A DNA stretch of 64,000 bases from Pseudoalteromonas ulvae UL12 (GTDB taxonomy: Bacteria; Pseudomonadota; Gammaproteobacteria; Enterobacterales; Alteromonadaceae). Under the pieces are notes generated by a model. That model searched no databases, was not told the DNA's origin, and was given only the letters and a program-made list of their open reading frames with translations. Every line of letters begins with the position of its first letter. Within the stretch, counting starts at the first letter, position 1. Both the position numbers and the translations under genes were made by a program. The stretch spans positions 248,001-312,000 of the forward strand of contig NZ_AQHJ01000023.1 of assembly GCF_014925405.1 (NCBI RefSeq), read 5' to 3'. Below, one piece after another: positions 1 to 64,000 of this stretch.

Positions 1-1
1 G

Positions 2-898
2 AAAAACGATAGCTTTTACCAACAATCATTTCATGGTTGCCAATATTTTGCCAACTTACATCCTGCCCTCAACTGTATTTATACTGGCCCTGATGATTTT
101 CAAGATGTCCGCGCTCAAGTCATCATAGTGCAAGAGCTATTAGAGAAAAACATAGACGCACTGCTCATCTCAACGACAGACTCTGACTTTCTCGTCAAAG
201 GTGCATTACAAGAATTTTCAGCGCGTAACATTCCGGTGATCACCTTTGATTCCGATTTACTCCCCCAGCATCACCAATACCGTCTTGCCTATGTCGGCAC
301 GAATAGCTTCGATTTTGGCCAAGCACTTGGCCAGTATGCCAAGCGATTCAAACACTCCGAGAAACAAAGCATTTGCTTACAATCAGGGCATAAAACCACC
401 CCCAATTTAAATAGCCGCTTAGCTGGTGTCAGGTTTGCTTTAGCTGGAGAAAACACCCCTCGTTTGACTGGTCAAAATGGCTGGTATGAGCATCCGCGCT
501 GCCCTTTATATAGCTTGGGTAAACGAGCCGACTCAGTCCATCAACTCGACACTATGCTCAAAAAAACACCTCCACCGATCTTTTTAGCCGTAGCAGGATT
601 TGCTCAATTTAGCCCCGATTACGTCAGTACTGTGTATCCATATAAAAAACAAATAGAGCAGCATAAAATCGTGATTATTTCTGCCGATACAGAAGACACA
701 CAACTCGACGTTTTAAAACAGGGATTATCGGTCGCCAATATTGGGCAAAAACCGTTTGAAATGGGACGTTTAGGGGCTGAGCTTCTCTATAACTATCTGA
801 TCAATAAACAACGACCAGAAAAATCTAGCTATTACTTGGGATATCACTATTGTACGCCTGAAAATGTAGAATATTGCACGATTAACCGCAAGTGGTGA
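2..898 (+). CDS. Periplasmic sugar-binding-like protein, 5' end outside window
   Basis: The reading frame is open from the first bases of the window, so the start lies upstream; a GTG at 128 is only an internal codon. The visible ~298 residues look like a type 1 periplasmic binding protein (Peripla_BP_4 / LacI-sensor fold): an early segment with KNDSFYQQSF, then STTDSDF, a strand-turn VITFDSD, and YVGTNSFDFGQALG, which in this family line the ligand cleft and hinge. It probably binds a sugar or similar small solute, either for an ABC importer or for a sensor kinase. No transporter partner is visible. A perfect hairpin follows the stop codon. Family assignment is fairly safe; the ligand is unknown. 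Confidence 0.7.
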   Translation, partial: KNDSFYQQSFHGCQYFANLHPALNCIYTGPDDFQDVRAQVIIVQELLEKNIDALLISTTDSDFLVKGALQEFSARNIPVITFDSDLLPQHHQYRLAYVGTNSFDFGQALGQYAKRFKHSEKQSICLQSGHKTTPNLNSRLAGVRFALAGENTPRLTGQNGWYEHPRCPLYSLGKRADSVHQLDTMLKKTPPPIFLAVAGFAQFSPDYVSTVYPYKKQIEQHKIVIISADTEDTQLDVLKQGLSVANIGQKPFEMGRLGAELLYNYLINKQRPEKSSYYLGYHYCTPENVEYCTINRKW

Positions 899-906
899 AT
901 AAAAAA

Positions 907-928
907 GCCCGCATGAAATCATGCGGGC
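907..928. terminator. Perfect 10-bp hairpin after the binding-protein gene
   Basis: GCCCGCATGA, a two-base loop, then its exact complement, starting 9 bases after the stop codon at 898. A six-A run precedes it and a short T run occurs a few bases later, so it could terminate on either strand. The U tract on the plus strand is weak. Confidence 0.7.
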
Positions 929-1112
929 AAACGCTTTTAAAAATAATAAAAGCCTCAAGGGAGGAACTTTACAACAACGATATCGGGGGAGATAAACGGA
1001 TGTGTGTTTAAGTTGTCCCTATCATAGCGCGCTGAAACTTAACCGAATATTAATAAAACCTCTTTTATCAATATATTAATCATCCAAGGTAGCAATATTT
1101 TCCGTGATGCTT

Positions 1113-1197
1113 TGCTGATCTTTCTTGGTCATTTTACTCGCAGCACTTCCCCCTTAGGTACGCTTTAATCAAAATAAACAGAAATCCAGTGTTTTTT
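1113..1197 (-). pseudogene. Decayed fragment of an MmcQ/YjbR gene
   Basis: About 85 bases closely match positions 1861-1976, inside the intact MmcQ/YjbR gene at 1839-2198, in the same orientation. The first 27 bases are identical. An internal stretch of about 31 bases is then missing, and the remainder carries roughly five substitutions. No open frame survives. The fragment and the intact gene lie on either side of the ParDE pair, which suggests that a duplication or insertion brought the toxin-antitoxin cassette here. Confidence 0.75.
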
Positions 1198-1240
1198 AAG
1201 CATGTAAACATAAGCGTTGCTAAATCCACCTAAAACACAC

Positions 1241-1261
1241 TAATGGCAAACATTGCCAATA
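1241..1261. promoter_or_regulatory. Inverted repeat upstream of parD, candidate autoregulatory operator
   Basis: TAATGGCAA and TTGCCAATA are 9-base arms, eight pairs matching, around a 3-base centre, about 46 bases before the parD start. ParD-type antitoxins bind palindromes in their own promoter, so this is a natural operator candidate. The position and symmetry are seen; the function is inferred. Confidence 0.45.
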
Positions 1262-1307
1262 TATGCCACAATCATTTTTTAATACTGACACTAAAATAGG
1301 AGTGACC

Positions 1308-1541
1308 ATGGCAACACTGAATATTTCTATCCCAAACGAAATGCGACATTGGATTGATCAACAAATAGCTAGTGGTCAGTTTGCCAATGCAAGTGATTAT
1401 ATTAGAGATCTTATTCGACATAATCAAAGCGAAAAAGAAGCAATACGCATGGCTTTAGTTGAAGGTGAAATGAGCGGTGAAAGTTCTTTATCAGTTACTG
1501 ATATCATTAATGAACAGAAAAAAATCATAACAAATGTCTAA
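1308..1541 (+). CDS. parD: ParD-family antitoxin
   Basis: A 77-residue protein with an N-terminal ribbon-helix-helix segment (TLNISIPNEMRHWIDQQI) followed by ASDYIRDLIR, the standard ParD/CopG DNA-binding pattern. The C-terminal part is the flexible toxin-binding tail. The start is the ATG at 1308 because AGGAG lies five bases upstream; an earlier in-frame ATG at 1263 has no ribosome site. It overlaps the toxin gene by eight bases, as is usual for a translationally coupled antitoxin-toxin pair. It should neutralise ParE and, with it, repress the operon through the palindrome at 1241-1261. Confidence 0.9.
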   Translation: MATLNISIPNEMRHWIDQQIASGQFANASDYIRDLIRHNQSEKEAIRMALVEGEMSGESSLSVTDIINEQKKIITNV

Positions 1542-1830
1542 ATATACTCTCTCAAAAAAAGCATCTGATGATTTAATCAATATTTTCCAATATACCTATA
1601 AAAACTTCAATATTAGCCAAGCAGAATCTTACCTATTAGAACTTGAAACGTGTTTTATCATGCTGTCAAATGAACCTGAATTGGCTCACAGAGTTGAGGA
1701 TATAAGAAAAGATTACTTTCGATATTTATTTAGAAAACATGCCGTTTATTTTAAATCTCGTGAAAATGACATATTCATTGTTAGAGTCATACATCAACAA
1801 ATGAAATATGAGCTGCATTTAACAAGTTAA
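1534..1830 (+). CDS. parE: ParE-family toxin (RelE/ParE superfamily)
   Basis: 98 residues, the normal length for ParE. It starts with a short strand, then two helices (KASDDLINIFQYTYKNF, SQAESYLLELE), and ends with the conserved strands YRYLFRKHAVYFK-like and IFIVRVIHQQM, as in the RelE/ParE fold. Chromosomal ParE toxins usually poison DNA gyrase, so that is the likely action, but relatives can act otherwise. It overlaps the end of parD. The module sits between two copies of MmcQ-type sequence, consistent with insertion. It appears intact and probably helps stabilise the region. Confidence 0.88.
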   Translation: MSKYTLSKKASDDLINIFQYTYKNFNISQAESYLLELETCFIMLSNEPELAHRVEDIRKDYFRYLFRKHAVYFKSRENDIFIVRVIHQQMKYELHLTS

Positions 1831-1838
1831 ATGGCTCT

Positions 1839-2198
1839 TTAAAATAGTGTCAAAATAGACTGCTGATCTTTCTTGGTCATTTTACTCACCACAAGATTAA
1901 ATGAGTTATCAATTAATCTTAGCACTTCGCCATTAGGCACGCTTTGATCAAAATAAACAGAAATCCAGTGTTTTTTGTCCATATGGTAACCGGGCGTAAT
2001 CGCAGAAAAAATATCTTGTAGCATCAAAGATTCACTCGGTGCACATTTGAGGTTTAACATCATCAAGTCGTTACGCCACCCAATTAGGGCAAACATCTTA
2101 TTTTTTACTTTAAACACATGCACATCCTCACCAAATGGAAACTGACACTCAGTGCATGGTTTATTGAGTAAATACGCCTTTAACGCTGCAAAATCCAT
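1839..2198 (-). CDS. MmcQ/YjbR family protein
   Basis: 119 residues typical of the MmcQ/YjbR fold (DUF419): KPCTECQFPFGEDVHVFKV near the start, a central FALIGWRND, and GYHMDKKHWISVYFD in the second half. The family folds like a double-wing DNA-binding domain, but its role is not established. The gene starts eight bases after the stop codon of the hybrid kinase and has AAGGTTAAAT before its ATG, so the two are probably co-transcribed. A decayed copy of part of this gene lies at 1113-1197 beyond the ParDE pair. Confidence 0.88.
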   Translation of the reverse strand: MDFAALKAYLLNKPCTECQFPFGEDVHVFKVKNKMFALIGWRNDLMMLNLKCAPSESLMLQDIFSAITPGYHMDKKHWISVYFDQSVPNGEVLRLIDNSFNLVVSKMTKKDQQSILTLF

Positions 2199-2206
2199 AT
2201 TTAACC

Positions 2207-4936
2207 TTATTGCTGATATTTCATCAAAATCGCTTTTAACTCAGCCAGATTAAACGGCTTATTAATAAAATTATCAATGCCGAGTTCTTTGGCTTTATCT
2301 CGCTCAACCTTTCCGACACTTGCACTTAAAATCACAATAGGGATAGTACGTAAACGCTCACTTTTTTTAATGAATTCTGAGGCTGTAAAACCGTCCATAT
2401 TCGGCATTTGTAAATCCATTAAAATTAAGTCTGGTGTATGTGTTTGCAAATAATCTAACGCATCTTGCCCATCGTTTGCCAAAGCACATTTTACCGATAA
2501 ATTCTGCAAATGCTTTTCTACAATGATTTGATTTATTTTATTATCTTCAACAACAAGCACACTCATCCCGGATAAATCGACGTCATTCAAAGAGTCTTCT
2601 TTTTCAGATTGCGGCGCAGTAAGTTGGCTGGCTTTTTTCAGTTGCAAGGTCACAACAAATTCAGACCCTTTACTTAACTCACTGCTTAAAGTCACATCGC
2701 CACCCATTAAATTACTGAGTTGCTTTACAATCGATAAGCCCAAGCCTGTGCCACCATACTTTCGAGTCGTGGCACTTTCTGCCTGTGAAAAGGACTGAAA
2801 CAATTTAGTTTGATGCTCTGAAGCGATGCCGATCCCAGTATCTCTGACGCATATAGTCAAGTAGTAAGTATCTCCTTCTAGTGTGGCTTTTGCATCTAGC
2901 GTAATAGAGCCTGCTTCAGTGAACTTAAGCGCGTTATTTAATAAATTTATAATAATTTGCTTAAAGCGAATATCGTCACCTTCCATTTGCTGATAAAAAA
3001 GTGGCTCATAGTGAGTCGTTAACGTTAAGCCTTTATCGCGCACTTTGTCACGGAGCATTTCTACTGCAGCCTCTGCAGCTTGCGCTGGATTAAATTCACA
3101 GGCATCAAGTGACAATTGCCCTGCCTGCATTTTAGAAAAATCGAGCACATCATTAACAATACCGAGCAATAACAGCGAGGCATCATGAATTTTTTCAAGA
3201 TAATTATGAGTTTGAGGTTCTTTTGACTCTCTTTGTGCTATTTCACAAAACCCCATAATGGCGTTCAGAGGTGTTCGGTATTCGTGACTGATATTGGCTA
3301 AAAAAAGGTTTTTTGCTTCATTCGCTTGTACAAGTTCATCATTCTTTTTTTGCAGTGCTTGGGTACTTTCATTCACTTTCTTAGTTAAACTTGAGTTGTA
3401 AGACACGATAAAAAAGACAAACATCACACACACAACCCCCAAGGCAGTGCCAATCACAATAATAAAAAAACCGGCCCAATTAATAAGCGTCAAATCAAAT
3501 GCATCACTGCTATAAAAGTTAATCAGCCCTTTTTTATCAAATAAATTTAGCTCTACTTGATGAGCCAACAGTGGTGCAGCTTCGTTACTCAGTTGCGGAT
3601 AAACATTGCGCTCTCCATAAGATAATTGATAGCTAAACATCCAATGACTCTCAACGCCTTGTTGTGGGTCAAGCAACACCTCTAGCTCCAATACAACCTC
3701 AGTCACGCCAATCAGCGTTTGCATTAATGCAGGTGAATTTTTCCTAAACACAGGGTAATACACCACAACACCCGTGGTCTTATTTTGCGCTTGAGCAAGG
3801 GATAAAAGTGGTGTCACAACAAACGTACCTTGCTCAATTGCCGCTTTTACTGCAGGACCTGCGATCGGGTGACTAATCACATCTAAACCAATTGCAGATT
3901 CATTGCCACTTAATGGCGCTAAGTACTGGATCGGAAGATAAAAAGGCTGTGTGGCTGCTTTAGTAAAACCCGAAGGCGTGAGCTGCTGAATAGTGCGGTG
4001 TTTCAGTTGCTCGCGGGCAAGCTCAGCTTCAAATTCGCTTCGGTTGTACTCTGGCACTAAAGGTAACCAGCCGATTGCACGTATTTGCACTCGTTCATCT
4101 TGGACTATCGCGGTGAAATCACTAAATTCTTGTCGCGAAACCACTTCACTGGCCTGAAAAAAGGCTTCTAACGCTTTTAAATAGAGTTTGATTGTTGATT
4201 GGGCACTATTGATTTGCTCAACAAACGGCCTAGTCGAATTAATAAACTGTTGCTGCCTTTGATTCTCAAAATTTGTTTGTGATAAATTAAACAAAAAACC
4301 AATCATGCAGTATGCCAACACACTGGTAATCGATGCAGCTAAAGGTTTGCGGGCTTTTTTAACGATGTGATTTGGATAGGTAAATAAAATAATTGGTGTA
4401 ATAAAAATGATTGAAAAAAGATCCCCAACCCATTTTGTTACACTCAGATAAGCAATCACTTGAGGTGCTAAATCGCTATAAAATAACCCTAAAGCAAAAA
4501 TAATCGCCACTGGCAGTGCCGATATTGGGCCAGTAAAAATTAAAAATTTTACAATTTCAGAAGCACGGCTGGTTTTTAACGGTAAATTAAAGCTTTTTTC
4601 AATCAGCCACTTAACCATCACTACATGGCTGGTCATCAAGATAGCGAATAAAAAAGCACTCTGCGCAGGAAAATGGGCGATAACAGCAGCATCATTATGA
4701 TAACTAATCGATAAACCAACTAGTAATGCAATTGCCACAGGCCAACCAAAGACCAAATACAACCCGAGCATGACACCTGTAACAGGCCAAATAACACTGG
4801 TTAGCCCAAAGGGATTGGCAAACCATCCGCCGAGCAGACTTAACCCTAAGCACAACAGCAACGACGCTAATAATACCCAAAAATTATACAAAGGTGGCCG
4901 CGCTGTTTTTGTACGAACTCCATGTTGCTGATGCAT
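2207..4936 (-). CDS. Hybrid sensor histidine kinase: MASE1, CHASE, HisKA, HATPase, receiver
   Basis: 909 residues. Residues ~20-200 form a multi-pass MASE1-like membrane sensor. After a further membrane span comes a CHASE extracytoplasmic domain (~240-430; IGWLPLVP, then GLDVISHP), then another membrane segment near 485-510 and a coiled linker. The HisKA box (SHEYRTPLNA) has phospho-acceptor His551. The ATP-binding domain shows NLLNNALKFT, DTGIGI and GGTGLGLSI. A C-terminal receiver has phospho-acceptor Asp841 in LMDLQMPNMDG and the lysine of NKPF. All catalytic residues are present. AGGAAATAA precedes the ATG. No separate output regulator is next to it; the MmcQ/YjbR gene follows. The signal is unknown. 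Confidence 0.92.
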   Translation of the reverse strand: MHQQHGVRTKTARPPLYNFWVLLASLLLCLGLSLLGGWFANPFGLTSVIWPVTGVMLGLYLVFGWPVAIALLVGLSISYHNDAAVIAHFPAQSAFLFAILMTSHVVMVKWLIEKSFNLPLKTSRASEIVKFLIFTGPISALPVAIIFALGLFYSDLAPQVIAYLSVTKWVGDLFSIIFITPIILFTYPNHIVKKARKPLAASITSVLAYCMIGFLFNLSQTNFENQRQQQFINSTRPFVEQINSAQSTIKLYLKALEAFFQASEVVSRQEFSDFTAIVQDERVQIRAIGWLPLVPEYNRSEFEAELAREQLKHRTIQQLTPSGFTKAATQPFYLPIQYLAPLSGNESAIGLDVISHPIAGPAVKAAIEQGTFVVTPLLSLAQAQNKTTGVVVYYPVFRKNSPALMQTLIGVTEVVLELEVLLDPQQGVESHWMFSYQLSYGERNVYPQLSNEAAPLLAHQVELNLFDKKGLINFYSSDAFDLTLINWAGFFIIVIGTALGVVCVMFVFFIVSYNSSLTKKVNESTQALQKKNDELVQANEAKNLFLANISHEYRTPLNAIMGFCEIAQRESKEPQTHNYLEKIHDASLLLLGIVNDVLDFSKMQAGQLSLDACEFNPAQAAEAAVEMLRDKVRDKGLTLTTHYEPLFYQQMEGDDIRFKQIIINLLNNALKFTEAGSITLDAKATLEGDTYYLTICVRDTGIGIASEHQTKLFQSFSQAESATTRKYGGTGLGLSIVKQLSNLMGGDVTLSSELSKGSEFVVTLQLKKASQLTAPQSEKEDSLNDVDLSGMSVLVVEDNKINQIIVEKHLQNLSVKCALANDGQDALDYLQTHTPDLILMDLQMPNMDGFTASEFIKKSERLRTIPIVILSASVGKVERDKAKELGIDNFINKPFNLAELKAILMKYQQ

Positions 4937-5068
4937 TTATTTCCTGAACAAGTAATACGTCTTAGCCAAAACGGCGAACTGTGTACCAGTATAGTGAAAA
5001 AAGCAAAATCCCACAGAGCTAAATAGTTTTGAACCAAGTTTCAATCGTTAAGAACGAACACACAACCT

Positions 5069-6349
5069 TTATAAAGTAAGCTCTAATGCAAGATTAGAAG
5101 GGTGAATTTGATGCCATATTTTCTCTTGCGGATCCAGTTCACCCAATGACTCTAATTTAAAGGAGTCAAGCCACAAAGTGCCTGTACCGCGCAGCTTAGG
5201 GCCAAATGTAATACTTGTGGCTTCATCGGGAATATTTACTTCAATACTCACCCTTTGCCAATTCGTACTCCCCACGACAGCTCGGTTCGCCATATTGTCA
5301 GCACTGATGACGGTATCATGTTGATCCACAACTCGTGCCCAAATGGATGCTGTTAAAGCAACATCTTGCGCCCTAAAAATAGCCGATATTTGTATCCGCT
5401 TGCCACGAAAAGCCGTTGCGTTCACTTTCTGATACATCACTAAATCATTCGCTTGCGCTGGAAACGCCGCTTCATGCAAGCGCTCAATCTTTACAGGAGC
5501 TTTATTGCCATACAATCGATTGGTATCAAGGGCGATAGAATCCCCCTCATGCCATAAACGACCGCAGCGCCAGCTGCTAGATGTATCACAAGCAAAATCA
5601 TCAAACTTTAACTGTTCTGGAGTCGGAATCAGTCGCTGATCATAAAAACCTCGATTTGTTAGCCTAGCGCGCTGTTGCTGCTGTGCAGAAGCGATGTGCT
5701 CGCGAGTCATGGTTTGATGATATGTCCCAGTTAAAGGCGTTGTTTGGTCGACCACAGAGATTGATACATCGTCAAACCACGCTTTACCTGTTCCAACAAG
5801 ATAAAAACCAAACGACAAATTATTCGCATCTTCGGGGACATCTATCACCACTGCATAAGGCTGCCACTCAGTAGTCCCTATAATTGGCCGATCCGACATA
5901 TTGTCAAAACTAGCGGTCGGTAATAACAAAGTATCTGCTCGCCCCCATAACGCGGCCTTTGTCGTCACTTGCTCGGTTTTTATAAACGCCGCAATTTTGA
6001 CTCGCTGACCTCGATAGTCAATAGGATCAAAGCTTTGCATCAATAATCCAAAACTATTTTTATCTATCACAGCGGTTTTACTGGCGATATAAGCACTGGC
6101 ATTGCCTTGATATTTTGTCTCTACATCAAAACCAGATTCGTATTCTTTGGCATAGACATTTTTGAAATACCACGTATTAGTGACTTCACCGGGAAAAGAA
6201 TAATGCACATCAGCCCAACTCAGTAGGTTGAGCTGAGTATTAGATGAATAAAGGCTTTGATAGAAATAGAGCACAGCAATACAGCACACAGACACCGCCC
6301 CAAGACGGAAATATTTAAACACGTAAAACAACTTCCAAAAACATGACAA
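5069..6349 (-). CDS. Membrane-anchored protein with two jelly-roll-like repeats
   Basis: 426 residues. One hydrophobic segment at ~15-32 anchors or exports the protein. The rest holds two related ~135-residue modules (about 65-200 and 270-405). Each contains YRG/FRGKR followed by a strand-rich stretch, a DNM motif, a G(T/S)T(E/N)WQ motif and a closing GTG-W-D turn. This pattern resembles carbohydrate-binding jelly rolls (CBM4/9-like), also found as accessory domains beside regulators. The start is the ATG with AGGAG eight bases upstream. The ligand is unknown; a periplasmic sugar- or protein-binding role is inferred from fold resemblance only. Confidence 0.6.
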   Translation of the reverse strand: MSCFWKLFYVFKYFRLGAVSVCCIAVLYFYQSLYSSNTQLNLLSWADVHYSFPGEVTNTWYFKNVYAKEYESGFDVETKYQGNASAYIASKTAVIDKNSFGLLMQSFDPIDYRGQRVKIAAFIKTEQVTTKAALWGRADTLLLPTASFDNMSDRPIIGTTEWQPYAVVIDVPEDANNLSFGFYLVGTGKAWFDDVSISVVDQTTPLTGTYHQTMTREHIASAQQQQRARLTNRGFYDQRLIPTPEQLKFDDFACDTSSSWRCGRLWHEGDSIALDTNRLYGNKAPVKIERLHEAAFPAQANDLVMYQKVNATAFRGKRIQISAIFRAQDVALTASIWARVVDQHDTVISADNMANRAVVGSTNWQRVSIEVNIPDEATSITFGPKLRGTGTLWLDSFKLESLGELDPQEKIWHQIHPSNLALELTL

Positions 6350-6552
6350 ACACTCCTAATTGTACCTAAGTTCATTATTGCCAAAAAGCCAAGAATCTCT
6401 TTTCTTAGCACGCATTTGAATAAAGTCGTAAAGGAGACTAAACACAATTGCCGACAAAACAATCAATTAACACACCACGATAAATCAGCCTAACGGTTAT
6501 CAGCTGTTGAGCTATTTGTTATGATCACTTAAGTCAAAAAAAGAGTGTTGTT

Positions 6553-6834
6553 ATGAATCCTGATATCCCCCGTGTTAGCCCCACCGAACGCGATGCCCTA
6601 CTCTGCACAGTCAAGGCCGACTTTGAACAATATCAGGGTAGTCTTATCGAAGGGGATAAACATGGCAATGGCCAAAAATTAAAGCTGTTTGTGATGGCCA
6701 ATGTCACTACGTTTCACCTAATCCATAACAGCAGTACCGCACAAGAAATCGATCAGTTTTGTAAGCAGTATTCTTGGTTTTACCCATTATTTGCCACTAT
6801 CAAAGAATTATTTGATGACTCAGAAAATGACTAA
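6553..6834 (+). CDS. Small hypothetical protein, 93 residues
   Basis: No family is recognised. The protein is soluble and acidic with predicted helices (DALLCTVKADFEQYQG, EIDQFCKQYSWFYPLFATI) and no signal peptide or membrane segment. It has its own upstream region and a perfect 12-bp hairpin immediately after the stop, so it behaves as a single-gene unit. The composition matches neighbouring genes and the frame is clean, so it is probably real. Confidence 0.6.
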   Translation: MNPDIPRVSPTERDALLCTVKADFEQYQGSLIEGDKHGNGQKLKLFVMANVTTFHLIHNSSTAQEIDQFCKQYSWFYPLFATIKELFDDSEND

Positions 6835-6870
6835 CGCTGTTTAGCCCCAGTGATCAGAGGCTAAACAGCG
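6835..6870. terminator. 12-bp perfect hairpin between convergent genes
   Basis: CGCTGTTTAGCC, a 12-base loop, then GGCTAAACAGCG. It begins directly after the stop of the 93-residue gene and lies 34 bases past the end of the convergent permease gene, so it probably ends transcription from both sides. It lacks a clear U tract. Confidence 0.65.
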
Positions 6871-6904
6871 AGAGCGAACTCCCTCCCTGTAACCGCGACT
6901 CAAT

Positions 6905-9900
6905 CTATGACTCAAGTTGTGCTGGCGGCTGTAAAAAGAGTCGTTCAATCAAATCATGGTGTGCAATACCTGCTGAGACTTTCAGATAACGAACAAAATC
7001 CATCGAATTTGCGGGCCTTTTTGGGTAACCATGATGCTGCCATAAAGAGTTTAACGCCGCGATGATGACCTCATCACCACCCGCCTCTCGCAGCTTTGCA
7101 AAAACAAGTGTCGCTCTTGAATACTGATCGTAACTTTGATTGGCATCCACTAATGCACGCCCTTGACCAAAATCCATCGCACGACGTTGTTGATAACGTT
7201 TGCTTTCATAAGCCACCAGCGCATCAACGGCTGTGGGGCCGTAATGAGTATCGAGCATCACTAGCTCAACATATTTTGCCAGCGACTCGACTAAAAACGC
7301 AGAGTCATCACTCACACCATTACCAATGTCATGGCCAAACCATTGGTGGGCGGTTTCGTGCACCGCACGGCGGTAACGCTGATCAAACCCCGCATTCTCC
7401 TCTGGCTGTGCGCGAAACCCTACATCATCATTAATCAAGATCACTTGTGGCAATGCATATCCCGTTACGCCAATGCGCGGCACACTGATCAGGCTCAATT
7501 GCTTGGCGCGATACGCACTAATGTGTTCGTTAAACCATTGTACTGTGTCTGCCATTGCGGTTAAGTGCAGCTCTGCAGCTTTATCTTTTTTGGGAGCAAA
7601 CACTTGCAGAGTGACACCATTTTGCTGTTTTGTCTGCGCCAAAAAAGGCATAGTTAACCAGCTCGCAATCGCCCGAATTGGCGAACGCGTAGCAAACTGG
7701 TAAATGTGACGGCCATTGTCTAAACGCGTTGACACTAATTCACCAGGTGCAACCGCTTGATAGCCTTCTTGTGTGCTGATGGTGCTAGATACGGTCATCC
7801 AATCATAACGACCCGAGCCAGCCGCTTCGTCAGCAAATAACATAGAGGGTAACCCCTCTGGCTTTGCTGCTAACTGATGCGCAGCGCGAAGCTGAGGATC
7901 CGTCAATTCATAGTTAGCTTGATAACCCACTGTCGCAATAAAGGGCACACTGCGAATATAACTCAACTCAGGCGTAACAAATTGATGACCTCTAATTGGC
8001 CAAAGAATCGGCTGCTGATACCTCAAGACAGACACAAACGTTCGGGTTTCATTCGGTGCCATCGGCTGGTCAAATTCGAAAACGGCTTGATTAAGCATTT
8101 GGTCAAACGACACTTTTTTTGCGCCATCAAACACAACATCCGCCCATTTGTAGAACCCAGCTCGGCCAATTAGCACTTGGTTAATCGCCTCATCATGATG
8201 ATTGACCAGCGTATACGTCAGTTTAAACTCAGCACGTTGTTGTAAGGGGTAAAAATCCACTTTGGCATCAAGGTGCTCAATACTTGGCTGGGCACGTTCA
8301 CGCCAATCGGCAAACTGCCGCTCATAGTGCGCTTTAAATGCCTCACGCTTATGTGAATTGGTTAACGGCTTTTCAGCGACCAACTGCAAATGCAGGCCAA
8401 TAAATGCAGCGACGGTCAGACCCCAAGGAGCAATTAGAAGACTGTGAACACGAGAAACAGGCCCTCGACTTAATCCCGCTCCCCGATAACTCAGCATCAT
8501 AGCCGTACACACAAGACTGAATGCAGCCAATCCCCAAACTTGCATGTAAGGCCAATAACTACTCATGCTCGCACGATAACCCCAAAATGTATCTGGGGCT
8601 TGTAATGGGGTCCATGCGACACTCCACAATGTATGCGTCACCCCTAAAAAGGTCATCAGCGGCGTAAATTTAATACAGACAATCAGGCATACCAGCAAAC
8701 CGGCTGTCACCTGTGAACGACATAGATGAAAAATACATACACAGGTAACCGCTAAAAGGCTAAGCGGCAAGCCCACCAAACTTAATGTACTCAGGTATGC
8801 CTGCACCTGATATTCACTGCCTGTCAACCACTGTGCAATACTCGACCCTAGCGCTGCGAAGATCAAAAAACATACCACCAACCAAAAAATCGTTAACAGA
8901 TGCGCCAACAGTAACTGATGTGTTTTCATTGGTGTGGCAGCTATCAGCTGCGCGATATTGCTACTACGGGCAAGTGACGTCACTTGCCAGCTCCAAAGCA
9001 CCACCAAACATGTTCCTAATAGCGCCAGCATATCAAATGCAAAATGATTGAGCGCATCTTGGCTGGTATAGGCCAATGTCGATAACGGTTCAATATATCC
9101 ATTGGATGACGCGACCGTATTACAGACTATTAGCGCCCAGATAAGTAATAATCCCCCTGTGAGCTTGTTCGTTAATATTGCATGAACACTGGTCTTGAGT
9201 AACGTCATGAAACTGGCAAAGGCGCTACCGTGCAACTCAACAGCCTGATAGCACTGAGTTGACGGTGGTGCGGCGCAAGTACTCGATGCATCAGCAGAGC
9301 GTGGTTGAGAGGATACTGGACGCGATGCAAAGCGCAACAAGACATAAATCAGCATAACACTCACCACTATCACCATGATCCGATTAATAAGCAATGCAAA
9401 ATTGAATTGCTCAGCACTGGCTGAAAAGTGCTTAATCACAGCGGTATAGGCAAAAGGGTCAAGCCAAATAAAGGCCTGATAAAATGTGTCGTTAACAATA
9501 TTGCTGCCCGCCAATGCTGGGTTACCCGTGATACTGGCGACCATTACATAGCCAATTAACACTGCACCAAACACCACATACGTGAGCATAGAATTAGCCG
9601 AACGCTGAGCAACAAGCCAACCCAATACACTCAGTAAAACCGCATTCGGTAAGCTCAATAACGCAATAAACCCTATGGTTGCCTCAAATAAAGCACCTTG
9701 CGCGCCTAACTGGCTCATATACAAACCCATCACCGCCAATGAACAACCACTGATGATCGTAAAACTTAATAAAGACAAGGCCAGCATTCGCACTAGCCCT
9801 CGTCGCGCATCTGAGACGGGCGTCACAGCAATCAATTCATGCATCATGGCTTGCTGATCGCGTAAATACACAATCGGTGACAAGACGGCTACCAACACAG

Positions 9901-10072
9901 GCAGGACCATCATATGCAGGACAATTAAATTGAGTGTTAGCTGCTTGGTCGGCGCGTCCTCCACACCTGCAAGCCCACTGGATAGCAACAGCGAAAACAA
10001 GATGGGCACAAAAACACATAACCAAACTAAGGGCTGACGCAGTGCATAACGATATTCATTGCGTAATAACAT
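6905..10072 (-). CDS. ABC-2 type permease fused to M1-family metallopeptidase
   Basis: 1055 residues. The N-terminal half carries two blocks of hydrophobic segments (~15-250 and ~290-560), as in ABC-2 permeases that handle lipids, peptides or antibiotics. The C-terminal half (~580-1050) is an M1 aminopeptidase-like domain with the zinc motif HETAH at 905-909 and the third ligand Glu929 in LVESLAKYVE, spaced as in other ABC/M1 fusions. The catalytic residues are therefore intact. It overlaps the upstream ATPase gene by one base (TAATG), so the two are translated together. The fusion suggests cleavage of a peptide or signal substrate coupled to transport or to membrane release. Expression may be controlled by the divergent LytTR system. 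Confidence 0.88.
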   Translation of the reverse strand: MLLRNEYRYALRQPLVWLCVFVPILFSLLLSSGLAGVEDAPTKQLTLNLIVLHMMVLPVLVAVLSPIVYLRDQQAMMHELIAVTPVSDARRGLVRMLALSLLSFTIISGCSLAVMGLYMSQLGAQGALFEATIGFIALLSLPNAVLLSVLGWLVAQRSANSMLTYVVFGAVLIGYVMVASITGNPALAGSNIVNDTFYQAFIWLDPFAYTAVIKHFSASAEQFNFALLINRIMVIVVSVMLIYVLLRFASRPVSSQPRSADASSTCAAPPSTQCYQAVELHGSAFASFMTLLKTSVHAILTNKLTGGLLLIWALIVCNTVASSNGYIEPLSTLAYTSQDALNHFAFDMLALLGTCLVVLWSWQVTSLARSSNIAQLIAATPMKTHQLLLAHLLTIFWLVVCFLIFAALGSSIAQWLTGSEYQVQAYLSTLSLVGLPLSLLAVTCVCIFHLCRSQVTAGLLVCLIVCIKFTPLMTFLGVTHTLWSVAWTPLQAPDTFWGYRASMSSYWPYMQVWGLAAFSLVCTAMMLSYRGAGLSRGPVSRVHSLLIAPWGLTVAAFIGLHLQLVAEKPLTNSHKREAFKAHYERQFADWRERAQPSIEHLDAKVDFYPLQQRAEFKLTYTLVNHHDEAINQVLIGRAGFYKWADVVFDGAKKVSFDQMLNQAVFEFDQPMAPNETRTFVSVLRYQQPILWPIRGHQFVTPELSYIRSVPFIATVGYQANYELTDPQLRAAHQLAAKPEGLPSMLFADEAAGSGRYDWMTVSSTISTQEGYQAVAPGELVSTRLDNGRHIYQFATRSPIRAIASWLTMPFLAQTKQQNGVTLQVFAPKKDKAAELHLTAMADTVQWFNEHISAYRAKQLSLISVPRIGVTGYALPQVILINDDVGFRAQPEENAGFDQRYRRAVHETAHQWFGHDIGNGVSDDSAFLVESLAKYVELVMLDTHYGPTAVDALVAYESKRYQQRRAMDFGQGRALVDANQSYDQYSRATLVFAKLREAGGDEVIIAALNSLWQHHGYPKRPANSMDFVRYLKVSAGIAHHDLIERLFLQPPAQLES

Positions 10073-10932
10073 TACAGGGCTCCTTGTTTGTTTAACTCAA
10101 AAAAATATTTATCCTGTAAGGTTGCAGGCACTAAGACCGCATCTGTATTTGGTTGTTTATCACCATAAATACGGTAAGCACTTTGCCCATAACGATAGCT
10201 TTTACTTAAAATATGCGAAGGTGACACCCGATCAGGGTTCACATCAGTACGCCAGATTTTATTGTGTAATGGGGCGAGTAAGGTTTGCACATCGCCACTT
10301 TCAATCACACAACCTTTATTAATAATCGCCACGTGATGGCATAAGTTTTCGACATCTTCCACTATATGCGTAGACAATAACACTAAGCGACGTTTACTGA
10401 TGTCTACCAACAGATTGTTTAAGCTCTCGCGTTCCATTGGATCTAACCCAGCCGTAGGTTCGTCCATAATGATTAACTTTGGATTTCCCAATAGCGCCTG
10501 CGCAATACCAAAGCGCTGGCGCATCCCTCCTGAAAAGTTCACCACTTTTTTATTAGCAACATGAGTTAAATTGGTTAATGCAAGTAAGCGCTCAATTTGT
10601 GGCTGATAATCCGCTTTGCGTAACCCTTTGAGAATGGCAATGTGTACCAAAAGCGCCTGACAGCTCATATTCGGATACACACCAAAATACTGGGGTAAAT
10701 ACCCCAACTGAGCACGCAGCGCATCAGGATGCTGGAGAATATTGCAATCATCAAAGGTAATCGAGCCGCTATCGGGTGCCTGTAGACACGCAAGTGTGCG
10801 CATTAAACTCGACTTTCCCGCCCCATTTGGGCCAAGCAAGCCAACCATGCCAGTTGGTAAGTTCAGAGATATATTATTGAGTGCACACGTCCCATCAGGG
10901 TAAGTTTTATTGATATTGGTCATTGTTAGCAT
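10072..10932 (-). CDS. ABC transporter ATP-binding protein
   Basis: 286 residues with Walker A (GPNGAGKSS), Q-loop region (LGYLPQYFG), signature (FSGGMRQR), Walker B (LIIMDEPTAGLD) and the switch histidine (STHIVED). It powers the permease/M1 fusion encoded immediately downstream and overlapping it by one base. AGGAG lies eight bases before the ATG. The last ~60 residues are poorly conserved, as in CcmA/drug-type ABC-2 ATPases. The promoter region, shared with the LytS-like kinase, contains a LytTR-type repeat. Confidence 0.93.
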   Translation of the reverse strand: MLTMTNINKTYPDGTCALNNISLNLPTGMVGLLGPNGAGKSSLMRTLACLQAPDSGSITFDDCNILQHPDALRAQLGYLPQYFGVYPNMSCQALLVHIAILKGLRKADYQPQIERLLALTNLTHVANKKVVNFSGGMRQRFGIAQALLGNPKLIIMDEPTAGLDPMERESLNNLLVDISKRRLVLLSTHIVEDVENLCHHVAIINKGCVIESGDVQTLLAPLHNKIWRTDVNPDRVSPSHILSKSYRYGQSAYRIYGDKQPNTDAVLVPATLQDKYFFELNKQGAL

Positions 10933-11018
10933 GGCGGCTCTCCTAAAAATTGAATAACACCATCCTAAAAAAATTACCGGTTTACGCCCATCGATACATG
11001 CCTAAGGGTATGAACTAT

Positions 11019-11070
11019 ATGATGAAAGATAAAATTTTACTTTCATCATATAAATCGGTACTTTCATCAT
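11019..11070. promoter_or_regulatory. Candidate LytTR-regulator binding sites between divergent operons
   Basis: TACTTTCATCAT occurs at 11038-11049 and again at 11059-11070, exactly 21 bases apart. A third copy in opposite orientation (ATGATGAAAG, 11019-11028) makes a 13-bp-arm palindrome with the first. LytTR regulators bind two direct repeats on one helix face with about a 21-22 base period. The first nine bases match the published LytTR half-site consensus at all but one defined position. The neighbouring operon encodes a LytTR regulator. Confidence 0.6.
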
Positions 11071-11127
11071 TTAACACCTTACAACACGCTCATAGCCCGC
11101 CACACTGGTTAAAAAATGGAATCTTTT

Positions 11128-12639
11128 ATGTCTTTGGCTAAGCAAAAAAACGCGTTCAAACACGCACAAGCCATATTCGTTAGTAGTGTGCCCGTTTTAG
11201 CCGCTATCATGCTCGAAGCGCATATTCGCTTTTTATCGCTCCGTTATGAATCACCCACGATGTATGTGGCGATTAACCTGCAACTCGTTATCGAGTGCTT
11301 GCCTTTTTTGCTTGCTCATTATGCGACTCAGCACCTTACACGCATCAAAGCTTTGAGTGCTTGGGCCAGTGGCTTTATTGGCTATCCACTGCTGCTCATT
11401 GCGCTCAATCAGAGTGCTGAGTCAATCAATCAGACGCTGTATTTAGGGTGGCAAGGTTGGTTATTTTGCGTGACAGCAAGTGCTGCTTGGCTGCTATCAC
11501 AACAACGAAAAACACAAGCAGCTAAAAACAAAATGAACTGGTTTCAGGCTATTTTTTCGCTCAATGCAGTCATCGCTATCTTAGTGTTTAGTTGGGTCGC
11601 GATCATGGCTGGGGTATTAAATTCACATGTAGACCCGATGATGAATCAGCCTTTTCCACTTCGCCTTGATTTGGGAAAAATAGTGACTCAGTTTGGTCAG
11701 TTTTTTCACTACTTTTGGCAATTGAGTGTGTATGGCCTGTTTACCATGATGCTGTATTTATTTACTCGTTATGTCTTAATCCGCCTAGTGTTAACACAAC
11801 AAGGGGTATTAAGTTTTTTGTTTTCCTGCTTATTAACCCTCATTATTGCAACACCCGTCATGATCTGGCTGCTGCTACAATTGCCAATCAATGATTTACC
11901 CTCCCATATCGCAAACCTGACACCGGGTGCAGATCACAACTTGTTTAATCGTGATAATTATCAATTTATATTCTTATTTTTAGCCATTAGTTCCCCAATC
12001 ATTTTGGCCTTTGAACGTCAACAGCATCATGCCACTATTAATGAAATTGCCAATCAGCATACGCAAACAGAACTCAAGTTATTACAGCAGCAAATCAATC
12101 CGCACTTTTTATTCAATACTTTAAACAACTTATATGCGCTGACGCTGACAAAATCGGACGATGCTCCTGAGCTGGTGATGCAATTGGCTAATTTACTTAG
12201 ATACAGTGTCTATGAAGGCCAAAAGCCGCAAGTAAACCTTGAAAAAGATCTCGACTATTTACAAAACTTTATTGCCTTACAAACAATTCGCAGCGGCGAT
12301 AAATGCCGCTTTATCACCCAGTGGCCAGCATTAACACAACCACTGAACATTGCGCCTTTGTTGCTAATCATCATCTTAGAAAATGCCATCAAACATGGCG
12401 TCGAGCCAACAACTGAACAAGTAACAGTGGAATTTAAGGTGACACTCAATGCCAATCAACTCAGTGTTGTTTGTAAAAATCCTATCCATTCATCGCCCTC
12501 AGAGCAGGTCGGCGGATTAGGACTCCTGAATTTGAAACGTCGCCTCGACTTACTATACCCTAATCAGCATACATTCACGCAACGTCACACCGCACAATAC
12601 TGGCAAACGACCCTGACCTTGGAACTGACCCCATGTTAA
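11128..12639 (+). CDS. LytS/YehU-type sensor histidine kinase
   Basis: About 503 residues. The first ~310 are a multi-pass membrane sensor with no recognised family. The kinase domain is the His_kinase (LytS) type: QQQINPHFLFNTLNNL carries the phospho-histidine (codon at 12103), then an N-box (IILENAIKHGVEP) and a late GGLGLLNLKRRL. An ATG at 11116 is also in frame, but GGA lies better placed for the ATG at 11128. The gene overlaps the LytTR regulator by seven bases, so they form a pair. It is divergent from the ABC/M1 operon and probably senses a condition relevant to that transporter. Confidence 0.88.
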   Translation: MSLAKQKNAFKHAQAIFVSSVPVLAAIMLEAHIRFLSLRYESPTMYVAINLQLVIECLPFLLAHYATQHLTRIKALSAWASGFIGYPLLLIALNQSAESINQTLYLGWQGWLFCVTASAAWLLSQQRKTQAAKNKMNWFQAIFSLNAVIAILVFSWVAIMAGVLNSHVDPMMNQPFPLRLDLGKIVTQFGQFFHYFWQLSVYGLFTMMLYLFTRYVLIRLVLTQQGVLSFLFSCLLTLIIATPVMIWLLLQLPINDLPSHIANLTPGADHNLFNRDNYQFIFLFLAISSPIILAFERQQHHATINEIANQHTQTELKLLQQQINPHFLFNTLNNLYALTLTKSDDAPELVMQLANLLRYSVYEGQKPQVNLEKDLDYLQNFIALQTIRSGDKCRFITQWPALTQPLNIAPLLLIIILENAIKHGVEPTTEQVTVEFKVTLNANQLSVVCKNPIHSSPSEQVGGLGLLNLKRRLDLLYPNQHTFTQRHTAQYWQTTLTLELTPC

Positions 12640-13331
12640 ACGCACTCATCGTCGACGATGAACCCCTCGCCCATCAAGTGATATTGCATCATCTTAAGGC
12701 CCATAGCGATACTCAGGTTAGCGGCCAATGTTACAACGCCACCGATGCATTGTGTTTTTTGGCCAATCATTCTATCGATCTGCTCTTTCTTGATATTAAT
12801 ATGCCTGCTTTAAGTGGTATTGAATTATTAAAAGTGCTCGCCAACCGGCCACAAGTGGTCATCATCAGTGCCTATCAAGAATACGCATTGCAAGGCTTTG
12901 AACTCGATGTCACTGATTATTTACTCAAGCCAGTTGATGCCAAACGACTCGCATCCGCGCTTGATAAAGTGCGCATGCGCGCGCAACTAATACAGCCACC
13001 AGCACCTGCTCAGCCTCTGGATTTATCGGGTCATATCGTGCTAAAAGTTGAGCGAGAAAAACACAAAATAGCCCTCAAAGAGATCAGTTATCTCGAAGCC
13101 TATGGCAATTACGTCAAAGTGTGGCAAGGCGACACTATGACGTTAGCCAACACCACACTTAAACAACTGTTAACTGAGCTGCCTGAGGCGTTTTTTGTTC
13201 AAGTGCATAAATCATTTGTGGTCAACAAACAACACATCACCGCCCTCACCACGCAATCACTGCAATTAGCCACAGGCCAAGCAATAAAAATAGGGAAGTC
13301 ATACAAAGCCAGCTGCCAAGATTTACTGTGA
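12633..13331 (+). CDS. LytTR-family response regulator
   Basis: 232 residues. The receiver domain (1-~120) has the acidic pair at Asp8/Asp9, phospho-acceptor Asp54 in FLDINMP, and the conserved lysine in DYLLKPVD. The C-terminal ~100 residues form a LytTR DNA-binding domain (ISYLEAYGNYVKVW, then FVQVHKSFVVN). It overlaps the kinase gene. The likely targets are the 21-base-period repeats at 11038-11070, which would control its own operon and/or the ABC/M1 transporter. This is an inference from family binding mode and position. Confidence 0.92.
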   Translation: MLNALIVDDEPLAHQVILHHLKAHSDTQVSGQCYNATDALCFLANHSIDLLFLDINMPALSGIELLKVLANRPQVVIISAYQEYALQGFELDVTDYLLKPVDAKRLASALDKVRMRAQLIQPPAPAQPLDLSGHIVLKVEREKHKIALKEISYLEAYGNYVKVWQGDTMTLANTTLKQLLTELPEAFFVQVHKSFVVNKQHITALTTQSLQLATGQAIKIGKSYKASCQDLL

Positions 13332-13487
13332 TTAAACAAGATCCGTCAAGCTTGCCTCACACCGCAGGCATCAGGCAATTTTGCAATAGAATCGGCCGTT
13401 CAATTTGTAAACAAAATATTAATAAAATACTTTGGATCCTGTATAGTCAGCCTCTTACCTTGAAATAAAAATAACAACAAAGGAAAA

Positions 13488-15341
13488 ATGATGATTAAAA
13501 AATCCTTGAAATGGATTGGATTACTGATCCTACTCGCCATACTGAGTGGGGCAACGTTTATCGCCCACGAATGGTATGCTGATAAACCCCTGCGCTTTAA
13601 ATCATATGTTGACCGTACTATGGTCAAAATGGCGTTTGATAGCCCAGAAACCTTAACCTCTTTAGGCTTTTTAGAAGGCGTTGGTATTAAAGGTCACAAC
13701 GCCGACTTAGATGATGCCAGCCTTGAAAAAGCCAATGAATTGTATGAAATGCTGCCAGCAATTCGCCAAGGTGTTGCGCAATATGCCGATGACGAACTCG
13801 ATAAATCAGACCAAATGTCTAAAGAAATTGCCTTGTACTTGCTGGATTTTGCCAGCGAAGCCAATCAATTTCGCTATCACGGTTACCCAGTCAATCAGCT
13901 GTTTGGCATTCAAAATGGCTTTCCAAGCTTTATGGATGCCCAGCATCAGGTCAAAACCATCGAAGATGCCGATAACTACATTAGCCGCTTATCACAAATA
14001 AAACGCAAATTTAGTCAAAGCCTCGAAGGACTCAAACTCAGAGAAGAAAAAGGCATCATCCCACCCCGCTTTGTGATTGATCGCGTGTTAGATGAAATGC
14101 AGCAATTTGTTGATAAACCCATTACTGACAATATTCTGTACGTCTCATTACAAGAAAAAATGAACAAAGCAGAGCAAACCGCACAAGAAAATCAAGATTC
14201 GGTATTTAATGATGACGTACAAAGCCGCATTTTGGCTGATGTAACCAGCCAAATGCAGACATCTGTGCACCCTGCTTACCAACTGTTTATTGATTACTTT
14301 ACCAAGTTAAAAGATAAAGCCACCACAGATGATGGGTTTTGGCGCCTGCCTGATGGTGACAAAGCTTATGCCAGTTCACTGAAATTTTTTACCACCACAG
14401 ACTACAGTGCTGATTACATTCACGATACTGGCCTGCGTGAAGTTGACCGTATTCAGGGAGAGATTTTAACCATCTTGAGCAATGAAGGGTTTGATACCAA
14501 CGCTGGGTTTACCCCCGCCATCGAGCTGCTCAAAGCACAGCCTGAGTTTTACTACCCTGATACCGATGAAGGTCGCCAGCAAATCCTCGACGACTATCAA
14601 ACCATCTTAGATGAAATAAGCGCAGGCCTAGATGGCGCCTTTAATATTCGCCCACAAGCGGGCATGAAAGTACGCCGCATTCCGGAATTTAAAGAAAAAA
14701 CTGCACCAGGTGCCTATTATCAGCAACCGGCCATCGACGGCTCTCGCCCGGGGATGTTTTTTGCCAATTTATACGATATAAAAGCAACGCCGAAATACTC
14801 AATGCGCACATTAGCCTACCATGAAGGCGTGCCAGGGCATCACTTTCAAATCGCCATTGGCATGGAAGCAGAAGGCCTACCACTATTTAGAAAAGCATCC
14901 CCTTTTACGGCCTACACCGAAGGCTGGGCCTTGTATGCTGAACAAGTGGCGTGGGAGCTTGGCTTTCAAGACGATCCCTACGACAACATAGGGCGCTTAC
15001 AAGCGGAGCTATTTCGTGCGGTACGACTCGTGGTCGACACAGGTATTCACCACAAACGCTGGACACGCGAGCAAGCGATTGATTACATGCTTGCCAATAC
15101 CGGAATGGCCGAGTCTGACGTGATATCTGAAATTGAACGCTATATCGTGATGCCAGGCCAAGCAACCTCATACAAAGTCGGCATGATGAAAATTCTAGAA
15201 ATCCGCGCAGCCGCGAAAGCACGCCTAGCTGAGCAATTTGATTTGGCTGAGTTCCACGATGTGGTGCTCAAAAATGGCGCTGTGCCGCTGGATATTTTAG
15301 CTAAAATTGTTGATGATTACGTCACTGAAAAACTGAAATAA
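13488..15341 (+). CDS. DUF885-family metallopeptidase, membrane-anchored or exported
   Basis: 617 residues. A lysine-rich start and hydrophobic stretch (~8-25) give a signal or anchor sequence. The body is a DUF885 protein with the zinc signature HEGVPGHH at 445-452 and a downstream EGWALYAE that supplies the third ligand, so it should be an active carboxypeptidase-like enzyme in the periplasm. AGGAAAA precedes the paired ATGs at 13488 and 13491. It stands alone, with a hairpin 15 bases after the stop. The substrate is unknown. Confidence 0.87.
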   Translation: MMIKKSLKWIGLLILLAILSGATFIAHEWYADKPLRFKSYVDRTMVKMAFDSPETLTSLGFLEGVGIKGHNADLDDASLEKANELYEMLPAIRQGVAQYADDELDKSDQMSKEIALYLLDFASEANQFRYHGYPVNQLFGIQNGFPSFMDAQHQVKTIEDADNYISRLSQIKRKFSQSLEGLKLREEKGIIPPRFVIDRVLDEMQQFVDKPITDNILYVSLQEKMNKAEQTAQENQDSVFNDDVQSRILADVTSQMQTSVHPAYQLFIDYFTKLKDKATTDDGFWRLPDGDKAYASSLKFFTTTDYSADYIHDTGLREVDRIQGEILTILSNEGFDTNAGFTPAIELLKAQPEFYYPDTDEGRQQILDDYQTILDEISAGLDGAFNIRPQAGMKVRRIPEFKEKTAPGAYYQQPAIDGSRPGMFFANLYDIKATPKYSMRTLAYHEGVPGHHFQIAIGMEAEGLPLFRKASPFTAYTEGWALYAEQVAWELGFQDDPYDNIGRLQAELFRAVRLVVDTGIHHKRWTREQAIDYMLANTGMAESDVISEIERYIVMPGQATSYKVGMMKILEIRAAAKARLAEQFDLAEFHDVVLKNGAVPLDILAKIVDDYVTEKLK

Positions 15342-15356
15342 CCCATTACCATCATG

Positions 15357-15388
15357 GCTATGCCCTGAGTATTCTCGCAGGGCATAGC
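15357..15388 (+). terminator. 11-bp hairpin after the DUF885 gene
   Basis: GCTATGCCCTG, a 10-base loop, then its exact complement, 15 bases past the stop codon. A short T run follows after a few bases. The stem is strong and the position fits a terminator. Confidence 0.7.
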
Positions 15389-15515
15389 GCATCTAATTTT
15401 GACTTTTGATATCACTGCGCTTATAGATAATCGTTGAACCCACCAGCATCGCGGCTTGGGTTCCAATTGAGTCCTCAGCAAACAGTCCTTTAGAAATGAT
15501 CCTGCGTGTGATCCC

Positions 15516-16223
15516 TTAAAAACGGTAACTCACGTGCGCGCCTATCCCTTGTTTATTTGAGCTATCGGCTGTAAAACCATTTTTAACCGGATCAAAATTT
15601 GAATAAGTCGCAAAGACGGCTAAATCAAGTTGCTTAGTCATAGCGTAATTGAGGCTCAAACTGGCTTCGTGCGCATCCGCTTGGCTCATATCATTCAAAT
15701 CGCGGTAGGTATAACCCGCGCTCAGCACTACATGTTCAAATAATTGCTGCTGAACCCCAGCAGAAAAGCGCCACTCATCCGCATTGGCTGTGTGACTAGG
15801 TTGATTCCAAAACACATATTGCGTGCCAAATAACACGGCTGTTTCATCTGTAAAAACATATTTGCCCAGTAAATCAGCACCATAACCGAGCACATCTTGA
15901 TTATCAGTGGTCTCATACACCCCTTTCATTCCACCACCTAAGGTGAGTTCTAATCCCAAGCCGTTGTTGCCTCGCGATAAAAAACGATAGCGAGTGTGGC
16001 CAATATTAATGCTCCAGTTATCGGTGATCCCGTATCCGGCATCCAAGCCAATCATAACTTCATTGTCTCGGTCGTTTTTGGCGTAGCTAAGATTACCCGA
16101 CAGCTTCACTTCACTGTCTTTAAGAGTCAGTGAGCGCGTCACTAAATTTTGATCGCTCAGCTCATTCGCTTGAGTCGTTGCAGCTACAAATAAACACAGT
16201 ACAGCCGTTACTTTTTTAAACAT
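15516..16223 (-). CDS. Outer-membrane beta-barrel protein
   Basis: 235 residues starting at the ATG at 16223. It has a good AAGGAA site and a clean signal peptide (KKVTAVLCLFVAATTQANE); in-frame codons further upstream are unlikely to be used. The mature part is made of alternating strands (VMIGLDAGYGI, WSINIGHTRYRF, VVLSAGYTYRDL, LDLAVFATYS) and ends in SYRF, a terminal aromatic typical of barrels inserted by the BAM complex. The strand number suggests a small 8-10-strand barrel. Function is not recognised. It is divergent from the flavin reductase gene, with ~190 bases between them. Confidence 0.75.
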   Translation of the reverse strand: MFKKVTAVLCLFVAATTQANELSDQNLVTRSLTLKDSEVKLSGNLSYAKNDRDNEVMIGLDAGYGITDNWSINIGHTRYRFLSRGNNGLGLELTLGGGMKGVYETTDNQDVLGYGADLLGKYVFTDETAVLFGTQYVFWNQPSHTANADEWRFSAGVQQQLFEHVVLSAGYTYRDLNDMSQADAHEASLSLNYAMTKQLDLAVFATYSNFDPVKNGFTADSSNKQGIGAHVSYRF

Positions 16224-16416
16224 GATTTTTCCTTTCATTGACGGTATGGCAATCATGTTAGAACGAAGTATTGTAAGTTTCTGGCGCGAAAATGTTTGAA
16301 ACTGTTGGTAAATGTAGAAGCTCACGTGGTCGACTATCTTGAGGCACTTTACTTCACTGGCATAACATGCGAGCGTTAGCCCATATTTCACTGAACATAT
16401 ACTTACTCCCATTGCT

Positions 16417-17031
16417 ATGATTATTGATTTTTCGGCTCTTTCAGCCAATAACATTTACCATACCCTCACCCAAACGATTATCCCAAGACCCATTGCGTGG
16501 GTGTTATCAAAAAATCCACAGGGAGTGCTGAACCTGGCACCGTTTTCCTATTTCACTGCAGTCAGTTCAAACCCGCCGATTTTAATGTATGCGGTTGGGC
16601 AAAAGCCATGCGGGGAATACAAAGATTCAGCAACCAATGTCGAAGCAACAAAAGAGCTGGTCATTCACATTGCCAGTTGCGACCTCGCTGATGACGTCAC
16701 CCAATCGGCGGCGACCTTACCCAACGATCAATCAGAATTAGACTTGCTTGACCTCGATGTGTTGGACTTTGATGATTTTAGCCTTGGCCGAATAAAACAA
16801 TGTAAAGTCGCGTATGCGTGCAAATTACACAAAGTGGTCGAGATGGGTGAACTACCAATGAAACTGATGTTTGTTGAAGTAACCAAAGCCTATATTGACG
16901 ATGGCATTATCGAGCAAGATGAAAAAGGTCGCAGCAAAATCGATGCCCTAGCTCTTGACCCCCTTGCACGTCTAGGAGCCGCTGAATATGCCGATTTGAA
17001 TGAAATATTTACCGTCAGTCGCCCAAAATAA
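16417..17031 (+). CDS. Flavin reductase-like (DIM6/NTAB) protein
   Basis: 204 residues with the FMN-binding split-barrel pattern: IIPRPIAWVLS near the start, NLAPFSYFTAVSSNPP, and later HKVVEMGE. Proteins of this family bind FMN and often reduce flavin or act as oxidoreductases; the substrate here is unknown. The stop codon lies inside the left arm of an 11-bp hairpin. It is the last conserved chromosomal gene before the cassette cluster. Confidence 0.8.
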   Translation: MIIDFSALSANNIYHTLTQTIIPRPIAWVLSKNPQGVLNLAPFSYFTAVSSNPPILMYAVGQKPCGEYKDSATNVEATKELVIHIASCDLADDVTQSAATLPNDQSELDLLDLDVLDFDDFSLGRIKQCKVAYACKLHKVVEMGELPMKLMFVEVTKAYIDDGIIEQDEKGRSKIDALALDPLARLGAAEYADLNEIFTVSRPK

Positions 17032-17048
17032 TCTCACTATTTTGGGCG
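17020..17048 (+). terminator. 11-bp hairpin overlapping the flavin-reductase stop
   Basis: CGCCCAAAATA and TATTTTGGGCG are perfect arms with a 7-base loop. The left arm contains the TAA stop. No U tract follows, but the location fits the end of the transcript. Confidence 0.55.
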
Positions 17049-17109
17049 GCTGAATAAGTGGAATAAATCAGAGAGAATAAGTGTGAGTAAATAAGCCTTA
17101 GCTTTACTT

Positions 17110-17145
17110 GTCAGATTTGATTAATAGGATTTAATCAAATCTGAC
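17110..17145. repeat. Perfect 14-bp inverted repeat
   Basis: GTCAGATTTGATTA and its complement flank an 8-base loop. It lies in the 280-base gap between the flavin reductase gene and the cassette genes. A second palindrome, TTGACCGC-TTAT-GCGGTCAA, is at 17248-17267, and a weaker one at 17281-17301. They could be terminators for the minus-strand cassette transcript or an edge marker of the inserted region. No gene is seen in this gap. Confidence 0.6.
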
Positions 17146-17310
17146 TGTCACACTAGATCCAACATGGAGATTGTTGCACTTGATGCCACTCTACCTCCTC
17201 AATCCAGTCATATTCCCTCGAACTTTCAATAAATTATTGATTTGGATTTGACCGCTTATGCGGTCAAAAAGATAGGTAATGCCGATTGAAGAGAGATCGG
17301 CTCATATGTG

Positions 17311-17985
17311 TTAGAATTTTTTGAAACTTATAAGCTCAGCATTTTTAATCGAAACCTTATAATCTCCAAATAAATTACTAAAGCCAAGCTCCCCTGAGAT
17401 TGTTGCGTTATAACCGGAAGATAAAGCAGCTAAATCCTTTTCATGTTTTCTTTCAAAAGTGGCAGTGAAGAATTTAGGTATAGATGAAGTTCCAGACGCT
17501 TTTTCATGGGTAAAGGTTAAAATTAATTCGCTATCATCCCTTTTGAATATTGGTTCAACACACTCGACCTTCACATTTAAATTAATTTTTCTACCAATGT
17601 TACGTTTAGCAAACTGGTCTATTTGTAGTTTCGTGTATTCTTTATTATTTAAAGCTGAAACGATATCTTCAAATAACAAGTTAAAGCTATCCTCTTGACT
17701 ACTTTCAACAACTTCATTTTTAGTGGGGAATTGGTTTTCAATTGGCTCTGATTTTTCTTTTATTACAGCTTCGACGGGAGCGTGAACTATTGGTTTTTCA
17801 TCAGCTTCAGCAGTTAGTTTTTGACTGCTTAATTCTCTTCTTTTTATATCAACAAACGTCAAGATAAAACCAATCAATACAAGGATCGGTTCAAAGTTAC
17901 CTTCAGGGTTGTTAAACCACAAAATGCAAAGCATAACAGCAATGAACGCTAATATTATTTCTGCTACCAATAGTTTATTTTGCAA
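17311..17985 (-). CDS. Membrane protein of unknown function, cassette gene
   Basis: 224 residues. Two hydrophobic segments (about 6-22 and 30-45) anchor the N terminus. A low-complexity charged linker rich in E/K/P follows, then a C-terminal domain (~100-224) with strands INLNVKVECVEPIF, LILTFTHEK and ATISGELGFSNLFGDYKVSI. The C-terminal part resembles small OB-like folds, but no family is claimed. AGAGGTTAGG precedes the ATG. It follows an attC-like site and is more AT-rich than the chromosomal genes to its left, which is typical of integron cassettes. Confidence 0.6.
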   Translation of the reverse strand: MQNKLLVAEIILAFIAVMLCILWFNNPEGNFEPILVLIGFILTFVDIKRRELSSQKLTAEADEKPIVHAPVEAVIKEKSEPIENQFPTKNEVVESSQEDSFNLLFEDIVSALNNKEYTKLQIDQFAKRNIGRKINLNVKVECVEPIFKRDDSELILTFTHEKASGTSSIPKFFTATFERKHEKDLAALSSGYNATISGELGFSNLFGDYKVSIKNAELISFKKF

Positions 17986-18001
17986 CCTAACCTCTCGAAA
18001 A

Positions 18002-18100
18002 TTCTAACGCCTAATTAACAGGCTTAAAATTGTTTGCTAAGATGTTTGAGGGACGAAAAAAGCAAACTGTTTTAAGTCCTTGTTTAATTTATTGTTATGT
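18002..18100 (-). repeat. attC-like integron recombination site
   Basis: Read on the minus strand, it starts at the stop codon of the preceding gene with ACATAAC, has an inner AAGGACTTAAAACAG...GCTTTTTTCGTCC block, and ends with TTAATTAGGCGTTAGAA. The ~99-base length, imperfect end-to-end complementarity, overlap with the upstream stop codon and position right before the next gene all fit attC. The terminal core GTTAGAA departs from GTTRRRY in its last base. Confidence 0.7.
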
Positions 18101-18967
18101 TTTGATGCTCACATTGTAAGTTTTATCATTTACTGAAACTTCATAGCTAGCTGGTTCATCTTCTGTTTTTAATACGATTAATGCTGAAAAATAAACACTT
18201 AGAAGAGCTAATAAAATCAAGATGCTCTTTTTATAAGAGTCTTCTATAGAGACCTGTTTGTTATACCCTTCCAAAACTTTTTTATAATTACCTAAAGTTA
18301 TATATGAGATATTACCTAGATCTCTAACTAATAAAAATGGGTCATTTTTTTGCGTTACAAATAACGCTTCATCTGTATAAAGTTCCAAGAAAAGTTCCAT
18401 TTGCTTTACCGTTAACTCAACTTTTTTATCGGAACTCATATTTTCTTCATATTTAAATGACGAAACCAGTTCAGGTAAAAATGTTTCAAGTCTCTTTTCT
18501 CGCTCATCAAACTCTTGCAGTAATGTGTCAAATTCCTGAACATCGCTAGAAACTTTTGACATCTCTGGTACGTGCTGTAGACCCTTTTCACTTAGCTGAA
18601 CCATGTCACCTAATAAGTTAATTGAAACCTTGCTTTTAAATTTAAGCACCCTCATAAGCTCTTTGATTAAAAAGTGGTATTCATGGATGTCGTGAAAAAA
18701 GCTTGAGTCGACGATCCTTTCACCCTCATAAGAAAGTAATCGATTAACAACTTCACTAGAACGAAGATTATTAAATTTTTTATGAACCTCTTCATTCCAG
18801 TAATTTAATTGGAAGTCGTACTCGTATGCTTTATCTTGCTTAGACTTTCCGGCATCTGACCATACAAAATTTTGTACGAATGTAATCAAAAACCCCGTAA
18901 AAATAATGAGTAATGTTAAAAGCGACTTTTTTCCTATAGTCAAAACTCTTCCTCTTAGATAAAACAT
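18095..18967 (-). CDS. Membrane-anchored hypothetical protein, cassette gene
   Basis: Up to 290 residues. One hydrophobic segment lies near the N terminus (~15-32) and a second near the C terminus (~253-270), with a helical, charged domain between them that probably faces the periplasm; a short tail (EVSVNDKTYNVSIKT) ends the protein. No family is recognised. The ATG at 18967 is inside the attC core (CGTTATG), which makes it doubtful as the native start. A TTG at 18943 with GAGGAAG upstream gives a shorter protein beginning at the TIGKKSLL segment and may be the real start. The gene is flanked by attC-like sites on both sides. Confidence 0.6.
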   Translation of the reverse strand: MFYLRGRVLTIGKKSLLTLLIIFTGFLITFVQNFVWSDAGKSKQDKAYEYDFQLNYWNEEVHKKFNNLRSSEVVNRLLSYEGERIVDSSFFHDIHEYHFLIKELMRVLKFKSKVSINLLGDMVQLSEKGLQHVPEMSKVSSDVQEFDTLLQEFDEREKRLETFLPELVSSFKYEENMSSDKKVELTVKQMELFLELYTDEALFVTQKNDPFLLVRDLGNISYITLGNYKKVLEGYNKQVSIEDSYKKSILILLALLSVYFSALIVLKTEDEPASYEVSVNDKTYNVSIKT

Positions 18968-19067
18968 AACGCTTGCCGTAAACGGCGCAAAATAGCAGGC
19001 TAAAATTGGCGACGAAGGAGCACAAGCCTGCTGTTTTGTGTCCTTGGTTTAACGGCCTTGTTAACAC
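18963..19067 (-). repeat. attC-like integron recombination site
   Basis: On the minus strand it begins GTGTTAACAAGGCCGTTAAACC just after a stop codon, contains the block GGCTTGTGCTCCTTCGTCG, and ends CGGCAAGCGTTATG. The outer segments GCCGTTAAAC and GTTTACGGC are complementary, giving the expected folded bottom strand of about 105 bases. Confidence 0.75.
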
Positions 19068-19068
19068 T

Positions 19069-19710
19069 TTATTGAATTGATTTTCCCAGTTTGATAAATA
19101 AAGCCATGTAAGAAATCTGGATTTCATTCATGAGCTTTTTAACTTTTTCAGAATGTTCATCACCCCAATTTTCACCATTCCACTCAACGACACCTGCACA
19201 ATCTGCAATGCAAGTTTGTAATTTGAAAAGCTCCATTGTCATATCTGCATCAGCCAAAATACTTACATATGCTGATACTCTTGCCAAGGCTGAATCAGCT
19301 TGAATTTGGGGTTCAATATCTACGAAAAACTTGTCCCTTATCATTTTGTCGAAAAGCTCTTTTTTAAAAGGTTCGCCGGAACTGCACATGGCATAGTAGG
19401 CTTTAACAAGAGACAATGTATTGCTATAAATAGGTTCTAATTCTTTAATTACTCGGTCTACAATATCTTTTTTTATTTCAGCGACACGCTTACCATCTTC
19501 AAAGCGATGAGCCTCTCGTTGAAGGTTTACATCCTTTTCAGCTTGTAATTCAGCTACTTTAATTGATATTTCCTTGGCATTTTTGCTACCCAAGTAGCCA
19601 AAGACAGCACCTAAAATAGCCACAATATATGGCCCGCACACCTTTACTAACTCAATCATCCCTTTGCCAGCTAACTTCCAAAATTCTAAATCCAAAACAC
19701 ATAGCTCCAT
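19069..19710 (-). CDS. Hypothetical protein with N-terminal membrane segment, cassette gene
   Basis: 213 residues. A hydrophobic segment at ~22-42 (VCGPYIVAILGAVFGYLG) is followed by a charged helical region (ISIKVAELQAEKDVNLQ), probably a coiled coil, and a helical C-terminal domain. This one-span plus coiled-coil layout is common in small membrane proteins of cassette arrays; no function is recognised. The stop codon lies two bases before an attC-like site. Just upstream of its start is the 18-base repeat at 19728 that bounds the RAYT unit, so its original promoter side has been altered. Confidence 0.6.
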   Translation of the reverse strand: MELCVLDLEFWKLAGKGMIELVKVCGPYIVAILGAVFGYLGSKNAKEISIKVAELQAEKDVNLQREAHRFEDGKRVAEIKKDIVDRVIKELEPIYSNTLSLVKAYYAMCSSGEPFKKELFDKMIRDKFFVDIEPQIQADSALARVSAYVSILADADMTMELFKLQTCIADCAGVVEWNGENWGDEHSEKVKKLMNEIQISYMALFIKLGKSIQ

Positions 19711-19727
19711 TGAGCACTGAAATATCT

Positions 19728-19745
19728 GACACTCATAAATATCTC
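19728..19745 (-). repeat. 18-base dispersed motif, left boundary of RAYT unit
   Basis: GACACTCATAAATATCTC, one base different from the form GACACCCATAAATATCTC found elsewhere. It faces an inverted copy at 20994-21011 on the other side of the RAYT gene. The ~50 bases after it resemble those after the copy at 22576. No gene is seen between 19711 and 19957. Confidence 0.7.
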
Positions 19746-19957
19746 TTTGATTTTAAATAGTTTGTGTTAAAAATCAATACAAAATCGATGTCAAAGGGTG
19801 TGGTGGGTTGAACGAATGCTGCTTGATAGGGATTTATATTACAGCTTTTCACAATCAAAACCGCTGATGATCATAAATTGACATGAAATATCGGATTTTT
19901 AGGCATGATAAAACTAGGCTGTGCCTCGTTTACTCGCCTAAAAGGCTAAATAGATAG

Positions 19958-20932
19958 TTAACCGACTCCGCGATACCAGCTTTGCTGATGCTGATGAGCA
20001 CATTGTCTGAGTGCACTCGGTTGGCCTGCGAAATTGCTGTATTGACGCCTGAAATTTTGTACAGATTCAAGCCAGACCGCAGTTTCAATCCCCAATTCCA
20101 CTAATATCTTGGGTTGGGTTTTGCTGATAGCGCCGCGCTTTTTGGGGTCAAAATGTCGGCCACTCCAATCAGCGAGTTCCAGGTAATCCAGTAACTTAAA
20201 TGGAATGGTTTGATTGTTTGCGTTACTGCCAAACGCCATAAGCTGCTTTGGTTGCAGAGTAACTTGTTCGGTTTTTTCTAACGTGGACTGCTTTTTGTAA
20301 TGCTGAATGCGCTCTTGAATTGACGTAAAGTCGCTGTCTTGCAGGTTTTTCGCCATTTTGGCTCTGATGGGATTCAAATCGACGTACATCATGCAACTGA
20401 GTACAGCTTGCTCGTCTAATAGCGCTTGAGATTTGAAACGTCCTTCCCAGAATCGGCCAGTGCAGCGGTCTTCTTTATTCGCTTCTCTGGCTATAAATTC
20501 ATTCAAGTTGCGCATGTACCAACTGATGTCGTAAAGTCGATTTCGCCACACTTCTATCGTTTTATCAACGCTGTACATATAGGCTTTATCTAGCTGCTCA
20601 CCCTTGCGGTAGCGGTCAACCAAAATTGTGCCGTGATACAGTTGATACCAGCGTTCAATCACCTCGTCTTTTGACCAATTTAATGCCCGACTTCTATCCA
20701 CTCTCAGCACCAAATGGTAATGATTTGACATCACTGCGTATGCGGCAATATCAATCGCAAACACTTGTGATAACAGCTTAAATCGCTCGACTAACCACGC
20801 ACGTCGGTGTTCAAAGTTTTGACCAGAGTATTTGTCAAAACCAGCTAAAAAAGCGCGACGAACACATCGACTGATGCAGTGATAATAAGGTGTGGAATCT
20901 AAATCAATTAACGACCGTCTTGCTTGTGCCAT
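19958..20932 (-). mobile_element. REP-associated tyrosine transposase (RAYT, Y1/HUH family)
   Basis: 324 residues from the ATG at 20932; codons further upstream are less likely because relatives begin MAQARR. The N-terminal Y1 domain shows YYHCISRCVRRAFL, the HUH metal motif in VMSNHYHLVL, and YVDLNPIRAKM in the region of the catalytic helix. RAYTs are single-copy IS200/IS605 relatives thought to spread short palindromic repeats. This one lies between inverted copies of an 18-base motif (19728 and 20994) that recurs at 21341, 22576 and 62284, so these are probably its REP substrates. It interrupts the gene-cassette cluster, separating a 27-residue ORF from the next cassette gene. Confidence 0.88.
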
Positions 20933-20993
20933 GTGAGCCACCAAAACATGAAGTGTTTAATTAAAATTAGACCCACTATTGTGATTTTTCAAT

Positions 20994-21011
20994 GAGATAT
21001 TTATGGGTGTC
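20994..21011 (+). repeat. 18-base dispersed motif, right boundary of RAYT unit
   Basis: GAGATATTTATGGGTGTC, the exact complement of the consensus. It is inverted relative to the copy at 19728, so the two bracket the RAYT gene. The following CATGTATTT is shared with the copy at 21341. Confidence 0.7.
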
Positions 21012-21020
21012 ATGTATTTC

Positions 21021-21104
21021 TTATTGCTGTGCCTTAAAAAATGCAGCCGCCGTGGCTAGCACAATTCCAATTAATACAACATTTTTAATAACTCGGAAAT
21101 TCAC
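21021..21104 (-). CDS. 27-residue single-span membrane peptide, cassette ORF
   Basis: A GTG at 21104 has AAGGAAG six bases upstream and opens a 27-residue frame: a short basic start (NFRVIKN), a hydrophobic helix (VVLIGIVLATAAAFF) and a KAQQ end. It starts 18 bases after the core of an attC-like site, the usual place for the first ORF of a cassette. The stop codon is 9 bases from the repeat that bounds the RAYT unit. The ribosome site and composition support translation; no homology is claimed. Confidence 0.45.
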   Translation of the reverse strand: MNFRVIKNVVLIGIVLATAAAFFKAQQ

Positions 21105-21121
21105 AAATTCTTCCTTGAAAA

Positions 21122-21209
21122 ATTTAACGCCGCGCTAAGCGTGGCTAAAAATAAGCGACGAAGGAGCAAAAGCCAACTGTATTTTGTCTTTTTTAACAGT
21201 TTGTTAGGC
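21122..21209 (-). repeat. attC-like integron recombination site
   Basis: The best attC in the window. On the minus strand it begins GCCTAAC, matching RYYYAAC, and ends GTTAAAT, matching GTTRRRY, 88 bases in all. Inside are CTGTTAA, the GCTCCTTCGTCG block shared with the site at 18963, and TTAGCGCGGC. The stop codon of the HNH fragment lies inside the first core. Confidence 0.85.
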
Positions 21210-21340
21210 ATTTTTAAGCACCCTTTTAAGTTCAGTAATAGAAAGGGCTGGCTGTCGTATGTGAGTTAAGCGATGACATGTAGGACACAGTGATATTAAA
21301 TCACTTAACTTAGTCTTGGTTTTCCCTAACTCTGAAAGAG
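21204..21340 (-). pseudogene. C-terminal fragment of an HNH endonuclease, cassette remnant
   Basis: The minus strand encodes about 44 residues ending in TAA, including KTKLSDLISLCPTCHRLTH. This matches the second half of an HNH nuclease domain of the McrA/restriction-like type, where CPTCH supplies zinc cysteines and the last histidine is part of the active site. The N-terminal part, including the first HH, is missing because the frame runs into the 18-base repeat at 21341. The stop codon overlaps the attC core, showing it was a cassette gene. It is probably not functional. Confidence 0.65.
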
Positions 21341-21389
21341 GAGATATTTATGGGTGTCATATATTTTCCTGTCATGTATTTTCCTGCCT
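21341..21389 (+). repeat. 18-base dispersed motif plus duplicated tail
   Basis: GAGATATTTATGGGTGTC at 21341-21358, followed by ATATATTTTC and then a second GTCATGTATTTTC. It sits exactly where the HNH fragment ends on one side and a broken attC on the other, so it marks the junction of a deletion or insertion. Confidence 0.65.
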
Positions 21390-21390
21390 A

Positions 21391-21476
21391 CTAATGGGTT
21401 TTCGCAGCGCAGCGTAGGCAATCCCGTGGAGGCCTCGCTTTTTGTGGCCAGAACGAAATTAAGCAATTTGTTATAC
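21391..21476 (-). repeat. Truncated attC-like site after the hydrolase gene
   Basis: The minus strand starts at the hydrolase stop codon with GTATAACAAATTGCTTAATTTCG and continues with GGCC...GAGGCC, as in attC left halves. The matching right-hand core is absent because the sequence runs into the repeat at 21341-21389. It is interpreted as an attC broken by the REP-type element. Confidence 0.55.
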
Positions 21477-22292
21477 GCCATTATCTAAACCTAATAATGC
21501 ACTGATAGAGCTTAAAAGGAGAAGCTTGTTGTCATGTGGTACGTTATGACCAGTTTGATTAGTAACCATATGGATAGAATTTGCATTATTACGGATCAGT
21601 GACTGGTGCAAATCCCTCCAGATCTTTTTACCTTCAGCACTATGCCCTATCCACCAATCACTTTCATTTAATTTTGATGAGGTAACTATTACCGCAGGAA
21701 TTCTGTTGGCAATATCGTCGTCAGCAATCATTTTCTGAAGATAAATCCCTTGCAGAAGGTTCCACTCAGGCTGGTTATTATTCATGCAGTTTAATTTAGT
21801 TGTATCGCGTTTCGACCAAGCTGCGTCGATTTTATTTAATTCACTATCAAATAGCTCGTGGCTTGGATCGAGCAAGATTAACCCTCTTACCTGCTCGGGA
21901 TAAGTGGCTGCAAAAGCTCTTACATGCAAGCCACCAAAGGAGTGACCAATTAGAATCAAATTTTCTTTGGCGTTAATCGCTGTAAGCAGTTTTTCAAGTC
22001 GTTGATTTGAAGCCGCTAAACTAACATCTTTTGCAACTTGAGATTTACCATTCCCAGCACGAGAATATATCACTGCTCTGACATTTAACTTAGAAAGGTC
22101 AGCTAATAGCGGTTGCCAGTAAGCTAAACCCATTCCGATACCTGACTCAATCACCAACGTTTTGTTTCCAGCGCCAATATCGATATATTCTATTTGAATG
22201 CCATCAATAGCTATGACTTTTGGTTCCTGAGCTTGCGCTACGATTGGATTTGCAACCAAGAAAAATAACAAAAATGTTAATCGAAGAACCAA
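21471..22292 (-). CDS. Alpha/beta hydrolase, exported, cassette gene
   Basis: 273 residues. A signal peptide (~1-22, ending AQAQE) directs export. The hydrolase core has VIESGIG at the oxyanion region, YSRAGNGKS, the nucleophile elbow IGHSFGG, LLDPSHELF and a late His in TGHNVPHDN, so the Ser-His-Asp triad is plausible. The start is a TTG at 22292 with AAGGAG six bases upstream. The stop codon is at the start of an attC-like sequence. Just before the ribosome site is CTCGTTAGCTGC, resembling an attC right core, so the gene is probably an integron cassette. The substrate is unknown. Confidence 0.8.
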   Translation of the reverse strand: MVLRLTFLLFFLVANPIVAQAQEPKVIAIDGIQIEYIDIGAGNKTLVIESGIGMGLAYWQPLLADLSKLNVRAVIYSRAGNGKSQVAKDVSLAASNQRLEKLLTAINAKENLILIGHSFGGLHVRAFAATYPEQVRGLILLDPSHELFDSELNKIDAAWSKRDTTKLNCMNNNQPEWNLLQGIYLQKMIADDDIANRIPAVIVTSSKLNESDWWIGHSAEGKKIWRDLHQSLIRNNANSIHMVTNQTGHNVPHDNKLLLLSSISALLGLDNGV

Positions 22293-22502
22293 GCGTAACT
22301 CCTTGTGCAGCTAACGAGCCTGTAGAATTACTCGTTTTTAATTTGTTTTTATTAATCAACGAACCATAACTGAGTTCCTATTTTGATTCAATCGTTTAGG
22401 CTGTTTTTAGGTGAGATTTTAAATCGGGGTTTTAGATGGGTTTTCTTGCGGTTTATGTGTGGGTTTTAAGGCCTTTTTAAGGGTGAAAAGGGTTTCCCTT
22501 GC

Positions 22503-22560
22503 TTAATGCAACCTATTTTGCAGCTTTTCTATATTATGAACCAAGCAATACAGTTGCTAC
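22503..22560 (-). pseudogene. C-terminal remnant of an IS transposase
   Basis: The minus strand encodes QLYCLVHNIEKLQNRLH followed by a stop, resembling the conserved C-terminal end (CLVHNIEKL) of IS1182-type transposases. Upstream the frame is lost near the 18-base repeat at 22576. The ~100 bases beyond the stop are rich in AAACCC-like runs and may be the old IS terminus. Only this tail is left. Confidence 0.45.
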
Positions 22561-22575
22561 TGAGAAGAAACATTT

Positions 22576-22593
22576 GGCACCCATAAATATCTC
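22576..22593 (-). repeat. 18-base dispersed motif
   Basis: GGCACCCATAAATATCTC, one base different from the consensus, followed by ~50 bases similar to those following the copy at 19728 (TTGATTTTAAATAGTTTG). It abuts the transposase remnant. Confidence 0.65.
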
Positions 22594-22760
22594 ATTGATT
22601 TTAAATAGTTTGTATTTAAAATCAATACAAAATCGGTATCAAAATTAGTTATGGATTGAATAACTTCTGTTTATAAATCATTGATTGTAAAAATCACAAA
22701 CAAACTCTGTCGCTATATAAAGTCGTTTACACAAATAACACCGATGCCAATCTCCCCGTG

Positions 22761-23055
22761 ATCACGCCCTAAGAATAACCAATTGATGAGTCATGCATTT
22801 CATGGATGAAATGTAAGGTGAAGCTTGGCCATGGATGGCCTATCTTCACCGCTGACGTTCACATCAATTGATTATTTGCAGGATAAAGCGTGATGTCGGG
22901 GCGCTGGGGTGACGAAAGACCAAAGCACCGCTTTGCAGCTTGAGGAAGTGGAAGCATGGATGCTGACAGGAACCCCGCTTCATGGATGAATTACAACCGC
23001 AAAATAGTTCAGGGCTCCACCCCTCTTTGGCTGCCCATGCCCTCGCGACAACGAT
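22761..23055. repeat. Large structured repeat element, copy A
   Basis: Outer arms begin ATCACGCCC and end AGCGTGAT (22761-22894), with complementary inner segments around CAATTGATGAG and CACATCAATTG. Inside are two hairpins: CATTTCAT/ATGAAATG (22796-22813), and GGTGAAG/CTTCACC enclosing GGCCAT/ATGGCC (22817-22850). A less conserved tail with CCCCTCTTTGGCTGCC follows, as in the two other copies at 61513 and 62756. A half copy is at 23239-23282. The 300-base stretch holds no credible gene. Confidence 0.75.
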
Positions 23056-23128
23056 GCTAATTTGCAAAGCGATTCTTAAAACTAAACACAATAGTTAATT
23101 GGAAAACGAGGTGAATTCTGAAAGAGCT

Positions 23129-23146
23129 GTCGGGCTAAAGCCTGAC
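23129..23146. repeat. REP-like hairpin
   Basis: GTCGGGCTAAAGCCTGAC, an imperfect palindrome followed by CTAC, typical of REP sequences. Related forms occur at 62537-62550 and 62642-62662, in each case beside the large structured repeat. The stretch from 23060 to 23370 holds no gene. Confidence 0.55.
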
Positions 23147-23370
23147 CTACTAAAAACGGCCGAGCTTCATTCGCCTTCGCAAACAGGCTTGCACCTACCG
23201 TAAAATCTCAAAATATACACCAATGCCAAATCCCCCGTGATCACCCCCCTAAAAATAAGCAATGGATGAGTCATGCATCTCAGGATATAACACAATCAAA
23301 GCGGAAGATTTTGCATTAGAAACAGTCAATCGAAAATAGGGGAAGCTCAGGGATAAAGGAAAACTCACTC

Positions 23371-24126
23371 TTAGTTTTTAGCTCCCTCGCTTATTGAAGC
23401 TTCTATTTTTTTCCTTTGAACTGCAATATTGCGCCAAATAGTTTGGACTACCGCTGGGTGCGACTCATAAAAGCCTTTATTGAAAGGAAGATACCAATTT
23501 GATTGCAACATTAAATGTTGGCTCACTTCGACATCTTTAGTGTGGTTAATAAGCTCCAATAAGTGAATTCCAATCTGACGCTCAACGACATAACCATCGA
23601 GTTTATTCATAGCAACCATTTTCAAACCCTCTTTTGGCCCATATTGGTAGGGGCTTAACCAGTTTTTATCTTTAAGTATGTCCAACACAACATAACCAAA
23701 TGGCGCGCCAATCCCTGTTTTAGGTTGGTACTGGGCCGCGACAAACGGCTTTCCTTTAGCTCTAAATACAGGATATTGTGCTAACCATAAGTACCAATGC
23801 GATAATTTATTTTCTGGTGGGAACGCAAATGTTTTTTTTCTTTCATCCGTTTCGATCATCGCAAATAAAGCGTGGGCTTCACCTGATATAACATCTTGCT
23901 GACACCGCTTCCAAGGTTTTGAATATAACGCTAGCGAAACACGTGTATCTTGAGCGGCAGCAGTGATGATATCGACCAATATCCCCTTCCCAACATTATC
24001 TTCCCTGTAAATATAGGGCGGATAATTATTGTCTTCATAACAAATTTTAAGTGATAGTTGTTCAGCAGAACTCGGCGTGGCCATCACTATTAGTGCCATC
24101 AACATAATTGTGCACACGTTAGACAA
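23371..24126 (-). CDS. Family 3 extracellular solute-binding protein (SBP_bac_3-like)
   Basis: 251 residues with a signal peptide (~1-21, ending PSSAEQ). The mature start LKICYEDNNYPPYIY is the usual first strand of amino-acid-type binding proteins, followed by GILVDIITAAAQD, the FAMIETDERKKTFAF turn, and hinge elements LDGYVVER. Proteins of this kind without a transporter next to them are common in Alteromonadales; some are sensors or orphan binders. No ABC permease is adjacent, so a transport role is not shown. It ends the conserved chromosome to the right of the cassette and repeat region. Confidence 0.75.
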   Translation of the reverse strand: MSNVCTIMLMALIVMATPSSAEQLSLKICYEDNNYPPYIYREDNVGKGILVDIITAAAQDTRVSLALYSKPWKRCQQDVISGEAHALFAMIETDERKKTFAFPPENKLSHWYLWLAQYPVFRAKGKPFVAAQYQPKTGIGAPFGYVVLDILKDKNWLSPYQYGPKEGLKMVAMNKLDGYVVERQIGIHLLELINHTKDVEVSQHLMLQSNWYLPFNKGFYESHPAVVQTIWRNIAVQRKKIEASISEGAKN

Positions 24127-24273
24127 ATCAGGTAGTTTAATAACCTTTCCTTAATAGTAAAATTTAACTAAGGGGCCTCATCAGTCTCATTTTTTCTGAG
24201 TACTCCAATTAATATTATAGGCATTAATATCAATTTAAAGTAACCGGCGAATGATTGCCATTCGCCCTCATTT

Positions 24274-24612
24274 TTAGGCTTTTTTCACATACGCGGCAGT
24301 GACCATCATTTCACCCACACCATCGACCTTGCAATCTAGTTGATGGTCTTTACTGTCTTTAATCCAACGAATGACTGCTTTAGTGCCTATTTTAATCACT
24401 TGCGAGCTGCCTTTGATTTTTAGATCTTTTATTACAGTGACTTTATCGCCCTCGGCAAGCTGCGTGCCATTGGCATCTTTTACATTCACCGCATCATCGT
24501 CAGAGGCCGCCTCTGACGGATCCCATTCATATGCGCACATTGGGCACACTAACTGGCTTTGATCTTGGTACACAAACTCAGATTGACACTTAGGGCAAGG
24601 AGGTAATGACAT
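24274..24612 (-). CDS. phnA: PhnA-family zinc-ribbon protein
   Basis: 112 residues, the normal PhnA length, starting at the ATG at 24612; upstream in-frame codons would add an unconserved leader. The N terminus is a zinc ribbon with Cys6, Cys9, Cys23 and Cys26 (CPKC, CPMC). The C-terminal ~70 residues form the SH3-like PhnA domain (GDKVTVIKDLKIKGS, IRWIKD, DCKVDGVG). Despite the name, the family is not needed for phosphonate breakdown and its function is uncertain. It is a single gene. Confidence 0.88.
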   Translation of the reverse strand: MSLPPCPKCQSEFVYQDQSQLVCPMCAYEWDPSEAASDDDAVNVKDANGTQLAEGDKVTVIKDLKIKGSSQVIKIGTKAVIRWIKDSKDHQLDCKVDGVGEMMVTAAYVKKA

Positions 24613-24815
24613 GGCGCTATTCTCGTACATCTTGGTAAAACAGTATGGTATACCCAAGATCCCCAAAAATAAAACCGATTATGATAAGCAATTGCTGCAA
24701 AATGACACTGATTGGCCATTTCGTTACCTAATTACAAAATCACACTCATTGTTGCTTGGAATATAACTTTAACTCCCCTAGTATCTAGTTGTCTTTGTTC
24801 ATAATTTGTAGAAAA

Positions 24816-26228
24816 ATGAAATCATTCCCCTCTCTTTATTTTGCCAACCTTTTTTTAATCAGTGGCACAGGTTTACTCACCACTTATCTGGCGCTGTACC
24901 TTGGCCAGCATGGCACCTCAACCTTCTGGATAGGTTTAATGACCTCGTTTTATTATTTAGGCCTATTATTGGGTTCTAAATTAGGTTATCACCTGATTAA
25001 ATCCGTTGGCCATATTCGAACCTTTGCAGCCAGCACAGCAGCAGTGACAGCATGTGTGGCCGCTCACGGTGTCAGCGACAATATTTACCTCTGGCTTGGC
25101 TTACGCTTATTTGTGGGTCTGGGTATGATGTGTAATTACATGGTGCTCGAAAGCTGGTTAAATGAACAAGCCGCGCCAGAGTCCAGAGGCCGTGTTTTTT
25201 CGTTTTATATGATCACTTCTTACTTTGGCATGATTTTAGGGCAATATGCGCTGTCACAATTTCCAGAGTTAGGTTATGCCCCGCTATTTTTAGTGTGTAT
25301 GGCATTGGCACTCGGGATTATTCCTATTTCCGTTACTAGGCGGATCCACCCCAAACCCCTCAAGCCAATCCAAGTTAGCTTGTGGAATTATTTTAAAAAA
25401 GCGCCGCAATCATTAACCGCTATTTTATTTGCCGGCATCATTAACGGTAGCTTTTATGGTTTAGGGCCCACTTTTGCCAAATCATCAGGTTTTGACGCAT
25501 CACAAATCGCCATTTTTATGTCAGTGACAATTTTGGCCGGCTTGCTTGCTCAGTGGCCAATGGGCTTTTTATCCGATCGCATTCGTCGCAGTATTTTAAT
25601 TCGCACTAACGCGATATTGATTGGCGTCACTAGTTTATCGCTTTATTTCCTACCTGTGTCGCCCTATTACGCTTTTGGATTAACCTTTATTTTTGGCTTA
25701 TTCGCGTTCACTTTGTATCCGCTATGTTCGGCACTCGCCAATTCTCGGGTTGATGATGAAGACCGTGTCGGAGTCTCGTCAGCATTATTGGTTCTCTTTG
25801 GTGCCGGTGCTGCATTGGGCTCAGCAGGAAACGCCCAAATCATGGCTTATTTTGGCCATCAGGCGTTATATGGATCGATTGCAGTATTAACGGCTCTGAT
25901 GTTTATGCTGTTAACCTACATCAATTCACGCCAAAAAGTTGAACAACCCGATACCAGCGATTATGTGGTCGGCACCTCAGATGTGACCAACTCACCTCTG
26001 GCGGCCACGATGGATCCTCGCATTGAAGAAACCACCGCGCACGACCAAATGTTAGTGGTCGATGAGCACCAAGATGATTCAAATGAGCAAGCGGACAATA
26101 TGGCAAATGACCTTACCAATCCGATGCAAGGTGAATTGTTCAGCTCCCAAAGCGACGATTCACACAGCGGTTCTAACAGTAGTAACGGTAGTAACGAGCC
26201 TAGTGATACCCACAAACAGACACTGTAA
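24816..26228 (+). CDS. MFS transporter, YcaD-like
   Basis: 470 residues from the ATG at 24816; a TTG at 24789 is in frame but lacks support. Twelve hydrophobic segments fill residues ~1-375, with the MFS loop motif GSKLGYHLIKSVGHIR after the second helix and its repeat GFLSDRIRRSILI in the second half. The early VLESWLNEQAAPESRGR pattern is typical of the YcaD/UMF2 group. The last ~90 residues are an acidic, Ser/Asn-rich cytoplasmic tail without recognisable domain, longer than in most relatives. The substrate is unknown. A strong terminator follows. Confidence 0.88.
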   Translation: MKSFPSLYFANLFLISGTGLLTTYLALYLGQHGTSTFWIGLMTSFYYLGLLLGSKLGYHLIKSVGHIRTFAASTAAVTACVAAHGVSDNIYLWLGLRLFVGLGMMCNYMVLESWLNEQAAPESRGRVFSFYMITSYFGMILGQYALSQFPELGYAPLFLVCMALALGIIPISVTRRIHPKPLKPIQVSLWNYFKKAPQSLTAILFAGIINGSFYGLGPTFAKSSGFDASQIAIFMSVTILAGLLAQWPMGFLSDRIRRSILIRTNAILIGVTSLSLYFLPVSPYYAFGLTFIFGLFAFTLYPLCSALANSRVDDEDRVGVSSALLVLFGAGAALGSAGNAQIMAYFGHQALYGSIAVLTALMFMLLTYINSRQKVEQPDTSDYVVGTSDVTNSPLAATMDPRIEETTAHDQMLVVDEHQDDSNEQADNMANDLTNPMQGELFSSQSDDSHSGSNSSNGSNEPSDTHKQTL

Positions 26229-26257
26229 CGAGTAATCATATTACTGGTATCAATACT

Positions 26258-26295
26258 AAAAAAGGCTTATCACCATCCAGTGATAAGCCTTTTTT
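26258..26295. terminator. Strong bidirectional rho-independent terminator
   Basis: AAAAAAGGCTTATCAC, a 6-base loop, then GTGATAAGCCTTTTTT: 16 perfect pairs with an A tract on one side and a T tract on the other. It serves the MFS gene and the convergent hydrolase-like gene at 26309. Confidence 0.93.
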
Positions 26296-26308
26296 ATTCG
26301 AGTCTCGT

Positions 26309-27340
26309 TTACTCAAGTTGCTTGAGTTTGTGGGCCACCAAAGGATCATCGGGCGCGAGTTGTTGCGCCACTTCCAGTAATTGAATGGCATCTTCCGGGT
26401 GGGTTTCTTGATGCTTCAGCGCCACGTCAATTAATGGTTGAATATCAATTTGAGCTTGATGCTCTTGAATATGAGCCTGTTTCTCATCAATTAAAATTCG
26501 ATGTGCAGTGCTAAGTAACCCCAATCGATGGGCTGAATTTTTATTGGCTCGGTTTAACTGCTTGTAATAATCTTCTTTAAAGCGCAACGTACGAGTTTGC
26601 TGCCTAAATTGAGCAATATCAATATCTTGATTAAGAATAAAATCGACAGCAACTTGCTTATAAAAACCAAATTTATTCAAATACGTTGCATGGGTGCCAT
26701 GGCCCATACCAAACACTCGTAAATGCTTCAGTTGCGGGTAGCGCTTGGCATGACTGCGGTCAATGCGATTAGTTGGATCGTAAATGATGTATCCTTTGGC
26801 ATCACCTAAATCAAGGTCGTGATACGCTCCTTCCCAATCAAACTGCTGCGCAATATCTGTACTAGAGCGATCATCCCACGGGGCTAACTGCTTGTTCTTG
26901 GTACTGACGGGGTGAAACAATAACACTTGATCTAATTTGAGTAATCGCGCAAAAGAACCAATGGCAAATCCCCCTCGGCTTAGTCCGTAACCGAGTCGTT
27001 GTTCAAACGGATCCAACATAGTGGCAATTTGTTCTAGGAAAAAAATCACATTGCGATTTCTAAACCAATTGCTTTTACCAAGATGCTGAAAAGCTATCAC
27101 ATTCACATTCTGTTTTTTAGCGAGGCGATAACCCCATGGCGCAAAGTCATCATGCAGATCATGCTCTTGAACATCGGTACCAGCAGGTGAAAACAAAAAC
27201 AGTAACGGTCGGTTCAGATCAACAAAGTCATACTTCACGTACACATCGCCAAGTAAATCGCCCCCCACCATAGGTAGTCTCGCTTGCTGCTCGTCGCGGG
27301 CCAGTGTTAACCATTCATCTAACCAATACAGTAATTTCAT
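26309..27340 (-). CDS. Alpha/beta-hydrolase-like protein with C-terminal helical repeats
   Basis: 343 residues from the ATG at 27340, which has GGAGGAAAA directly upstream; the ORF could extend further but without support. LLFLFSPAGTD, a GYGLSRGGFAIG elbow (G-x-S-x-G) and a GMGHGTHATY histidine late in the domain suggest an alpha/beta hydrolase fold, related in general shape to Asp2-like proteins. The last ~45 residues (ETHPEDAIQLLEVAQQLAPDD) look like a tetratricopeptide-type helix pair. No signal peptide is visible. A role in modifying or carrying a surface glycan is possible but not shown. Confidence 0.6.
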   Translation of the reverse strand: MKLLYWLDEWLTLARDEQQARLPMVGGDLLGDVYVKYDFVDLNRPLLFLFSPAGTDVQEHDLHDDFAPWGYRLAKKQNVNVIAFQHLGKSNWFRNRNVIFFLEQIATMLDPFEQRLGYGLSRGGFAIGSFARLLKLDQVLLFHPVSTKNKQLAPWDDRSSTDIAQQFDWEGAYHDLDLGDAKGYIIYDPTNRIDRSHAKRYPQLKHLRVFGMGHGTHATYLNKFGFYKQVAVDFILNQDIDIAQFRQQTRTLRFKEDYYKQLNRANKNSAHRLGLLSTAHRILIDEKQAHIQEHQAQIDIQPLIDVALKHQETHPEDAIQLLEVAQQLAPDDPLVAHKLKQLE

Positions 27341-27474
27341 TTTTCCTCCAGCTGATGAAATTCGGCGAAGATCATAACAAATTAGCAGATGTATGCACAA
27401 TTTGATTTAAATTTGCCTGCACTTACTTGCGCCACACTTGCGCCAAACAACTTTAAATGCAGCTTAAACAAACA

Positions 27475-27500
27475 AAAAACGAGGCCTGAGCCTCGTTTTT
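27475..27500 (-). terminator. Rho-independent terminator of the hut operon
   Basis: AAAAACGAGGC, loop CTGA, GCCTCGTTTTT. It lies 21 bases beyond the hutU stop in the direction of transcription and has T tracts for both strands. Confidence 0.9.
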
Positions 27501-27520
27501 ACCGTCGCTAAAAAGCAACT

Positions 27521-29533
27521 TTACAGCGACAAATTGTCAAACACCGCGTCATCCACTCGGTTTGCAAGGGTTACTTTTAGTTTAGGTGTACGAGCCATTT
27601 CGCGTTTAATGGCAAAATTAGCTTCTTCATTGCGTGCCCAGCTTCGACGGGCAATACCGTTATTGACATCAAACAGTAACATCGATTTTAAGCGTCGCTC
27701 AGCATCGGCGCTACCATCTAGCAGCATTCCAAAGCCACCGTTAATCACTTCGCCCCAACCAACTCCACCACCGTTATGAATTGATACCCACGTCGCGCCA
27801 CGAAAGCTGTCACCAATCACATTGTGAATCGCCATATCGGCGGTAAAACGGCTGCCGTCATAAATGTTAGATGTTTCACGAAACGGTGAATCCGTACCAC
27901 TCACATCGTGATGATCACGCCCAAGCACCACAGGGCCAATGTCACCGCGATTAATCGCATCGTTAAAGGCTTTGGCGATTTCCATCCGCCCCTCTGCATC
28001 AGCGTACAAAATCCGCGCTTGTGAGCCAACCACCAGCTTGTTTTGCTTCGCGTCTTTAATCCATGTGATGTTATCTTGCATTTGCTGCTGAATTTCAGCA
28101 GGTGACTCAGCCATTATTTTAGTTAAGACATCAGCTGCAATAGCATCTGTTTTATCTAAATCTTCAGGCTTGCCAGATGCACACACCCAACGGAACGGGC
28201 CAAATCCGTAGTCAAAACACATCGGGCCAAGAATATCTTGAACATACGATGGGTATTTAAAATCAATACCGTTCTCGGCCATCACATCGCCACCCGCTCG
28301 CGAGGCTTCGAGTAAAAAGGCATTACCGTAATCAAAAAAGTAGGTGCCTTTGGCGGTGTGTTTATTGACCGCTGCCGCGTGGCGCTTGAGGGTCGCTTGT
28401 ACTTTTTGCTTAAAGACTTCTGGCTCTTCACGAATGAGGCGATTTGATTCTTCATAGCTAATATCAACCGGGTAATAACCGCCCGACCACGGGTTATGCA
28501 GCGAAGTTTGATCTGAACCTAAGTGAACATAAATACCTTGCTGGTCAAATTTTTCCCACACATCCACTATGTTACCAATAAAGGCTATCGAGACGACTTC
28601 TTGATTGTGTTGTGCCAATTTAACACGGGCAATTAAGTCATCGATGTTATCAATCAGCTCATCAACCCAACCTTGTTGATGGCGTTTAGTCGCCGCTTTA
28701 GGGTTGACCTCAGCACACACAGTAATACAGTTGGCAATGTTACCCGCTTTTGGTTGCGCGCCACTCATACCGCCAAGGCCTGCGGTTAAGAAAATTTTGC
28801 CTTTAGGGCTTTCGCCTTGTGCAAGCACTTTTCGAAACGCATTCATCACAGTGATAGTGGTGCCATGTACGATGCCTTGTGGCCCTATGTACATAAACGA
28901 GCCAGCAGTCATTTGGCCATACTGAGTGACGCCAAGTGCATTAAATTTTTCCCAGTCATCAGGCTGTGAGTAATTCGGGATCATCATGCCATTAGTTACA
29001 ACAACTCGCGGTGCTTCTTTTGAAGATGGAAAGAGCCCCATCGGATGACCCGAATACATGTGCAAGGTTTGATCTTCTTCCATTTCGCTTAAGTATTTCA
29101 TTGCTAACACATACTGCGCCCAGTTTTGGAACACCGCGCCATTGCCGCCGTAGGTGATTAGCTCTTCTGGGTGCTGTGCCACAGCAGGATCAAGGTTGTT
29201 ATCAATCATCAGCATGATGGCCGCCGCTTGTTCACACTTTGCCGGATAATCACTGATCGAACGCGCAGTTAAGCTATAACTTGGCTTAAAGCGATACATG
29301 TAAATGCGGCCAAAGTTTTTAAGCTCTTGTGCAAACTCTGCCGCTAACTCGCTGTGCCACTCTTTAGGGAAATAACGCAGAGCATTGCGAAGCGCAAGCT
29401 GCTTTTCATCCGCTGATAAGATGTCTTTACGTTTTGGCGCGCGGTTCGCATCAGCCGGATATGGCTTAGCAGCAGGTAGATCGTTTGGGATCCCTTGCTT
29501 GATCTGGGCTTGAAAATTCATCAGGTCTGTCAT
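27521..29533 (-). CDS. hutU: Urocanate hydratase
   Basis: 670 residues, longer than the common ~555-residue form and typical of the long urocanase variant. It converts urocanate to imidazolone propionate with tightly bound NAD, the second step of histidine breakdown. Visible marks are YGGNGAVFQNWAQY, TAGSFMYIGPQGIVHGTT, TAGLGGMSGAQPKA for the NAD-binding region, and VSGTDSPFRETSN and HNGGGVGWGEVINGGFG toward the end. AAGGAG precedes the ATG. It lies 13 bases after hutH and shares its transcript. The imidazolonepropionase (hutI) and hutG genes are not in the window. Confidence 0.95.
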   Translation of the reverse strand: MTDLMNFQAQIKQGIPNDLPAAKPYPADANRAPKRKDILSADEKQLALRNALRYFPKEWHSELAAEFAQELKNFGRIYMYRFKPSYSLTARSISDYPAKCEQAAAIMLMIDNNLDPAVAQHPEELITYGGNGAVFQNWAQYVLAMKYLSEMEEDQTLHMYSGHPMGLFPSSKEAPRVVVTNGMMIPNYSQPDDWEKFNALGVTQYGQMTAGSFMYIGPQGIVHGTTITVMNAFRKVLAQGESPKGKIFLTAGLGGMSGAQPKAGNIANCITVCAEVNPKAATKRHQQGWVDELIDNIDDLIARVKLAQHNQEVVSIAFIGNIVDVWEKFDQQGIYVHLGSDQTSLHNPWSGGYYPVDISYEESNRLIREEPEVFKQKVQATLKRHAAAVNKHTAKGTYFFDYGNAFLLEASRAGGDVMAENGIDFKYPSYVQDILGPMCFDYGFGPFRWVCASGKPEDLDKTDAIAADVLTKIMAESPAEIQQQMQDNITWIKDAKQNKLVVGSQARILYADAEGRMEIAKAFNDAINRGDIGPVVLGRDHHDVSGTDSPFRETSNIYDGSRFTADMAIHNVIGDSFRGATWVSIHNGGGVGWGEVINGGFGMLLDGSADAERRLKSMLLFDVNNGIARRSWARNEEANFAIKREMARTPKLKVTLANRVDDAVFDNLSL

Positions 29534-29546
29534 TCGAATGGGCTCC

Positions 29547-31040
29547 TTAATTCACTGTCAGTGATTGTGATTTTACCAAGGCAATCATGGCATCGATATC
29601 CGGCTTGAGCAGGCGATCTTCTTCAAGCTTGGCCACTTTTTCGCGGATAATGGCAAAGTTTTCTTCGATGATATCAGAGCAGGTATTTGGTCGTCTAAAG
29701 TCAATCGCTTGCGCGGCGTACATGAGTTCAATGGCAATGATTTTTTCTAAATTACCTAAAATCTGATTAAGTTTACGACCCGAAATACTGCCCATAGAAA
29801 CATGATCTTCTTGCCCCATTGATGTCGGTACGCTGTCTGCTGAAGGTGGGAAGCACAGTGATTTATTTTCAGTCACCAATGCCGCAGTGGTGTACTGCGG
29901 GATCATCATGCCCGAGTTTAAGCCACCTGATGATGTCAATAAACGTGGCAAACCGTGCAAGCCCTCAAGCAATAAATAACAACGACGATCAGCAATGTTG
30001 CCAAGCTCCGCTGCCGCAATCGAGGCATAATCAAGCACCATCGCTAGTGGTTGGCCATGGAAACTACCGCCAGAAATCGCTTCTTCGCTGCTGATGATAA
30101 TGGGGTTATCAGTCACCGAGTTCATCTCGATTTCAGCCAGTTCTTTTAAGTGATTGTACGCATTACGTGAAGCACCATGCACTTGTGGAATACAGCGTAG
30201 TGAATACGGATCTTGCACGCGATCACAATCTGAATGCGCTTGCATATTTTGTGAATCTTTAAATAATCGTCTCATACGCCCTGCGACTTCAATATTACCC
30301 GCAAAAGCGCGCAATTGGTGCAACTCAGCTCTAAAAGGTGATTGGCTGCCTTGCATGCCTTCGATGCTCATCGCACCGGCCACATCGGCTAAATCAAGTA
30401 AGTAGCGCATTTTTGTCAGTGCAGTAATCGCATGCGATAAAATAAATTGCGTCCCGTTGATTAATGCCAGTCCTTCTTTTGCATGCAACTCTAGTGCTTC
30501 GAGGTTGTGCTCTTTGAGCGCTTGTGCGGCAGGGACTGTGCTGTCACCTTGCCAAAACTCCCCTTCACCAATTAAAGGTAAAAATAAGTGCGATAACGGC
30601 GCTAAGTCACCCGATGCACCGACTGAGCCTTGCTCTGGCACAGTTGGAATAAGATCAAGCTCAATAAACTTAAGCATGCGCTCAACCACCACTAAGCGAA
30701 TACCTGAAAACCCTTGGCTCAGCGCCTGTACTTTGGTGATCAGCATCAATTTAGAAATCGATTTATCAATCGATTCGCCCACACCTACTGCATGGGTAAT
30801 TAAGAGATTTTTTTGTAAAAGGTGAGTTTCAGCAGGTGAGATTTGTGTGTCGCACAATGGGCCAAAGCCAGTATTGATGCCATATACGGCTTTATCAGAA
30901 CTGGCCATAATGTCGACATTTTGTCGGCTTTTATTAATATTATCGATGGCTTCTTGGCAAAGCTCAGCCGTTATGGTGCCATTAGCGATGCCATTGACGA
31001 TATCTAGGTTTAGTTGGTCGATACCATATCTAAACGTCAT
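29547..31040 (-). CDS. hutH: Histidine ammonia-lyase
   Basis: 497 residues. It removes ammonia from histidine to give urocanate. The MIO prosthetic group forms from the Ala-Ser-Gly in GSVGASGDLAPLSH, near residue 140. The active-site tyrosine lies in YGINTGFGPL, and QDYSLR-type sequence appears as VQDPYSLRCIPQVHG. The start is the ATG at 31040, preceded by GGAGAGAAAT; an upstream in-frame codon would add an unconserved leader. It is the first gene of the hutHU operon and divergent from a LysR regulator. Confidence 0.96.
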   Translation of the reverse strand: MTFRYGIDQLNLDIVNGIANGTITAELCQEAIDNINKSRQNVDIMASSDKAVYGINTGFGPLCDTQISPAETHLLQKNLLITHAVGVGESIDKSISKLMLITKVQALSQGFSGIRLVVVERMLKFIELDLIPTVPEQGSVGASGDLAPLSHLFLPLIGEGEFWQGDSTVPAAQALKEHNLEALELHAKEGLALINGTQFILSHAITALTKMRYLLDLADVAGAMSIEGMQGSQSPFRAELHQLRAFAGNIEVAGRMRRLFKDSQNMQAHSDCDRVQDPYSLRCIPQVHGASRNAYNHLKELAEIEMNSVTDNPIIISSEEAISGGSFHGQPLAMVLDYASIAAAELGNIADRRCYLLLEGLHGLPRLLTSSGGLNSGMMIPQYTTAALVTENKSLCFPPSADSVPTSMGQEDHVSMGSISGRKLNQILGNLEKIIAIELMYAAQAIDFRRPNTCSDIIEENFAIIREKVAKLEEDRLLKPDIDAMIALVKSQSLTVN

Positions 31041-31199
31041 ATTTCTCTCCTCACTCATTGTTCTTATACGTCTCGAATGCACTCATTTAATGCACTCGTG
31101 ACGCGCAATGACCTAATGCTAGCTTGCTGCTGTTGTTTTATAAATGCATAATAATCGATGTTTATTCCGATTTTATCGAACTAAAGAGAGAGCAAACCA

Positions 31200-32093
31200 A
31201 TGCAAGTGCATGATGTTGACCTACGCTTATTGCGTATTTTTGTTGCTATTGTTGAATGCGGAGGGCTCTCTGCGGCTGAATCACGCTTAAATATCGGTCG
31301 TTCGACCATTAGTTCGCATTTATCGGACTTAGAAGTGCGTTTAGGAATAAAACTGTGCAAACGCGGGCGCAGCGGCTTTGAATTAACCGAATCAGGCCGC
31401 ATTACTTACCAAGCCTCACTGGAGCTATTACAGCAATGCGACGCCTTTGCCAGCACAGTGGCTAGCTCTAAAAACGAGCTTTCGGGTCGCGTAACCATTG
31501 CGATTATCGACACCCTGGTTAGCGATCCCCGCTCGGGCGTTGCACACGCCATTGCCGCGCTGAAAAGTAAAAGCAAAAACATTCAGTTTGATATCAATGT
31601 CTGCGAAGCCCGCGAAGTCGAAACCTCTGTGGTCAATGGTCGTTCGTTAGTGGGAATTGGTGTCAGCCGTCATCATTTACGCGGCCTGACTTATACTCCG
31701 CTTCATAACGAAACCAACTATTTGTACTGTGGTGTGGGTCATCCGTTATTTAATTGCCCACCTCAATCGGTCGACGCACATTTGGCTGATGCCGAGGTGA
31801 TCACCAGTAATTATATGCGTGATAAAGAGCTGCGAAACGATGGTTTAAACTACCAAAATAGCGCCATAGCCTACCATGATGAAGGCATTGCTCACTTGAT
31901 TTTGTCGGGCAAATTTATTGGTTACTTGCCCGAACACTACGCGGCGCATTGGGTTGAAAAAGGGCTGTTTAAAGCCATAAACCCAGCCCAATACTCTTAC
32001 CAAATTCCACTGATGCTGATCACCACAAAAACGGCGACACCCTCACCTTTAACACAAGCCATTATTAAAGAAATTAAGCGCAGCCATCAGTAA
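31200..32093 (+). CDS. LysR-family transcriptional regulator, probable hut regulator
   Basis: 297 residues. The N-terminal helix-turn-helix (DLRLLRIFVAIVECGGLSAAE, RSTISSHLSDLE) is standard for LysR proteins, followed by a substrate-binding co-inducer domain. It is divergent from hutH with a 159-base shared upstream region, the classic arrangement in which a LysR protein controls the adjacent operon. Most studied hut systems use the GntR-type HutC instead, so this would be a different control. Urocanate or histidine is the likely co-inducer (inference). Confidence 0.85.
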   Translation: MQVHDVDLRLLRIFVAIVECGGLSAAESRLNIGRSTISSHLSDLEVRLGIKLCKRGRSGFELTESGRITYQASLELLQQCDAFASTVASSKNELSGRVTIAIIDTLVSDPRSGVAHAIAALKSKSKNIQFDINVCEAREVETSVVNGRSLVGIGVSRHHLRGLTYTPLHNETNYLYCGVGHPLFNCPPQSVDAHLADAEVITSNYMRDKELRNDGLNYQNSAIAYHDEGIAHLILSGKFIGYLPEHYAAHWVEKGLFKAINPAQYSYQIPLMLITTKTATPSPLTQAIIKEIKRSHQ

Positions 32094-32119
32094 CAAATAA
32101 GAATCAATCTTTGCAAACT

Positions 32120-32446
32120 TTATGCTTTTTGAGCCGCACAATGCTGAGTTAAATAGTCAACCCACCACGATGGATCTGCCATTATAAACTCAAAAGAGCG
32201 CCCATCAGACAGCGTGATGTGGATAGCGCTGGCAGTGATAGCCAAAAGCCCTGCAGCTTTGCCTGATGCAAGTTTAATGTTTGAAATATCGTTGCAAGCA
32301 AAATTATATGGACCTAAGCCAAATGCCGCATTAAGGGGCGTAAACCCAACCTCATTGGCTGTGACCCAAAACGTCCCATCAGCCTTCGCCACACCTTGCT
32401 GCGCTGTGGCAAACGTTGAGTTAAGTTTCGTATTTTGCACAATCAC
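32120..32446 (-). CDS. Small hypothetical protein, possible PH/GRAM-like fold
   Basis: 108 residues, or 106 if translation begins at the GTG at 32440, which is better spaced from AAGGAAGG. The sequence is strand-rich (DGTFWVTANEVGFTPL, IHITLSDGRSFEFIM) and ends with a helix (PSWWVDYLTQHC), resembling small PH- or GRAM-like domains. No signal peptide. The function is unknown. Confidence 0.55.
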   Translation of the reverse strand: MIVQNTKLNSTFATAQQGVAKADGTFWVTANEVGFTPLNAAFGLGPYNFACNDISNIKLASGKAAGLLAITASAIHITLSDGRSFEFIMADPSWWVDYLTQHCAAQKA

Positions 32447-32616
32447 CTTCCTTCATGTTATTTGTTGAGATAAAACGCATGCTAAAACGAATCAAACTGG
32501 ATCATAGCGAACCCAGTGCATGACTCACAAGTGTCAAAGCTCATACTTCAGCTATGACATCTGTCACTGTTTTAGTCTTTAAAAATTTGTATAATCATCA
32601 AAAAAAGTGGAACTCT

Positions 32617-33759
32617 ATGGATACTCCCATCCGGCATAACACTGACTGGCGTTTTTCAACTCTCACCTCATGGCTTGCGGCCACAGGAGCGTGTGCTTAC
32701 TACGCTGATTCTTTTTTGAACTTGACAATATTACTGGGTATCAATGTATGCATTTTGCCGTTACTTCTTTATGTGATTAAACACCCGAATAAGCATGTAT
32801 TGCCCATGGCTGGCTGCTATTTTTTACTTATTTTGTGCCTGCTCCCGTTCACATCCACCTCATTGGTGTTTATTCACTTAGTGATGTTTACCGCTGTGTT
32901 TAGCCCCCACTTTGCGCTCTCGCGTTTTGTCATGGCTATTTTGGGCGCAATGCTCGTTTACGGTGCATGTCATTATGATACTTGGCAAGGCGATATACCT
33001 TGGCTGATGTTTATCGTATGGTTCTTTTTTTGTGTAACAAATTGGTTTATCAGCCGTAAAATAGTCGAAAGCCTTAATATGCATTATCAATCTCGTCAGA
33101 ATTACAAAGAGCTGCAAGCCACTCAGCAAATGATGAGTGCCATGAGCGCGAAACAAGAACGACGAGCAATTTCACGAGAGTTACACGATTCATTAGGCCA
33201 CAAGCTCACGGCGTTAAGTGTTAATTTAGATTTTGCAAAGCGCACCGCCCCAACAGACTTGCAAACAATGCTGATAAACTGCCATCAAATCAGCCAAGAT
33301 GTGCTCGAAGAGGTCAGAGACATAGTGAGCACACAGCGTGAAGATAAAGCACTGCTCAAAGAGGTAATTGAATCCATTTGTGCGCTGACACCCAACTTAA
33401 AAGCACACATCAACATTGATAAAAACAGCGCGTACATGTCACAAGATAGTACGTTATGTGTCATTCGCTTTTGCCAAGAAATGCTCAGTAATACGCTTAA
33501 GCACACACACGCGACAGAGATTACATTTAACGTGACGCAAGAGGAACAACACACGATGCTAAGCGCTGAGGCTTTTCATAATCAACCAGAAACGGTGCTC
33601 CCAAAACCGGGTAATGGCTTAACAGGCCTCGCTGAACGAGTCGCGCAATTTAATGGCCATTTCACGCAAGCCATCGAAAATCAGGTCTTAATCAATACCA
33701 TTAACCTGCCTTTATGTCAGTCCAATCATTCGCATGCAAATGCAGAGGTCATCCAATGA
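32617..33759 (+). CDS. NarL-type sensor histidine kinase (HisKA_3)
   Basis: 380 residues from the ATG at 32617, with AGTGGA upstream; the ORF is open further back without a ribosome site. Five or six hydrophobic segments make up residues ~15-150. The dimerisation/phospho-acceptor motif ISRELHDSLGHKLTAL has His190. The ATPase domain is short, with RFCQEMLSNTLKHTHA and GNGLTGLAERV. The gene overlaps the response regulator by four bases (ATGA). It forms a pair with it; the signal is unknown. Confidence 0.88.
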   Translation: MDTPIRHNTDWRFSTLTSWLAATGACAYYADSFLNLTILLGINVCILPLLLYVIKHPNKHVLPMAGCYFLLILCLLPFTSTSLVFIHLVMFTAVFSPHFALSRFVMAILGAMLVYGACHYDTWQGDIPWLMFIVWFFFCVTNWFISRKIVESLNMHYQSRQNYKELQATQQMMSAMSAKQERRAISRELHDSLGHKLTALSVNLDFAKRTAPTDLQTMLINCHQISQDVLEEVRDIVSTQREDKALLKEVIESICALTPNLKAHINIDKNSAYMSQDSTLCVIRFCQEMLSNTLKHTHATEITFNVTQEEQHTMLSAEAFHNQPETVLPKPGNGLTGLAERVAQFNGHFTQAIENQVLINTINLPLCQSNHSHANAEVIQ

Positions 33760-34370
33760 TTAATTGTCTACTCGTTGAAGATCAAACCTTGTTAAGGTTG
33801 GGGCTTGCAAACTTACTTAACCTTGAGCAAAGCATCAATGTCAGTAGCCAAGCTAGTGATGGTGTTGAGGCGTTGCAAAAGCTCAGTGAAGCCCATTTTG
33901 ATATTGTGCTGCTTGATATGCGCATGCCGAACCTAGATGGATTAGGTGTACTTGAAGCTATGAAACAACGCGGGGACAACACGCCTGTTTTAATCATCAC
34001 CACTTTTGAAGATTGCGATGTCTTGGTCAAGGCGATTAATTTAGGAGCTAAGGGTTATGTACTCAAAAACATCGAGTTAGAAGAGTTCATTAATGCGATT
34101 AATACAGTTATCAGCGGTCAGCTCGTGCTGCAAGATGCGGTCACTCACTATTTGCTCAATCAACAAAACTCCCCGAGCTATCATTTAACAGTAAAAGAGC
34201 TCAGTGTATTGCGTTGTATGTCGTTGGGTATGGCCAATAAAGCCATCGCGCGTTACCTAGATAACTCAGAAGGCACCATTCGTAATCATGTCTCGCAAAT
34301 CATCGCAAAATTAGCAGTACAAGATAGAACACAAGCGGTCATTAAAGCGATTCAAAATCAGTTGGTGTAA
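33756..34370 (+). CDS. NarL/LuxR-family response regulator
   Basis: 204 residues starting at the ATG at 33756 that overlaps the kinase stop. The receiver has Glu8/Asp9 and phospho-acceptor Asp54 in LLDMRMPNLDG, with YVLKN at the conserved lysine. The C-terminal LuxR helix-turn-helix is LTVKELSVLRCMSLGMANKAIA followed by EGTIRNHVSQIIAKL, given here as two parts of one domain. It is the cognate regulator of the HisKA_3 kinase. Targets are not apparent. Confidence 0.9.
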   Translation: MINCLLVEDQTLLRLGLANLLNLEQSINVSSQASDGVEALQKLSEAHFDIVLLDMRMPNLDGLGVLEAMKQRGDNTPVLIITTFEDCDVLVKAINLGAKGYVLKNIELEEFINAINTVISGQLVLQDAVTHYLLNQQNSPSYHLTVKELSVLRCMSLGMANKAIARYLDNSEGTIRNHVSQIIAKLAVQDRTQAVIKAIQNQLV

Positions 34371-34373
34371 GGA

Positions 34374-34406
34374 TAAGTATCACGGCACATCGGTACGTGA
34401 TACTTA
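34374..34406. terminator. 11-bp hairpin between convergent genes
   Basis: TAAGTATCACG and CGTGATACTTA with an 11-base loop, immediately after the regulator stop and 16 bases beyond the end of the convergent methyltransferase gene. No clear U tract. Confidence 0.6.
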
Positions 34407-34421
34407 CCGCCTAAACGCGAA

Positions 34422-35240
34422 TTAACGTTTGCTAAACAACAAAGTCATGCGGTTAGATTCGCCGACTTTTTTGAATTTTTCTTTATCCGCTTCTTCTTTG
34501 ACATTAAGTGATGGTGGTAATGACCACACGCCACCTTCTACACCATCAACGATAATGCGGTCTTGATGGTTGTTATGAAAATACGCTTCTGCGTGCAAAT
34601 CAAACCCTGCCGCTTTAGCTACCGCAACCACATATGATTTAGGTAGATAACCTTTTTTAGCGGTTGCAACAGCGTCATATCCTTCAGGAGCTTGGTGTTG
34701 AACCACCCCTAATTTTCCGCCCTTTTTCAGCATTTGGTTAAACTGACCAAAGGCTGCAGCGAGATCATTGCTATTTTGTAAGCCGTGTAAACCACGAAAG
34801 GTCAGAACCACATCCGCATCTGTGGTGGCTTTATCAACACCTGCTTTGGGATCAAAATCAGCCACAATCACTTTGCCATACACACCTTTGTTGCCTGCTA
34901 ATTTCTGTTCAAAATTAGTGCGTGAGCGTTTACGGTATTCAGAGGCAACATTAGTCGGGTAATGCGCCGCCACGAGCGTGCCTTGCTCTTTTAACATCGG
35001 CGCTAAAATTTCAGTGTACCAACCGCCGCCCGGCATAATTTCAACCACTTTGCTATTTGGCTTCACACCAAAAAAATCAAGGGTTTGATAAGGCTTACGG
35101 AATTCATCACGCTGCTGATTTTTGTCACTACGATGTGAATTATCGACACTGTGATGACCATGGCCATCGGCCAAAGATGCAAAAGGCACTGCTGCACACA
35201 GTAACAATGCTGCTGGAAGGAATCGCTTCGAATTGTTCAT
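34422..35240 (-). CDS. Exported SAM-dependent methyltransferase-like protein
   Basis: 272 residues. A signal peptide (~1-24, LPAALLLCAAVPFASLADG) is followed by a histidine-rich segment (GHGHHSVDNSH). The core is a class I methyltransferase: VVEIMPGGGWYTEILAPML is motif I, VADFDP a later acidic strand, ADVVLTFRGLHGL motif IV and LKKGGKLGVVQH motif V. Such signal-bearing methyltransferases occur in marine gammaproteobacteria, but SAM supply outside the cytoplasm is unexplained. It may be a repurposed fold. A single gene. Confidence 0.75.
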   Translation of the reverse strand: MNNSKRFLPAALLLCAAVPFASLADGHGHHSVDNSHRSDKNQQRDEFRKPYQTLDFFGVKPNSKVVEIMPGGGWYTEILAPMLKEQGTLVAAHYPTNVASEYRKRSRTNFEQKLAGNKGVYGKVIVADFDPKAGVDKATTDADVVLTFRGLHGLQNSNDLAAAFGQFNQMLKKGGKLGVVQHQAPEGYDAVATAKKGYLPKSYVVAVAKAAGFDLHAEAYFHNNHQDRIIVDGVEGGVWSLPPSLNVKEEADKEKFKKVGESNRMTLLFSKR

Positions 35241-35361
35241 TTTAGTTTCCTGAGTTAAGAATAATTAACCCATTTATACACTGACTATTAAAGAATAGGT
35301 CACTGTTTGCGATGAAAAATTTTACACTTTAGGCTCAGTGACCCATTACACTCATTTCCTT

Positions 35362-35979
35362 TTACTCTGCCCGATACGCTTGTCCAGCTTGTAAACCGCA
35401 CTGATGTGGAGCTGTATTTTTAAAGGTAACAGGTATCGTTTGTCCACACGGAAGTTGATTATAATTGGGCGGCAAATTTGGCCCACATTGCTGCACATCA
35501 AAATGCAAGTGATGCCCACCCGTTTGTCCTGTATCGCCACTTTTTGCAATTAACTGTCCAGTTTTAACTCTTTGCCCTTCAGAGACTAACGCACCATCAT
35601 GGGTTAAATGGATATAGCGTGCAATTGAACCATCATCATGGCGAATAAACACAAAATTTTCGTGAAGATCTTGGCCATTACCATCATGAAACTGCTCTCT
35701 AATAGCCACCACTACGCCCTCTCTTGCAGCGACAATCTCTGTCCCTATCGGCATGATAAAATCGAGCGCATACAATCCAACGCCTTGATTAGACTTTCGA
35801 TAATGACCGGTCGAAACGACCACTTCATGGGTGGTACCGATTTGATAAGGGAGCACATAGGGTGACTCTTCCTGATTCGAAAAGACACGACAATCAAGCG
35901 TAGGTTTTGCTAATACTGCCGCACAATTGAATAATAAAGCACTTAAAATAAATGAAGTTTTTGTCATTGGACTGTCCAT
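35362..35979 (-). CDS. M23-family peptidase (lysostaphin/LytM-type), exported
   Basis: 205 residues, or 201 if the second ATG at 35967 is used. A signal peptide (SFILSALLFNCAAVLAKP) precedes the peptidase. Metal ligands appear as the histidine of STGHYRKSN, the aspartate of YALDFIMPIGT and the histidine pair of GGHHLHFDV, the arrangement of the M23 subgroup with a spaced first ligand. The substrate would be peptidoglycan cross-bridges or peptides in the periplasm. It appears complete and stands alone. Confidence 0.82.
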   Translation of the reverse strand: MDSPMTKTSFILSALLFNCAAVLAKPTLDCRVFSNQEESPYVLPYQIGTTHEVVVSTGHYRKSNQGVGLYALDFIMPIGTEIVAAREGVVVAIREQFHDGNGQDLHENFVFIRHDDGSIARYIHLTHDGALVSEGQRVKTGQLIAKSGDTGQTGGHHLHFDVQQCGPNLPPNYNQLPCGQTIPVTFKNTAPHQCGLQAGQAYRAE

Positions 35980-36150
35980 GATTAAAAACTTATTAGACGT
36001 AACAAAAATATAAAAGGTTTAAATAAGGAACAAAGAAGTTCGAAGATTTTATAACATAAAATAGAATAACGCTGTCTAGGTTAAGGAGGTGACTAACAAA
36101 GGTGCTCCATGGAGGAAAGGCTGCCGATTACACTCAACAGCCTGACACAA

Positions 36151-36399
36151 TTAATGCGGTTTTTTGCCACCGAACTGCACGATTTCTTTGCCATTTTCGA
36201 ACACTTCTTGCGTGACCCAACGACCCAGTAACAGCTGATGTTTATCATCCAACACCGCCACAAATGGGCGACCATTACTGTTATTGGTGGCAAGGGCAAT
36301 CCCCGCAACATCTTTAAGCCCAAGCCCTCCTTTGTCTACTAACATGACAAATGCTTCAAGCTCTTCAAGGGTTTCAATTAAGTCGTTATCGTTAATCAT
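36151..36399 (-). CDS. Small hypothetical protein, 82 residues
   Basis: Acidic N-terminal helix (DNDLIETLEELEAFV) followed by a strand-rich part (IALATNNSNGRPFVAVLDD, QLLLGRWVTQEVF). GGAG lies nine bases before the ATG. No signal peptide or membrane segment and no recognised family. Composition and the ribosome site favour a real gene over the overlapping frames. Confidence 0.55.
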   Translation of the reverse strand: MINDNDLIETLEELEAFVMLVDKGGLGLKDVAGIALATNNSNGRPFVAVLDDKHQLLLGRWVTQEVFENGKEIVQFGGKKPH

Positions 36400-36911
36400 A
36401 CTGCGTTACTCCGCTATACTGCGCCAATCCTGAAAGCGCGTAGAATAACAGGATTAAATACAGCGATAAACTATCAAAGGCTTTAGAGGTTTTGCCCTTC
36501 AGATATTTAAACACTGTTTGGTAGCAGCAAATTTACATCGCGATTGGGCTTTCTGGTGATGTTGGAGAAATAAAACCCGCATTTGCCTTCAAAAGCAATG
36601 ACATCGCTTTTCAAATTACACTTTTATTCGCTGGCGACAGGGATGTTCATTTGAAAATCAGAAACACTTTAAAATAGCTGTCGAGCTAAACCCAAATCTA
36701 CAATTGGTAAAATTATTTACACCACAGCCAATTTCAAAATACATCGGCTGCAAGTTCAGTCATCATTCAAATCTCATTGCTTGTTTTTTAAAACCAAACA
36801 GCCCTTTGTATCACCTCTGGTATCGATGCGGGAGGTGAGACGCTTCAACAACATACGACGGATAGTTTCTGCTGATTGATGGATAAAACAAAAGGTCGTG
36901 CCACACACAAT
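36400..36911. other. Intergenic stretch with a degenerate REP-like sequence, no gene seen
   Basis: No credible coding frame. GCTGTCGAGCTAAACCC at about 36677 and the following CAATTTCAAAATACATCGGC resemble degraded forms of the REP-like sequences near 23129 and 62642. The rest shows no clear feature up to the Zur-like site. Confidence 0.5.
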
Positions 36912-36926
36912 TGTTATGTGATAACG
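36912..36926. promoter_or_regulatory. Zur-like operator upstream of the COG0523 gene
   Basis: TGTTATGTGATAACG matches the gammaproteobacterial Zur core (TGTTATANTATAACA) at 11 of 14 defined positions, with near-perfect 6-base half-sites. It lies 126 bases before the start of a COG0523 GTPase gene, a class often repressed by Zur when zinc is plentiful. The match is seen; regulation is inferred. Confidence 0.5.
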
Positions 36927-37051
36927 TATTATCGCCAGTTAAAGCTAAGCTGTTGACCATTGACTCCCTCAACCCTGCAGCCTTTAACACTGGCGCTGAC
37001 TGATTTATCTATCACTTATTTTACTAAAACTGTTTTTGATTGGAGCAAGAT

Positions 37052-38200
37052 ATGAGTTTAAAAGAGCGTATACCGGTTTATTTATTAACGGGTTTTTTAG
37101 GGAGTGGAAAAACGACCTTGTTAAATTCACTGGTCAAGCAGCCTGGTATGGAGCGTAGCCTCATTTTAATTAATGAATTTGGTGAAGTGGGTCTGGATCA
37201 CCTTTTAGTCAGTCATGCCAAAGAAGATGACAATTTAGTGGTTGAACTTGACAGCGGCTGCCTGTGCTGTGCAACTCGTGGGGATTTTGCTAAGACATTA
37301 CGGGATACGCCGTGGCGATATGCGCGTGATGGACAGCCCCTTTTTGATCGAGTCATCATAGAAACCACAGGTTTGGCTGATCCAACTTCGATTATTCAGA
37401 CACTCATGCGCGACCGAACAATCCATTTGCAGTTTCGTTTACAAGGGGTCGTCACCGCGGTAGATGCCATCAATGGTGCGTCAACCATCACCCAGCACAT
37501 TGAAGCACGTAAACAGGTGAGCGTTGCTGATTTATTATTAGTGACAAAAGCCGATTTGAATATTGAAAAACACACTCTAGATGCCTTATTGCAACAACTT
37601 GCTGAGCGCAATCCTACGGCCGATATTCAAATGACAAACAATGGTACAGTGGCCGCCAATTTAATTTTGCAATTAGATCACATCGAGCCAGCAGACTCGT
37701 CAATTCCATTGAAAAAATGGCTTAATATCAGCTCTGTTTCTGCACAACCAACAGGCAATAACCTCAAGGCATTTGCACAACTAAAACCGATTAGCGAACC
37801 TCAGAATGATATCAATCGCCATAACGACCATATTCAAGCCCACTGTTTTATTTTTGATGAGCCCTTGAGTGAAGCAAAATTTGGCATGTGGGTGGACATC
37901 ATGGTGCCACTTTTTGGTAAAGATCTGCTGCGTTTTAAAGGAATTATCAACATACAAGGTCATGCAGGCCCAGTTGTGATCCATGGTGTGCAACACACTT
38001 ATCATCCTGCGGCCTATTTACCTGAATGGCCAGATGACGACCGCCGTTCTAAATTAGTCTTTATCACCTACGATATCGATCGCCAAACGTTAGAGCGTAC
38101 TTTTGAAGTGTTTAAAGAACGCAATTATGAAACTGAGGCCAAATTTCTCTCTGAAGCTCAAAACGAAGAACACTCAAAGCAAGAAGCAATCAGCGTTTAA
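37052..38200 (+). CDS. COG0523-family GTPase, probable metallochaperone (CobW/ZigA-like)
   Basis: 382 residues from the ATG at 37052, six bases after GGAG. The G3E GTPase domain shows Walker A GFLGSGKTTLL, the metal-binding CxCC in DSGCLCC, Walker B IIETTGLADP and TKAD for guanine. A C-terminal CobW_C domain follows (~270-370: HCFIFDEPLSE, RFKGIINIQG). Family members bind zinc and some hand it to client proteins in zinc starvation. The upstream Zur-like site supports a zinc rather than cobalamin role; no cobalamin gene is near. Confidence 0.88.
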   Translation: MSLKERIPVYLLTGFLGSGKTTLLNSLVKQPGMERSLILINEFGEVGLDHLLVSHAKEDDNLVVELDSGCLCCATRGDFAKTLRDTPWRYARDGQPLFDRVIIETTGLADPTSIIQTLMRDRTIHLQFRLQGVVTAVDAINGASTITQHIEARKQVSVADLLLVTKADLNIEKHTLDALLQQLAERNPTADIQMTNNGTVAANLILQLDHIEPADSSIPLKKWLNISSVSAQPTGNNLKAFAQLKPISEPQNDINRHNDHIQAHCFIFDEPLSEAKFGMWVDIMVPLFGKDLLRFKGIINIQGHAGPVVIHGVQHTYHPAAYLPEWPDDDRRSKLVFITYDIDRQTLERTFEVFKERNYETEAKFLSEAQNEEHSKQEAISV

Positions 38201-38206
38201 CCTGTC

Positions 38207-38264
38207 ACCTCCTCTCTTTTTTCATCGCAATCAACAAGGTTGCTATAGCAAATAGAGAGGAGGT
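38207..38264. repeat. 11-bp inverted repeat after the GTPase gene
   Basis: ACCTCCTCTCT (38207-38217) and AGAGAGGAGGT (38254-38264) are perfect complements with a 36-base loop, starting 7 bases past the stop codon. It could end or stabilise the transcript. No U tract follows. Confidence 0.5.
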
Positions 38265-38454
38265 AAAACCTGTCGCGCTAAAGTACGTACTCCAAACCCA
38301 AAGCGTCAAATCAAAGCATTATTACTAGGGGCTTATATGGACTCCCCATTAATGTCAAAAAAGCACTAGATAACAACAATTAACACTAGCGGGATCATTA
38401 GATTATTCGATAAGCTTGCAGCTCAAGCGGCCTAACAAGAAGAATGATAACAGC

Positions 38455-39174
38455 ATGACAAAAATGAAAGCCAAAGTATTGCGTTATGACGCCATTGATG
38501 TCGAAACCGTGTTTGAAAAAGAATCAGCCTTACTCGATACCATCGTCAATGGGCAGCTTAATCAGGCGCTTTTACTGTGGCAAAGCCGCGACAACACCCT
38601 CGTATTGCCAGCGGGCAATAAGTGGCAACAATCAGCAGGCTTACGCCAAGCACTCAATGCTCTGGGCTGGCAGGTATTTGCCCGCAAAACCGGCGGCGCG
38701 CCCGTGCCACAAACCCAAGGGGTGATTAATGTCTCTTATTTGTACGCGCTACCTGCTGGACAAGATTATTCCATCCCCGCTGCATACCGTTCTTTTTGCC
38801 ATATTCTCAGTGAATTTTTTAACCAATTTGGTGTGGCCGTGCAAAGCCATGCAACCCCAGGCAGCTATTGTGACGGAGACTACAACTTAAACATTGCAGG
38901 TAAAAAGGTCGTCGGCACGGCCCAGCGCGTTGTGCTCAAAAAAGGTGGCGGCAAAGTCGTGCTTGCCCAAGCTTGTATTTTAATTGATGTCGATCCGCAG
39001 CAACTAGTGACACCCGTGAATACCTGCTACCAACTCCACCAGCAAACCGAGCGAGTACGCGCCCAAGTTCACACTAGCTTGTTTGAACATTGTACGCAGC
39101 GCCCAACCACAGCAGAGCTATACCAAAGTTTGTTTCAATGTTTTGCTGCTGCGCAACCCACGACGACAGCATAA
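38455..39174 (+). CDS. Lipoate-protein ligase A-like protein
   Basis: 239 residues from the ATG at 38455; an in-frame ATG at 38416 would add a short unconserved leader. The BPL/LplA/LipB fold is suggested by LLLWQSRDNTLVLPAG near the start, RKTGGAPVPQTQGVIN (the RRxTGGxxV signature in altered form), and NLNIAGKKVVGTAQRV, which holds the conserved lysine. It probably transfers an octanoyl or lipoyl group, or another short acyl group, to a carrier protein. It is smaller than LplA and lacks the C-terminal accessory domain. Confidence 0.75.
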   Translation: MTKMKAKVLRYDAIDVETVFEKESALLDTIVNGQLNQALLLWQSRDNTLVLPAGNKWQQSAGLRQALNALGWQVFARKTGGAPVPQTQGVINVSYLYALPAGQDYSIPAAYRSFCHILSEFFNQFGVAVQSHATPGSYCDGDYNLNIAGKKVVGTAQRVVLKKGGGKVVLAQACILIDVDPQQLVTPVNTCYQLHQQTERVRAQVHTSLFEHCTQRPTTAELYQSLFQCFAAAQPTTTA

Positions 39175-39225
39175 ATTTTGGCCGATGAGGCCATTAAACT
39201 TGCTTTAACAAACAGATACTTATTA

Positions 39226-39276
39226 TACCCAATCAACTTGAAGATACGTATTTCAGCGCTTCAATTCAATTGGGTA
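39226..39276. repeat. Dispersed palindrome of Alteromonadales type
   Basis: TACCCAATCAACTTGAAG and CTTCAATTCAATTGGGTA form arms with 15 of 18 pairs matching. It lies between the ligase gene and the dipeptidase start, and similar TACCCAATNNACTTGAAG elements are common in genomes of this order (from memory). Confidence 0.6.
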
Positions 39277-39330
39277 GAAACGCAGCATGATGTTACAATC
39301 TCTGCGTTTTTTATCATTGGAGTGCCCCCC

Positions 39331-40821
39331 TTGAAATACTCGTTTCTCAGCTGTGCGTTATTTTTAGCAACCCATAGCGTTGCCAACGTCACCGAACAAA
39401 CCGATGCCCTTGCTCACTATGCGGTTGAACAATACCAACAGGCGCAAATCCACACCTTAAGTAATATGGTGTCGTTTGAAACGGTCAATAAACCAGACAC
39501 GGATACCCTGACTAACCCTGAATTTATTGGATTTAAAGCGTTACTTAAAATGAAAGCGGCGCAGCTCGGTTTTGACTACCAAGATAAAGGCCACACCGTA
39601 CTCATTGGTATGGGTACCCAAGCCGAAAAAGTGACAGTTGTGACTCATGGCGATGTCCAGCCAGCAGATGCCCGTAAATGGCAACAAAGCCCATTTAGCA
39701 TGGACATGACTTCAGAGCCCGGCAACATGATTGGCCGCGGCACCGAAGACGATAAAGGCGCGATTGCCACAGCGCTCTATGCCATGAAAGCCATTAAAGA
39801 TAAAGGCATTCCCCTTAATAACCGTATTGAATTAATGATTTACTTGGCTGAAGAATCAGATTGGGGCCCACTCGAAACCTTTATGACCACTTATGAGCAG
39901 CCGAAATACGCCGTCACCATTGACGCCTCTTATCCGGTCGTGGTCGCAGAAAAAGGCTGGAGCTTAATTGCTCCAACGTTTTCGGCCAATTCAGCGCAAA
40001 CGGGTGTGTATGTTAGCCAATTACAAGGCGGCGCGTTTGTCAGTCAAATCCCTGAAGATGCTCAGGTGCTGTTACATAACAGTGATGCAGCCACGCTCGA
40101 GACAATCAAACAAAATATTGCGAACTTGAGTGATGTATCAGTCACGTTACAAGCCCAATCAAACGGCATACTCATTAAGGTAAAAGGCGACTCTGCTCAT
40201 TCATCTGAACCTGAAGCAGGTCATAACGCCATTGCCCATTTGGCCGAAGTACTAAAGGGCATCAATCTTGAAAACAATAGCGATGGCCAAGCAATCAAGT
40301 TTATTAATCAGCTGATTGGTTTAGATTTATACGGCAAACAATTTGGTGACATCGCCTATTCACACAACTTTATGGGCCCAATGACAGTCTCGCCCACGCT
40401 CTTAACACGAAAAGGGAACGAGCTGACTTTATCTGTCAATTTGCGCCGCCCTGTTGGCAAAGAACACGCACTGCTGCAAAGCCAAATCGACTCGGCGCTT
40501 GATCAATGGCAAACCCACAATCAAGTTAACGTAAAAGACGTCACCGTTAGTTTAGGCAAACCCATGTTGCTCGATAACGCCCCTCACGCTCAAGCATTAC
40601 TGGATATTTTTAAACACTTCACCGGTGATCAACAAGCGACGTTTGTATCGATTGGCGGTGGCACCAATGCCAAATTATTCGATAACGCAGTCTCATTTGG
40701 CCCTTCAATGCCGGGTAAAAAATACACCGGCCATTCTGAGCATGAGTACTTAAGTGTTGAACAAATCAAACTAAACTTAAAAATGTACACCGCTATGCTA
40801 GTTAAGCTAGGCAATATGTAA
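39331..40821 (+). CDS. M20-family peptidase (dipeptidase), exported
   Basis: About 496 residues from a TTG at 39331, chosen because GGAG lies eight bases upstream and a proper signal peptide follows (KYSFLSCALFLATHSVANV); an upstream open frame crosses a palindrome and looks non-coding. Zinc ligands are visible as VVTHGDVQPAD, GRGTEDDKGAIAT and AEES, with HS-SEPEAGHNAIAHL in the lid domain and a late GHSEHEY histidine. It should be a periplasmic di- or tripeptidase. It is followed by a 10-bp hairpin. Confidence 0.88.
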   Translation: MKYSFLSCALFLATHSVANVTEQTDALAHYAVEQYQQAQIHTLSNMVSFETVNKPDTDTLTNPEFIGFKALLKMKAAQLGFDYQDKGHTVLIGMGTQAEKVTVVTHGDVQPADARKWQQSPFSMDMTSEPGNMIGRGTEDDKGAIATALYAMKAIKDKGIPLNNRIELMIYLAEESDWGPLETFMTTYEQPKYAVTIDASYPVVVAEKGWSLIAPTFSANSAQTGVYVSQLQGGAFVSQIPEDAQVLLHNSDAATLETIKQNIANLSDVSVTLQAQSNGILIKVKGDSAHSSEPEAGHNAIAHLAEVLKGINLENNSDGQAIKFINQLIGLDLYGKQFGDIAYSHNFMGPMTVSPTLLTRKGNELTLSVNLRRPVGKEHALLQSQIDSALDQWQTHNQVNVKDVTVSLGKPMLLDNAPHAQALLDIFKHFTGDQQATFVSIGGGTNAKLFDNAVSFGPSMPGKKYTGHSEHEYLSVEQIKLNLKMYTAMLVKLGNM

Positions 40822-40833
40822 ACGACAACACAC

Positions 40834-40874
40834 TGCGCTTAGCCAGAGGCCCAAACGGCAACTAGCTAAGCGCA
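40834..40874 (+). terminator. 10-bp hairpin after the M20 peptidase gene
   Basis: TGCGCTTAGC and GCTAAGCGCA with a 21-base loop, 12 bases after the stop. A weak T content follows, so termination is likely but not certain. Confidence 0.5.
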
Positions 40875-40937
40875 TGTCATTCATGAAACTCATGCGCTCG
40901 CGTATAAAATAAATATGTGGCCAAGGCCCTTTATGAT

Positions 40938-41897
40938 ATGAATAAGTTTTTCATTTATATAACGATTGTTTTACTAGCAGTAAGCTTAGCCGCATGGCAA
41001 TTCACTTTGTCGAAGAAAGAATCCCAACCTTCGACCATTCAGCCCTCGATGGTTACAGACTCTTTTCTCTCTGCCCCTACTGATGGGCTAGCCAATAAAA
41101 ATACGGCAAGTGACCAGCCAAGCACTGTGCCCAATCCACAACACACTGATAGCACAGGTCGAGCGCTTAAAATAATGGATACGCCAAATTGGAAGCGTAG
41201 CGGCCTGTTAATTGACCATTTACCTCAATTAAAAAAAGCTGCGGATGCTGGCGATATTGACTCAAAATATATCCTCGCTGAAAACCTTCAATATTGCTTT
41301 TATGCCCCACTGGATGACGAGGCTTTACAAACAAAACTTGATACAGTCGCCACTTACAGTGATGCTGGCGAAGCAGCCGATCAAGTAATTGAAAAGTACA
41401 CTTATTGCCAGCACATTACGCAAACTGAACGCAGTCAGTTTTACCATTACTTAGCCGATGCTGCACAACTTGGCTCTGTAGCTGCTCAAGCAAGGTTTTC
41501 AGGTCTAACAGCAGAATTTTATATGCAATCACAAGGCTTTAAAACGATACAACGAGATGCGTACATTGCCAAACGAGATGCCTTTAATCAGCAAAAACTC
41601 ACCTTTTTAACGCAAGCATCCCTGCACGGCAATGAAATGGCCTTGATGACGTTATCTAACTTGCACCACACCCAACAAACGGGCAAAAATAGCTTAGCCC
41701 ACTCTTATGCTTTAAATAGGCTACTGATGGACATCACGCAAAGTGATGAAGTCTATAATCGCTATGCATATTTTGAACAGCGCCAATATCCACAACTGTC
41801 TGAAAATGACAAGATGATTGCCGAAGAACGACTCATACAATGGCGTAACATCATTGATCGTAACGGCACGCTCTACCCACATCCTAAGTTTAATTAA
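40938..41897 (+). CDS. Membrane-anchored hypothetical protein with Sel1-like helical region
   Basis: 319 residues from the ATG at 40938. A single N-terminal hydrophobic segment (FFIYITIVLLAVSLAAWQF) is followed by a Ser/Thr/Pro-rich linker (~30-75) and a helical domain. LKKAADAGDIDSKYILAEN and ADAAQLGSVAAQARFSGL have the spacing and small-residue pattern of Sel1/TPR-type repeats. It probably lies in the periplasm, tethered to the inner membrane. The function is unknown. Confidence 0.6.
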   Translation: MNKFFIYITIVLLAVSLAAWQFTLSKKESQPSTIQPSMVTDSFLSAPTDGLANKNTASDQPSTVPNPQHTDSTGRALKIMDTPNWKRSGLLIDHLPQLKKAADAGDIDSKYILAENLQYCFYAPLDDEALQTKLDTVATYSDAGEAADQVIEKYTYCQHITQTERSQFYHYLADAAQLGSVAAQARFSGLTAEFYMQSQGFKTIQRDAYIAKRDAFNQQKLTFLTQASLHGNEMALMTLSNLHHTQQTGKNSLAHSYALNRLLMDITQSDEVYNRYAYFEQRQYPQLSENDKMIAEERLIQWRNIIDRNGTLYPHPKFN

Positions 41898-41972
41898 GCC
41901 GCAGGCCAATTAGGTAACTGTAGGGCTGCTAATGAGTTTTATTTGTTACTCCTGTCACATTGAGCAGCAATA

Positions 41973-42001
41973 AAAAGGTTAACTCCATTAGTTAACCTTT
42001 T
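41973..42001. terminator. Bidirectional rho-independent terminator
   Basis: AAAAGGTTAACT, a 5-base loop, AGTTAACCTTTT. It sits between convergent genes ending at 41897 and 42025 and has A and T tracts for both directions. Confidence 0.9.
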
Positions 42002-42024
42002 GATAAAAAATAAAAATGGGTGAT

Positions 42025-43317
42025 TTAAGGCATGTTTACACAAATCTCGTAGTACCATAAATCTGAATAGGGATGTGATACCAATGAACCCAAAGTAAAA
42101 ATATTGCCGGCTTCATCAGTCAAAGAGTTAACCCCTATTGGCACAGACCCCTTTTCTACCCCATCCCATACAAAGCGATTAGATCCATAACTAGTATTGT
42201 GATAAACAAATGTTTGCCCTGTAAAGTTGGCATCATTACGACCTTGGTTATCCCCATAAAAAGCGCATTGTGCGGCGATTAATGTATTGCTTGGCACAAA
42301 ACTAAACTCACTAAACGTCGCGTTATAACTTGATGATTTAGTTGTCCCCCAGGTGTATAGCTCAAAGCGGTCTCCTGCACTCACAACTATATCCTGAACG
42401 ACCCCTGAGGCACTACCTGCTGTCGATAGATCGTAATTTTCATCATTAATGACGTAACGGATCACATCACCATATTGACCTGCTGAGCTGACAGCTATAC
42501 TCCAAGCAAAATTAATCGTACCATCGGCTGGAATGTCAATTGCCGCAGTAACCCCACCGCCGCCATAATTAACAGAAGCATTTAACGCAGTTGCTGACAT
42601 GTTTGTGTTCGCCACGCCGGTAATATTCCAGTTAATAGCACTAAAGGCATCGTTAAAGCCTATCGTGGCAGCTTCATTGTACGTACCACATTTATAATGG
42701 TAACGCATGGTATTGCTTGTTGGTCTTTCTAACTTTAGATAACTCAGTACTTCATTATTTGGGCAGCTAACTTGGTGTCTATCAAGGTAAACAGCATTAC
42801 CTCCGCCATCTTCATTAGTTGGTGTAAAGTAATCCGTCATATTGATCAGCGCTTTATCGCTACATTGATAATGATATTGCATCGTACTTGCGGTTGGTCT
42901 TTGTAAGTGCAAAGACTGCAGTCCTTTACCTTGGCAATTAATTGTATGACGATCTAAATAAACAACATTACCACCACCATCGTCATGAGCTGGAGTATAT
43001 ATATCAACGCTCGTAGCATTATTAAGGGTGCTACAACCATATTCATAAGCGATTTGAGTGGATGATGGTCTGAAAAGGCGAAGTGAATTGATACCATCAT
43101 TACCACAATCAACATAATGGCGATCAAGAAATACCGCGTTTCCTTGACCATCATCATTCGCTGGTGTTGTCATTTGATATGTCGATGCACTGACATAATA
43201 TGGTGATGCTAGCAGCGCAATTAATGGCAGTGATAACGCCTTAAACTTGCTTCTGATTTTGTTTAAGCAACATTGCTGATCCGTTAAGGAAGTAATCCTT
43301 TTGAAATAAATATTCAT
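42025..43317 (-). CDS. Secreted protein with three tandem cysteine-containing repeats
   Basis: 430 residues. The N terminus has a long basic segment then a signal-type stretch (ALSLPLIALLASPYYVSAS). Residues ~50-215 hold three ~53-residue repeats, each with a TP-x-(N/H)-(D/E)DG-GNA/VV-LDRH motif, a cysteine soon after, a RP(S/T) motif and a Y-Y-C end. A strand-rich region (~220-345) and a C-terminal domain with two cysteines (AAQCAFYG...YYEICVNMP) follow. AGGAG precedes the ATG. No known family is claimed. It is probably an extracellular or periplasmic binding protein. Confidence 0.6.
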   Translation of the reverse strand: MNIYFKRITSLTDQQCCLNKIRSKFKALSLPLIALLASPYYVSASTYQMTTPANDDGQGNAVFLDRHYVDCGNDGINSLRLFRPSSTQIAYEYGCSTLNNATSVDIYTPAHDDGGGNVVYLDRHTINCQGKGLQSLHLQRPTASTMQYHYQCSDKALINMTDYFTPTNEDGGGNAVYLDRHQVSCPNNEVLSYLKLERPTSNTMRYHYKCGTYNEAATIGFNDAFSAINWNITGVANTNMSATALNASVNYGGGGVTAAIDIPADGTINFAWSIAVSSAGQYGDVIRYVINDENYDLSTAGSASGVVQDIVVSAGDRFELYTWGTTKSSSYNATFSEFSFVPSNTLIAAQCAFYGDNQGRNDANFTGQTFVYHNTSYGSNRFVWDGVEKGSVPIGVNSLTDEAGNIFTLGSLVSHPYSDLWYYEICVNMP

Positions 43318-43634
43318 ACCCTGCTCCTGTTTAATATTTCACCACAAACAATAGAAGGGGATTTTGAATCAGCTATTACACCCCATTACAGGTACAACCA
43401 ATGACTATAAATGCAATAAAATCTAACTCAGGTATTTAAATTATTGAAAACATTCCTCTGGATATAAAAGAGAATTACTTAACGCGCTATCGCAGTACTG
43501 ATCGCTCGCAGCCGAATGTGTGTCACGATATACACCATGATATTAATAATGGCAGCGGTTCATTCAAACCGCTGATTAGAAGGGATCAAGTACACGCAAA
43601 ACGCCATAAGATGCACTTGATAATTTATATTATT
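43318..43634. other. Intergenic stretch with hairpins, no gene seen
   Basis: AGCGGTT/AACCGCT (43554-43573) and ATCAAGT/ACTTGAT (43585-43621) lie beyond the stop of the giant ATPase gene, on its downstream side, and may terminate it. The remainder is AT-rich upstream sequence of the secreted three-repeat protein. Confidence 0.5.
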
Positions 43635-46600
43635 CTATAAAAGAGTTTGTCTTGTTATTGAATCATGTGTTGGCGCGGCCTCCACTATCTTATTAACAAC
43701 TTGTGGGGGTTGATTTTTTATCGCTGTTAATAGCGCTTCTAATGCTTTTAATTGATCTTCACTCTGCTTTATTTGCTGTTCAGCGCTTTGCTTATTTTGC
43801 TGACTTATTAGTTCGACTACTGTTTTATTACTTCTAAGTTCATCAAACAATTTATTTATTAGCTCTACAGGGATCTGAGTCGCCTTATTATCTTTTAGTG
43901 TATCTAAAATCCCAGCTAACTGCTGAGTATGATCAAGTGGCGCTATTGCTAATAATTGCTCACTCAATTCATTTACCTGACTTTGATTACTCAATAATAA
44001 TGCTTGTTTTAAATCATTTATCAGCACTTCAACAGAGTTATGCTCAAGCGCATTAGCGATTTGCTTCAGTTCATCTTTTGTATTTAAATGCTCTGTTTGC
44101 ATCTTCAAAGTGTTAATCAACAACTCAAAATGTTGTTGGTTATTATTACTCATAATTGCTTGCGTTAACTTATCTCCAAGGTTTTCTATTTGCGCTCGAT
44201 TATCATTACTCATAATGGCGCGACTCAATGCACTCATCACATCTTGATTATTCAATAACGCTAACTGTTCACATAATTGCTTTTCGAGTGAGGTAATTGA
44301 CTCATTACTATTGGTCGCTGTTATTACTTGAGCTAACTCATTCAATTGCTGGTGATTATTATTGCTTGATACAGCAGTAATTAACTCATTCATAGCACTG
44401 CCTAGTTGCTCAAATGAACTTTGATAGTCGGTTTGTTTAAAACCATTATCTAAAGTTTTTGCAATTACCGCCAAAGCACTCTTACTATCCAAGCTCTGAA
44501 TCTGCTCCCCAACATGTTGGAATAATGTACTGTAATCGTGACTGAGATTACTTTTACTGAGCTTATTAGCGATACTTTCTAATGATTCATGAAGGTAGCC
44601 CATTTGTTCAACAGCCATCATCACAGGGCTACCAGCGCTATCGAGTTTATTTAAGCGTATAAAATCGTCTTTAATTTGACAGTATCGCGCATGCTCTTCT
44701 TGCGTTAATGTACCGCGTAATTCACCCAGTTTAAGTAAATTCTCCTCAGAACCTTTACTCAGTGTTTGTGCTTCGCTTCGGTAATGATCACGTATAAGAT
44801 TTTCAAGCTCTTCTTCATTCATAGCTGCGACAACCTTTTCTGCCATTTTATTCATATTGCGGTAACTACCCTGCAATTTAAATGGCGGCTCGGTACGGTA
44901 ATTATTATCTTGGGCGGCCGAAGCAATATATTGAGCATTGACTTTAAGTACAGTATTACGAATAGTCATTAGGCGCGTAAGTACAGCTTTAATTTCGTTC
45001 ACTTCAGCTTGAGAATAACCGTACTCAAGTTCATTTAAAGAGATCTCTTCGCCTTGACTGATACGCACAAGTTTATATAAATCATCCATATTACGATTAG
45101 CTAACGGGGCTAAAACTGCATTTGAGGTCAACGCATTCTCAATAAAGCTCATTGCAAACTCTTGTTCACAACCAGCCAGAGTATCCCCTAGATTATAAAT
45201 ATCAGCACGATTGGCAAGCATATCAGGAATTTTAAAACTCTCGCCGGACTCCGTGTACGGGTTACCAGCCATCACCACAGCAAATTTTTTGCCTCGTAAA
45301 TCATAGGTTTTGCTTTTTCCGTTCCATACACCATCAATTCGGCGTGAGCCATCACACAATGAAATGAATTTTTGCAAAAACTCTGGATTGGTATGCTGAA
45401 TATCATCCAAATAGAGCATTACGTTATTACCCATTTCAAAGCTTTGATTGATTTTAGTAATTTCTTTTTCAGCCGTGGCATTAATCGCTTGAGCAGGATC
45501 AAGAGAGACTTGATCATGACCAATTGAAGGACAATTGACTTTAACAAAAGTAAGCCCTAAACGATTTGCGACATACTCAACTAAGGTAGTTTTACCATAA
45601 CCAGGTGGTGAAATTAATAACAACATCCCCATTAAATCAGTACGTTTGTTCTTGCCTGCTGAGCCAATTTGTTTCGCCAAGTTATCACCGATAATTGGAA
45701 AGTACACTTTGTTAATTAACTGATTACGAACGAACGAGCTCAATGGTCTTGCTTTAAATTCATCAAGCTGAAGACGCTCTTTTTGTTCAGCTAAAATATC
45801 ACTGCGTAATGTGTGATATTGCTCAAACGCTGGTACTTGGTCGGTGATATATTTACGCGTTCGTGCATAAAAATCAGCGTAATCGACATGCAGTCTTTGC
45901 TCTTGTACTCGCTTGTGTTGACCCATAAGGCGCTCTACCTGTGTTACTGGGGTAACATCAAGTACACGATACTGCAGTTTTGTTGTTGCACATAAATGCA
46001 CATAATTTGCAGCTTCAGCCTGTACAACTGCATTTACAGCCTCACTTTGCATGCAATAGGCATTGACCCAACTTAAAAATAGTAATGCACGCTCATCCGT
46101 TTGCGTGACATTTTCGCACGCATGATTAAGCTCATTTACATAGCCTTTTGCTTTAGCGTCGCTACTAAATTGCTCGGCTAAGTTTTTGGCCTGCTGAGAG
46201 ATAATAAACAGTTGTTGTTCTGCTGTTTTTTGCTGCGCTAACTGCTGCACTAAGTATGCTGCGGCTAAATCACTTGATAAATCAGTGAAGCGAGCACACA
46301 GTTTACTTATTTGTGGTAAATACGTTGAAATTTGCTGACTTAACTGCTCATTCAAAGAGCTAATAAAACTAGTTGCACCAAAGTGTTTCTCCATCAAAAT
46401 GGCATTGCTTGCTTGATGGTAAATTGTATTCAGTTGTACAACTGATAACTGCGCGCTAAACAACTGGGCAACAATCCGACAGCTAGATGGATAAATAAGT
46501 AAATCAAGGCTATTTTTTTGCGTGAGTAAGGTATCGATAATGGCACACGCGTCGTGGTCGTGAATACCTTTTTCGTAACCTTCTTGGTAACGTGGTTCAG

Positions 46601-49487
46601 CGAATTTTTGCACCAACTGTAACAAAGTGCCCGCTTGTTGTGCTTGCTGAAGTTGCAAATAAGTAAGCGGATGCTCACTATTTTCACAAGAAAGTAATAT
46701 TTGAGCAGATAAATATTCTGCACGATAAACCTCATCACTTTCTGAGACCAATGTTTGCTGCCACAAATGACGGCTTTGCTCTAATGTTTTAAGGCTTTGC
46801 TCATCGGTAATTGCTTCAAAGTAATCCGTGCCTGTTAGATGTAGCATCAGCTGCTCATCGCGAGGTAATAAAGTTAAGTCTAGTAGTTGCTTATTGACGC
46901 TAAAAGCATGTTTACCAATACTGACGGTATTGCCACCATCAGTGAAAATATCTTGTTTATCGCGTAAAGAGCGAATGCCTTGATCTTTACTCGCTTTGAG
47001 TTTTGATTGAATATCATCGGCACGTATTTCATCGCCTAACTCTTTAAGCTCAGAAGTTAACGCACGTAATTTGCTGATCATAGGATCAGCAGCAAAATAG
47101 GTATTTAGCTTTTCCAGCTCAGTAAAGCTTTGCGCACGACGGTTTACACCTTCTAAAATACGATCAGCCGCATTCGCTAAATTCAAAGATCGGCGCTGAC
47201 GCGCATCGATCAAACTTTGTTTATGCGCTTCAAAGCTTTCATATACGTCATCGCGTTTTGCAATAATCTCACTGAGGTATTCGTCAAAGTCACTAAATTG
47301 TGATTCAAGCTCTTCGAGCTGAATAAGTAATCGTGATAATTGGTCGTCACAAGCTTCTGGTGTTTTGGCGTTATTTAACGCATTAGTAATACTTTGCGAA
47401 AACAGTTTAAAGCGTGCGGAAAATTCAGCCTTTGCTTCAACACTGCCGAGACTTTTTTGACGAATTTCAATGCTCGCTTTAGCACGGTTAACCAATGCAT
47501 AAACAGCACTAATATCTTCTAATATTTGCGTTCTTACGCGGCTGTCATCAATATCTAAATCAAGCATGGTGTGGTTGAGCAAATCAAGCTCCACACTTTG
47601 CGTATCAAGTTGAGCGATATAAGTTTTAAGCTCACTGACACTTTCACTTTTACTGCTAAGCTCTTCCAGCCCTTTTAATTTTTCGTGGTACGGCGCTAAT
47701 GCGCTATCTTGTTGTAAAAATGCAGCGGTGGCTTGGCTAAGATCATCTAGCCTTTCATCTATTTGATTTTGTAGCCCCTTAAGTGCCTCCGTGTCGATGT
47801 ACTTAATATCTTCAAGACTGATCACTTGCCCTTTAAGAATCTTTAACCCATCAATTCCTTGCACAAACTGCGACGCAGCTTTAAAACTATCAGGACGTAT
47901 ATCACGCGTAACGTTTGTGTATTGTGTATTAATATCCACTAAGGCTTGCTTGGCTTTGTTTTGAATTTCAGTCACTTTCTCAAATTCATCCAGCACTTGC
48001 TCAGCAGTTTCATTAATACTACGCAGGTTGTGTGCTAATTCGTTAAACTCCCCCTCATTCAACCAGTGATAGCGATCGAATATATTACGACTTAACACGA
48101 TCATATCTTCGTAATGAAAAAGACTTGGGCTTTGTTCGTTGATTGCCTTACAGACACTGTACAAGTCAGAAATACCTCGTACTAAATCGGGATTGCCTAT
48201 TTTTCCAAAAAAACTGGTTAGTGGCGGAGAATTCGCAGCAAATTCAGCTGACACAAATGGACTTTGCCAAATTTGTACAGGATGAACACGCTCAGGCTCA
48301 TCTTTATCTGCTTTAAATGTGAGAGTTAAACCATCGTTGTATATGCTGTAGCCATGACAATAAATAGGGTTTTGTAGATTTTTGTCAATAATATTGTAGG
48401 CAAATAATGCATAACGACCTTCATTTGGCTCATAAAAAACGTATAACACATCTTCGCCGTTGGGCGATTTTATTTGCCTTTGAAATTCAAGATCTTCTAT
48501 TTGTTCTTCAAAAGAGCGCGCTTGTCCTGACTGTAGATAATACCCACCAGGAAAAATAATTCCGTGATTTTCAGGTAACGTTATACACGCACTGCCAATC
48601 GCATCTTGGCGCATGACTTGTTGGGTTCGAGTATTATAAATAAAATATCGCCAAATCTTTTCTCGATAAGGAAGTATTTTTAAAAGCACCAAGTCGCCAA
48701 CTAATGCATATTCAATATCGCTATCGGCAAGAGATTGATTTTTATCATCAACCGGCTCCTGATAAAGACCTTTCCCGGTATCAGTACTATTTTCGATTTT
48801 AATCGTCAGTGAACCACCAATCGTTTCGACGAAGACTTTATCGGCAATATTTATATGGGCATGGCGTCCTTCAATATGATTACTACGGTCAGTTTTAAGC
48901 CATTCAAAATCGTAGTCATGAGCGTGCAAAACATCTCGCTCGCCACGGTTATCTATATAGTTGAGGGTATTGTCTGGGTGAATTTCCCAGCGAAAAACCC
49001 GCACATCCGATAACTTGTCACCAATTTGGAATAACGCAAATAATTTACCGTTTTGTTGGTATAAGTGCTGTAAACTCGTTTGTTTGTAATATGTATAAAG
49101 TTCTTCAAAGTCTCGAATAAACCGAGAATCAGTCAAAAATCGGAGTGATTCTAAATAAGGTTCGATTTCATAATGTTCATCTTGTTTGACTAACTTTTGT
49201 ACACTAAAAACATCGCTAATTGAGGTTTCTTTTTTCAAACCTAAAAAGACATTGTAAGCAACAATGACTTTATCACCCACAATGACCATGTCTCTCGGTG
49301 TGCAGTTTTGCTCAGTGCGGATCCGGACCCGCCCTTTAACTTGCAGTTCAGTACTGCCGAACTCCTTAATTCGCTGTTGATTAACTTCATCAATTTGCGT
49401 TTTCAAATTGGCGCCAAAATTACTTAATCTGCGTTTTATTAACTCGTATGAACCCTGTTCTAACGCTTGTTGCGTTGCGTCCGTCAT
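43635..49487 (-). CDS. Giant coiled-coil AAA ATPase encoded with YqiJ/YqiK
   Basis: 1950 residues. The first ~430 are strand-rich, with repeated short sheets suggestive of a propeller-like sensor. Residues ~450-860 are long charged helices (coiled coil). A further helical region leads to an AAA module: Walker A SPPGYGKTT with Lys1299, Walker B VMLYLDDIQH with Asp1361/Asp1362, then VVMAGNPYTESGE (sensor 1 region). The last ~330 residues are helical, Gln/Asn-rich imperfect repeats (NNHQQLNELAQVI, NDNRAQIENLGDKL, NNNQQHFELLINTL). Such proteins are often labelled DNA repair ATPases without direct evidence. It follows yqiK by 73 bases and shares its operon. The operon suggests a membrane-microdomain partner rather than a stand-alone DNA repair enzyme. 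Confidence 0.8.
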   Translation of the reverse strand: MTDATQQALEQGSYELIKRRLSNFGANLKTQIDEVNQQRIKEFGSTELQVKGRVRIRTEQNCTPRDMVIVGDKVIVAYNVFLGLKKETSISDVFSVQKLVKQDEHYEIEPYLESLRFLTDSRFIRDFEELYTYYKQTSLQHLYQQNGKLFALFQIGDKLSDVRVFRWEIHPDNTLNYIDNRGERDVLHAHDYDFEWLKTDRSNHIEGRHAHINIADKVFVETIGGSLTIKIENSTDTGKGLYQEPVDDKNQSLADSDIEYALVGDLVLLKILPYREKIWRYFIYNTRTQQVMRQDAIGSACITLPENHGIIFPGGYYLQSGQARSFEEQIEDLEFQRQIKSPNGEDVLYVFYEPNEGRYALFAYNIIDKNLQNPIYCHGYSIYNDGLTLTFKADKDEPERVHPVQIWQSPFVSAEFAANSPPLTSFFGKIGNPDLVRGISDLYSVCKAINEQSPSLFHYEDMIVLSRNIFDRYHWLNEGEFNELAHNLRSINETAEQVLDEFEKVTEIQNKAKQALVDINTQYTNVTRDIRPDSFKAASQFVQGIDGLKILKGQVISLEDIKYIDTEALKGLQNQIDERLDDLSQATAAFLQQDSALAPYHEKLKGLEELSSKSESVSELKTYIAQLDTQSVELDLLNHTMLDLDIDDSRVRTQILEDISAVYALVNRAKASIEIRQKSLGSVEAKAEFSARFKLFSQSITNALNNAKTPEACDDQLSRLLIQLEELESQFSDFDEYLSEIIAKRDDVYESFEAHKQSLIDARQRRSLNLANAADRILEGVNRRAQSFTELEKLNTYFAADPMISKLRALTSELKELGDEIRADDIQSKLKASKDQGIRSLRDKQDIFTDGGNTVSIGKHAFSVNKQLLDLTLLPRDEQLMLHLTGTDYFEAITDEQSLKTLEQSRHLWQQTLVSESDEVYRAEYLSAQILLSCENSEHPLTYLQLQQAQQAGTLLQLVQKFAEPRYQEGYEKGIHDHDACAIIDTLLTQKNSLDLLIYPSSCRIVAQLFSAQLSVVQLNTIYHQASNAILMEKHFGATSFISSLNEQLSQQISTYLPQISKLCARFTDLSSDLAAAYLVQQLAQQKTAEQQLFIISQQAKNLAEQFSSDAKAKGYVNELNHACENVTQTDERALLFLSWVNAYCMQSEAVNAVVQAEAANYVHLCATTKLQYRVLDVTPVTQVERLMGQHKRVQEQRLHVDYADFYARTRKYITDQVPAFEQYHTLRSDILAEQKERLQLDEFKARPLSSFVRNQLINKVYFPIIGDNLAKQIGSAGKNKRTDLMGMLLLISPPGYGKTTLVEYVANRLGLTFVKVNCPSIGHDQVSLDPAQAINATAEKEITKINQSFEMGNNVMLYLDDIQHTNPEFLQKFISLCDGSRRIDGVWNGKSKTYDLRGKKFAVVMAGNPYTESGESFKIPDMLANRADIYNLGDTLAGCEQEFAMSFIENALTSNAVLAPLANRNMDDLYKLVRISQGEEISLNELEYGYSQAEVNEIKAVLTRLMTIRNTVLKVNAQYIASAAQDNNYRTEPPFKLQGSYRNMNKMAEKVVAAMNEEELENLIRDHYRSEAQTLSKGSEENLLKLGELRGTLTQEEHARYCQIKDDFIRLNKLDSAGSPVMMAVEQMGYLHESLESIANKLSKSNLSHDYSTLFQHVGEQIQSLDSKSALAVIAKTLDNGFKQTDYQSSFEQLGSAMNELITAVSSNNNHQQLNELAQVITATNSNESITSLEKQLCEQLALLNNQDVMSALSRAIMSNDNRAQIENLGDKLTQAIMSNNNQQHFELLINTLKMQTEHLNTKDELKQIANALEHNSVEVLINDLKQALLLSNQSQVNELSEQLLAIAPLDHTQQLAGILDTLKDNKATQIPVELINKLFDELRSNKTVVELISQQNKQSAEQQIKQSEDQLKALEALLTAIKNQPPQVVNKIVEAAPTHDSITRQTLL

Positions 49488-49515
49488 AAATAGCTATCCT
49501 GATATGTGATTGAAG

Positions 49516-49545
49516 TTAGCCGCAATTGTGTTTTATTGCGGCTAA
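49516..49545 (-). promoter_or_regulatory. 10-bp hairpin between yqiK and the giant ATPase gene
   Basis: TTAGCCGCAA and TTGCGGCTAA with a 10-base loop, in the 73-base gap. It has no U tract after it in the direction of transcription, so it is more likely an intercistronic stabiliser or partial attenuator than a full terminator. Confidence 0.5.
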
Positions 49546-49560
49546 AAAGATGGCGTGAGA

Positions 49561-51663
49561 TTAGTCTTTGTTATCTAATTTGATTTTATCTGTTAAACCA
49601 TGTCCTACGTTACCGCCCAACATGTTCAATAATTGGCTTTTTTCTGCAGCTGTCGTATTACTTAACTGCTTGAGTAACTTACTCATATTAAAGTTTTTAA
49701 GTGTTTCGGCTGAACCGTTTGCACCCGCTAAAACACCTTTTAGATCTTCAATTAAATTACGCTCACCATTTAAATGGTCTTTAAATACGGTTTGTACAAT
49801 TTTACTTTCATCAACAAGACCATCAATGGACTTCCCTAGACTTATTGCACTCATGAATTGATTAAAGAACTGACCATCTCCACCCATAATATTAATATCA
49901 GCTTCACCTAAAGCTTTGGCCATTATATGTGCTTGATGTTCAGCAATATCTTTACTGGCTGAAATTTTTGCCAGCACCAATTCTTTTTGCTGATTAAGCT
50001 GTAAGGTAAAGCTTTCATAATCACGCGCATCTTGATCCATCGCATTTAAGGCTTTCAACTTCTCTTCAAGCCCTTTGGCTTCGGCGCGCATTTTGCGCTC
50101 AAGATTAATCGCTTCGACTTCACCTTGTTTCTCATTCGCATCAACCATCGCAGTTTGAACCTGAACTTGCGCTAAGCCCACTTCCCTATTCCCCTGCGCT
50201 TCAGCTTCTAGTTTCTGACGCATGACCTGCGCATCAATTTCACCTTGTATCGCATTCGCTTCCGCTTTTGCTTTGATCACATCCGCTTCAGCCAAGCCTT
50301 GAGCTGCCGTTTCGACTTGCAGTGCCTGTGCTAGAATTTTCTTAGACTCAGCTTGTTGATTAGCAATTCTCAACTCGGCATTCGCCATTGTTTCCAGTTC
50401 GCGAGCTTTGAATTCTGCGGCCTGCTCTTGTGCTTTTGCCGCTTCAATATCTTTCACTAATAATTCTTCAGCTTGGGCTTTAGCACGAATAATCATTGCA
50501 CCTTTTTCACGCTCTGCACCCGCTAATACTTTGACATCTTTAATTCGCTCTTCTTCTTCTGCGACAGATTTTTCAACAATTACACGATCTCTGACAACAT
50601 CCGCAATTTCTTTTCGCTCAACTTCCAATGCCTTTTCTTTATTAATTCGTAAAATTTCAGTTTCTCTTTCACGTTCAATCACTTCTATTTCACGAGAACG
50701 CGCTACTTTCTCTTCTTCAATACCTAATACTCGTAAACGATTTTGTTCTGCTATATCGAGTTCACGTTGTTTATTTTGTTCACTGATCCCAATAGCTTCT
50801 TCTGCTTGAATACGTGCAAGTTCTGATTTCAAACGTTCTTCTTGACGTACCTTTTCTGCTTCAGCAAATTCACGAGCTTTCACAGTTTCAATTTCACGAA
50901 CTTGACGTGACATCGCATCTTGTTTTTGGCGTTCTATTTCTAACGTTTTTTCGGTAGCTTCTTGATTTTGAATCTCAATTTTAGCCCGCTCATCGCATTT
51001 TAACTGATTCGTTGACACGTTTTGTACCGCCGTCATTTCAGTAATACGACGTATGCCTTCTGCATCAAGAATATTTTGGGGATCCAGTTTATCTATGGAA
51101 GTTTGCTCAAGATAATCAATCGCAACATCTTCCAAGGTATAGCCAGATAAATCCTGGCCGATGACCTCTTTTATGTTATCGCGAAATTCATTTCGATGAG
51201 TAAACAACTCAACAAAATCCATCCTTTTACCAACTGTTTTCAATGCTTCTGAAAATTTTGCTTCGAATAGTTCTTGTAGCGTGTCATGTTCAGAAGCCCG
51301 CGCGCAGCCTACTTGCTTCGCAACTCGTAAAATATCATCTTTATTTTCATTCACGCGAATATAAAAAGTAATGGCTATGTCCGCACGAATATTATCTTTA
51401 CAAATCAACCCGCCTTTATCCTTTCGCTCAAGTACCATGCGTTTGGTTGATATATCCATTACTTCCATTTTATGGATAACAGGGTAAACAATTCCGCCCG
51501 TCGTAGTAACATCAGGTTCGCTCTTCATTTTATTAATGATCAGCGCTTGTCCTTGCTCTACCTTGCGGTAAAACTTGCCTATGATCAGTAAAATAGCAAA
51601 AATGACTGTTATCGCTATACCTACAAAAGTAAAAATAGGTATGAGATTATCTAAAAATTCCAT
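49561..51663 (-). CDS. yqiK: Flotillin-like SPFH protein YqiK
   Basis: 700 residues from the ATG at 51663 (AGGA seven bases upstream); the longer frame has no support. One N-terminal membrane segment (IPIFTFVGIAITVIFAILL) is followed by an SPFH/band 7 domain (~45-215: GQALIINKM, IRADIAITFYIRV, GYTLEDVAIDYLEQ). A very long Glu/Ala/Lys/Arg-rich coiled coil covers ~230-560, and a C-terminal region contains GANGSAETLKNFNMSKLLKQ. YqiK forms membrane microdomains in other bacteria. It follows the yqiJ gene by 113 bases and precedes the giant ATPase, so the three are probably co-expressed. Confidence 0.92.
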   Translation of the reverse strand: MEFLDNLIPIFTFVGIAITVIFAILLIIGKFYRKVEQGQALIINKMKSEPDVTTTGGIVYPVIHKMEVMDISTKRMVLERKDKGGLICKDNIRADIAITFYIRVNENKDDILRVAKQVGCARASEHDTLQELFEAKFSEALKTVGKRMDFVELFTHRNEFRDNIKEVIGQDLSGYTLEDVAIDYLEQTSIDKLDPQNILDAEGIRRITEMTAVQNVSTNQLKCDERAKIEIQNQEATEKTLEIERQKQDAMSRQVREIETVKAREFAEAEKVRQEERLKSELARIQAEEAIGISEQNKQRELDIAEQNRLRVLGIEEEKVARSREIEVIERERETEILRINKEKALEVERKEIADVVRDRVIVEKSVAEEEERIKDVKVLAGAEREKGAMIIRAKAQAEELLVKDIEAAKAQEQAAEFKARELETMANAELRIANQQAESKKILAQALQVETAAQGLAEADVIKAKAEANAIQGEIDAQVMRQKLEAEAQGNREVGLAQVQVQTAMVDANEKQGEVEAINLERKMRAEAKGLEEKLKALNAMDQDARDYESFTLQLNQQKELVLAKISASKDIAEHQAHIMAKALGEADINIMGGDGQFFNQFMSAISLGKSIDGLVDESKIVQTVFKDHLNGERNLIEDLKGVLAGANGSAETLKNFNMSKLLKQLSNTTAAEKSQLLNMLGGNVGHGLTDKIKLDNKD

Positions 51664-51776
51664 GTTATGTCCTAACGTGATTATTAATTTATTATTCGTC
51701 ACAAAGCAGCTAACAAAACTCACTATTGATATGAGTGGTAAATCACAACGGTGTTTGACCATTCATATCAATAAAT

Positions 51777-52391
51777 TTACCAAGGTTTTGCGGCTATGAT
51801 GTAACAATGCTTCTCTTTTAGGTAGTCAAGTAACACAGCCGTATCACCGGATGTAAAGGTGTCATTATTCTCAACCCTTACTTCGATTAGCTGTTCGGTA
51901 CCTTGAAATTGCGTACGAGCTTGGCCAAATGTATTTGTTACTTTCCCTGTAATAACAGTACACTCGAGACCGATTAGATCGGAACTTTGGGAAGTTTCAG
52001 CACTTTTAAAAAAACGCTGAAGTGGGCGTGAAATAATGGCAGCAACAGGGACTGAGACCAATAAACACGTAAGAATCATTAATAATCCTATGATATAAAG
52101 CTGAGGCCCATTACCGAGTATATTTATAAATAATTGATGTGCATAAATACTGATCAACCAGCTAAACATCACAACAAGACTAATCGAAACGGTAAGCGGA
52201 ATGTCGCCAAAACCCATATTAGACCACAAATTAGTATCAGTACTTTGAGTGGTATCTGCATCTATATCTGATTCAAACATATCAATATCTGCAAAACCAA
52301 TAATTGTTGTCATCCAAAACAACAGTACAACAAGCAACAATGCAGAAAAAATAATGGTGGGAAACGTAAACGCTAAGTTAAGAAAATCCAT
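51777..52391 (-). CDS. yqiJ: YqiJ-like NfeD/OB-fold membrane protein
   Basis: 204 residues. Three or four hydrophobic segments (~8-30, ~65-90, ~95-125) are followed by a C-terminal OB-like strand domain (DLIGLECTVITGKVTN, TQFQGTEQLIEVRVEN). This is the layout of YqiJ, the usual partner of the flotillin YqiK, comparable to NfeD with its SPFH partners. It is the first gene of the minus-strand operon yqiJ-yqiK-ATPase. Upstream lies a 530-base AT-rich region and then two plus-strand lipoprotein genes. Confidence 0.88.
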   Translation of the reverse strand: MDFLNLAFTFPTIIFSALLLVVLLFWMTTIIGFADIDMFESDIDADTTQSTDTNLWSNMGFGDIPLTVSISLVVMFSWLISIYAHQLFINILGNGPQLYIIGLLMILTCLLVSVPVAAIISRPLQRFFKSAETSQSSDLIGLECTVITGKVTNTFGQARTQFQGTEQLIEVRVENNDTFTSGDTAVLLDYLKEKHCYIIAAKPW

Positions 52392-52919
52392 ATGACTTCA
52401 ATCCATTTTATGACTCTATATTCCTAATTGCTTTTTATCACTTTGCGGTATATTTGTTAAGTTTTTTATAAAAAATTTTTTCCTAATATAAAACAATATA
52501 CACAACCCAAATAAATTCTAATTATAATTCACTCTTACTGCGGCTCCACTTTCGTCATAACCCAACATTAAAACCATATTTATATGCCTTAAATAAATAT
52601 GATCAACGCCAAGTTTTTTTCACTTAAAAACATTATTTTCACTGAGAATACTGCGTTATATATGCAAGCATTATAATCACCGGATGGGCACGAAAAATTT
52701 ACCTTGTTTGTAACTCTCTTTTGTAACCCACTCCAACATAAAATAGGTATATCATCACTTAATCTACTGATATTGAAACACTTCAGGTTTAGCTATCAAG
52801 CAACTTGAACTGTTTACAGTTGTTTACAAATAAGCAACAAAACCATTTACAATCTAACTCTTTATGCATACATTCTTGCGCCTACTTTTTTATTAAAATT
52901 TATGTACACGGAGTTAATT
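52392..52919. other. AT-rich divergent intergenic region, no gene seen
   Basis: The region separates the yqiJ operon from the plus-strand lipoprotein pair. No credible coding frame, hairpin terminator or repeat was seen. It is long enough to hold two promoters, but no specific site is claimed. Confidence 0.5.
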
Positions 52920-53492
52920 TTGAAGTTTTTATCTACTTTTACGCTTTTTTCTGCACTTTTATTGAGCGGATGTGCCCATCAAATCAGTTTAAATCCTGAT
53001 AATAAAAATCTTAATTCAGCAAATGAGACATCAACAGCGATCGTTGGTTATTACATATCTGATGAAGACCTTAAAAAACAAGTAAAAACACCAGGAGGTG
53101 GAGGGGATAATGTAAGCTATAAACCATACAAAGACACTGAATCAGCTTTATACACCACTCTTTCAAACAAGTTTAATAATGTATTTAAGCTTGAGTCCTT
53201 AACAGATAAAAAATTCTTGAAAGACAATAATATAAAATACGTCTTTGTACCAAAAATAACAACAAACTCTAGTTCTGATAGTTTATTCACTTGGCCACCA
53301 ACTTCATTCACATTTACATTAAATTGTGACACTCTTAATGAAGAAGGTGTAAGCATTAAAGTTATTGAAGTGACAGGTGAAGGTAAAGCCGAATTTGAAG
53401 AGTTTAAAAATGATTTTTCACTATCAGCTAAACGAGCAACAGAAGAAGCCTTTAATATGCTTGTTACCGAGTTAGACAAGTCAAAACTATAA
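52920..53492 (+). CDS. Lipoprotein of unknown function
   Basis: 190 residues from a TTG at 52920, with GGAG six bases upstream. The signal (KFLSTFTLFSALLLSGCAH) ends in the lipobox LLSGC, so the mature cysteine should be lipidated. The rest has alternating strands and helices (AIVGYYISDEDLKKQ, YVFVPKITTNSSSDS, TFTLNCDTL) and resembles small envelope lipoproteins of the LptE/DUF-type fold without a secure match. It lies 10 bases upstream of another lipoprotein gene and forms an operon with it. Confidence 0.7.
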   Translation: MKFLSTFTLFSALLLSGCAHQISLNPDNKNLNSANETSTAIVGYYISDEDLKKQVKTPGGGGDNVSYKPYKDTESALYTTLSNKFNNVFKLESLTDKKFLKDNNIKYVFVPKITTNSSSDSLFTWPPTSFTFTLNCDTLNEEGVSIKVIEVTGEGKAEFEEFKNDFSLSAKRATEEAFNMLVTELDKSKL

Positions 53493-53502
53493 GTATTTAA
53501 CG

Positions 53503-54051
53503 ATGAATTATAATAATATAATTGCAATTATAGCCGCTGTTTTATTAAGTGCCTGTACATTAAAAGTTCCACCTTATAATGCCGATATTGGTAATGTTTC
53601 TAAGCTCAAGAAAGCGACAAATGAACCACTTTCTTTAGGCAAAATAGAATCTGAGAAGAAATTAAATAAATTATCATTACGAGGTTCTCCTTTAATCTCT
53701 TCAGTTGGTACTAGTTATGGTCAATATATTGAAAATGCATTGCAGCAAGAGTTAGAGTTAGCGAAACTTTGGTCTGGTGTGGCAAAAAAACAAGTATCTG
53801 GAAAAGTTATAGCCCAAGATATTGACATTTCAGGATTCTCTGATGGCTCAGCTTTTTTGAAAGTTAATTTTATTGTTTCAGAAGAAGGCGCAACTTTGTA
53901 TGACAAAGTAATAACTGCAGAGCATAATTTCGACTCTTCGTTCATGGGCTCAATTGCTATACCTAATGGGCAAAGAAGCTATGTAGAGTTAGTCCAAAAA
54001 CTACTCAGCAACCTGTATTCTGACAAAGAATTTATAGCTTCGCTAAAATAA
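53503..54051 (+). CDS. Second lipoprotein of the pair
   Basis: 182 residues. The signal (YNNIIAIIAAVLLSACTL) ends in the lipobox LLSAC. The mature part has SSVGTSYGQYIENALQQELELAKLW and VSGKVIAQDIDISGFSDG, a helix-then-strand arrangement like many outer-membrane accessory lipoproteins. It starts 10 bases after the preceding stop codon and ends in a hairpin with a T-rich loop. The two proteins probably act together in the envelope. No known family is claimed. Confidence 0.7.
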   Translation: MNYNNIIAIIAAVLLSACTLKVPPYNADIGNVSKLKKATNEPLSLGKIESEKKLNKLSLRGSPLISSVGTSYGQYIENALQQELELAKLWSGVAKKQVSGKVIAQDIDISGFSDGSAFLKVNFIVSEEGATLYDKVITAEHNFDSSFMGSIAIPNGQRSYVELVQKLLSNLYSDKEFIASLK

Positions 54052-54055
54052 ACTC

Positions 54056-54078
54056 AAAGGGCTAATTTTTAGCCCTTT
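54056..54078 (+). terminator. Hairpin after the lipoprotein pair
   Basis: AAAGGGCTA, loop of T-rich bases, TAGCCCTTT, starting four bases after the stop codon. ATAATTTT follows. A good candidate terminator. Confidence 0.75.
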
Positions 54079-54348
54079 ATAATTTTAGGTATAAGAACAA
54101 AGAAAATAAGCAGCTTTATTTGACATGCTTAAGAAGAGAAAAGATAGTTCACCCATTTAAAAACACTAATCAAACGAGCAGTTGTCTGCTCTTGATCCTG
54201 TGACTCTCAAAATCCAGTATGGTTATTTTTAAACTTGGTTTGCAAATAACTACGCATCAAAAAATCACCTAGCTTGGTGTCAACATGAACCTGCCATCCA
54301 AATTCGCATAAGTGATTTTTCTTTATTTATTGCCTACGTGTTATGCCC

Positions 54349-55137
54349 TTATTCGGCCACTGAAAATTGCGAAAACCAGCCTGCAGACATGCCCTTTTGT
54401 AAAACGTTTATCACCATTTGTGCGCCCTGCTCTTGGGTCTCACAAAATGGTGTGATTGCTTCACATACTAAGCTAAAAGGTAAGCCGTTATAAAAGGATT
54501 GCATGCATTGGTATTCTATTTGGGTAAGAGGTGTGAATTCGGTGCGAATATCGGGTGTGCGCGCTAATAACCAATAGCGTTTTTTCTCTGGCTCTGTTAC
54601 TGAAGGCGATTGCCCTTGTTTGAGTGCGTGCCAACTGGGCACGGCATTGGTTTGAGTTTCAAATAATTGCATGCTCGGATGACATGTTAAGAGCAATTGA
54701 GGCCATGCTTGTGCAGGAAGCTGCTGTAACAACTCAAGTGTGAGATGAGGTGCATCGGGTGCATCAAACGCACTGAGGAGTAAGCGCTCAAATTGAGCGA
54801 TTTCAGATAAAATTGGGTGAGCGTTAAATGGGGGCGTCGCCGCTAAAAATTTCGGAAGCGCATCGCCAAATTGACGCAATGATGGCGAAGAAGATGGATG
54901 ATGTTGCAGATACCCTGTGACCATCTCATCAAATAAGTTATCGCCTAAGTATAAGCCGAGCATTTCATGATCTTGCTCTAATACTTGAGTTAAACGTATT
55001 TGATAGGCAGATAAATAAATAGACGCGCGCTGTTGGCGATTCAAGCCTGATTGATCGGTAATGCTGTTAAGCAAACTTGGGTCGCCAGTTTTTAAAAACG
55101 CGACAAATTGCTGTTGCAGGTGCGCTAACTCAGTCAT
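54349..55137 (-). CDS. bufC: BufC/HvfC-type DNA-binding-domain (DUF2063) protein
   Basis: 262 residues. The N-terminal ~95 are the DUF2063 domain (LQQQFVAFLKTGDPSLL, RASIYLSAYQIRLTQVLEQDHEML), and the rest a helical domain with TPLTQIEYQCMQSFY. Despite the domain's name, in bufferin and related RiPP systems this protein acts as the partner of the DUF692 enzyme and helps it recognise the precursor. It overlaps bufB by eight bases. Recognition is by order and domain; the gene name follows bufferin nomenclature. Confidence 0.85.
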   Translation of the reverse strand: MTELAHLQQQFVAFLKTGDPSLLNSITDQSGLNRQQRASIYLSAYQIRLTQVLEQDHEMLGLYLGDNLFDEMVTGYLQHHPSSSPSLRQFGDALPKFLAATPPFNAHPILSEIAQFERLLLSAFDAPDAPHLTLELLQQLPAQAWPQLLLTCHPSMQLFETQTNAVPSWHALKQGQSPSVTEPEKKRYWLLARTPDIRTEFTPLTQIEYQCMQSFYNGLPFSLVCEAITPFCETQEQGAQMVINVLQKGMSAGWFSQFSVAE

Positions 55138-55972
55138 TTTTTTTCCAGCTTAATGGGGCTATTTGTCTCACTTTATCAAGTTCGGATAACCATTCACTAA
55201 AGGGGGCGAAATTATCATCTCGTTCAATCATAGTGTTCACGGGTGCGCGCATGTTTGCATAGCGTGTAAACAAATCCCAAACCGCATCGCAAACGGGCTG
55301 ATCATGGGTGTCGATAATGTGCGTGCCAAAATCACTGTGGCCAGCTAAATGAATTTGCGCCACTGCTTGCTCAGGAATAGCGAGCAAGTATTCCATCGGG
55401 TCGAATCCATGATTACGGGCACTGACATAAACATTGTTGATATCGAGTAAAAACTGGCAGCCTGTTGCATGATGCAGTTCAGCTAAAAAGTCCCATTCGG
55501 TCATGTGTGATTGCGTATAGCTTAAATAACTCGATACATTTTCTAAAACTAATGGGCGTTCGAGGAAATCTTGAACTTGATTAAGTCGGGTCGCTAAATG
55601 AGATAAGGCTTCGTGAGTATAAGGTAAGGGTAACAAATCATGGCTATTAAAATCCCCAAGTGACGAAAAACATAAGTGGTCTGAAATCCACATCGGTTGT
55701 ACTCGATCAATGGTTTTTTTCAATTGAGTTAAATAATTAACATTGAGTTCATCGGTACGCCCGATTGACAAAGATACACCATGCATGGCGATGGGATAAC
55801 GCTCTTTTATTTGATCGAGGTAATACCAAGGTTTGCCACCTGCGACAAAATAATTCTCAGAAATAATCTCAAACCAATCCACATCAGGCTGCTCTGATAT
55901 GACAGCGTCAAAATATGTACTTCGTAAACCTAACCCAAACCCTACAAATGGCGCAGACATAATCATCCTCAT
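55130..55972 (-). CDS. bufB: DUF692 multinuclear iron oxidase (BufB/HvfB-type)
   Basis: 280 residues with the TIM-barrel MNIO pattern: GFGLGLRSTYFDAVI, WFEIISENYFV, AMHGVSLSIG, WISDHLCFS, LLDINNVYVSARNHG, QIHLAGHSDFG and MIERDDNF, which carry the His/Asp/Glu metal ligands. These enzymes change cysteines in precursor peptides, for example to thiooxazoles in bufferins. It follows the bufA precursor and overlaps bufC, so it should modify that peptide. An attenuator-like hairpin in the 59-base gap after bufA may lower its expression relative to the precursor. Confidence 0.92.
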   Translation of the reverse strand: MRMIMSAPFVGFGLGLRSTYFDAVISEQPDVDWFEIISENYFVAGGKPWYYLDQIKERYPIAMHGVSLSIGRTDELNVNYLTQLKKTIDRVQPMWISDHLCFSSLGDFNSHDLLPLPYTHEALSHLATRLNQVQDFLERPLVLENVSSYLSYTQSHMTEWDFLAELHHATGCQFLLDINNVYVSARNHGFDPMEYLLAIPEQAVAQIHLAGHSDFGTHIIDTHDQPVCDAVWDLFTRYANMRAPVNTMIERDDNFAPFSEWLSELDKVRQIAPLSWKKND

Positions 55973-55987
55973 AGGTTAAAAATAAAA

Positions 55988-56013
55988 GGCTAAGTAACGG
56001 TCGTTACCCAGCC
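55988..56013 (-). terminator. Attenuator-like hairpin between bufA and bufB
   Basis: On the minus strand, GGCTGGGTAACG, loop AC, CGTTACTTAGCC form a full 12-pair stem in RNA, the two central G-T positions being wobble pairs only on this strand. TTTTATTTTT follows directly. That is an intrinsic terminator placed between precursor and enzyme genes, which would leave the precursor more abundant than the enzymes. Confidence 0.8.
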
Positions 56014-56031
56014 CATTTTCTGGCTAAGCGA

Positions 56032-56484
56032 TTAAATATCGACTTTACCGCCAATATCCTTACATGATTTAGCTGGCATAGAGACAAATCCAGTGCCTTT
56101 ACATGATGCATGACCTGCACACGCATTAGACGCAGTTTTACAATCGTTATGACCACCACAAATATTAACATCATTACAATGTACTAAATCTGCTTTCGCT
56201 ATTTCACCAACCCAGTTATCTTCAATTTTACCGCCAACATCAGCACACGCTTTACTCGGCATAGCGACAAAACCAGTCCCTTTACACGATGCATGACCAG
56301 CACACGCGTTAGACGCTGTTTTACAGTCATTATGACCACCACAAACGTTAACATCGTAACAATGTACTAAATCTGACGTTGCGCCTTTTGCTGAATTAGC
56401 CACGTTGTTTGATTCATTTGTTGCGTTACATCCAACTAAACCCGCAACCATAAGCGCCATAGCGGTGCCTGTTAATGCTTTCAT
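56032..56484 (-). CDS. bufA: Bufferin-type precursor (BufA2-like) with two tandem cysteine cores
   Basis: 150 residues from the ATG at 56484. The signal (LTGTAMALMVAGLVGC) ends in a lipobox-like LVGC at 16-19, so the precursor may be a lipoprotein. Two copies of a ~50-residue core follow, with cysteines at 42, 48, 54, 61, 67, 80 and at 103, 109, 115, 122, 128, 141: the same spacing in both. The repeated motifs VCGGHNDCKTASNACAGHASC and GFV(A/S)MP are those of BufA2-family metal-binding RiPPs, where DUF692 enzymes modify the core cysteines and the product chelates copper outside the cytoplasm. Two cores in one precursor is notable. Confidence 0.88.
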   Translation of the reverse strand: MKALTGTAMALMVAGLVGCNATNESNNVANSAKGATSDLVHCYDVNVCGGHNDCKTASNACAGHASCKGTGFVAMPSKACADVGGKIEDNWVGEIAKADLVHCNDVNICGGHNDCKTASNACAGHASCKGTGFVSMPAKSCKDIGGKVDI

Positions 56485-57303
56485 GTTATTTATCCTCAAT
56501 TATAAAGTGTCGGTAGAATTATTGACCCTAGGTGGTCAGTTCGCTACTTTTCAAAAATGAACAGAAGCCATGTGACTCAATATCGATTTCAGCCCTGTTT
56601 GGGCGGATTCATCAGCCCAGTTCATGGATGTGAAAATCAATGGCTTGCGGCACTGTTTGAAATCATTGAACATCTGCTGGCTAAAAAGACCTTGCTCTGC
56701 TGATTTTCATTTCAAAACGTGAAAAGAAATTTTAGATTGATGAATTTTGCTATTACTGCTGTTTAAAACAGTGTTTAGAACCAAAAGGGTAAAATCAAGT
56801 ACGGATTATCATAAGCGATTGTAAAATTGGAAAATTTTTGAATAACTCAGGGTTTTACCCTTCTGATTTTTAAAGGTGGTTATTGATTTAACAACAAGTA
56901 ACTCTATTGAAAAGCTGTCAAGCTAAACCTCGGCCGACAAAACAGCGACACTTAAGGCTTTGGCTAGCAGAACCTAAAAGCGTACAAGGATGTATTAACG
57001 TGCCGATTCATAGCAGCTATACCCATATCAAATCTATTCTTGAAGCTCAGGGACACCGAGGGTTCCAAGGAATCATCGGCGATAACCTCTCCTTGGCTGC
57101 CGTCAACAAATCCAATCATCTAAGCACTGCTAACTACACTCAAAAGTCAATGGTTGCCGAGCATCACAAGCAAGCTGGCAACAGCAATTTTATCGTCAAT
57201 GGTACAGCATAATGAAGGTTATATTCTCTTCTAAAAAACTTGAATTTACCTAAAAAGAAAACTTAATTTAAACGTACACCGCATCTATCAAATGGAATTT
57301 GAA
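56485..57303. other. Intergenic stretch with degenerate repeat sequence, no secure gene
   Basis: About 820 bases with no convincing gene. A 101-codon frame at 56907-57212 begins inside a degraded REP-like sequence (GCTGTCAAGCTAAACC) and has no ribosome site or recognisable product. GCCCTGTTTGGGC near 56600 and other short palindromes are present. The right end must contain the promoter of the chitin-binding-like gene. Confidence 0.5.
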
Positions 57304-58206
57304 ATGATCAAGCTCATACTCTTCGCATGTATATTTTTTTGTTCGCAAGCTTTCACTGCAAACATCTTTCAACTTAACCCACATGGCACAATCATAGATT
57401 TAACAAACATTGAACCGAATCATCAACCATGGAACGCAAGTTCAATCTACCTAGCCGGTGATATAGTCACCCATAACAACAGTTTATTTATTGCCGCTTT
57501 TTGGGTGAAAGGTATTGAGCCAATAGAAAACCAACCGTATTGGGATGGTTGGATTTGGTTACAAAATACAGTGATAGAAAAATGGCAAGCAAACAAAATT
57601 TATCAAGGTGGTAGTTTGATAAAACATGGGACTGACTACTACTTTGCCCGCTATTGGAATGAAAATAACCAACCTAAAGCCCATAGCAGTTGGCAACGCA
57701 TCAACGATTTATTCTACCTAAGCCCAGATTTACCACCTGAACACCCTGATGACTATAAAACGTTGGATGGTGTTGACCAAAATGATAACGGTATTCGTGA
57801 TGATTATGAGCGCTATGTATATGAAAAATTTGATTCACCGCAACTCATCACTTTTAGTTTAAGTTCAGCGTCAACATTACAACTCGTTATTGATATTGAA
57901 CAAGACCGCATACCAAATTTAGATGCAGAAATTAGTAAACAGATTATTTTAGATTTTATTAATATAAGTTTCTGTACTGAAAAAATACAGAATAAATTCT
58001 CTTCTTACCGTAACCCTAAGCTGATGTATTTTAATACAATAGACAGGGCCTATGCGAATCAAAAAGGACAAAATAAAGCCCATGATTTGATTCCTTGGGA
58101 TGATAACTTTCATCTCCATGCTGATATGTCTTGTGCAATACTAGAGGGAATAATGAAGGGAAAGAATGGAAAGGGGTCAAGCAAGTGGAAAGGGATCAAA
58201 TCTTGA
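57304..58206 (+). pseudogene. Exported protein with two chitin-binding-like modules, 3' end replaced by RAYT repeat
   Basis: 300 codons from the ATG at 57304; an ATG at 57292 is also in frame. A signal peptide (KLILFACIFFCSQAFTAN) is followed by two CBM5/12-like modules at ~30-82 and ~90-130, each with W-N/Q-x-x-x-Y-GG/AGD and a late W (IYLAGDIVTHNNSLFIAAFW, IYQGGSLIKHGTDYYFARYW). A Ca-type DGVDQNDNGIRDDYERY segment comes next, then a helical region. The last ~16 residues (from about KGKNGKG) are encoded by the repeat sequence that bounds the second RAYT unit, so the original C terminus has been lost. It may still make a truncated binder. Confidence 0.6.
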
Positions 58207-58221
58207 CTTCAGACATCAAGG
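58190..58221 (+). repeat. Left arm of the inverted repeat bounding the second RAYT
   Basis: AGGGATCAAATCTTGACTTC followed by AGACATCAAGG. The complementary arm at 59209-59240 differs at only a few bases. Both the RAYT stop and the stop of the chitin-binding-like gene lie inside this arm. A third copy is at 63016-63041. Confidence 0.8.
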
Positions 58222-59170
58222 CACACTCTAGCATTTCAAATTGCAATTTGACCTTTTTATTTTCTCTCATTAACCCATTCAATCTGCCCACCGCTTTAGA
58301 TATCGCTGAATAATGTTGCACATTAAAAACATCGGCTAGTGCCTGCAAATTTAATCCAGTTAAATTTTGGCATAACTTTATAGCAAACCAGCGCGGTAAG
58401 TTTTTCTCTATTCGGCCCTTTTTAACAGCCACAATCTCATGGATTTCAACATTAAAGTGCGAGGCCAAATAAGCAATGACATCACTTACCGAACGTTTTT
58501 TGGTCACAAGCTTTCTTTCTGTATCAGGCGTTGCTATGAGCGATTTTAGATTTTCAATAAATTCATCACCGCCCAAAACCGAGCGTAATTGTTTAGCGCT
58601 ATAAAAATCATCTATTTCTTCATTATTTTCATAATCAACAAACCGCTTATAAGCAGCATATTTTTGTTTTTTACCTTGCAGTGAAAATATAAAATCTCGA
58701 ACTAGCCACTTAGGCATTGTAATTTTTTTGATAAACGCCTGATAACTAGACCATTTATACTGCGCGAGGTCATCCACTAGCGGTGTACGCGTTTCTATTG
58801 GGTTGCGGTGTATGTACCGACTAACGTGTAATAAGTAGTTGTCTGCATCGACCAACACCGCCTTGTAGCGCCCTCTAAACAGTGCGCCGTCTGTATTATG
58901 TGTTCGATTAAAATACTGCGTATAAAGGCCATTAATATGCTTCATGGCTCGGCCTAAATTGGCATCAGGGGTTTTGATTAGCAGATGGTAATGATTGGTC
59001 ATTAAACAATATGAATGCACTTCAATATTAAAGCGAAGGCTTGCTTGCTCAATGCAATATAAAAAATACTTAAAGTCGTCATCGCTCAAAAAGGTATTTT
59101 CACGCCCTCTTCCACGATTCATGACATGATAAAATGCATTCTCATACTCTATTCGCAACGGCCTAGACAT
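58196..59170 (-). mobile_element. REP-associated tyrosine transposase with C-terminal DnaA-like helix-turn-helix
   Basis: 324 residues. The Y1 domain begins MSRPLRIEYENAFYHVMNRG and shows the HUH motif in YCLMTNHYHLLIKT and the catalytic region VSRYIHRNPIETRT. The C-terminal ~90 residues (VSDVIAYLASHFNV, HYSAISKAVGRL) form a DnaA domain IV-like helix-turn-helix found in one RAYT group. The gene is bracketed by inverted repeats at 58190 and 59209 and followed by a cluster of GGGGTCAGAGTC-like repeats. It has inserted at the 3' end of a chitin-binding-like gene. It looks intact. Confidence 0.9.
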
Positions 59171-59208
59171 AGCAACTCACTCAATGAGTAGTAAATTATA
59201 AACCTAGA

Positions 59209-59240
59209 CCTTTGGTGTCTGAAGTCAAGATTTGACCCCT
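59209..59240 (-). repeat. Right arm of the inverted repeat bounding the second RAYT
   Basis: CCTTTGGTGTCTGAAGTCAA followed by GATTTGACCCCT, complementary to the arm at 58190-58221 apart from a few bases. Confidence 0.8.
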
Positions 59241-59253
59241 TTGGTTTTGATAC

Positions 59254-59285
59254 AAAAAAGCCCTAGCGTATACGCTAAGGCTTTA
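59254..59285 (-). terminator. Terminator-like palindrome downstream of the AIPR gene
   Basis: AAAGCCCTAGCGTA and TACGCTAAGGCTTT with an A tract that becomes a T tract on the minus strand. It lies downstream of both the AIPR gene (minus strand) and the repeat cluster. Confidence 0.65.
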
Positions 59286-59320
59286 AAGAAGGTGTCCAGT
59301 TTACTATCTCACTGATATTG

Positions 59321-59339
59321 CACAATGCAAGACCTGACC
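59321..59339. repeat. 19-bp inverted repeat, left flank of AIPR gene
   Basis: CACAATGCAAGACCTGACC, the exact complement of 61451-61469 on the other side of the AIPR gene. A related, less complete sequence (TTGCATTGTGTAACCC) recurs near 62201. Confidence 0.85.
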
Positions 59340-59530
59340 CCGATGACTAAGGCTTTACTGACCCCGATGATTCCTCTGACCCCTTTGGTTCCATTGATTT
59401 CAAATGGAATCAGAATTCAAAATCAACGACTCTGACCCCATTGGTTTGGTTTATCGTTATATCAGTATAGCTGCTCAAACATAAGTGGAGTCAAAACCCA
59501 AAATCAACGACTCTGACCCCATTGATTTCT
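59335..59530. repeat. Cluster of GGGGTCAG-type short repeats beside the second RAYT
   Basis: CTGACCCCGATG (59335 and 59351), CTCTGACCCCTTTGGTT (59369), ACTCTGACCCCATTGGTTT (59430) and ACTCTGACCCCATTGATTT (59510) recur within 200 bases. Inverted forms occur at 61889 and 62995. These look like REP substrates of this RAYT type. Confidence 0.7.
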
Positions 59531-59546
59531 CACCATTGATTCCTCA

Positions 59547-61337
59547 CTAAATTTTATTGTTAATTTTATCAACAAAATTTTTGTATGGATTATTTCTTAT
59601 TTGATCTTTAAGGGTTAAGAAAATAGTACCAAATGCGCTAGAAAATTCATTTGTTACACTTGCAATCTCGTTAGAGTTTGAAAGTCTATTTTTTAATCCT
59701 GGTTTGAGAGTCTTTAAGTTATGGGATAATTTAGTAAGCAAATCTTTCCATAAATTAATACAAGTATCGCGTTGTAACTTTTGATTAAAAGCAATTCCGT
59801 ATGTGCATTTTACATTAGTTTCCAACAATACCTCGATAATTTTACTCATTGCATGGATAATCATAAAAGCACTACCTCTTTCATTCAAAAATGCTAAAAA
59901 CTCTTTTTCATTTTGCTGTGTTTCATTCTTCTTATCTTTTAATCTTAAATCGTCTTTTAACAAATTGGTTGCTTCTAACAATGTGTAAATAAATAAGATA
60001 TGGCCAGCTGTTATCGTTGGATGAAAAGCAAGACTGTATAGTTCATCATTATCCCAAATAGCCATTTTTTTATGATAACTATCAGACGGGTTACCATGCC
60101 AAGCCATTAACGCTTGAGCTGCTGAATGCGCATCAATTTTAAGCTTTCTGTCAGTTGATGTAACCCCCCTTAGACCACCATCATATTCAGCAGAATTGAA
60201 TTTAGTGAACTCTTCTCGCAGGCGTTTTTGAATTGCATCATTAGCTCTGAAATCTGACTGCAATACTCGATTTTGGCTGTTGTTATAACGTGTTATTGAT
60301 TCAATTTTGTCCTTATTTTCACACTTTATGAACCTAACACCGACTTGTATATTATCTAAATTAATATCATTATCTAGAGAACCTAATGAACCAGTGGTTT
60401 GAGCACCATTGACGATTGATATACCCTTAATCGATTTGATTTTTGTTTGATCATTTTCATCAAGCGTGAATTCATGAACTAACGCTGTAATTCCGTTATT
60501 AAATACAAAAAAGTCAATCGGGGATGTTCTTGCTGAAGCTTGAATACCTGCATTTATAACTTTATCATTATCTTTATTGTTTGCCCCCATGAAGCCTCTA
60601 ACATTGGCACTAAAAAGCTCAGTCCTATCGAATTTTCTATATAAACTTGCTAGCCAATCACCTGAAACTGTAGTTACGAATGTGTCCCAATCAGAGTCTG
60701 AAACACGAAAACCTTTACTCGGTTGATTTAAATAAATTTCTTCGTCAATTATTATTGCTTGTTTAGAGGACTTATAGAAAACATCTAGAGTTTCTAATCC
60801 AACTTCTTTAATACTTATATTAATATCAAATTCATGCTTTTGATACTTTGTTAGTAGTTCTTGCGCTGGCGCTAAGATTGGTTGCATCTGTTGTTTGATT
60901 TGCTCATTTTCGGGAAGATTATGTACATACCAAATATGTAGCATATTTATTTCACCTGATTTGAGGGCTTCCCTAGCATCTAGAACATGGGGCTTTATAC
61001 CTAACGGAATATCATTTTCAGGTGAAGCGAGCAAAACGTTTACAGCATAAGATAAATCAGCTCCTTTGTTACCCTTAGCACTTTTCTTGAAAGTTTGTGC
61101 TTCATACGCTTGTACCAGAACGATGGAGCCTTGATCTCTGTTGACATAAAGTATGTCGGTTTTAGCATCATCACTACCACCTGTTACAGCTGCTGATAAA
61201 GTGTTTAGGACATCATCTAGTCCAAAAAATAGCTCCAAAGCAAAAATTGAGACTTTATTCTCTACAAAAATTTCAAGATCACTCCTGTTTGCAAGTGCAT
61301 TCATAAACTGACTATCTTTAAAGTCGTTATAACTCAT
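59547..61337 (-). CDS. AIPR-family protein (abortive infection phage resistance type)
   Basis: 596 residues. Characteristic AIPR motifs are present: DFFVFNNGITALVHEF, SIVNGAQTTGSL, and NSQNRVLQSDFRANDAIQKRL, followed by a helical C-terminal half. The N-terminal ~150 residues (TDILYVNRDQGSIVLVQAYEAQ) are a distinct domain. AIPR proteins are linked to abortive phage defence, often inside larger systems; this one has no partner gene. AAGGAATAGAAA precedes the ATG. It is AT-rich and sits between perfect 19-bp inverted repeats at 59321 and 61451, a sign of recent transfer. Its biochemical activity is unknown. Confidence 0.85.
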   Translation of the reverse strand: MSYNDFKDSQFMNALANRSDLEIFVENKVSIFALELFFGLDDVLNTLSAAVTGGSDDAKTDILYVNRDQGSIVLVQAYEAQTFKKSAKGNKGADLSYAVNVLLASPENDIPLGIKPHVLDAREALKSGEINMLHIWYVHNLPENEQIKQQMQPILAPAQELLTKYQKHEFDINISIKEVGLETLDVFYKSSKQAIIIDEEIYLNQPSKGFRVSDSDWDTFVTTVSGDWLASLYRKFDRTELFSANVRGFMGANNKDNDKVINAGIQASARTSPIDFFVFNNGITALVHEFTLDENDQTKIKSIKGISIVNGAQTTGSLGSLDNDINLDNIQVGVRFIKCENKDKIESITRYNNSQNRVLQSDFRANDAIQKRLREEFTKFNSAEYDGGLRGVTSTDRKLKIDAHSAAQALMAWHGNPSDSYHKKMAIWDNDELYSLAFHPTITAGHILFIYTLLEATNLLKDDLRLKDKKNETQQNEKEFLAFLNERGSAFMIIHAMSKIIEVLLETNVKCTYGIAFNQKLQRDTCINLWKDLLTKLSHNLKTLKPGLKNRLSNSNEIASVTNEFSSAFGTIFLTLKDQIRNNPYKNFVDKINNKI

Positions 61338-61450
61338 TTTCTATTCCTTATAATAAAAATCACTCTGGTATCCTATTGTTTTTTTTGTGAAATTTTAATC
61401 CATTATATAACTATCTCAGTTTTAACATACTAATGGGACCACTTCAACAT

Positions 61451-61486
61451 GGTCAGGTCTTGCATTGTGTAACCCTAAAAACAAAA
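61451..61486. repeat. 19-bp inverted repeat, right flank of AIPR gene
   Basis: GGTCAGGTCTTGCATTGTG at 61451-61469, exactly complementary to 59321-59339; it continues TAACCCTAAAAACAAAA, a tail also found at 62201-62228. Confidence 0.85.
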
Positions 61487-61512
61487 GCCACAGACAACTC
61501 CCCCCCCCTTCT

Positions 61513-61722
61513 ATCACGCCTGAAAATAAGCAATTGATGAGTAATGTGCTCGCATGGATGCGAGCCAAGCCGTGATTTCGCCAAGGATGGCGAATACATG
61601 GCGTTTACGTTCACATCAATAGCGTTTTGAAGATTAAGCGTGATGGAGGGGCGCCGTGGGAGTCCAGAGGGCGGTCGGCGGCAGCCGCCCTTTGGTTGCC
61701 GTCGCCAACGCGACAAAGGGTT
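61513..61722. repeat. Large structured repeat element, copy B
   Basis: Outer arms start ATCACGCC (61513) and end AAGCGTGAT (61644). Hairpin 1 is CTCGCAT/ATGCGAG (61549-61564). Hairpin 2 is TTCGCCA/TGGCGAA (61577-61594) inside GCCGTG/CATGGC. A third, GGGCGG/CCGCCC, lies in the tail. Base changes relative to copies A and C preserve pairing. Confidence 0.8.
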
Positions 61723-62283
61723 AAATTGAAGACCTGTGGTGAGCAAAACATAGATTCTGAAACAAATTCAGAATGAAGATTAATGAGGGTTACCCTCCCT
61801 GCTCCCTACAAAATGGATCCTGACCTTCGTCAGGATGACATAAACTGCATTAAGCCACTGCTACAAGGAGCGTGAAAACACCTAGATCAAAGGGGTCAGA
61901 GTCATTGATTTTACTCTTTTGACTTTAAAAACGATTCTGACTTCCTATCTCCGCCTTTTGGCAAAGGCGAAGCTCTCCTACCCGACATTTCCTCAACTTG
62001 TTGTTTGAATTTATCATTGCCAAGTACCCACATTTTGTCAGTTGCTGTTTTTATTTCCTCAAGCGTATATGGAAGAATGTCTCTTTCAAATAATGCGCGG
62101 TATTGTGCTTGCCTGCATCAATGGGACAGAGTCGTTGATTTTACTCTTTCGATTTTAACCTCTTCCTGATTTCCTATCTCTGAAATTCAAAGGGTCATAT
62201 ATTGCATTGTGTAACCCTAAAAACAAAACCAACAGACAACTCCCCTCCCCCTTCTATCTCGCCTGAAAATAAGAAAAAAAGTG
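61723..62283. other. Repeat-rich intergenic stretch, no gene seen
   Basis: Holds AAAGGGGTCAGAGTCATTGA at 61888, a related GACAGAGTCGTTGATTTTAC at 62124, the tail TGCATTGTGTAACCCTAAAA at 62203, and the first few dozen bases of the structured repeat (ATCTCGCCTGAAAATAAG at 62255), which is cut off by the 18-base motif at 62284. No credible coding frame. Confidence 0.6.
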
Positions 62284-62301
62284 GACACCCATAAATATCT
62301 C
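62284..62301 (-). repeat. 18-base dispersed motif, isolated copy
   Basis: GACACCCATAAATATCTC, identical to the consensus of the first RAYT's flanking motif, 41 kb away from that gene. It interrupts a copy of the large structured repeat. Confidence 0.8.
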
Positions 62302-62536
62302 ACTGATTTTAATTGTTATTTATAAAAATACAAATCAAAAATTGAGCTCATTGTAGAAGTGAGTTGAAGTAAACAGAGCTTGATGAAATTGATACGGCGG
62401 ATTTGAACTATCCAAAACGATCTGGTGAATATTTTGACGTGAAATTGATGAGTAACTAGTTTTTTGTGAAAAGCAGTTTTTAAAACTAAACACAGTTGTT
62501 GATTTGAAAACGAACATAAATTTTAAATCAATTTTA

Positions 62537-62662
62537 CGGGCTAAAACCCGACAAATCACCAACAATCTAGCCCTAAAAAGCTCTGCGCGCGCAGCGCCTC
62601 GAAGGCCTCTGTGGTGAAAAATAACCATACAACAAAAAGCATCGGGCTGAAGCTCCGACCTA
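62537..62662. repeat. REP-like hairpins beside structured repeat C
   Basis: CGGGCTAAAACCCG (62537-62550) and ATCGGGCTGAAGCTCCGACC (62641-62660), related to the hairpin at 23129. TTTGTGAAAAGCAGTTTTTAAAACT-type sequence just upstream also matches the tail of copy A. No gene is visible from 62302 to 62755. Confidence 0.55.
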
Positions 62663-62755
62663 CACAACAGTAGGCAAGCTTCGCTCACCTTTGAAATAGG
62701 CTTGCACCAACAGCCAATTTCAAAGCAAACACAGGTGCTGATAAATTTCCCCGTT

Positions 62756-62962
62756 ATCACGTCCTGAAAATAAATCATTGATGAGTAATGTCGCGCATGG
62801 AGCGCGATAAGCCATGCTTGTACATGGACGTGCTTTCATGGCGTTTACGTTCACATCAATGAGTTTTTTGAAGGATTAAGCGTGATGTCGGTGGCGCTGG
62901 GTGAGTCCAGAGAGGGGTCAGCGCTCGCCCCTCTTTGGCTGCCGTCGCCAGCGTGACAACAG
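62756..62962. repeat. Large structured repeat element, copy C
   Basis: Outer arms start ATCACG (62756) and end CGTGAT (62886). Hairpin 1 is TCGCGC/GCGCGA with loop ATGGA (62791-62807). Hairpin 2 has GCCATG/CATGGC (62811-62842). The tail hairpin is GAGGGG/CCCCTC. Stem sequences differ from copies A and B but still pair. Confidence 0.8.
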
Positions 62963-62994
62963 TACCAATTTACAAAGCGGTTTTTAATTTGACC

Positions 62995-63041
62995 CAGGGG
63001 TCATAATTTGACCCAGGGGTCAAATCTTGACTTCAGACATC
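62995..63041. repeat. RAYT-type short repeats
   Basis: TGACCCAGGGGTCA is a palindrome, followed by a second TTTGACCCAGGGGTCA and then AATCTTGACTTCAGACATC, the same sequence as the flanks of the second RAYT. GGAGTCAAACATTGACTCC just after it is also palindromic. Confidence 0.7.
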
Positions 63042-63225
63042 TAATTATAAAACAAAGGAGTCAAACATTGACTCCACATATCCAATTCGAAGAATTCCCC
63101 ATTAGCATACATGCCTTGTCGCGACATAAAGTCGCTGCTACACAGCAGAAGAACTACGGCGACTGTGCAAAACAGGCTATTCCTTCGCCTTCTCAATATC
63201 ACAATCACCCATTTCGCCCAACAAA

Positions 63226-63251
63226 AAAGGCAAACCGAGGTTTGCCTTTTC
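63226..63251 (-). terminator. Terminator of gcvP
   Basis: AAAAGGCAAACC, loop GA, GGTTTGCCTTTT. It lies 27 bases beyond the gcvP stop in the direction of transcription, with T tracts on both strands. Confidence 0.9.
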
Positions 63252-63277
63252 ATCAAATCAAAATTTTAAAATTTCAA

Positions 63278-64000
63278 TTACTCAGCGTAGCTGTCTACCG
63301 GTGGGCATGAACAAATTAGGTTACGGTCGCCGTATACGTCATCGATACGGGTCACAGTTGGCCAGAATTTGTTTTTCGCAACCGCAGGTACTGGGAAGGC
63401 AGCGTAGAAACGGTCGTATGCACGATCCCACTCGTTGCCAAGTACATCGCCTTGTGTATGCGGAGCAAACACTAATGGGTTGTTGTCGATAGTCCATTCG
63501 CCGTTGATGATTTTATCGATTTCGCCTTTGATTGATACCATGGCTTCGATGAAACGGTCGATTTCAACTTTGTTTTCAGATTCAGTTGGCTCAATCATGA
63601 GTGTGCCTGCAACCGGGAACGACATCGTTGGTGAGTGGAAACCGTAATCTTGTAAACGCTTTGCAACATCCATTTCAGTGATGCCAGAGGCTTCTTTTAA
63701 TGGGCGTAAGTCAACAATACATTCGTGTGCAATGCGGTTGTTTTGACCACGATATAAAATCGGGTAATGCTTGCTTAACTTTTCAGTTAAGTAGTTTGCA
63801 TTTACAATCGCCATTTCGGTGGCTTGTTTTAAGCCTTCGCTGCCCATCATGGTGATGTATGCCCATGAAATAGGAAGGATTGCTGCTGAACCATAAGGCG
63901 CAGCTGATACTGCACCATTGCCTTTGGTTGTGCCCGGAACGTTAATGACGCTGTGGTTAGGCATAAATGGCGCTAGGTGTGATTTAACACCAATTGGGCC
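63278..64000 (-). CDS. gcvP: Glycine dehydrogenase (decarboxylating), 3' part
   Basis: About 240 C-terminal residues; the gene continues beyond the window. It is the P-protein of the glycine cleavage system, a pyridoxal-phosphate enzyme that decarboxylates glycine. Visible marks are [18 protein letters not shown] at the edge, [54 protein letters not shown] and the end [11 protein letters not shown], all matching the family C terminus. It marks the return to conserved chromosome. gcvH and gcvT would be expected upstream, outside the window. Confidence 0.96.

Follow-up and report, generated by a model that had tools for sequence, protein, structure and literature searches.

DUF3686 ATPases are accompanied by a dedicated flotillin in every intact locus examined here, and for these genomes the pairing is settled. 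The initial annotation of the DNA had tied the giant ATPase of Pseudoalteromonas ulvae UL12 to a neighbouring gene pair, yqiJ and yqiK; rather than occurring mostly without such partners, the ATPase kept its flotillin throughout, and the constant pairing in intact loci together with largely agreeing gene trees supports the unity of the two. The operon is already in print as the abbreviated form of a PspA-flotillin (band-7)-AAA+ operon (PMC11237479, mSystems 2024), whose authors suggest functions for it in membrane dynamics and complex assembly. To that account the present analysis adds the inseparable pairing, the dedicated flotillin clade, further neighbouring genes and a hairpin that recurs ahead of the ATPase gene.

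Organization of the operon

On the minus strand of the window (the whole 64,000-nucleotide stretch of DNA that was analysed), the list of open reading frames places a YqiJ-like gene, a flotillin gene and the gene of a 1950-residue AAA+ ATPase in that order and in the same direction (Table 1). The three frames lie where the initial annotation had put them, and its intergenic distances of 113 and 73 bases were reproduced, the first presupposing an internal start of the flotillin, at the ATG at 51663. This start is likely on sequence grounds, since an AGGA precedes the ATG and the frames of several homologues carry stops upstream of it. A ribosome-site-like AGGA stands near the end of both gaps, and a simple scan, which overall performed near chance level, found no terminator-like site in either.

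Table 1. Features of the operon, with positions in the window.
Feature	Position	Strand	Basis
YqiJ/NfeD2-like membrane protein, 204 aa	51777..52391	-	ORF, hydropathy
Dedicated flotillin (SPFH/Band_7), 700 aa from likely start	49561..51663	-	Band_7, hydropathy, clade, ribosome-site-like AGGA
Flotillin ORF, full open frame	49561..51762	-	ORF list
11-bp hairpin in the 73-base flotillin-ATPase gap	49516..49545	-	Sequence, folding z
DUF3686 AAA+ ATPase, 1950 aa	43635..49487	-	ORF, Pfam
DUF3686 N-terminal region, residues 28-474, predicted beta-propeller (strands ~49-408)	48066..49406	-	Pfam, AlphaFold2
Coiled-coil middle, residues 480-850, including DUF7902 (596-678)	46938..48050	-	Pfam, heptad periodicity
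AAA+ module, ~residues 1240-1660	44508..45770	-	Pfam AAA_5, structure comparison
Walker A, residues 1293-1301, SPPGYGKTT, K1299	45585..45611	-	Motif, alignment
Walker B, residues 1356-1362, VMLYLDD, DD replacing the usual DE	45402..45422	-	Motif, alignment
Gln/Asn-rich lineage-specific tail, residues 1660-1950	43638..44510	-	Composition

Downstream of the ATPase gene and codirectional with it, positions 42025-43317 encode a 430-residue protein with three similar segments (D/E-D-G-x-G-N ... L-D-R-H), for which Pfam gave no match; a search of 44 Pseudoalteromonas loci at E 1e-10 likewise found none. Elsewhere in the window, 54349-56499 on the minus strand encodes a RiPP enzyme of the MNIO type (PF05114, E 7.5e-105) together with its DUF2063 partner; a small frame at 56032-56499 on the same strand could, as a guess, be its precursor.

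Domains and fold of the ATPase

The ATPase belongs to the DUF3686 family (PF12458; 635.4 bits against a cut-off of 25, E 5.4e-191), with further Pfam matches to AAA_5 (E 5.6e-10) and to DUF7902 at residues 596-678 (E 1.1e-21). The initial annotation had placed the key Walker residues correctly: K1299 lies in the Walker A motif SPPGYGKT, and D1361 in the Walker B motif VMLYLDD. Residues S1293-T1300, D1361, D1362, N1409, R1427 and R1543 were identical in all 87 aligned ATPases, an alignment that omits L012 with its broken frame; as SPPGYGK belonged to the search pattern, only the other conserved residues owe nothing to the way in which most loci were retrieved. We take these residues to be the Walker A and Walker B motifs, the sensor 1 Asn, an Arg-finger candidate and the sensor 2 Arg, respectively, which makes the AAA+ motif set of the ATPase complete.

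The N terminus, described earlier as sensor-like, is the DUF3686 region itself and is predicted to form a beta-propeller: the AlphaFold2 model of this region reached a pLDDT of 88.1 and a pTM of 0.86, and its top Foldseek and VIA rows were mostly propeller folds, loosely fitted. The coiled-coil middle that had been proposed was borne out by heptad periodicity over residues 480-850, which none of 200 shuffles equalled over the whole region, with a weaker signal in blocks 560-640 (18 of 200 shuffles as strong) and 640-720 (10 of 200). The structure models discussed here are of the DUF3686 region and of the part that holds the AAA+ module. The tail is indeed rich in Gln and Asn (21.6% in residues 1660-1950, 11-15% elsewhere), and the helical repeats ascribed to it are weakly supported, the best internal repeat scoring 67 against a maximum of 61 among 60 shuffles. 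The tail is peculiar to the genus Pseudoalteromonas, and we rejected it as a functional core, its conservation stopping at the genus.

Database names present the family as DNA repair ATPases or proteins, which is how the named members are mostly called among the matches listed (at least 7,691 relatives were scored). The label is echoed by weak similarity to RuvB, spanning 46-77 residues in the P-loop region (E between 1.7e-4 and 3.7e-4), and by the Foldseek search with the AAA+ module model, in which RuvB chains came first by E-value (1.8e-5). However, the RuvB models themselves were far from reached (20.6 of 282 bits and 20.2 of 299), most RuvB chains had target TM-scores of 0.27-0.35 (one short chain, 0.54) against 0.39-0.57 for NorQ and CbbQ2, and the linkage of the ATPase to two membrane-protein genes is constant. 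We therefore rejected a RuvB or DNA repair identity, which we regard as hardly credible; the P-loop match is probably where the name comes from, and the remark in the initial annotation that it is given without evidence holds in that little stands behind it beyond the P-loop and a fold resemblance to RuvB. In VIA, MoxR-type remodellers ranked first for the same model; RuvB chains were absent among the 50 VIA rows listed, an absence that proves nothing. A helix-2 insert hairpin is a mark of the MoxR-type clade; it was not seen in the ATPase model, where no strand falls between model residues 475 and 492. Unlike MoxR-type AAA+ proteins such as CbbQ and NorQ, the ATPase unites propeller, coiled coil and AAA+ module in one giant chain. 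A PDB sequence search with the ATPase profile returned weak P-loop matches only. By its looks, the ATPase is more probably a remodeller of proteins than an enzyme of DNA repair.

The dedicated flotillin and its YqiJ-like partner

The flotillin carries one N-terminal membrane stretch by hydropathy, ahead of a Band_7 domain, and so has the make-up of an SPFH/flotillin protein; Band_7 was matched with the SPFH piece alone (E 1.7e-13), the full-length Pfam scan giving no Band_7 match. A PDB sequence search with the flotillin found no match. In a tree of 42 of the 82 dedicated flotillins (every second one plus that of the window, the cut pieces L076 and L079 having been dropped beforehand) and 20 generic flotillins drawn from the 43 genomes with generic ones only, one branch separated the 42 rows from the 20, with support of 100/100 and presence in all 200 bootstrap trees. 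The generic proteins are 26-32% identical to the dedicated flotillin.

The small partner has three hydrophobic stretches within its first 124 residues by hydropathy. The Pfam YqiJ models PF21001 (YqiJ_N) and PF07290 (YqiJ_OB) matched neither the window protein nor five module relatives, and both matched the two genes checked beside generic flotillins. A home-built profile that has the window protein as a seed finds the yqiJ genes beside generic flotillins weakly, at 23-65 bits; the kinship of the small partner to YqiJ is drawn loosely, from gene place and this profile. The names yqiJ and yqiK given by the initial annotation are accordingly not retained: the flotillin falls in a separate clade, the partner lacks a YqiJ model match, and true YqiJ-YqiK pairs exist without the ATPase. 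By these comparisons, with a flotillin tree that did not include E. coli YqiK, both membrane partners of the ATPase stand in lineages distinct from ordinary YqiJ-YqiK.

The module shares with the YqiJ-YqiK pair (NfeD2-SPFH2; PMC2636767) the order of an NfeD-like gene followed by an SPFH gene, the Band_7 domain and the N-terminal membrane stretch; it differs in that generic flotillins belong to another clade and lacked the ATPase in all of the loci opened. FloA-NfeD of S. aureus (PMC11222466) likewise combines a flotillin with an NfeD-type partner and is described as ATP-independent in an abstract that names no ATPase. Work from 2026 on nine SPFH proteins of P. aeruginosa reported little phenotype (PMC13086221), and its main text contains no word that begins with ATPase.

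Pairing across genomes

Among 99 genomes of the genus, DUF3686 occurred in 42; these 42 and no others have the dedicated flotillin, which adjoins the ATPase on one contig; G466, also of the genus, encodes a 30% identical flotillin relative and no ATPase. Of 398 genomes of the phylum, eight carried DUF3686 and the same eight the dedicated flotillin. A flotillin match of any kind was obtained in 51: these eight have one of at least 46% identity, and the remaining 43 have matches at 26-32% only. The dedicated flotillin was thus found without the ATPase in none of 496 distinct genomes. When loci of generic flotillins were opened, the ATPase was present in 0 of 20 and a yqiJ-like gene in 15 of 20.

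The same picture held in 88 wide loci, made up of the 80 best of 574 confirmed relatives, seven phylum loci and the window. The 80 were found by two AAA+ patterns, so that distant contexts are under-sampled, and the sets overlap, Pseudoalteromonas accounting for 8 of the 80 and the seven extra loci being the phylum hits. A flotillin lay upstream of the ATPase in 84 of the 88 and a yqiJ-like gene in 79. The misses (four for flotillin) all lay within about 400 bases of a contig end, and every intact locus examined contained a yqiJ-like gene save L164, in which none was detected. The flotillin was no more than 700 bases from the ATPase frame in 82 of 84 loci, the distances in L050 and L062 being 2.0 and 3.3 kb. 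L012 and L136 carry a broken ATPase frame and were kept unaltered. Trees of ATPase and flotillin shared 40 splits among the 55 and 48 supported, with three conflicting pairs.

These data bear on the explanation that the genes are merely inherited together, being transcribed jointly under one stress, and that their products form no physical complex. The present data show no contact between the proteins, and other enzymes, for example PLD and rhomboid proteins, also occur in the wider neighbourhood. Against it stand the dedicated flotillin clade, seen without the ATPase in none of 496 distinct genomes, and the opened generic loci, of which 20 of 20 lack the ATPase; we consider this explanation unlikely.

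A hairpin between the flotillin and ATPase genes

The 73-base gap of the window contains an 11-bp hairpin, and the gap folds with a z of -6.3. The 4.74 Mb genome contains the 9-bp core of the hairpin at one site only, and on this ground a scattered repeat was rejected. Across the genus, 35 of 42 flotillin-ATPase gaps folded with z < -2 relative to shuffles. With fixed 75-base stretches this value was reached after the flotillin in 31 of 41 loci, after yqiJ in 6 of 41, after the ATPase in 25 of 40 and inside the flotillin gene in 2 of 41; the corresponding window values were -5.0 after the flotillin, -3.8 after yqiJ and -0.7 after the ATPase. The stretch after the YqiJ-like gene (51702-51776, minus strand) is thereby unusual for the genus.

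Outside the genus, where a fixed 75-base stretch and approximate gap lengths were used with the inside of the flotillin gene as sole control, a strong fold was seen in 32 of 62 loci with a gap of at least about 55 bases, in 4 of 13 with a shorter gap and in 2 of 75 inside the flotillin. A separate gap-finding pass over the wide loci recovered 11 gaps, six with z < -2. The stem sequences vary between subgroups, and a T run stands behind the stem in, for example, L107 and L111. From sequence, the hairpin could be a leaky terminator or an mRNA-stability element that yields more scaffold than motor; since a strong fold is about equally common after the ATPase stop and after the flotillin, it may be a plain leaky terminator.

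Neighbouring genes and PspA

Encoded on the same strand among the 88 loci were CesT-like (39), PspA (39), PLD (21) and rhomboid (16) proteins, detected with home-built profiles from one sequence each, of which one representative each was verified in Pfam. A zinc-ribbon gene lay nearby in 16 of the 88 and between flotillin and ATPase in seven; these seven (PF13453 type; L075, L077, L078, L088, L090, L097 and L099) are, going by their names, presumably Betaproteobacteria except L090 (Methylomonas). A conserved protein of about 104 residues without a Pfam family occurred in 14 loci, for instance at L029:6654-6965, where it lies between PspA and yqiJ. Within the genus, the M20 peptidase gene that neighbours the module here recurs in 10 of 41 loci, the nearest relatives only, so that the module has other neighbours in the remaining 31.

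The window has the YqiJ-like gene, the flotillin and an AAA+ protein with propeller and coiled coil that characterize the abbreviated operon as section 19 of PMC11237479 describes it. Home-built profiles found no CesT or PspA genes in the window, which therefore does not hold the long form; the CesT-PspA pair of this genome sits on another contig. With the published operon the module has in common, as far as that section goes, a YqiJ/YuaF-type membrane protein, a membrane-anchored band-7/flotillin, an AAA+ ATPase with coiled coil and beta-propeller, and optional CesT/Tir-PspA genes, the ATPase being matched to the published protein by description rather than by accession. The AAA+ protein is reported there "in some cases", whereas in the present set one flotillin clade is followed by the AAA+ protein and the other was not seen with it. 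Section 19 mentions neither the rhomboid gene, a separate zinc-ribbon gene in the operon, the hairpin nor a dedicated flotillin clade. The guess of the initial annotation that the ATPase acts at the membrane is thus close to a published proposal, operon and membrane-dynamics role both having appeared in that paper. A literature search with thin coverage of subscription journals found nothing on DUF3686/PF12458, nor on "DNA repair ATPase" or "MoxR AAA+" with flotillin.

These neighbours allow for a Vps4-like ATPase that disassembles polymers of PspA, a bacterial ESCRT-III-like protein, with the flotillin as membrane anchor only. CesT-like and PspA genes lie nearby on the same strand in 39 of the 88 wide loci and in 17 of 41 loci of the genus, the five genes stand together in Hymenobacter (CesT-PspA-YqiJ-flotillin-ATPase), a PspA-family protein is encoded by all 99 genus genomes, and the ATPase and PspA trees of 40 loci show no conflicting supported splits; ATP-dependent membrane remodelling by PspA with AAA+ partners is also proposed in PMC11237479. 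However, the constant partner of the ATPase is the flotillin, PspA being optional (the CesT-PspA pair is absent from 24 of the 41 genus loci), and the 57 genus genomes that lack the ATPase carry PspA-family genes just as the others do. The distance correlation with PspA (0.60, 40 loci) is below that with the flotillin (0.92, 82 loci), yet the supported splits conflict no more, so that the trees do not decide. We consider this possibility real but fairly improbable.

The module was also found in 12 records of a plasmid collection, six of which were opened and some of which are chromosome-sized. On plasmid pQBR103 (L161), genes for DUF2491, DUF350, DUF1190 and glutathionylspermidine synthase directly precede yqiJ-flotillin-ATPase, PspA being absent from the stretch shown; these are the polyamine genes of another PspA operon type. 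The plasmid records, the patchy presence in 42 of 99 genus genomes and an AIPR-family gene about 7 kb from the operon would suit a defence or conflict module. However, the best PADLOC match was weak (E 0.0012, over 31 residues of the P-loop), and 50,697 phage records gave no match at E 1e-30. In the lack of a convincing PADLOC profile and of a phage copy at that threshold, we rejected a defence system, which appears very unlikely.

The AIPR-family protein (PF10592, E 2.9e-34) is encoded at 59547-61337 on the minus strand. This family is named after phage-resistance proteins. On the plus strand, 22745-22910 and 61497-61659 both match the TwoAYGGAY RNA family with more than the curated score, and the AIPR-family gene lies close to the second of these sites.

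A model for the module

Membrane stretches are predicted from sequence in the YqiJ-like protein and the flotillin, and none in the ATPase. We give about even chances to a dedicated three-part machine in which an ATP-driven client remodeller works on a flotillin scaffold. In such a machine, the YqiJ-like protein and the flotillin would line the cytoplasmic membrane on its inner face as a scaffold, the ATPase would assemble into a ring through its AAA+ module, and the coiled coil would recruit this ring to the scaffold. The beta-propeller may bind clients or adaptors, possibly PspA and its CesT-like partner, and ATP hydrolysis would remodel or release flotillin-held clients during envelope stress, while the hairpin would lower the output of ATPase relative to that of the scaffold. 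More tentatively, and with the balance against it, the module may represent an energised class of flotillins, a clade with its own YqiJ-like partner that works solely with its own propeller ATPase, in which the scaffold would hold clients, the motor would unfold or release them, and the ratio of the two would be set by a hairpin of kept shape and changing sequence.

Because this flotillin clade is found only with its own AAA+ motor, it lends itself well to asking what such scaffolds do. A role in the cell envelope, if true, would give a testable function to a large family, of which at least 7,691 relatives were scored.
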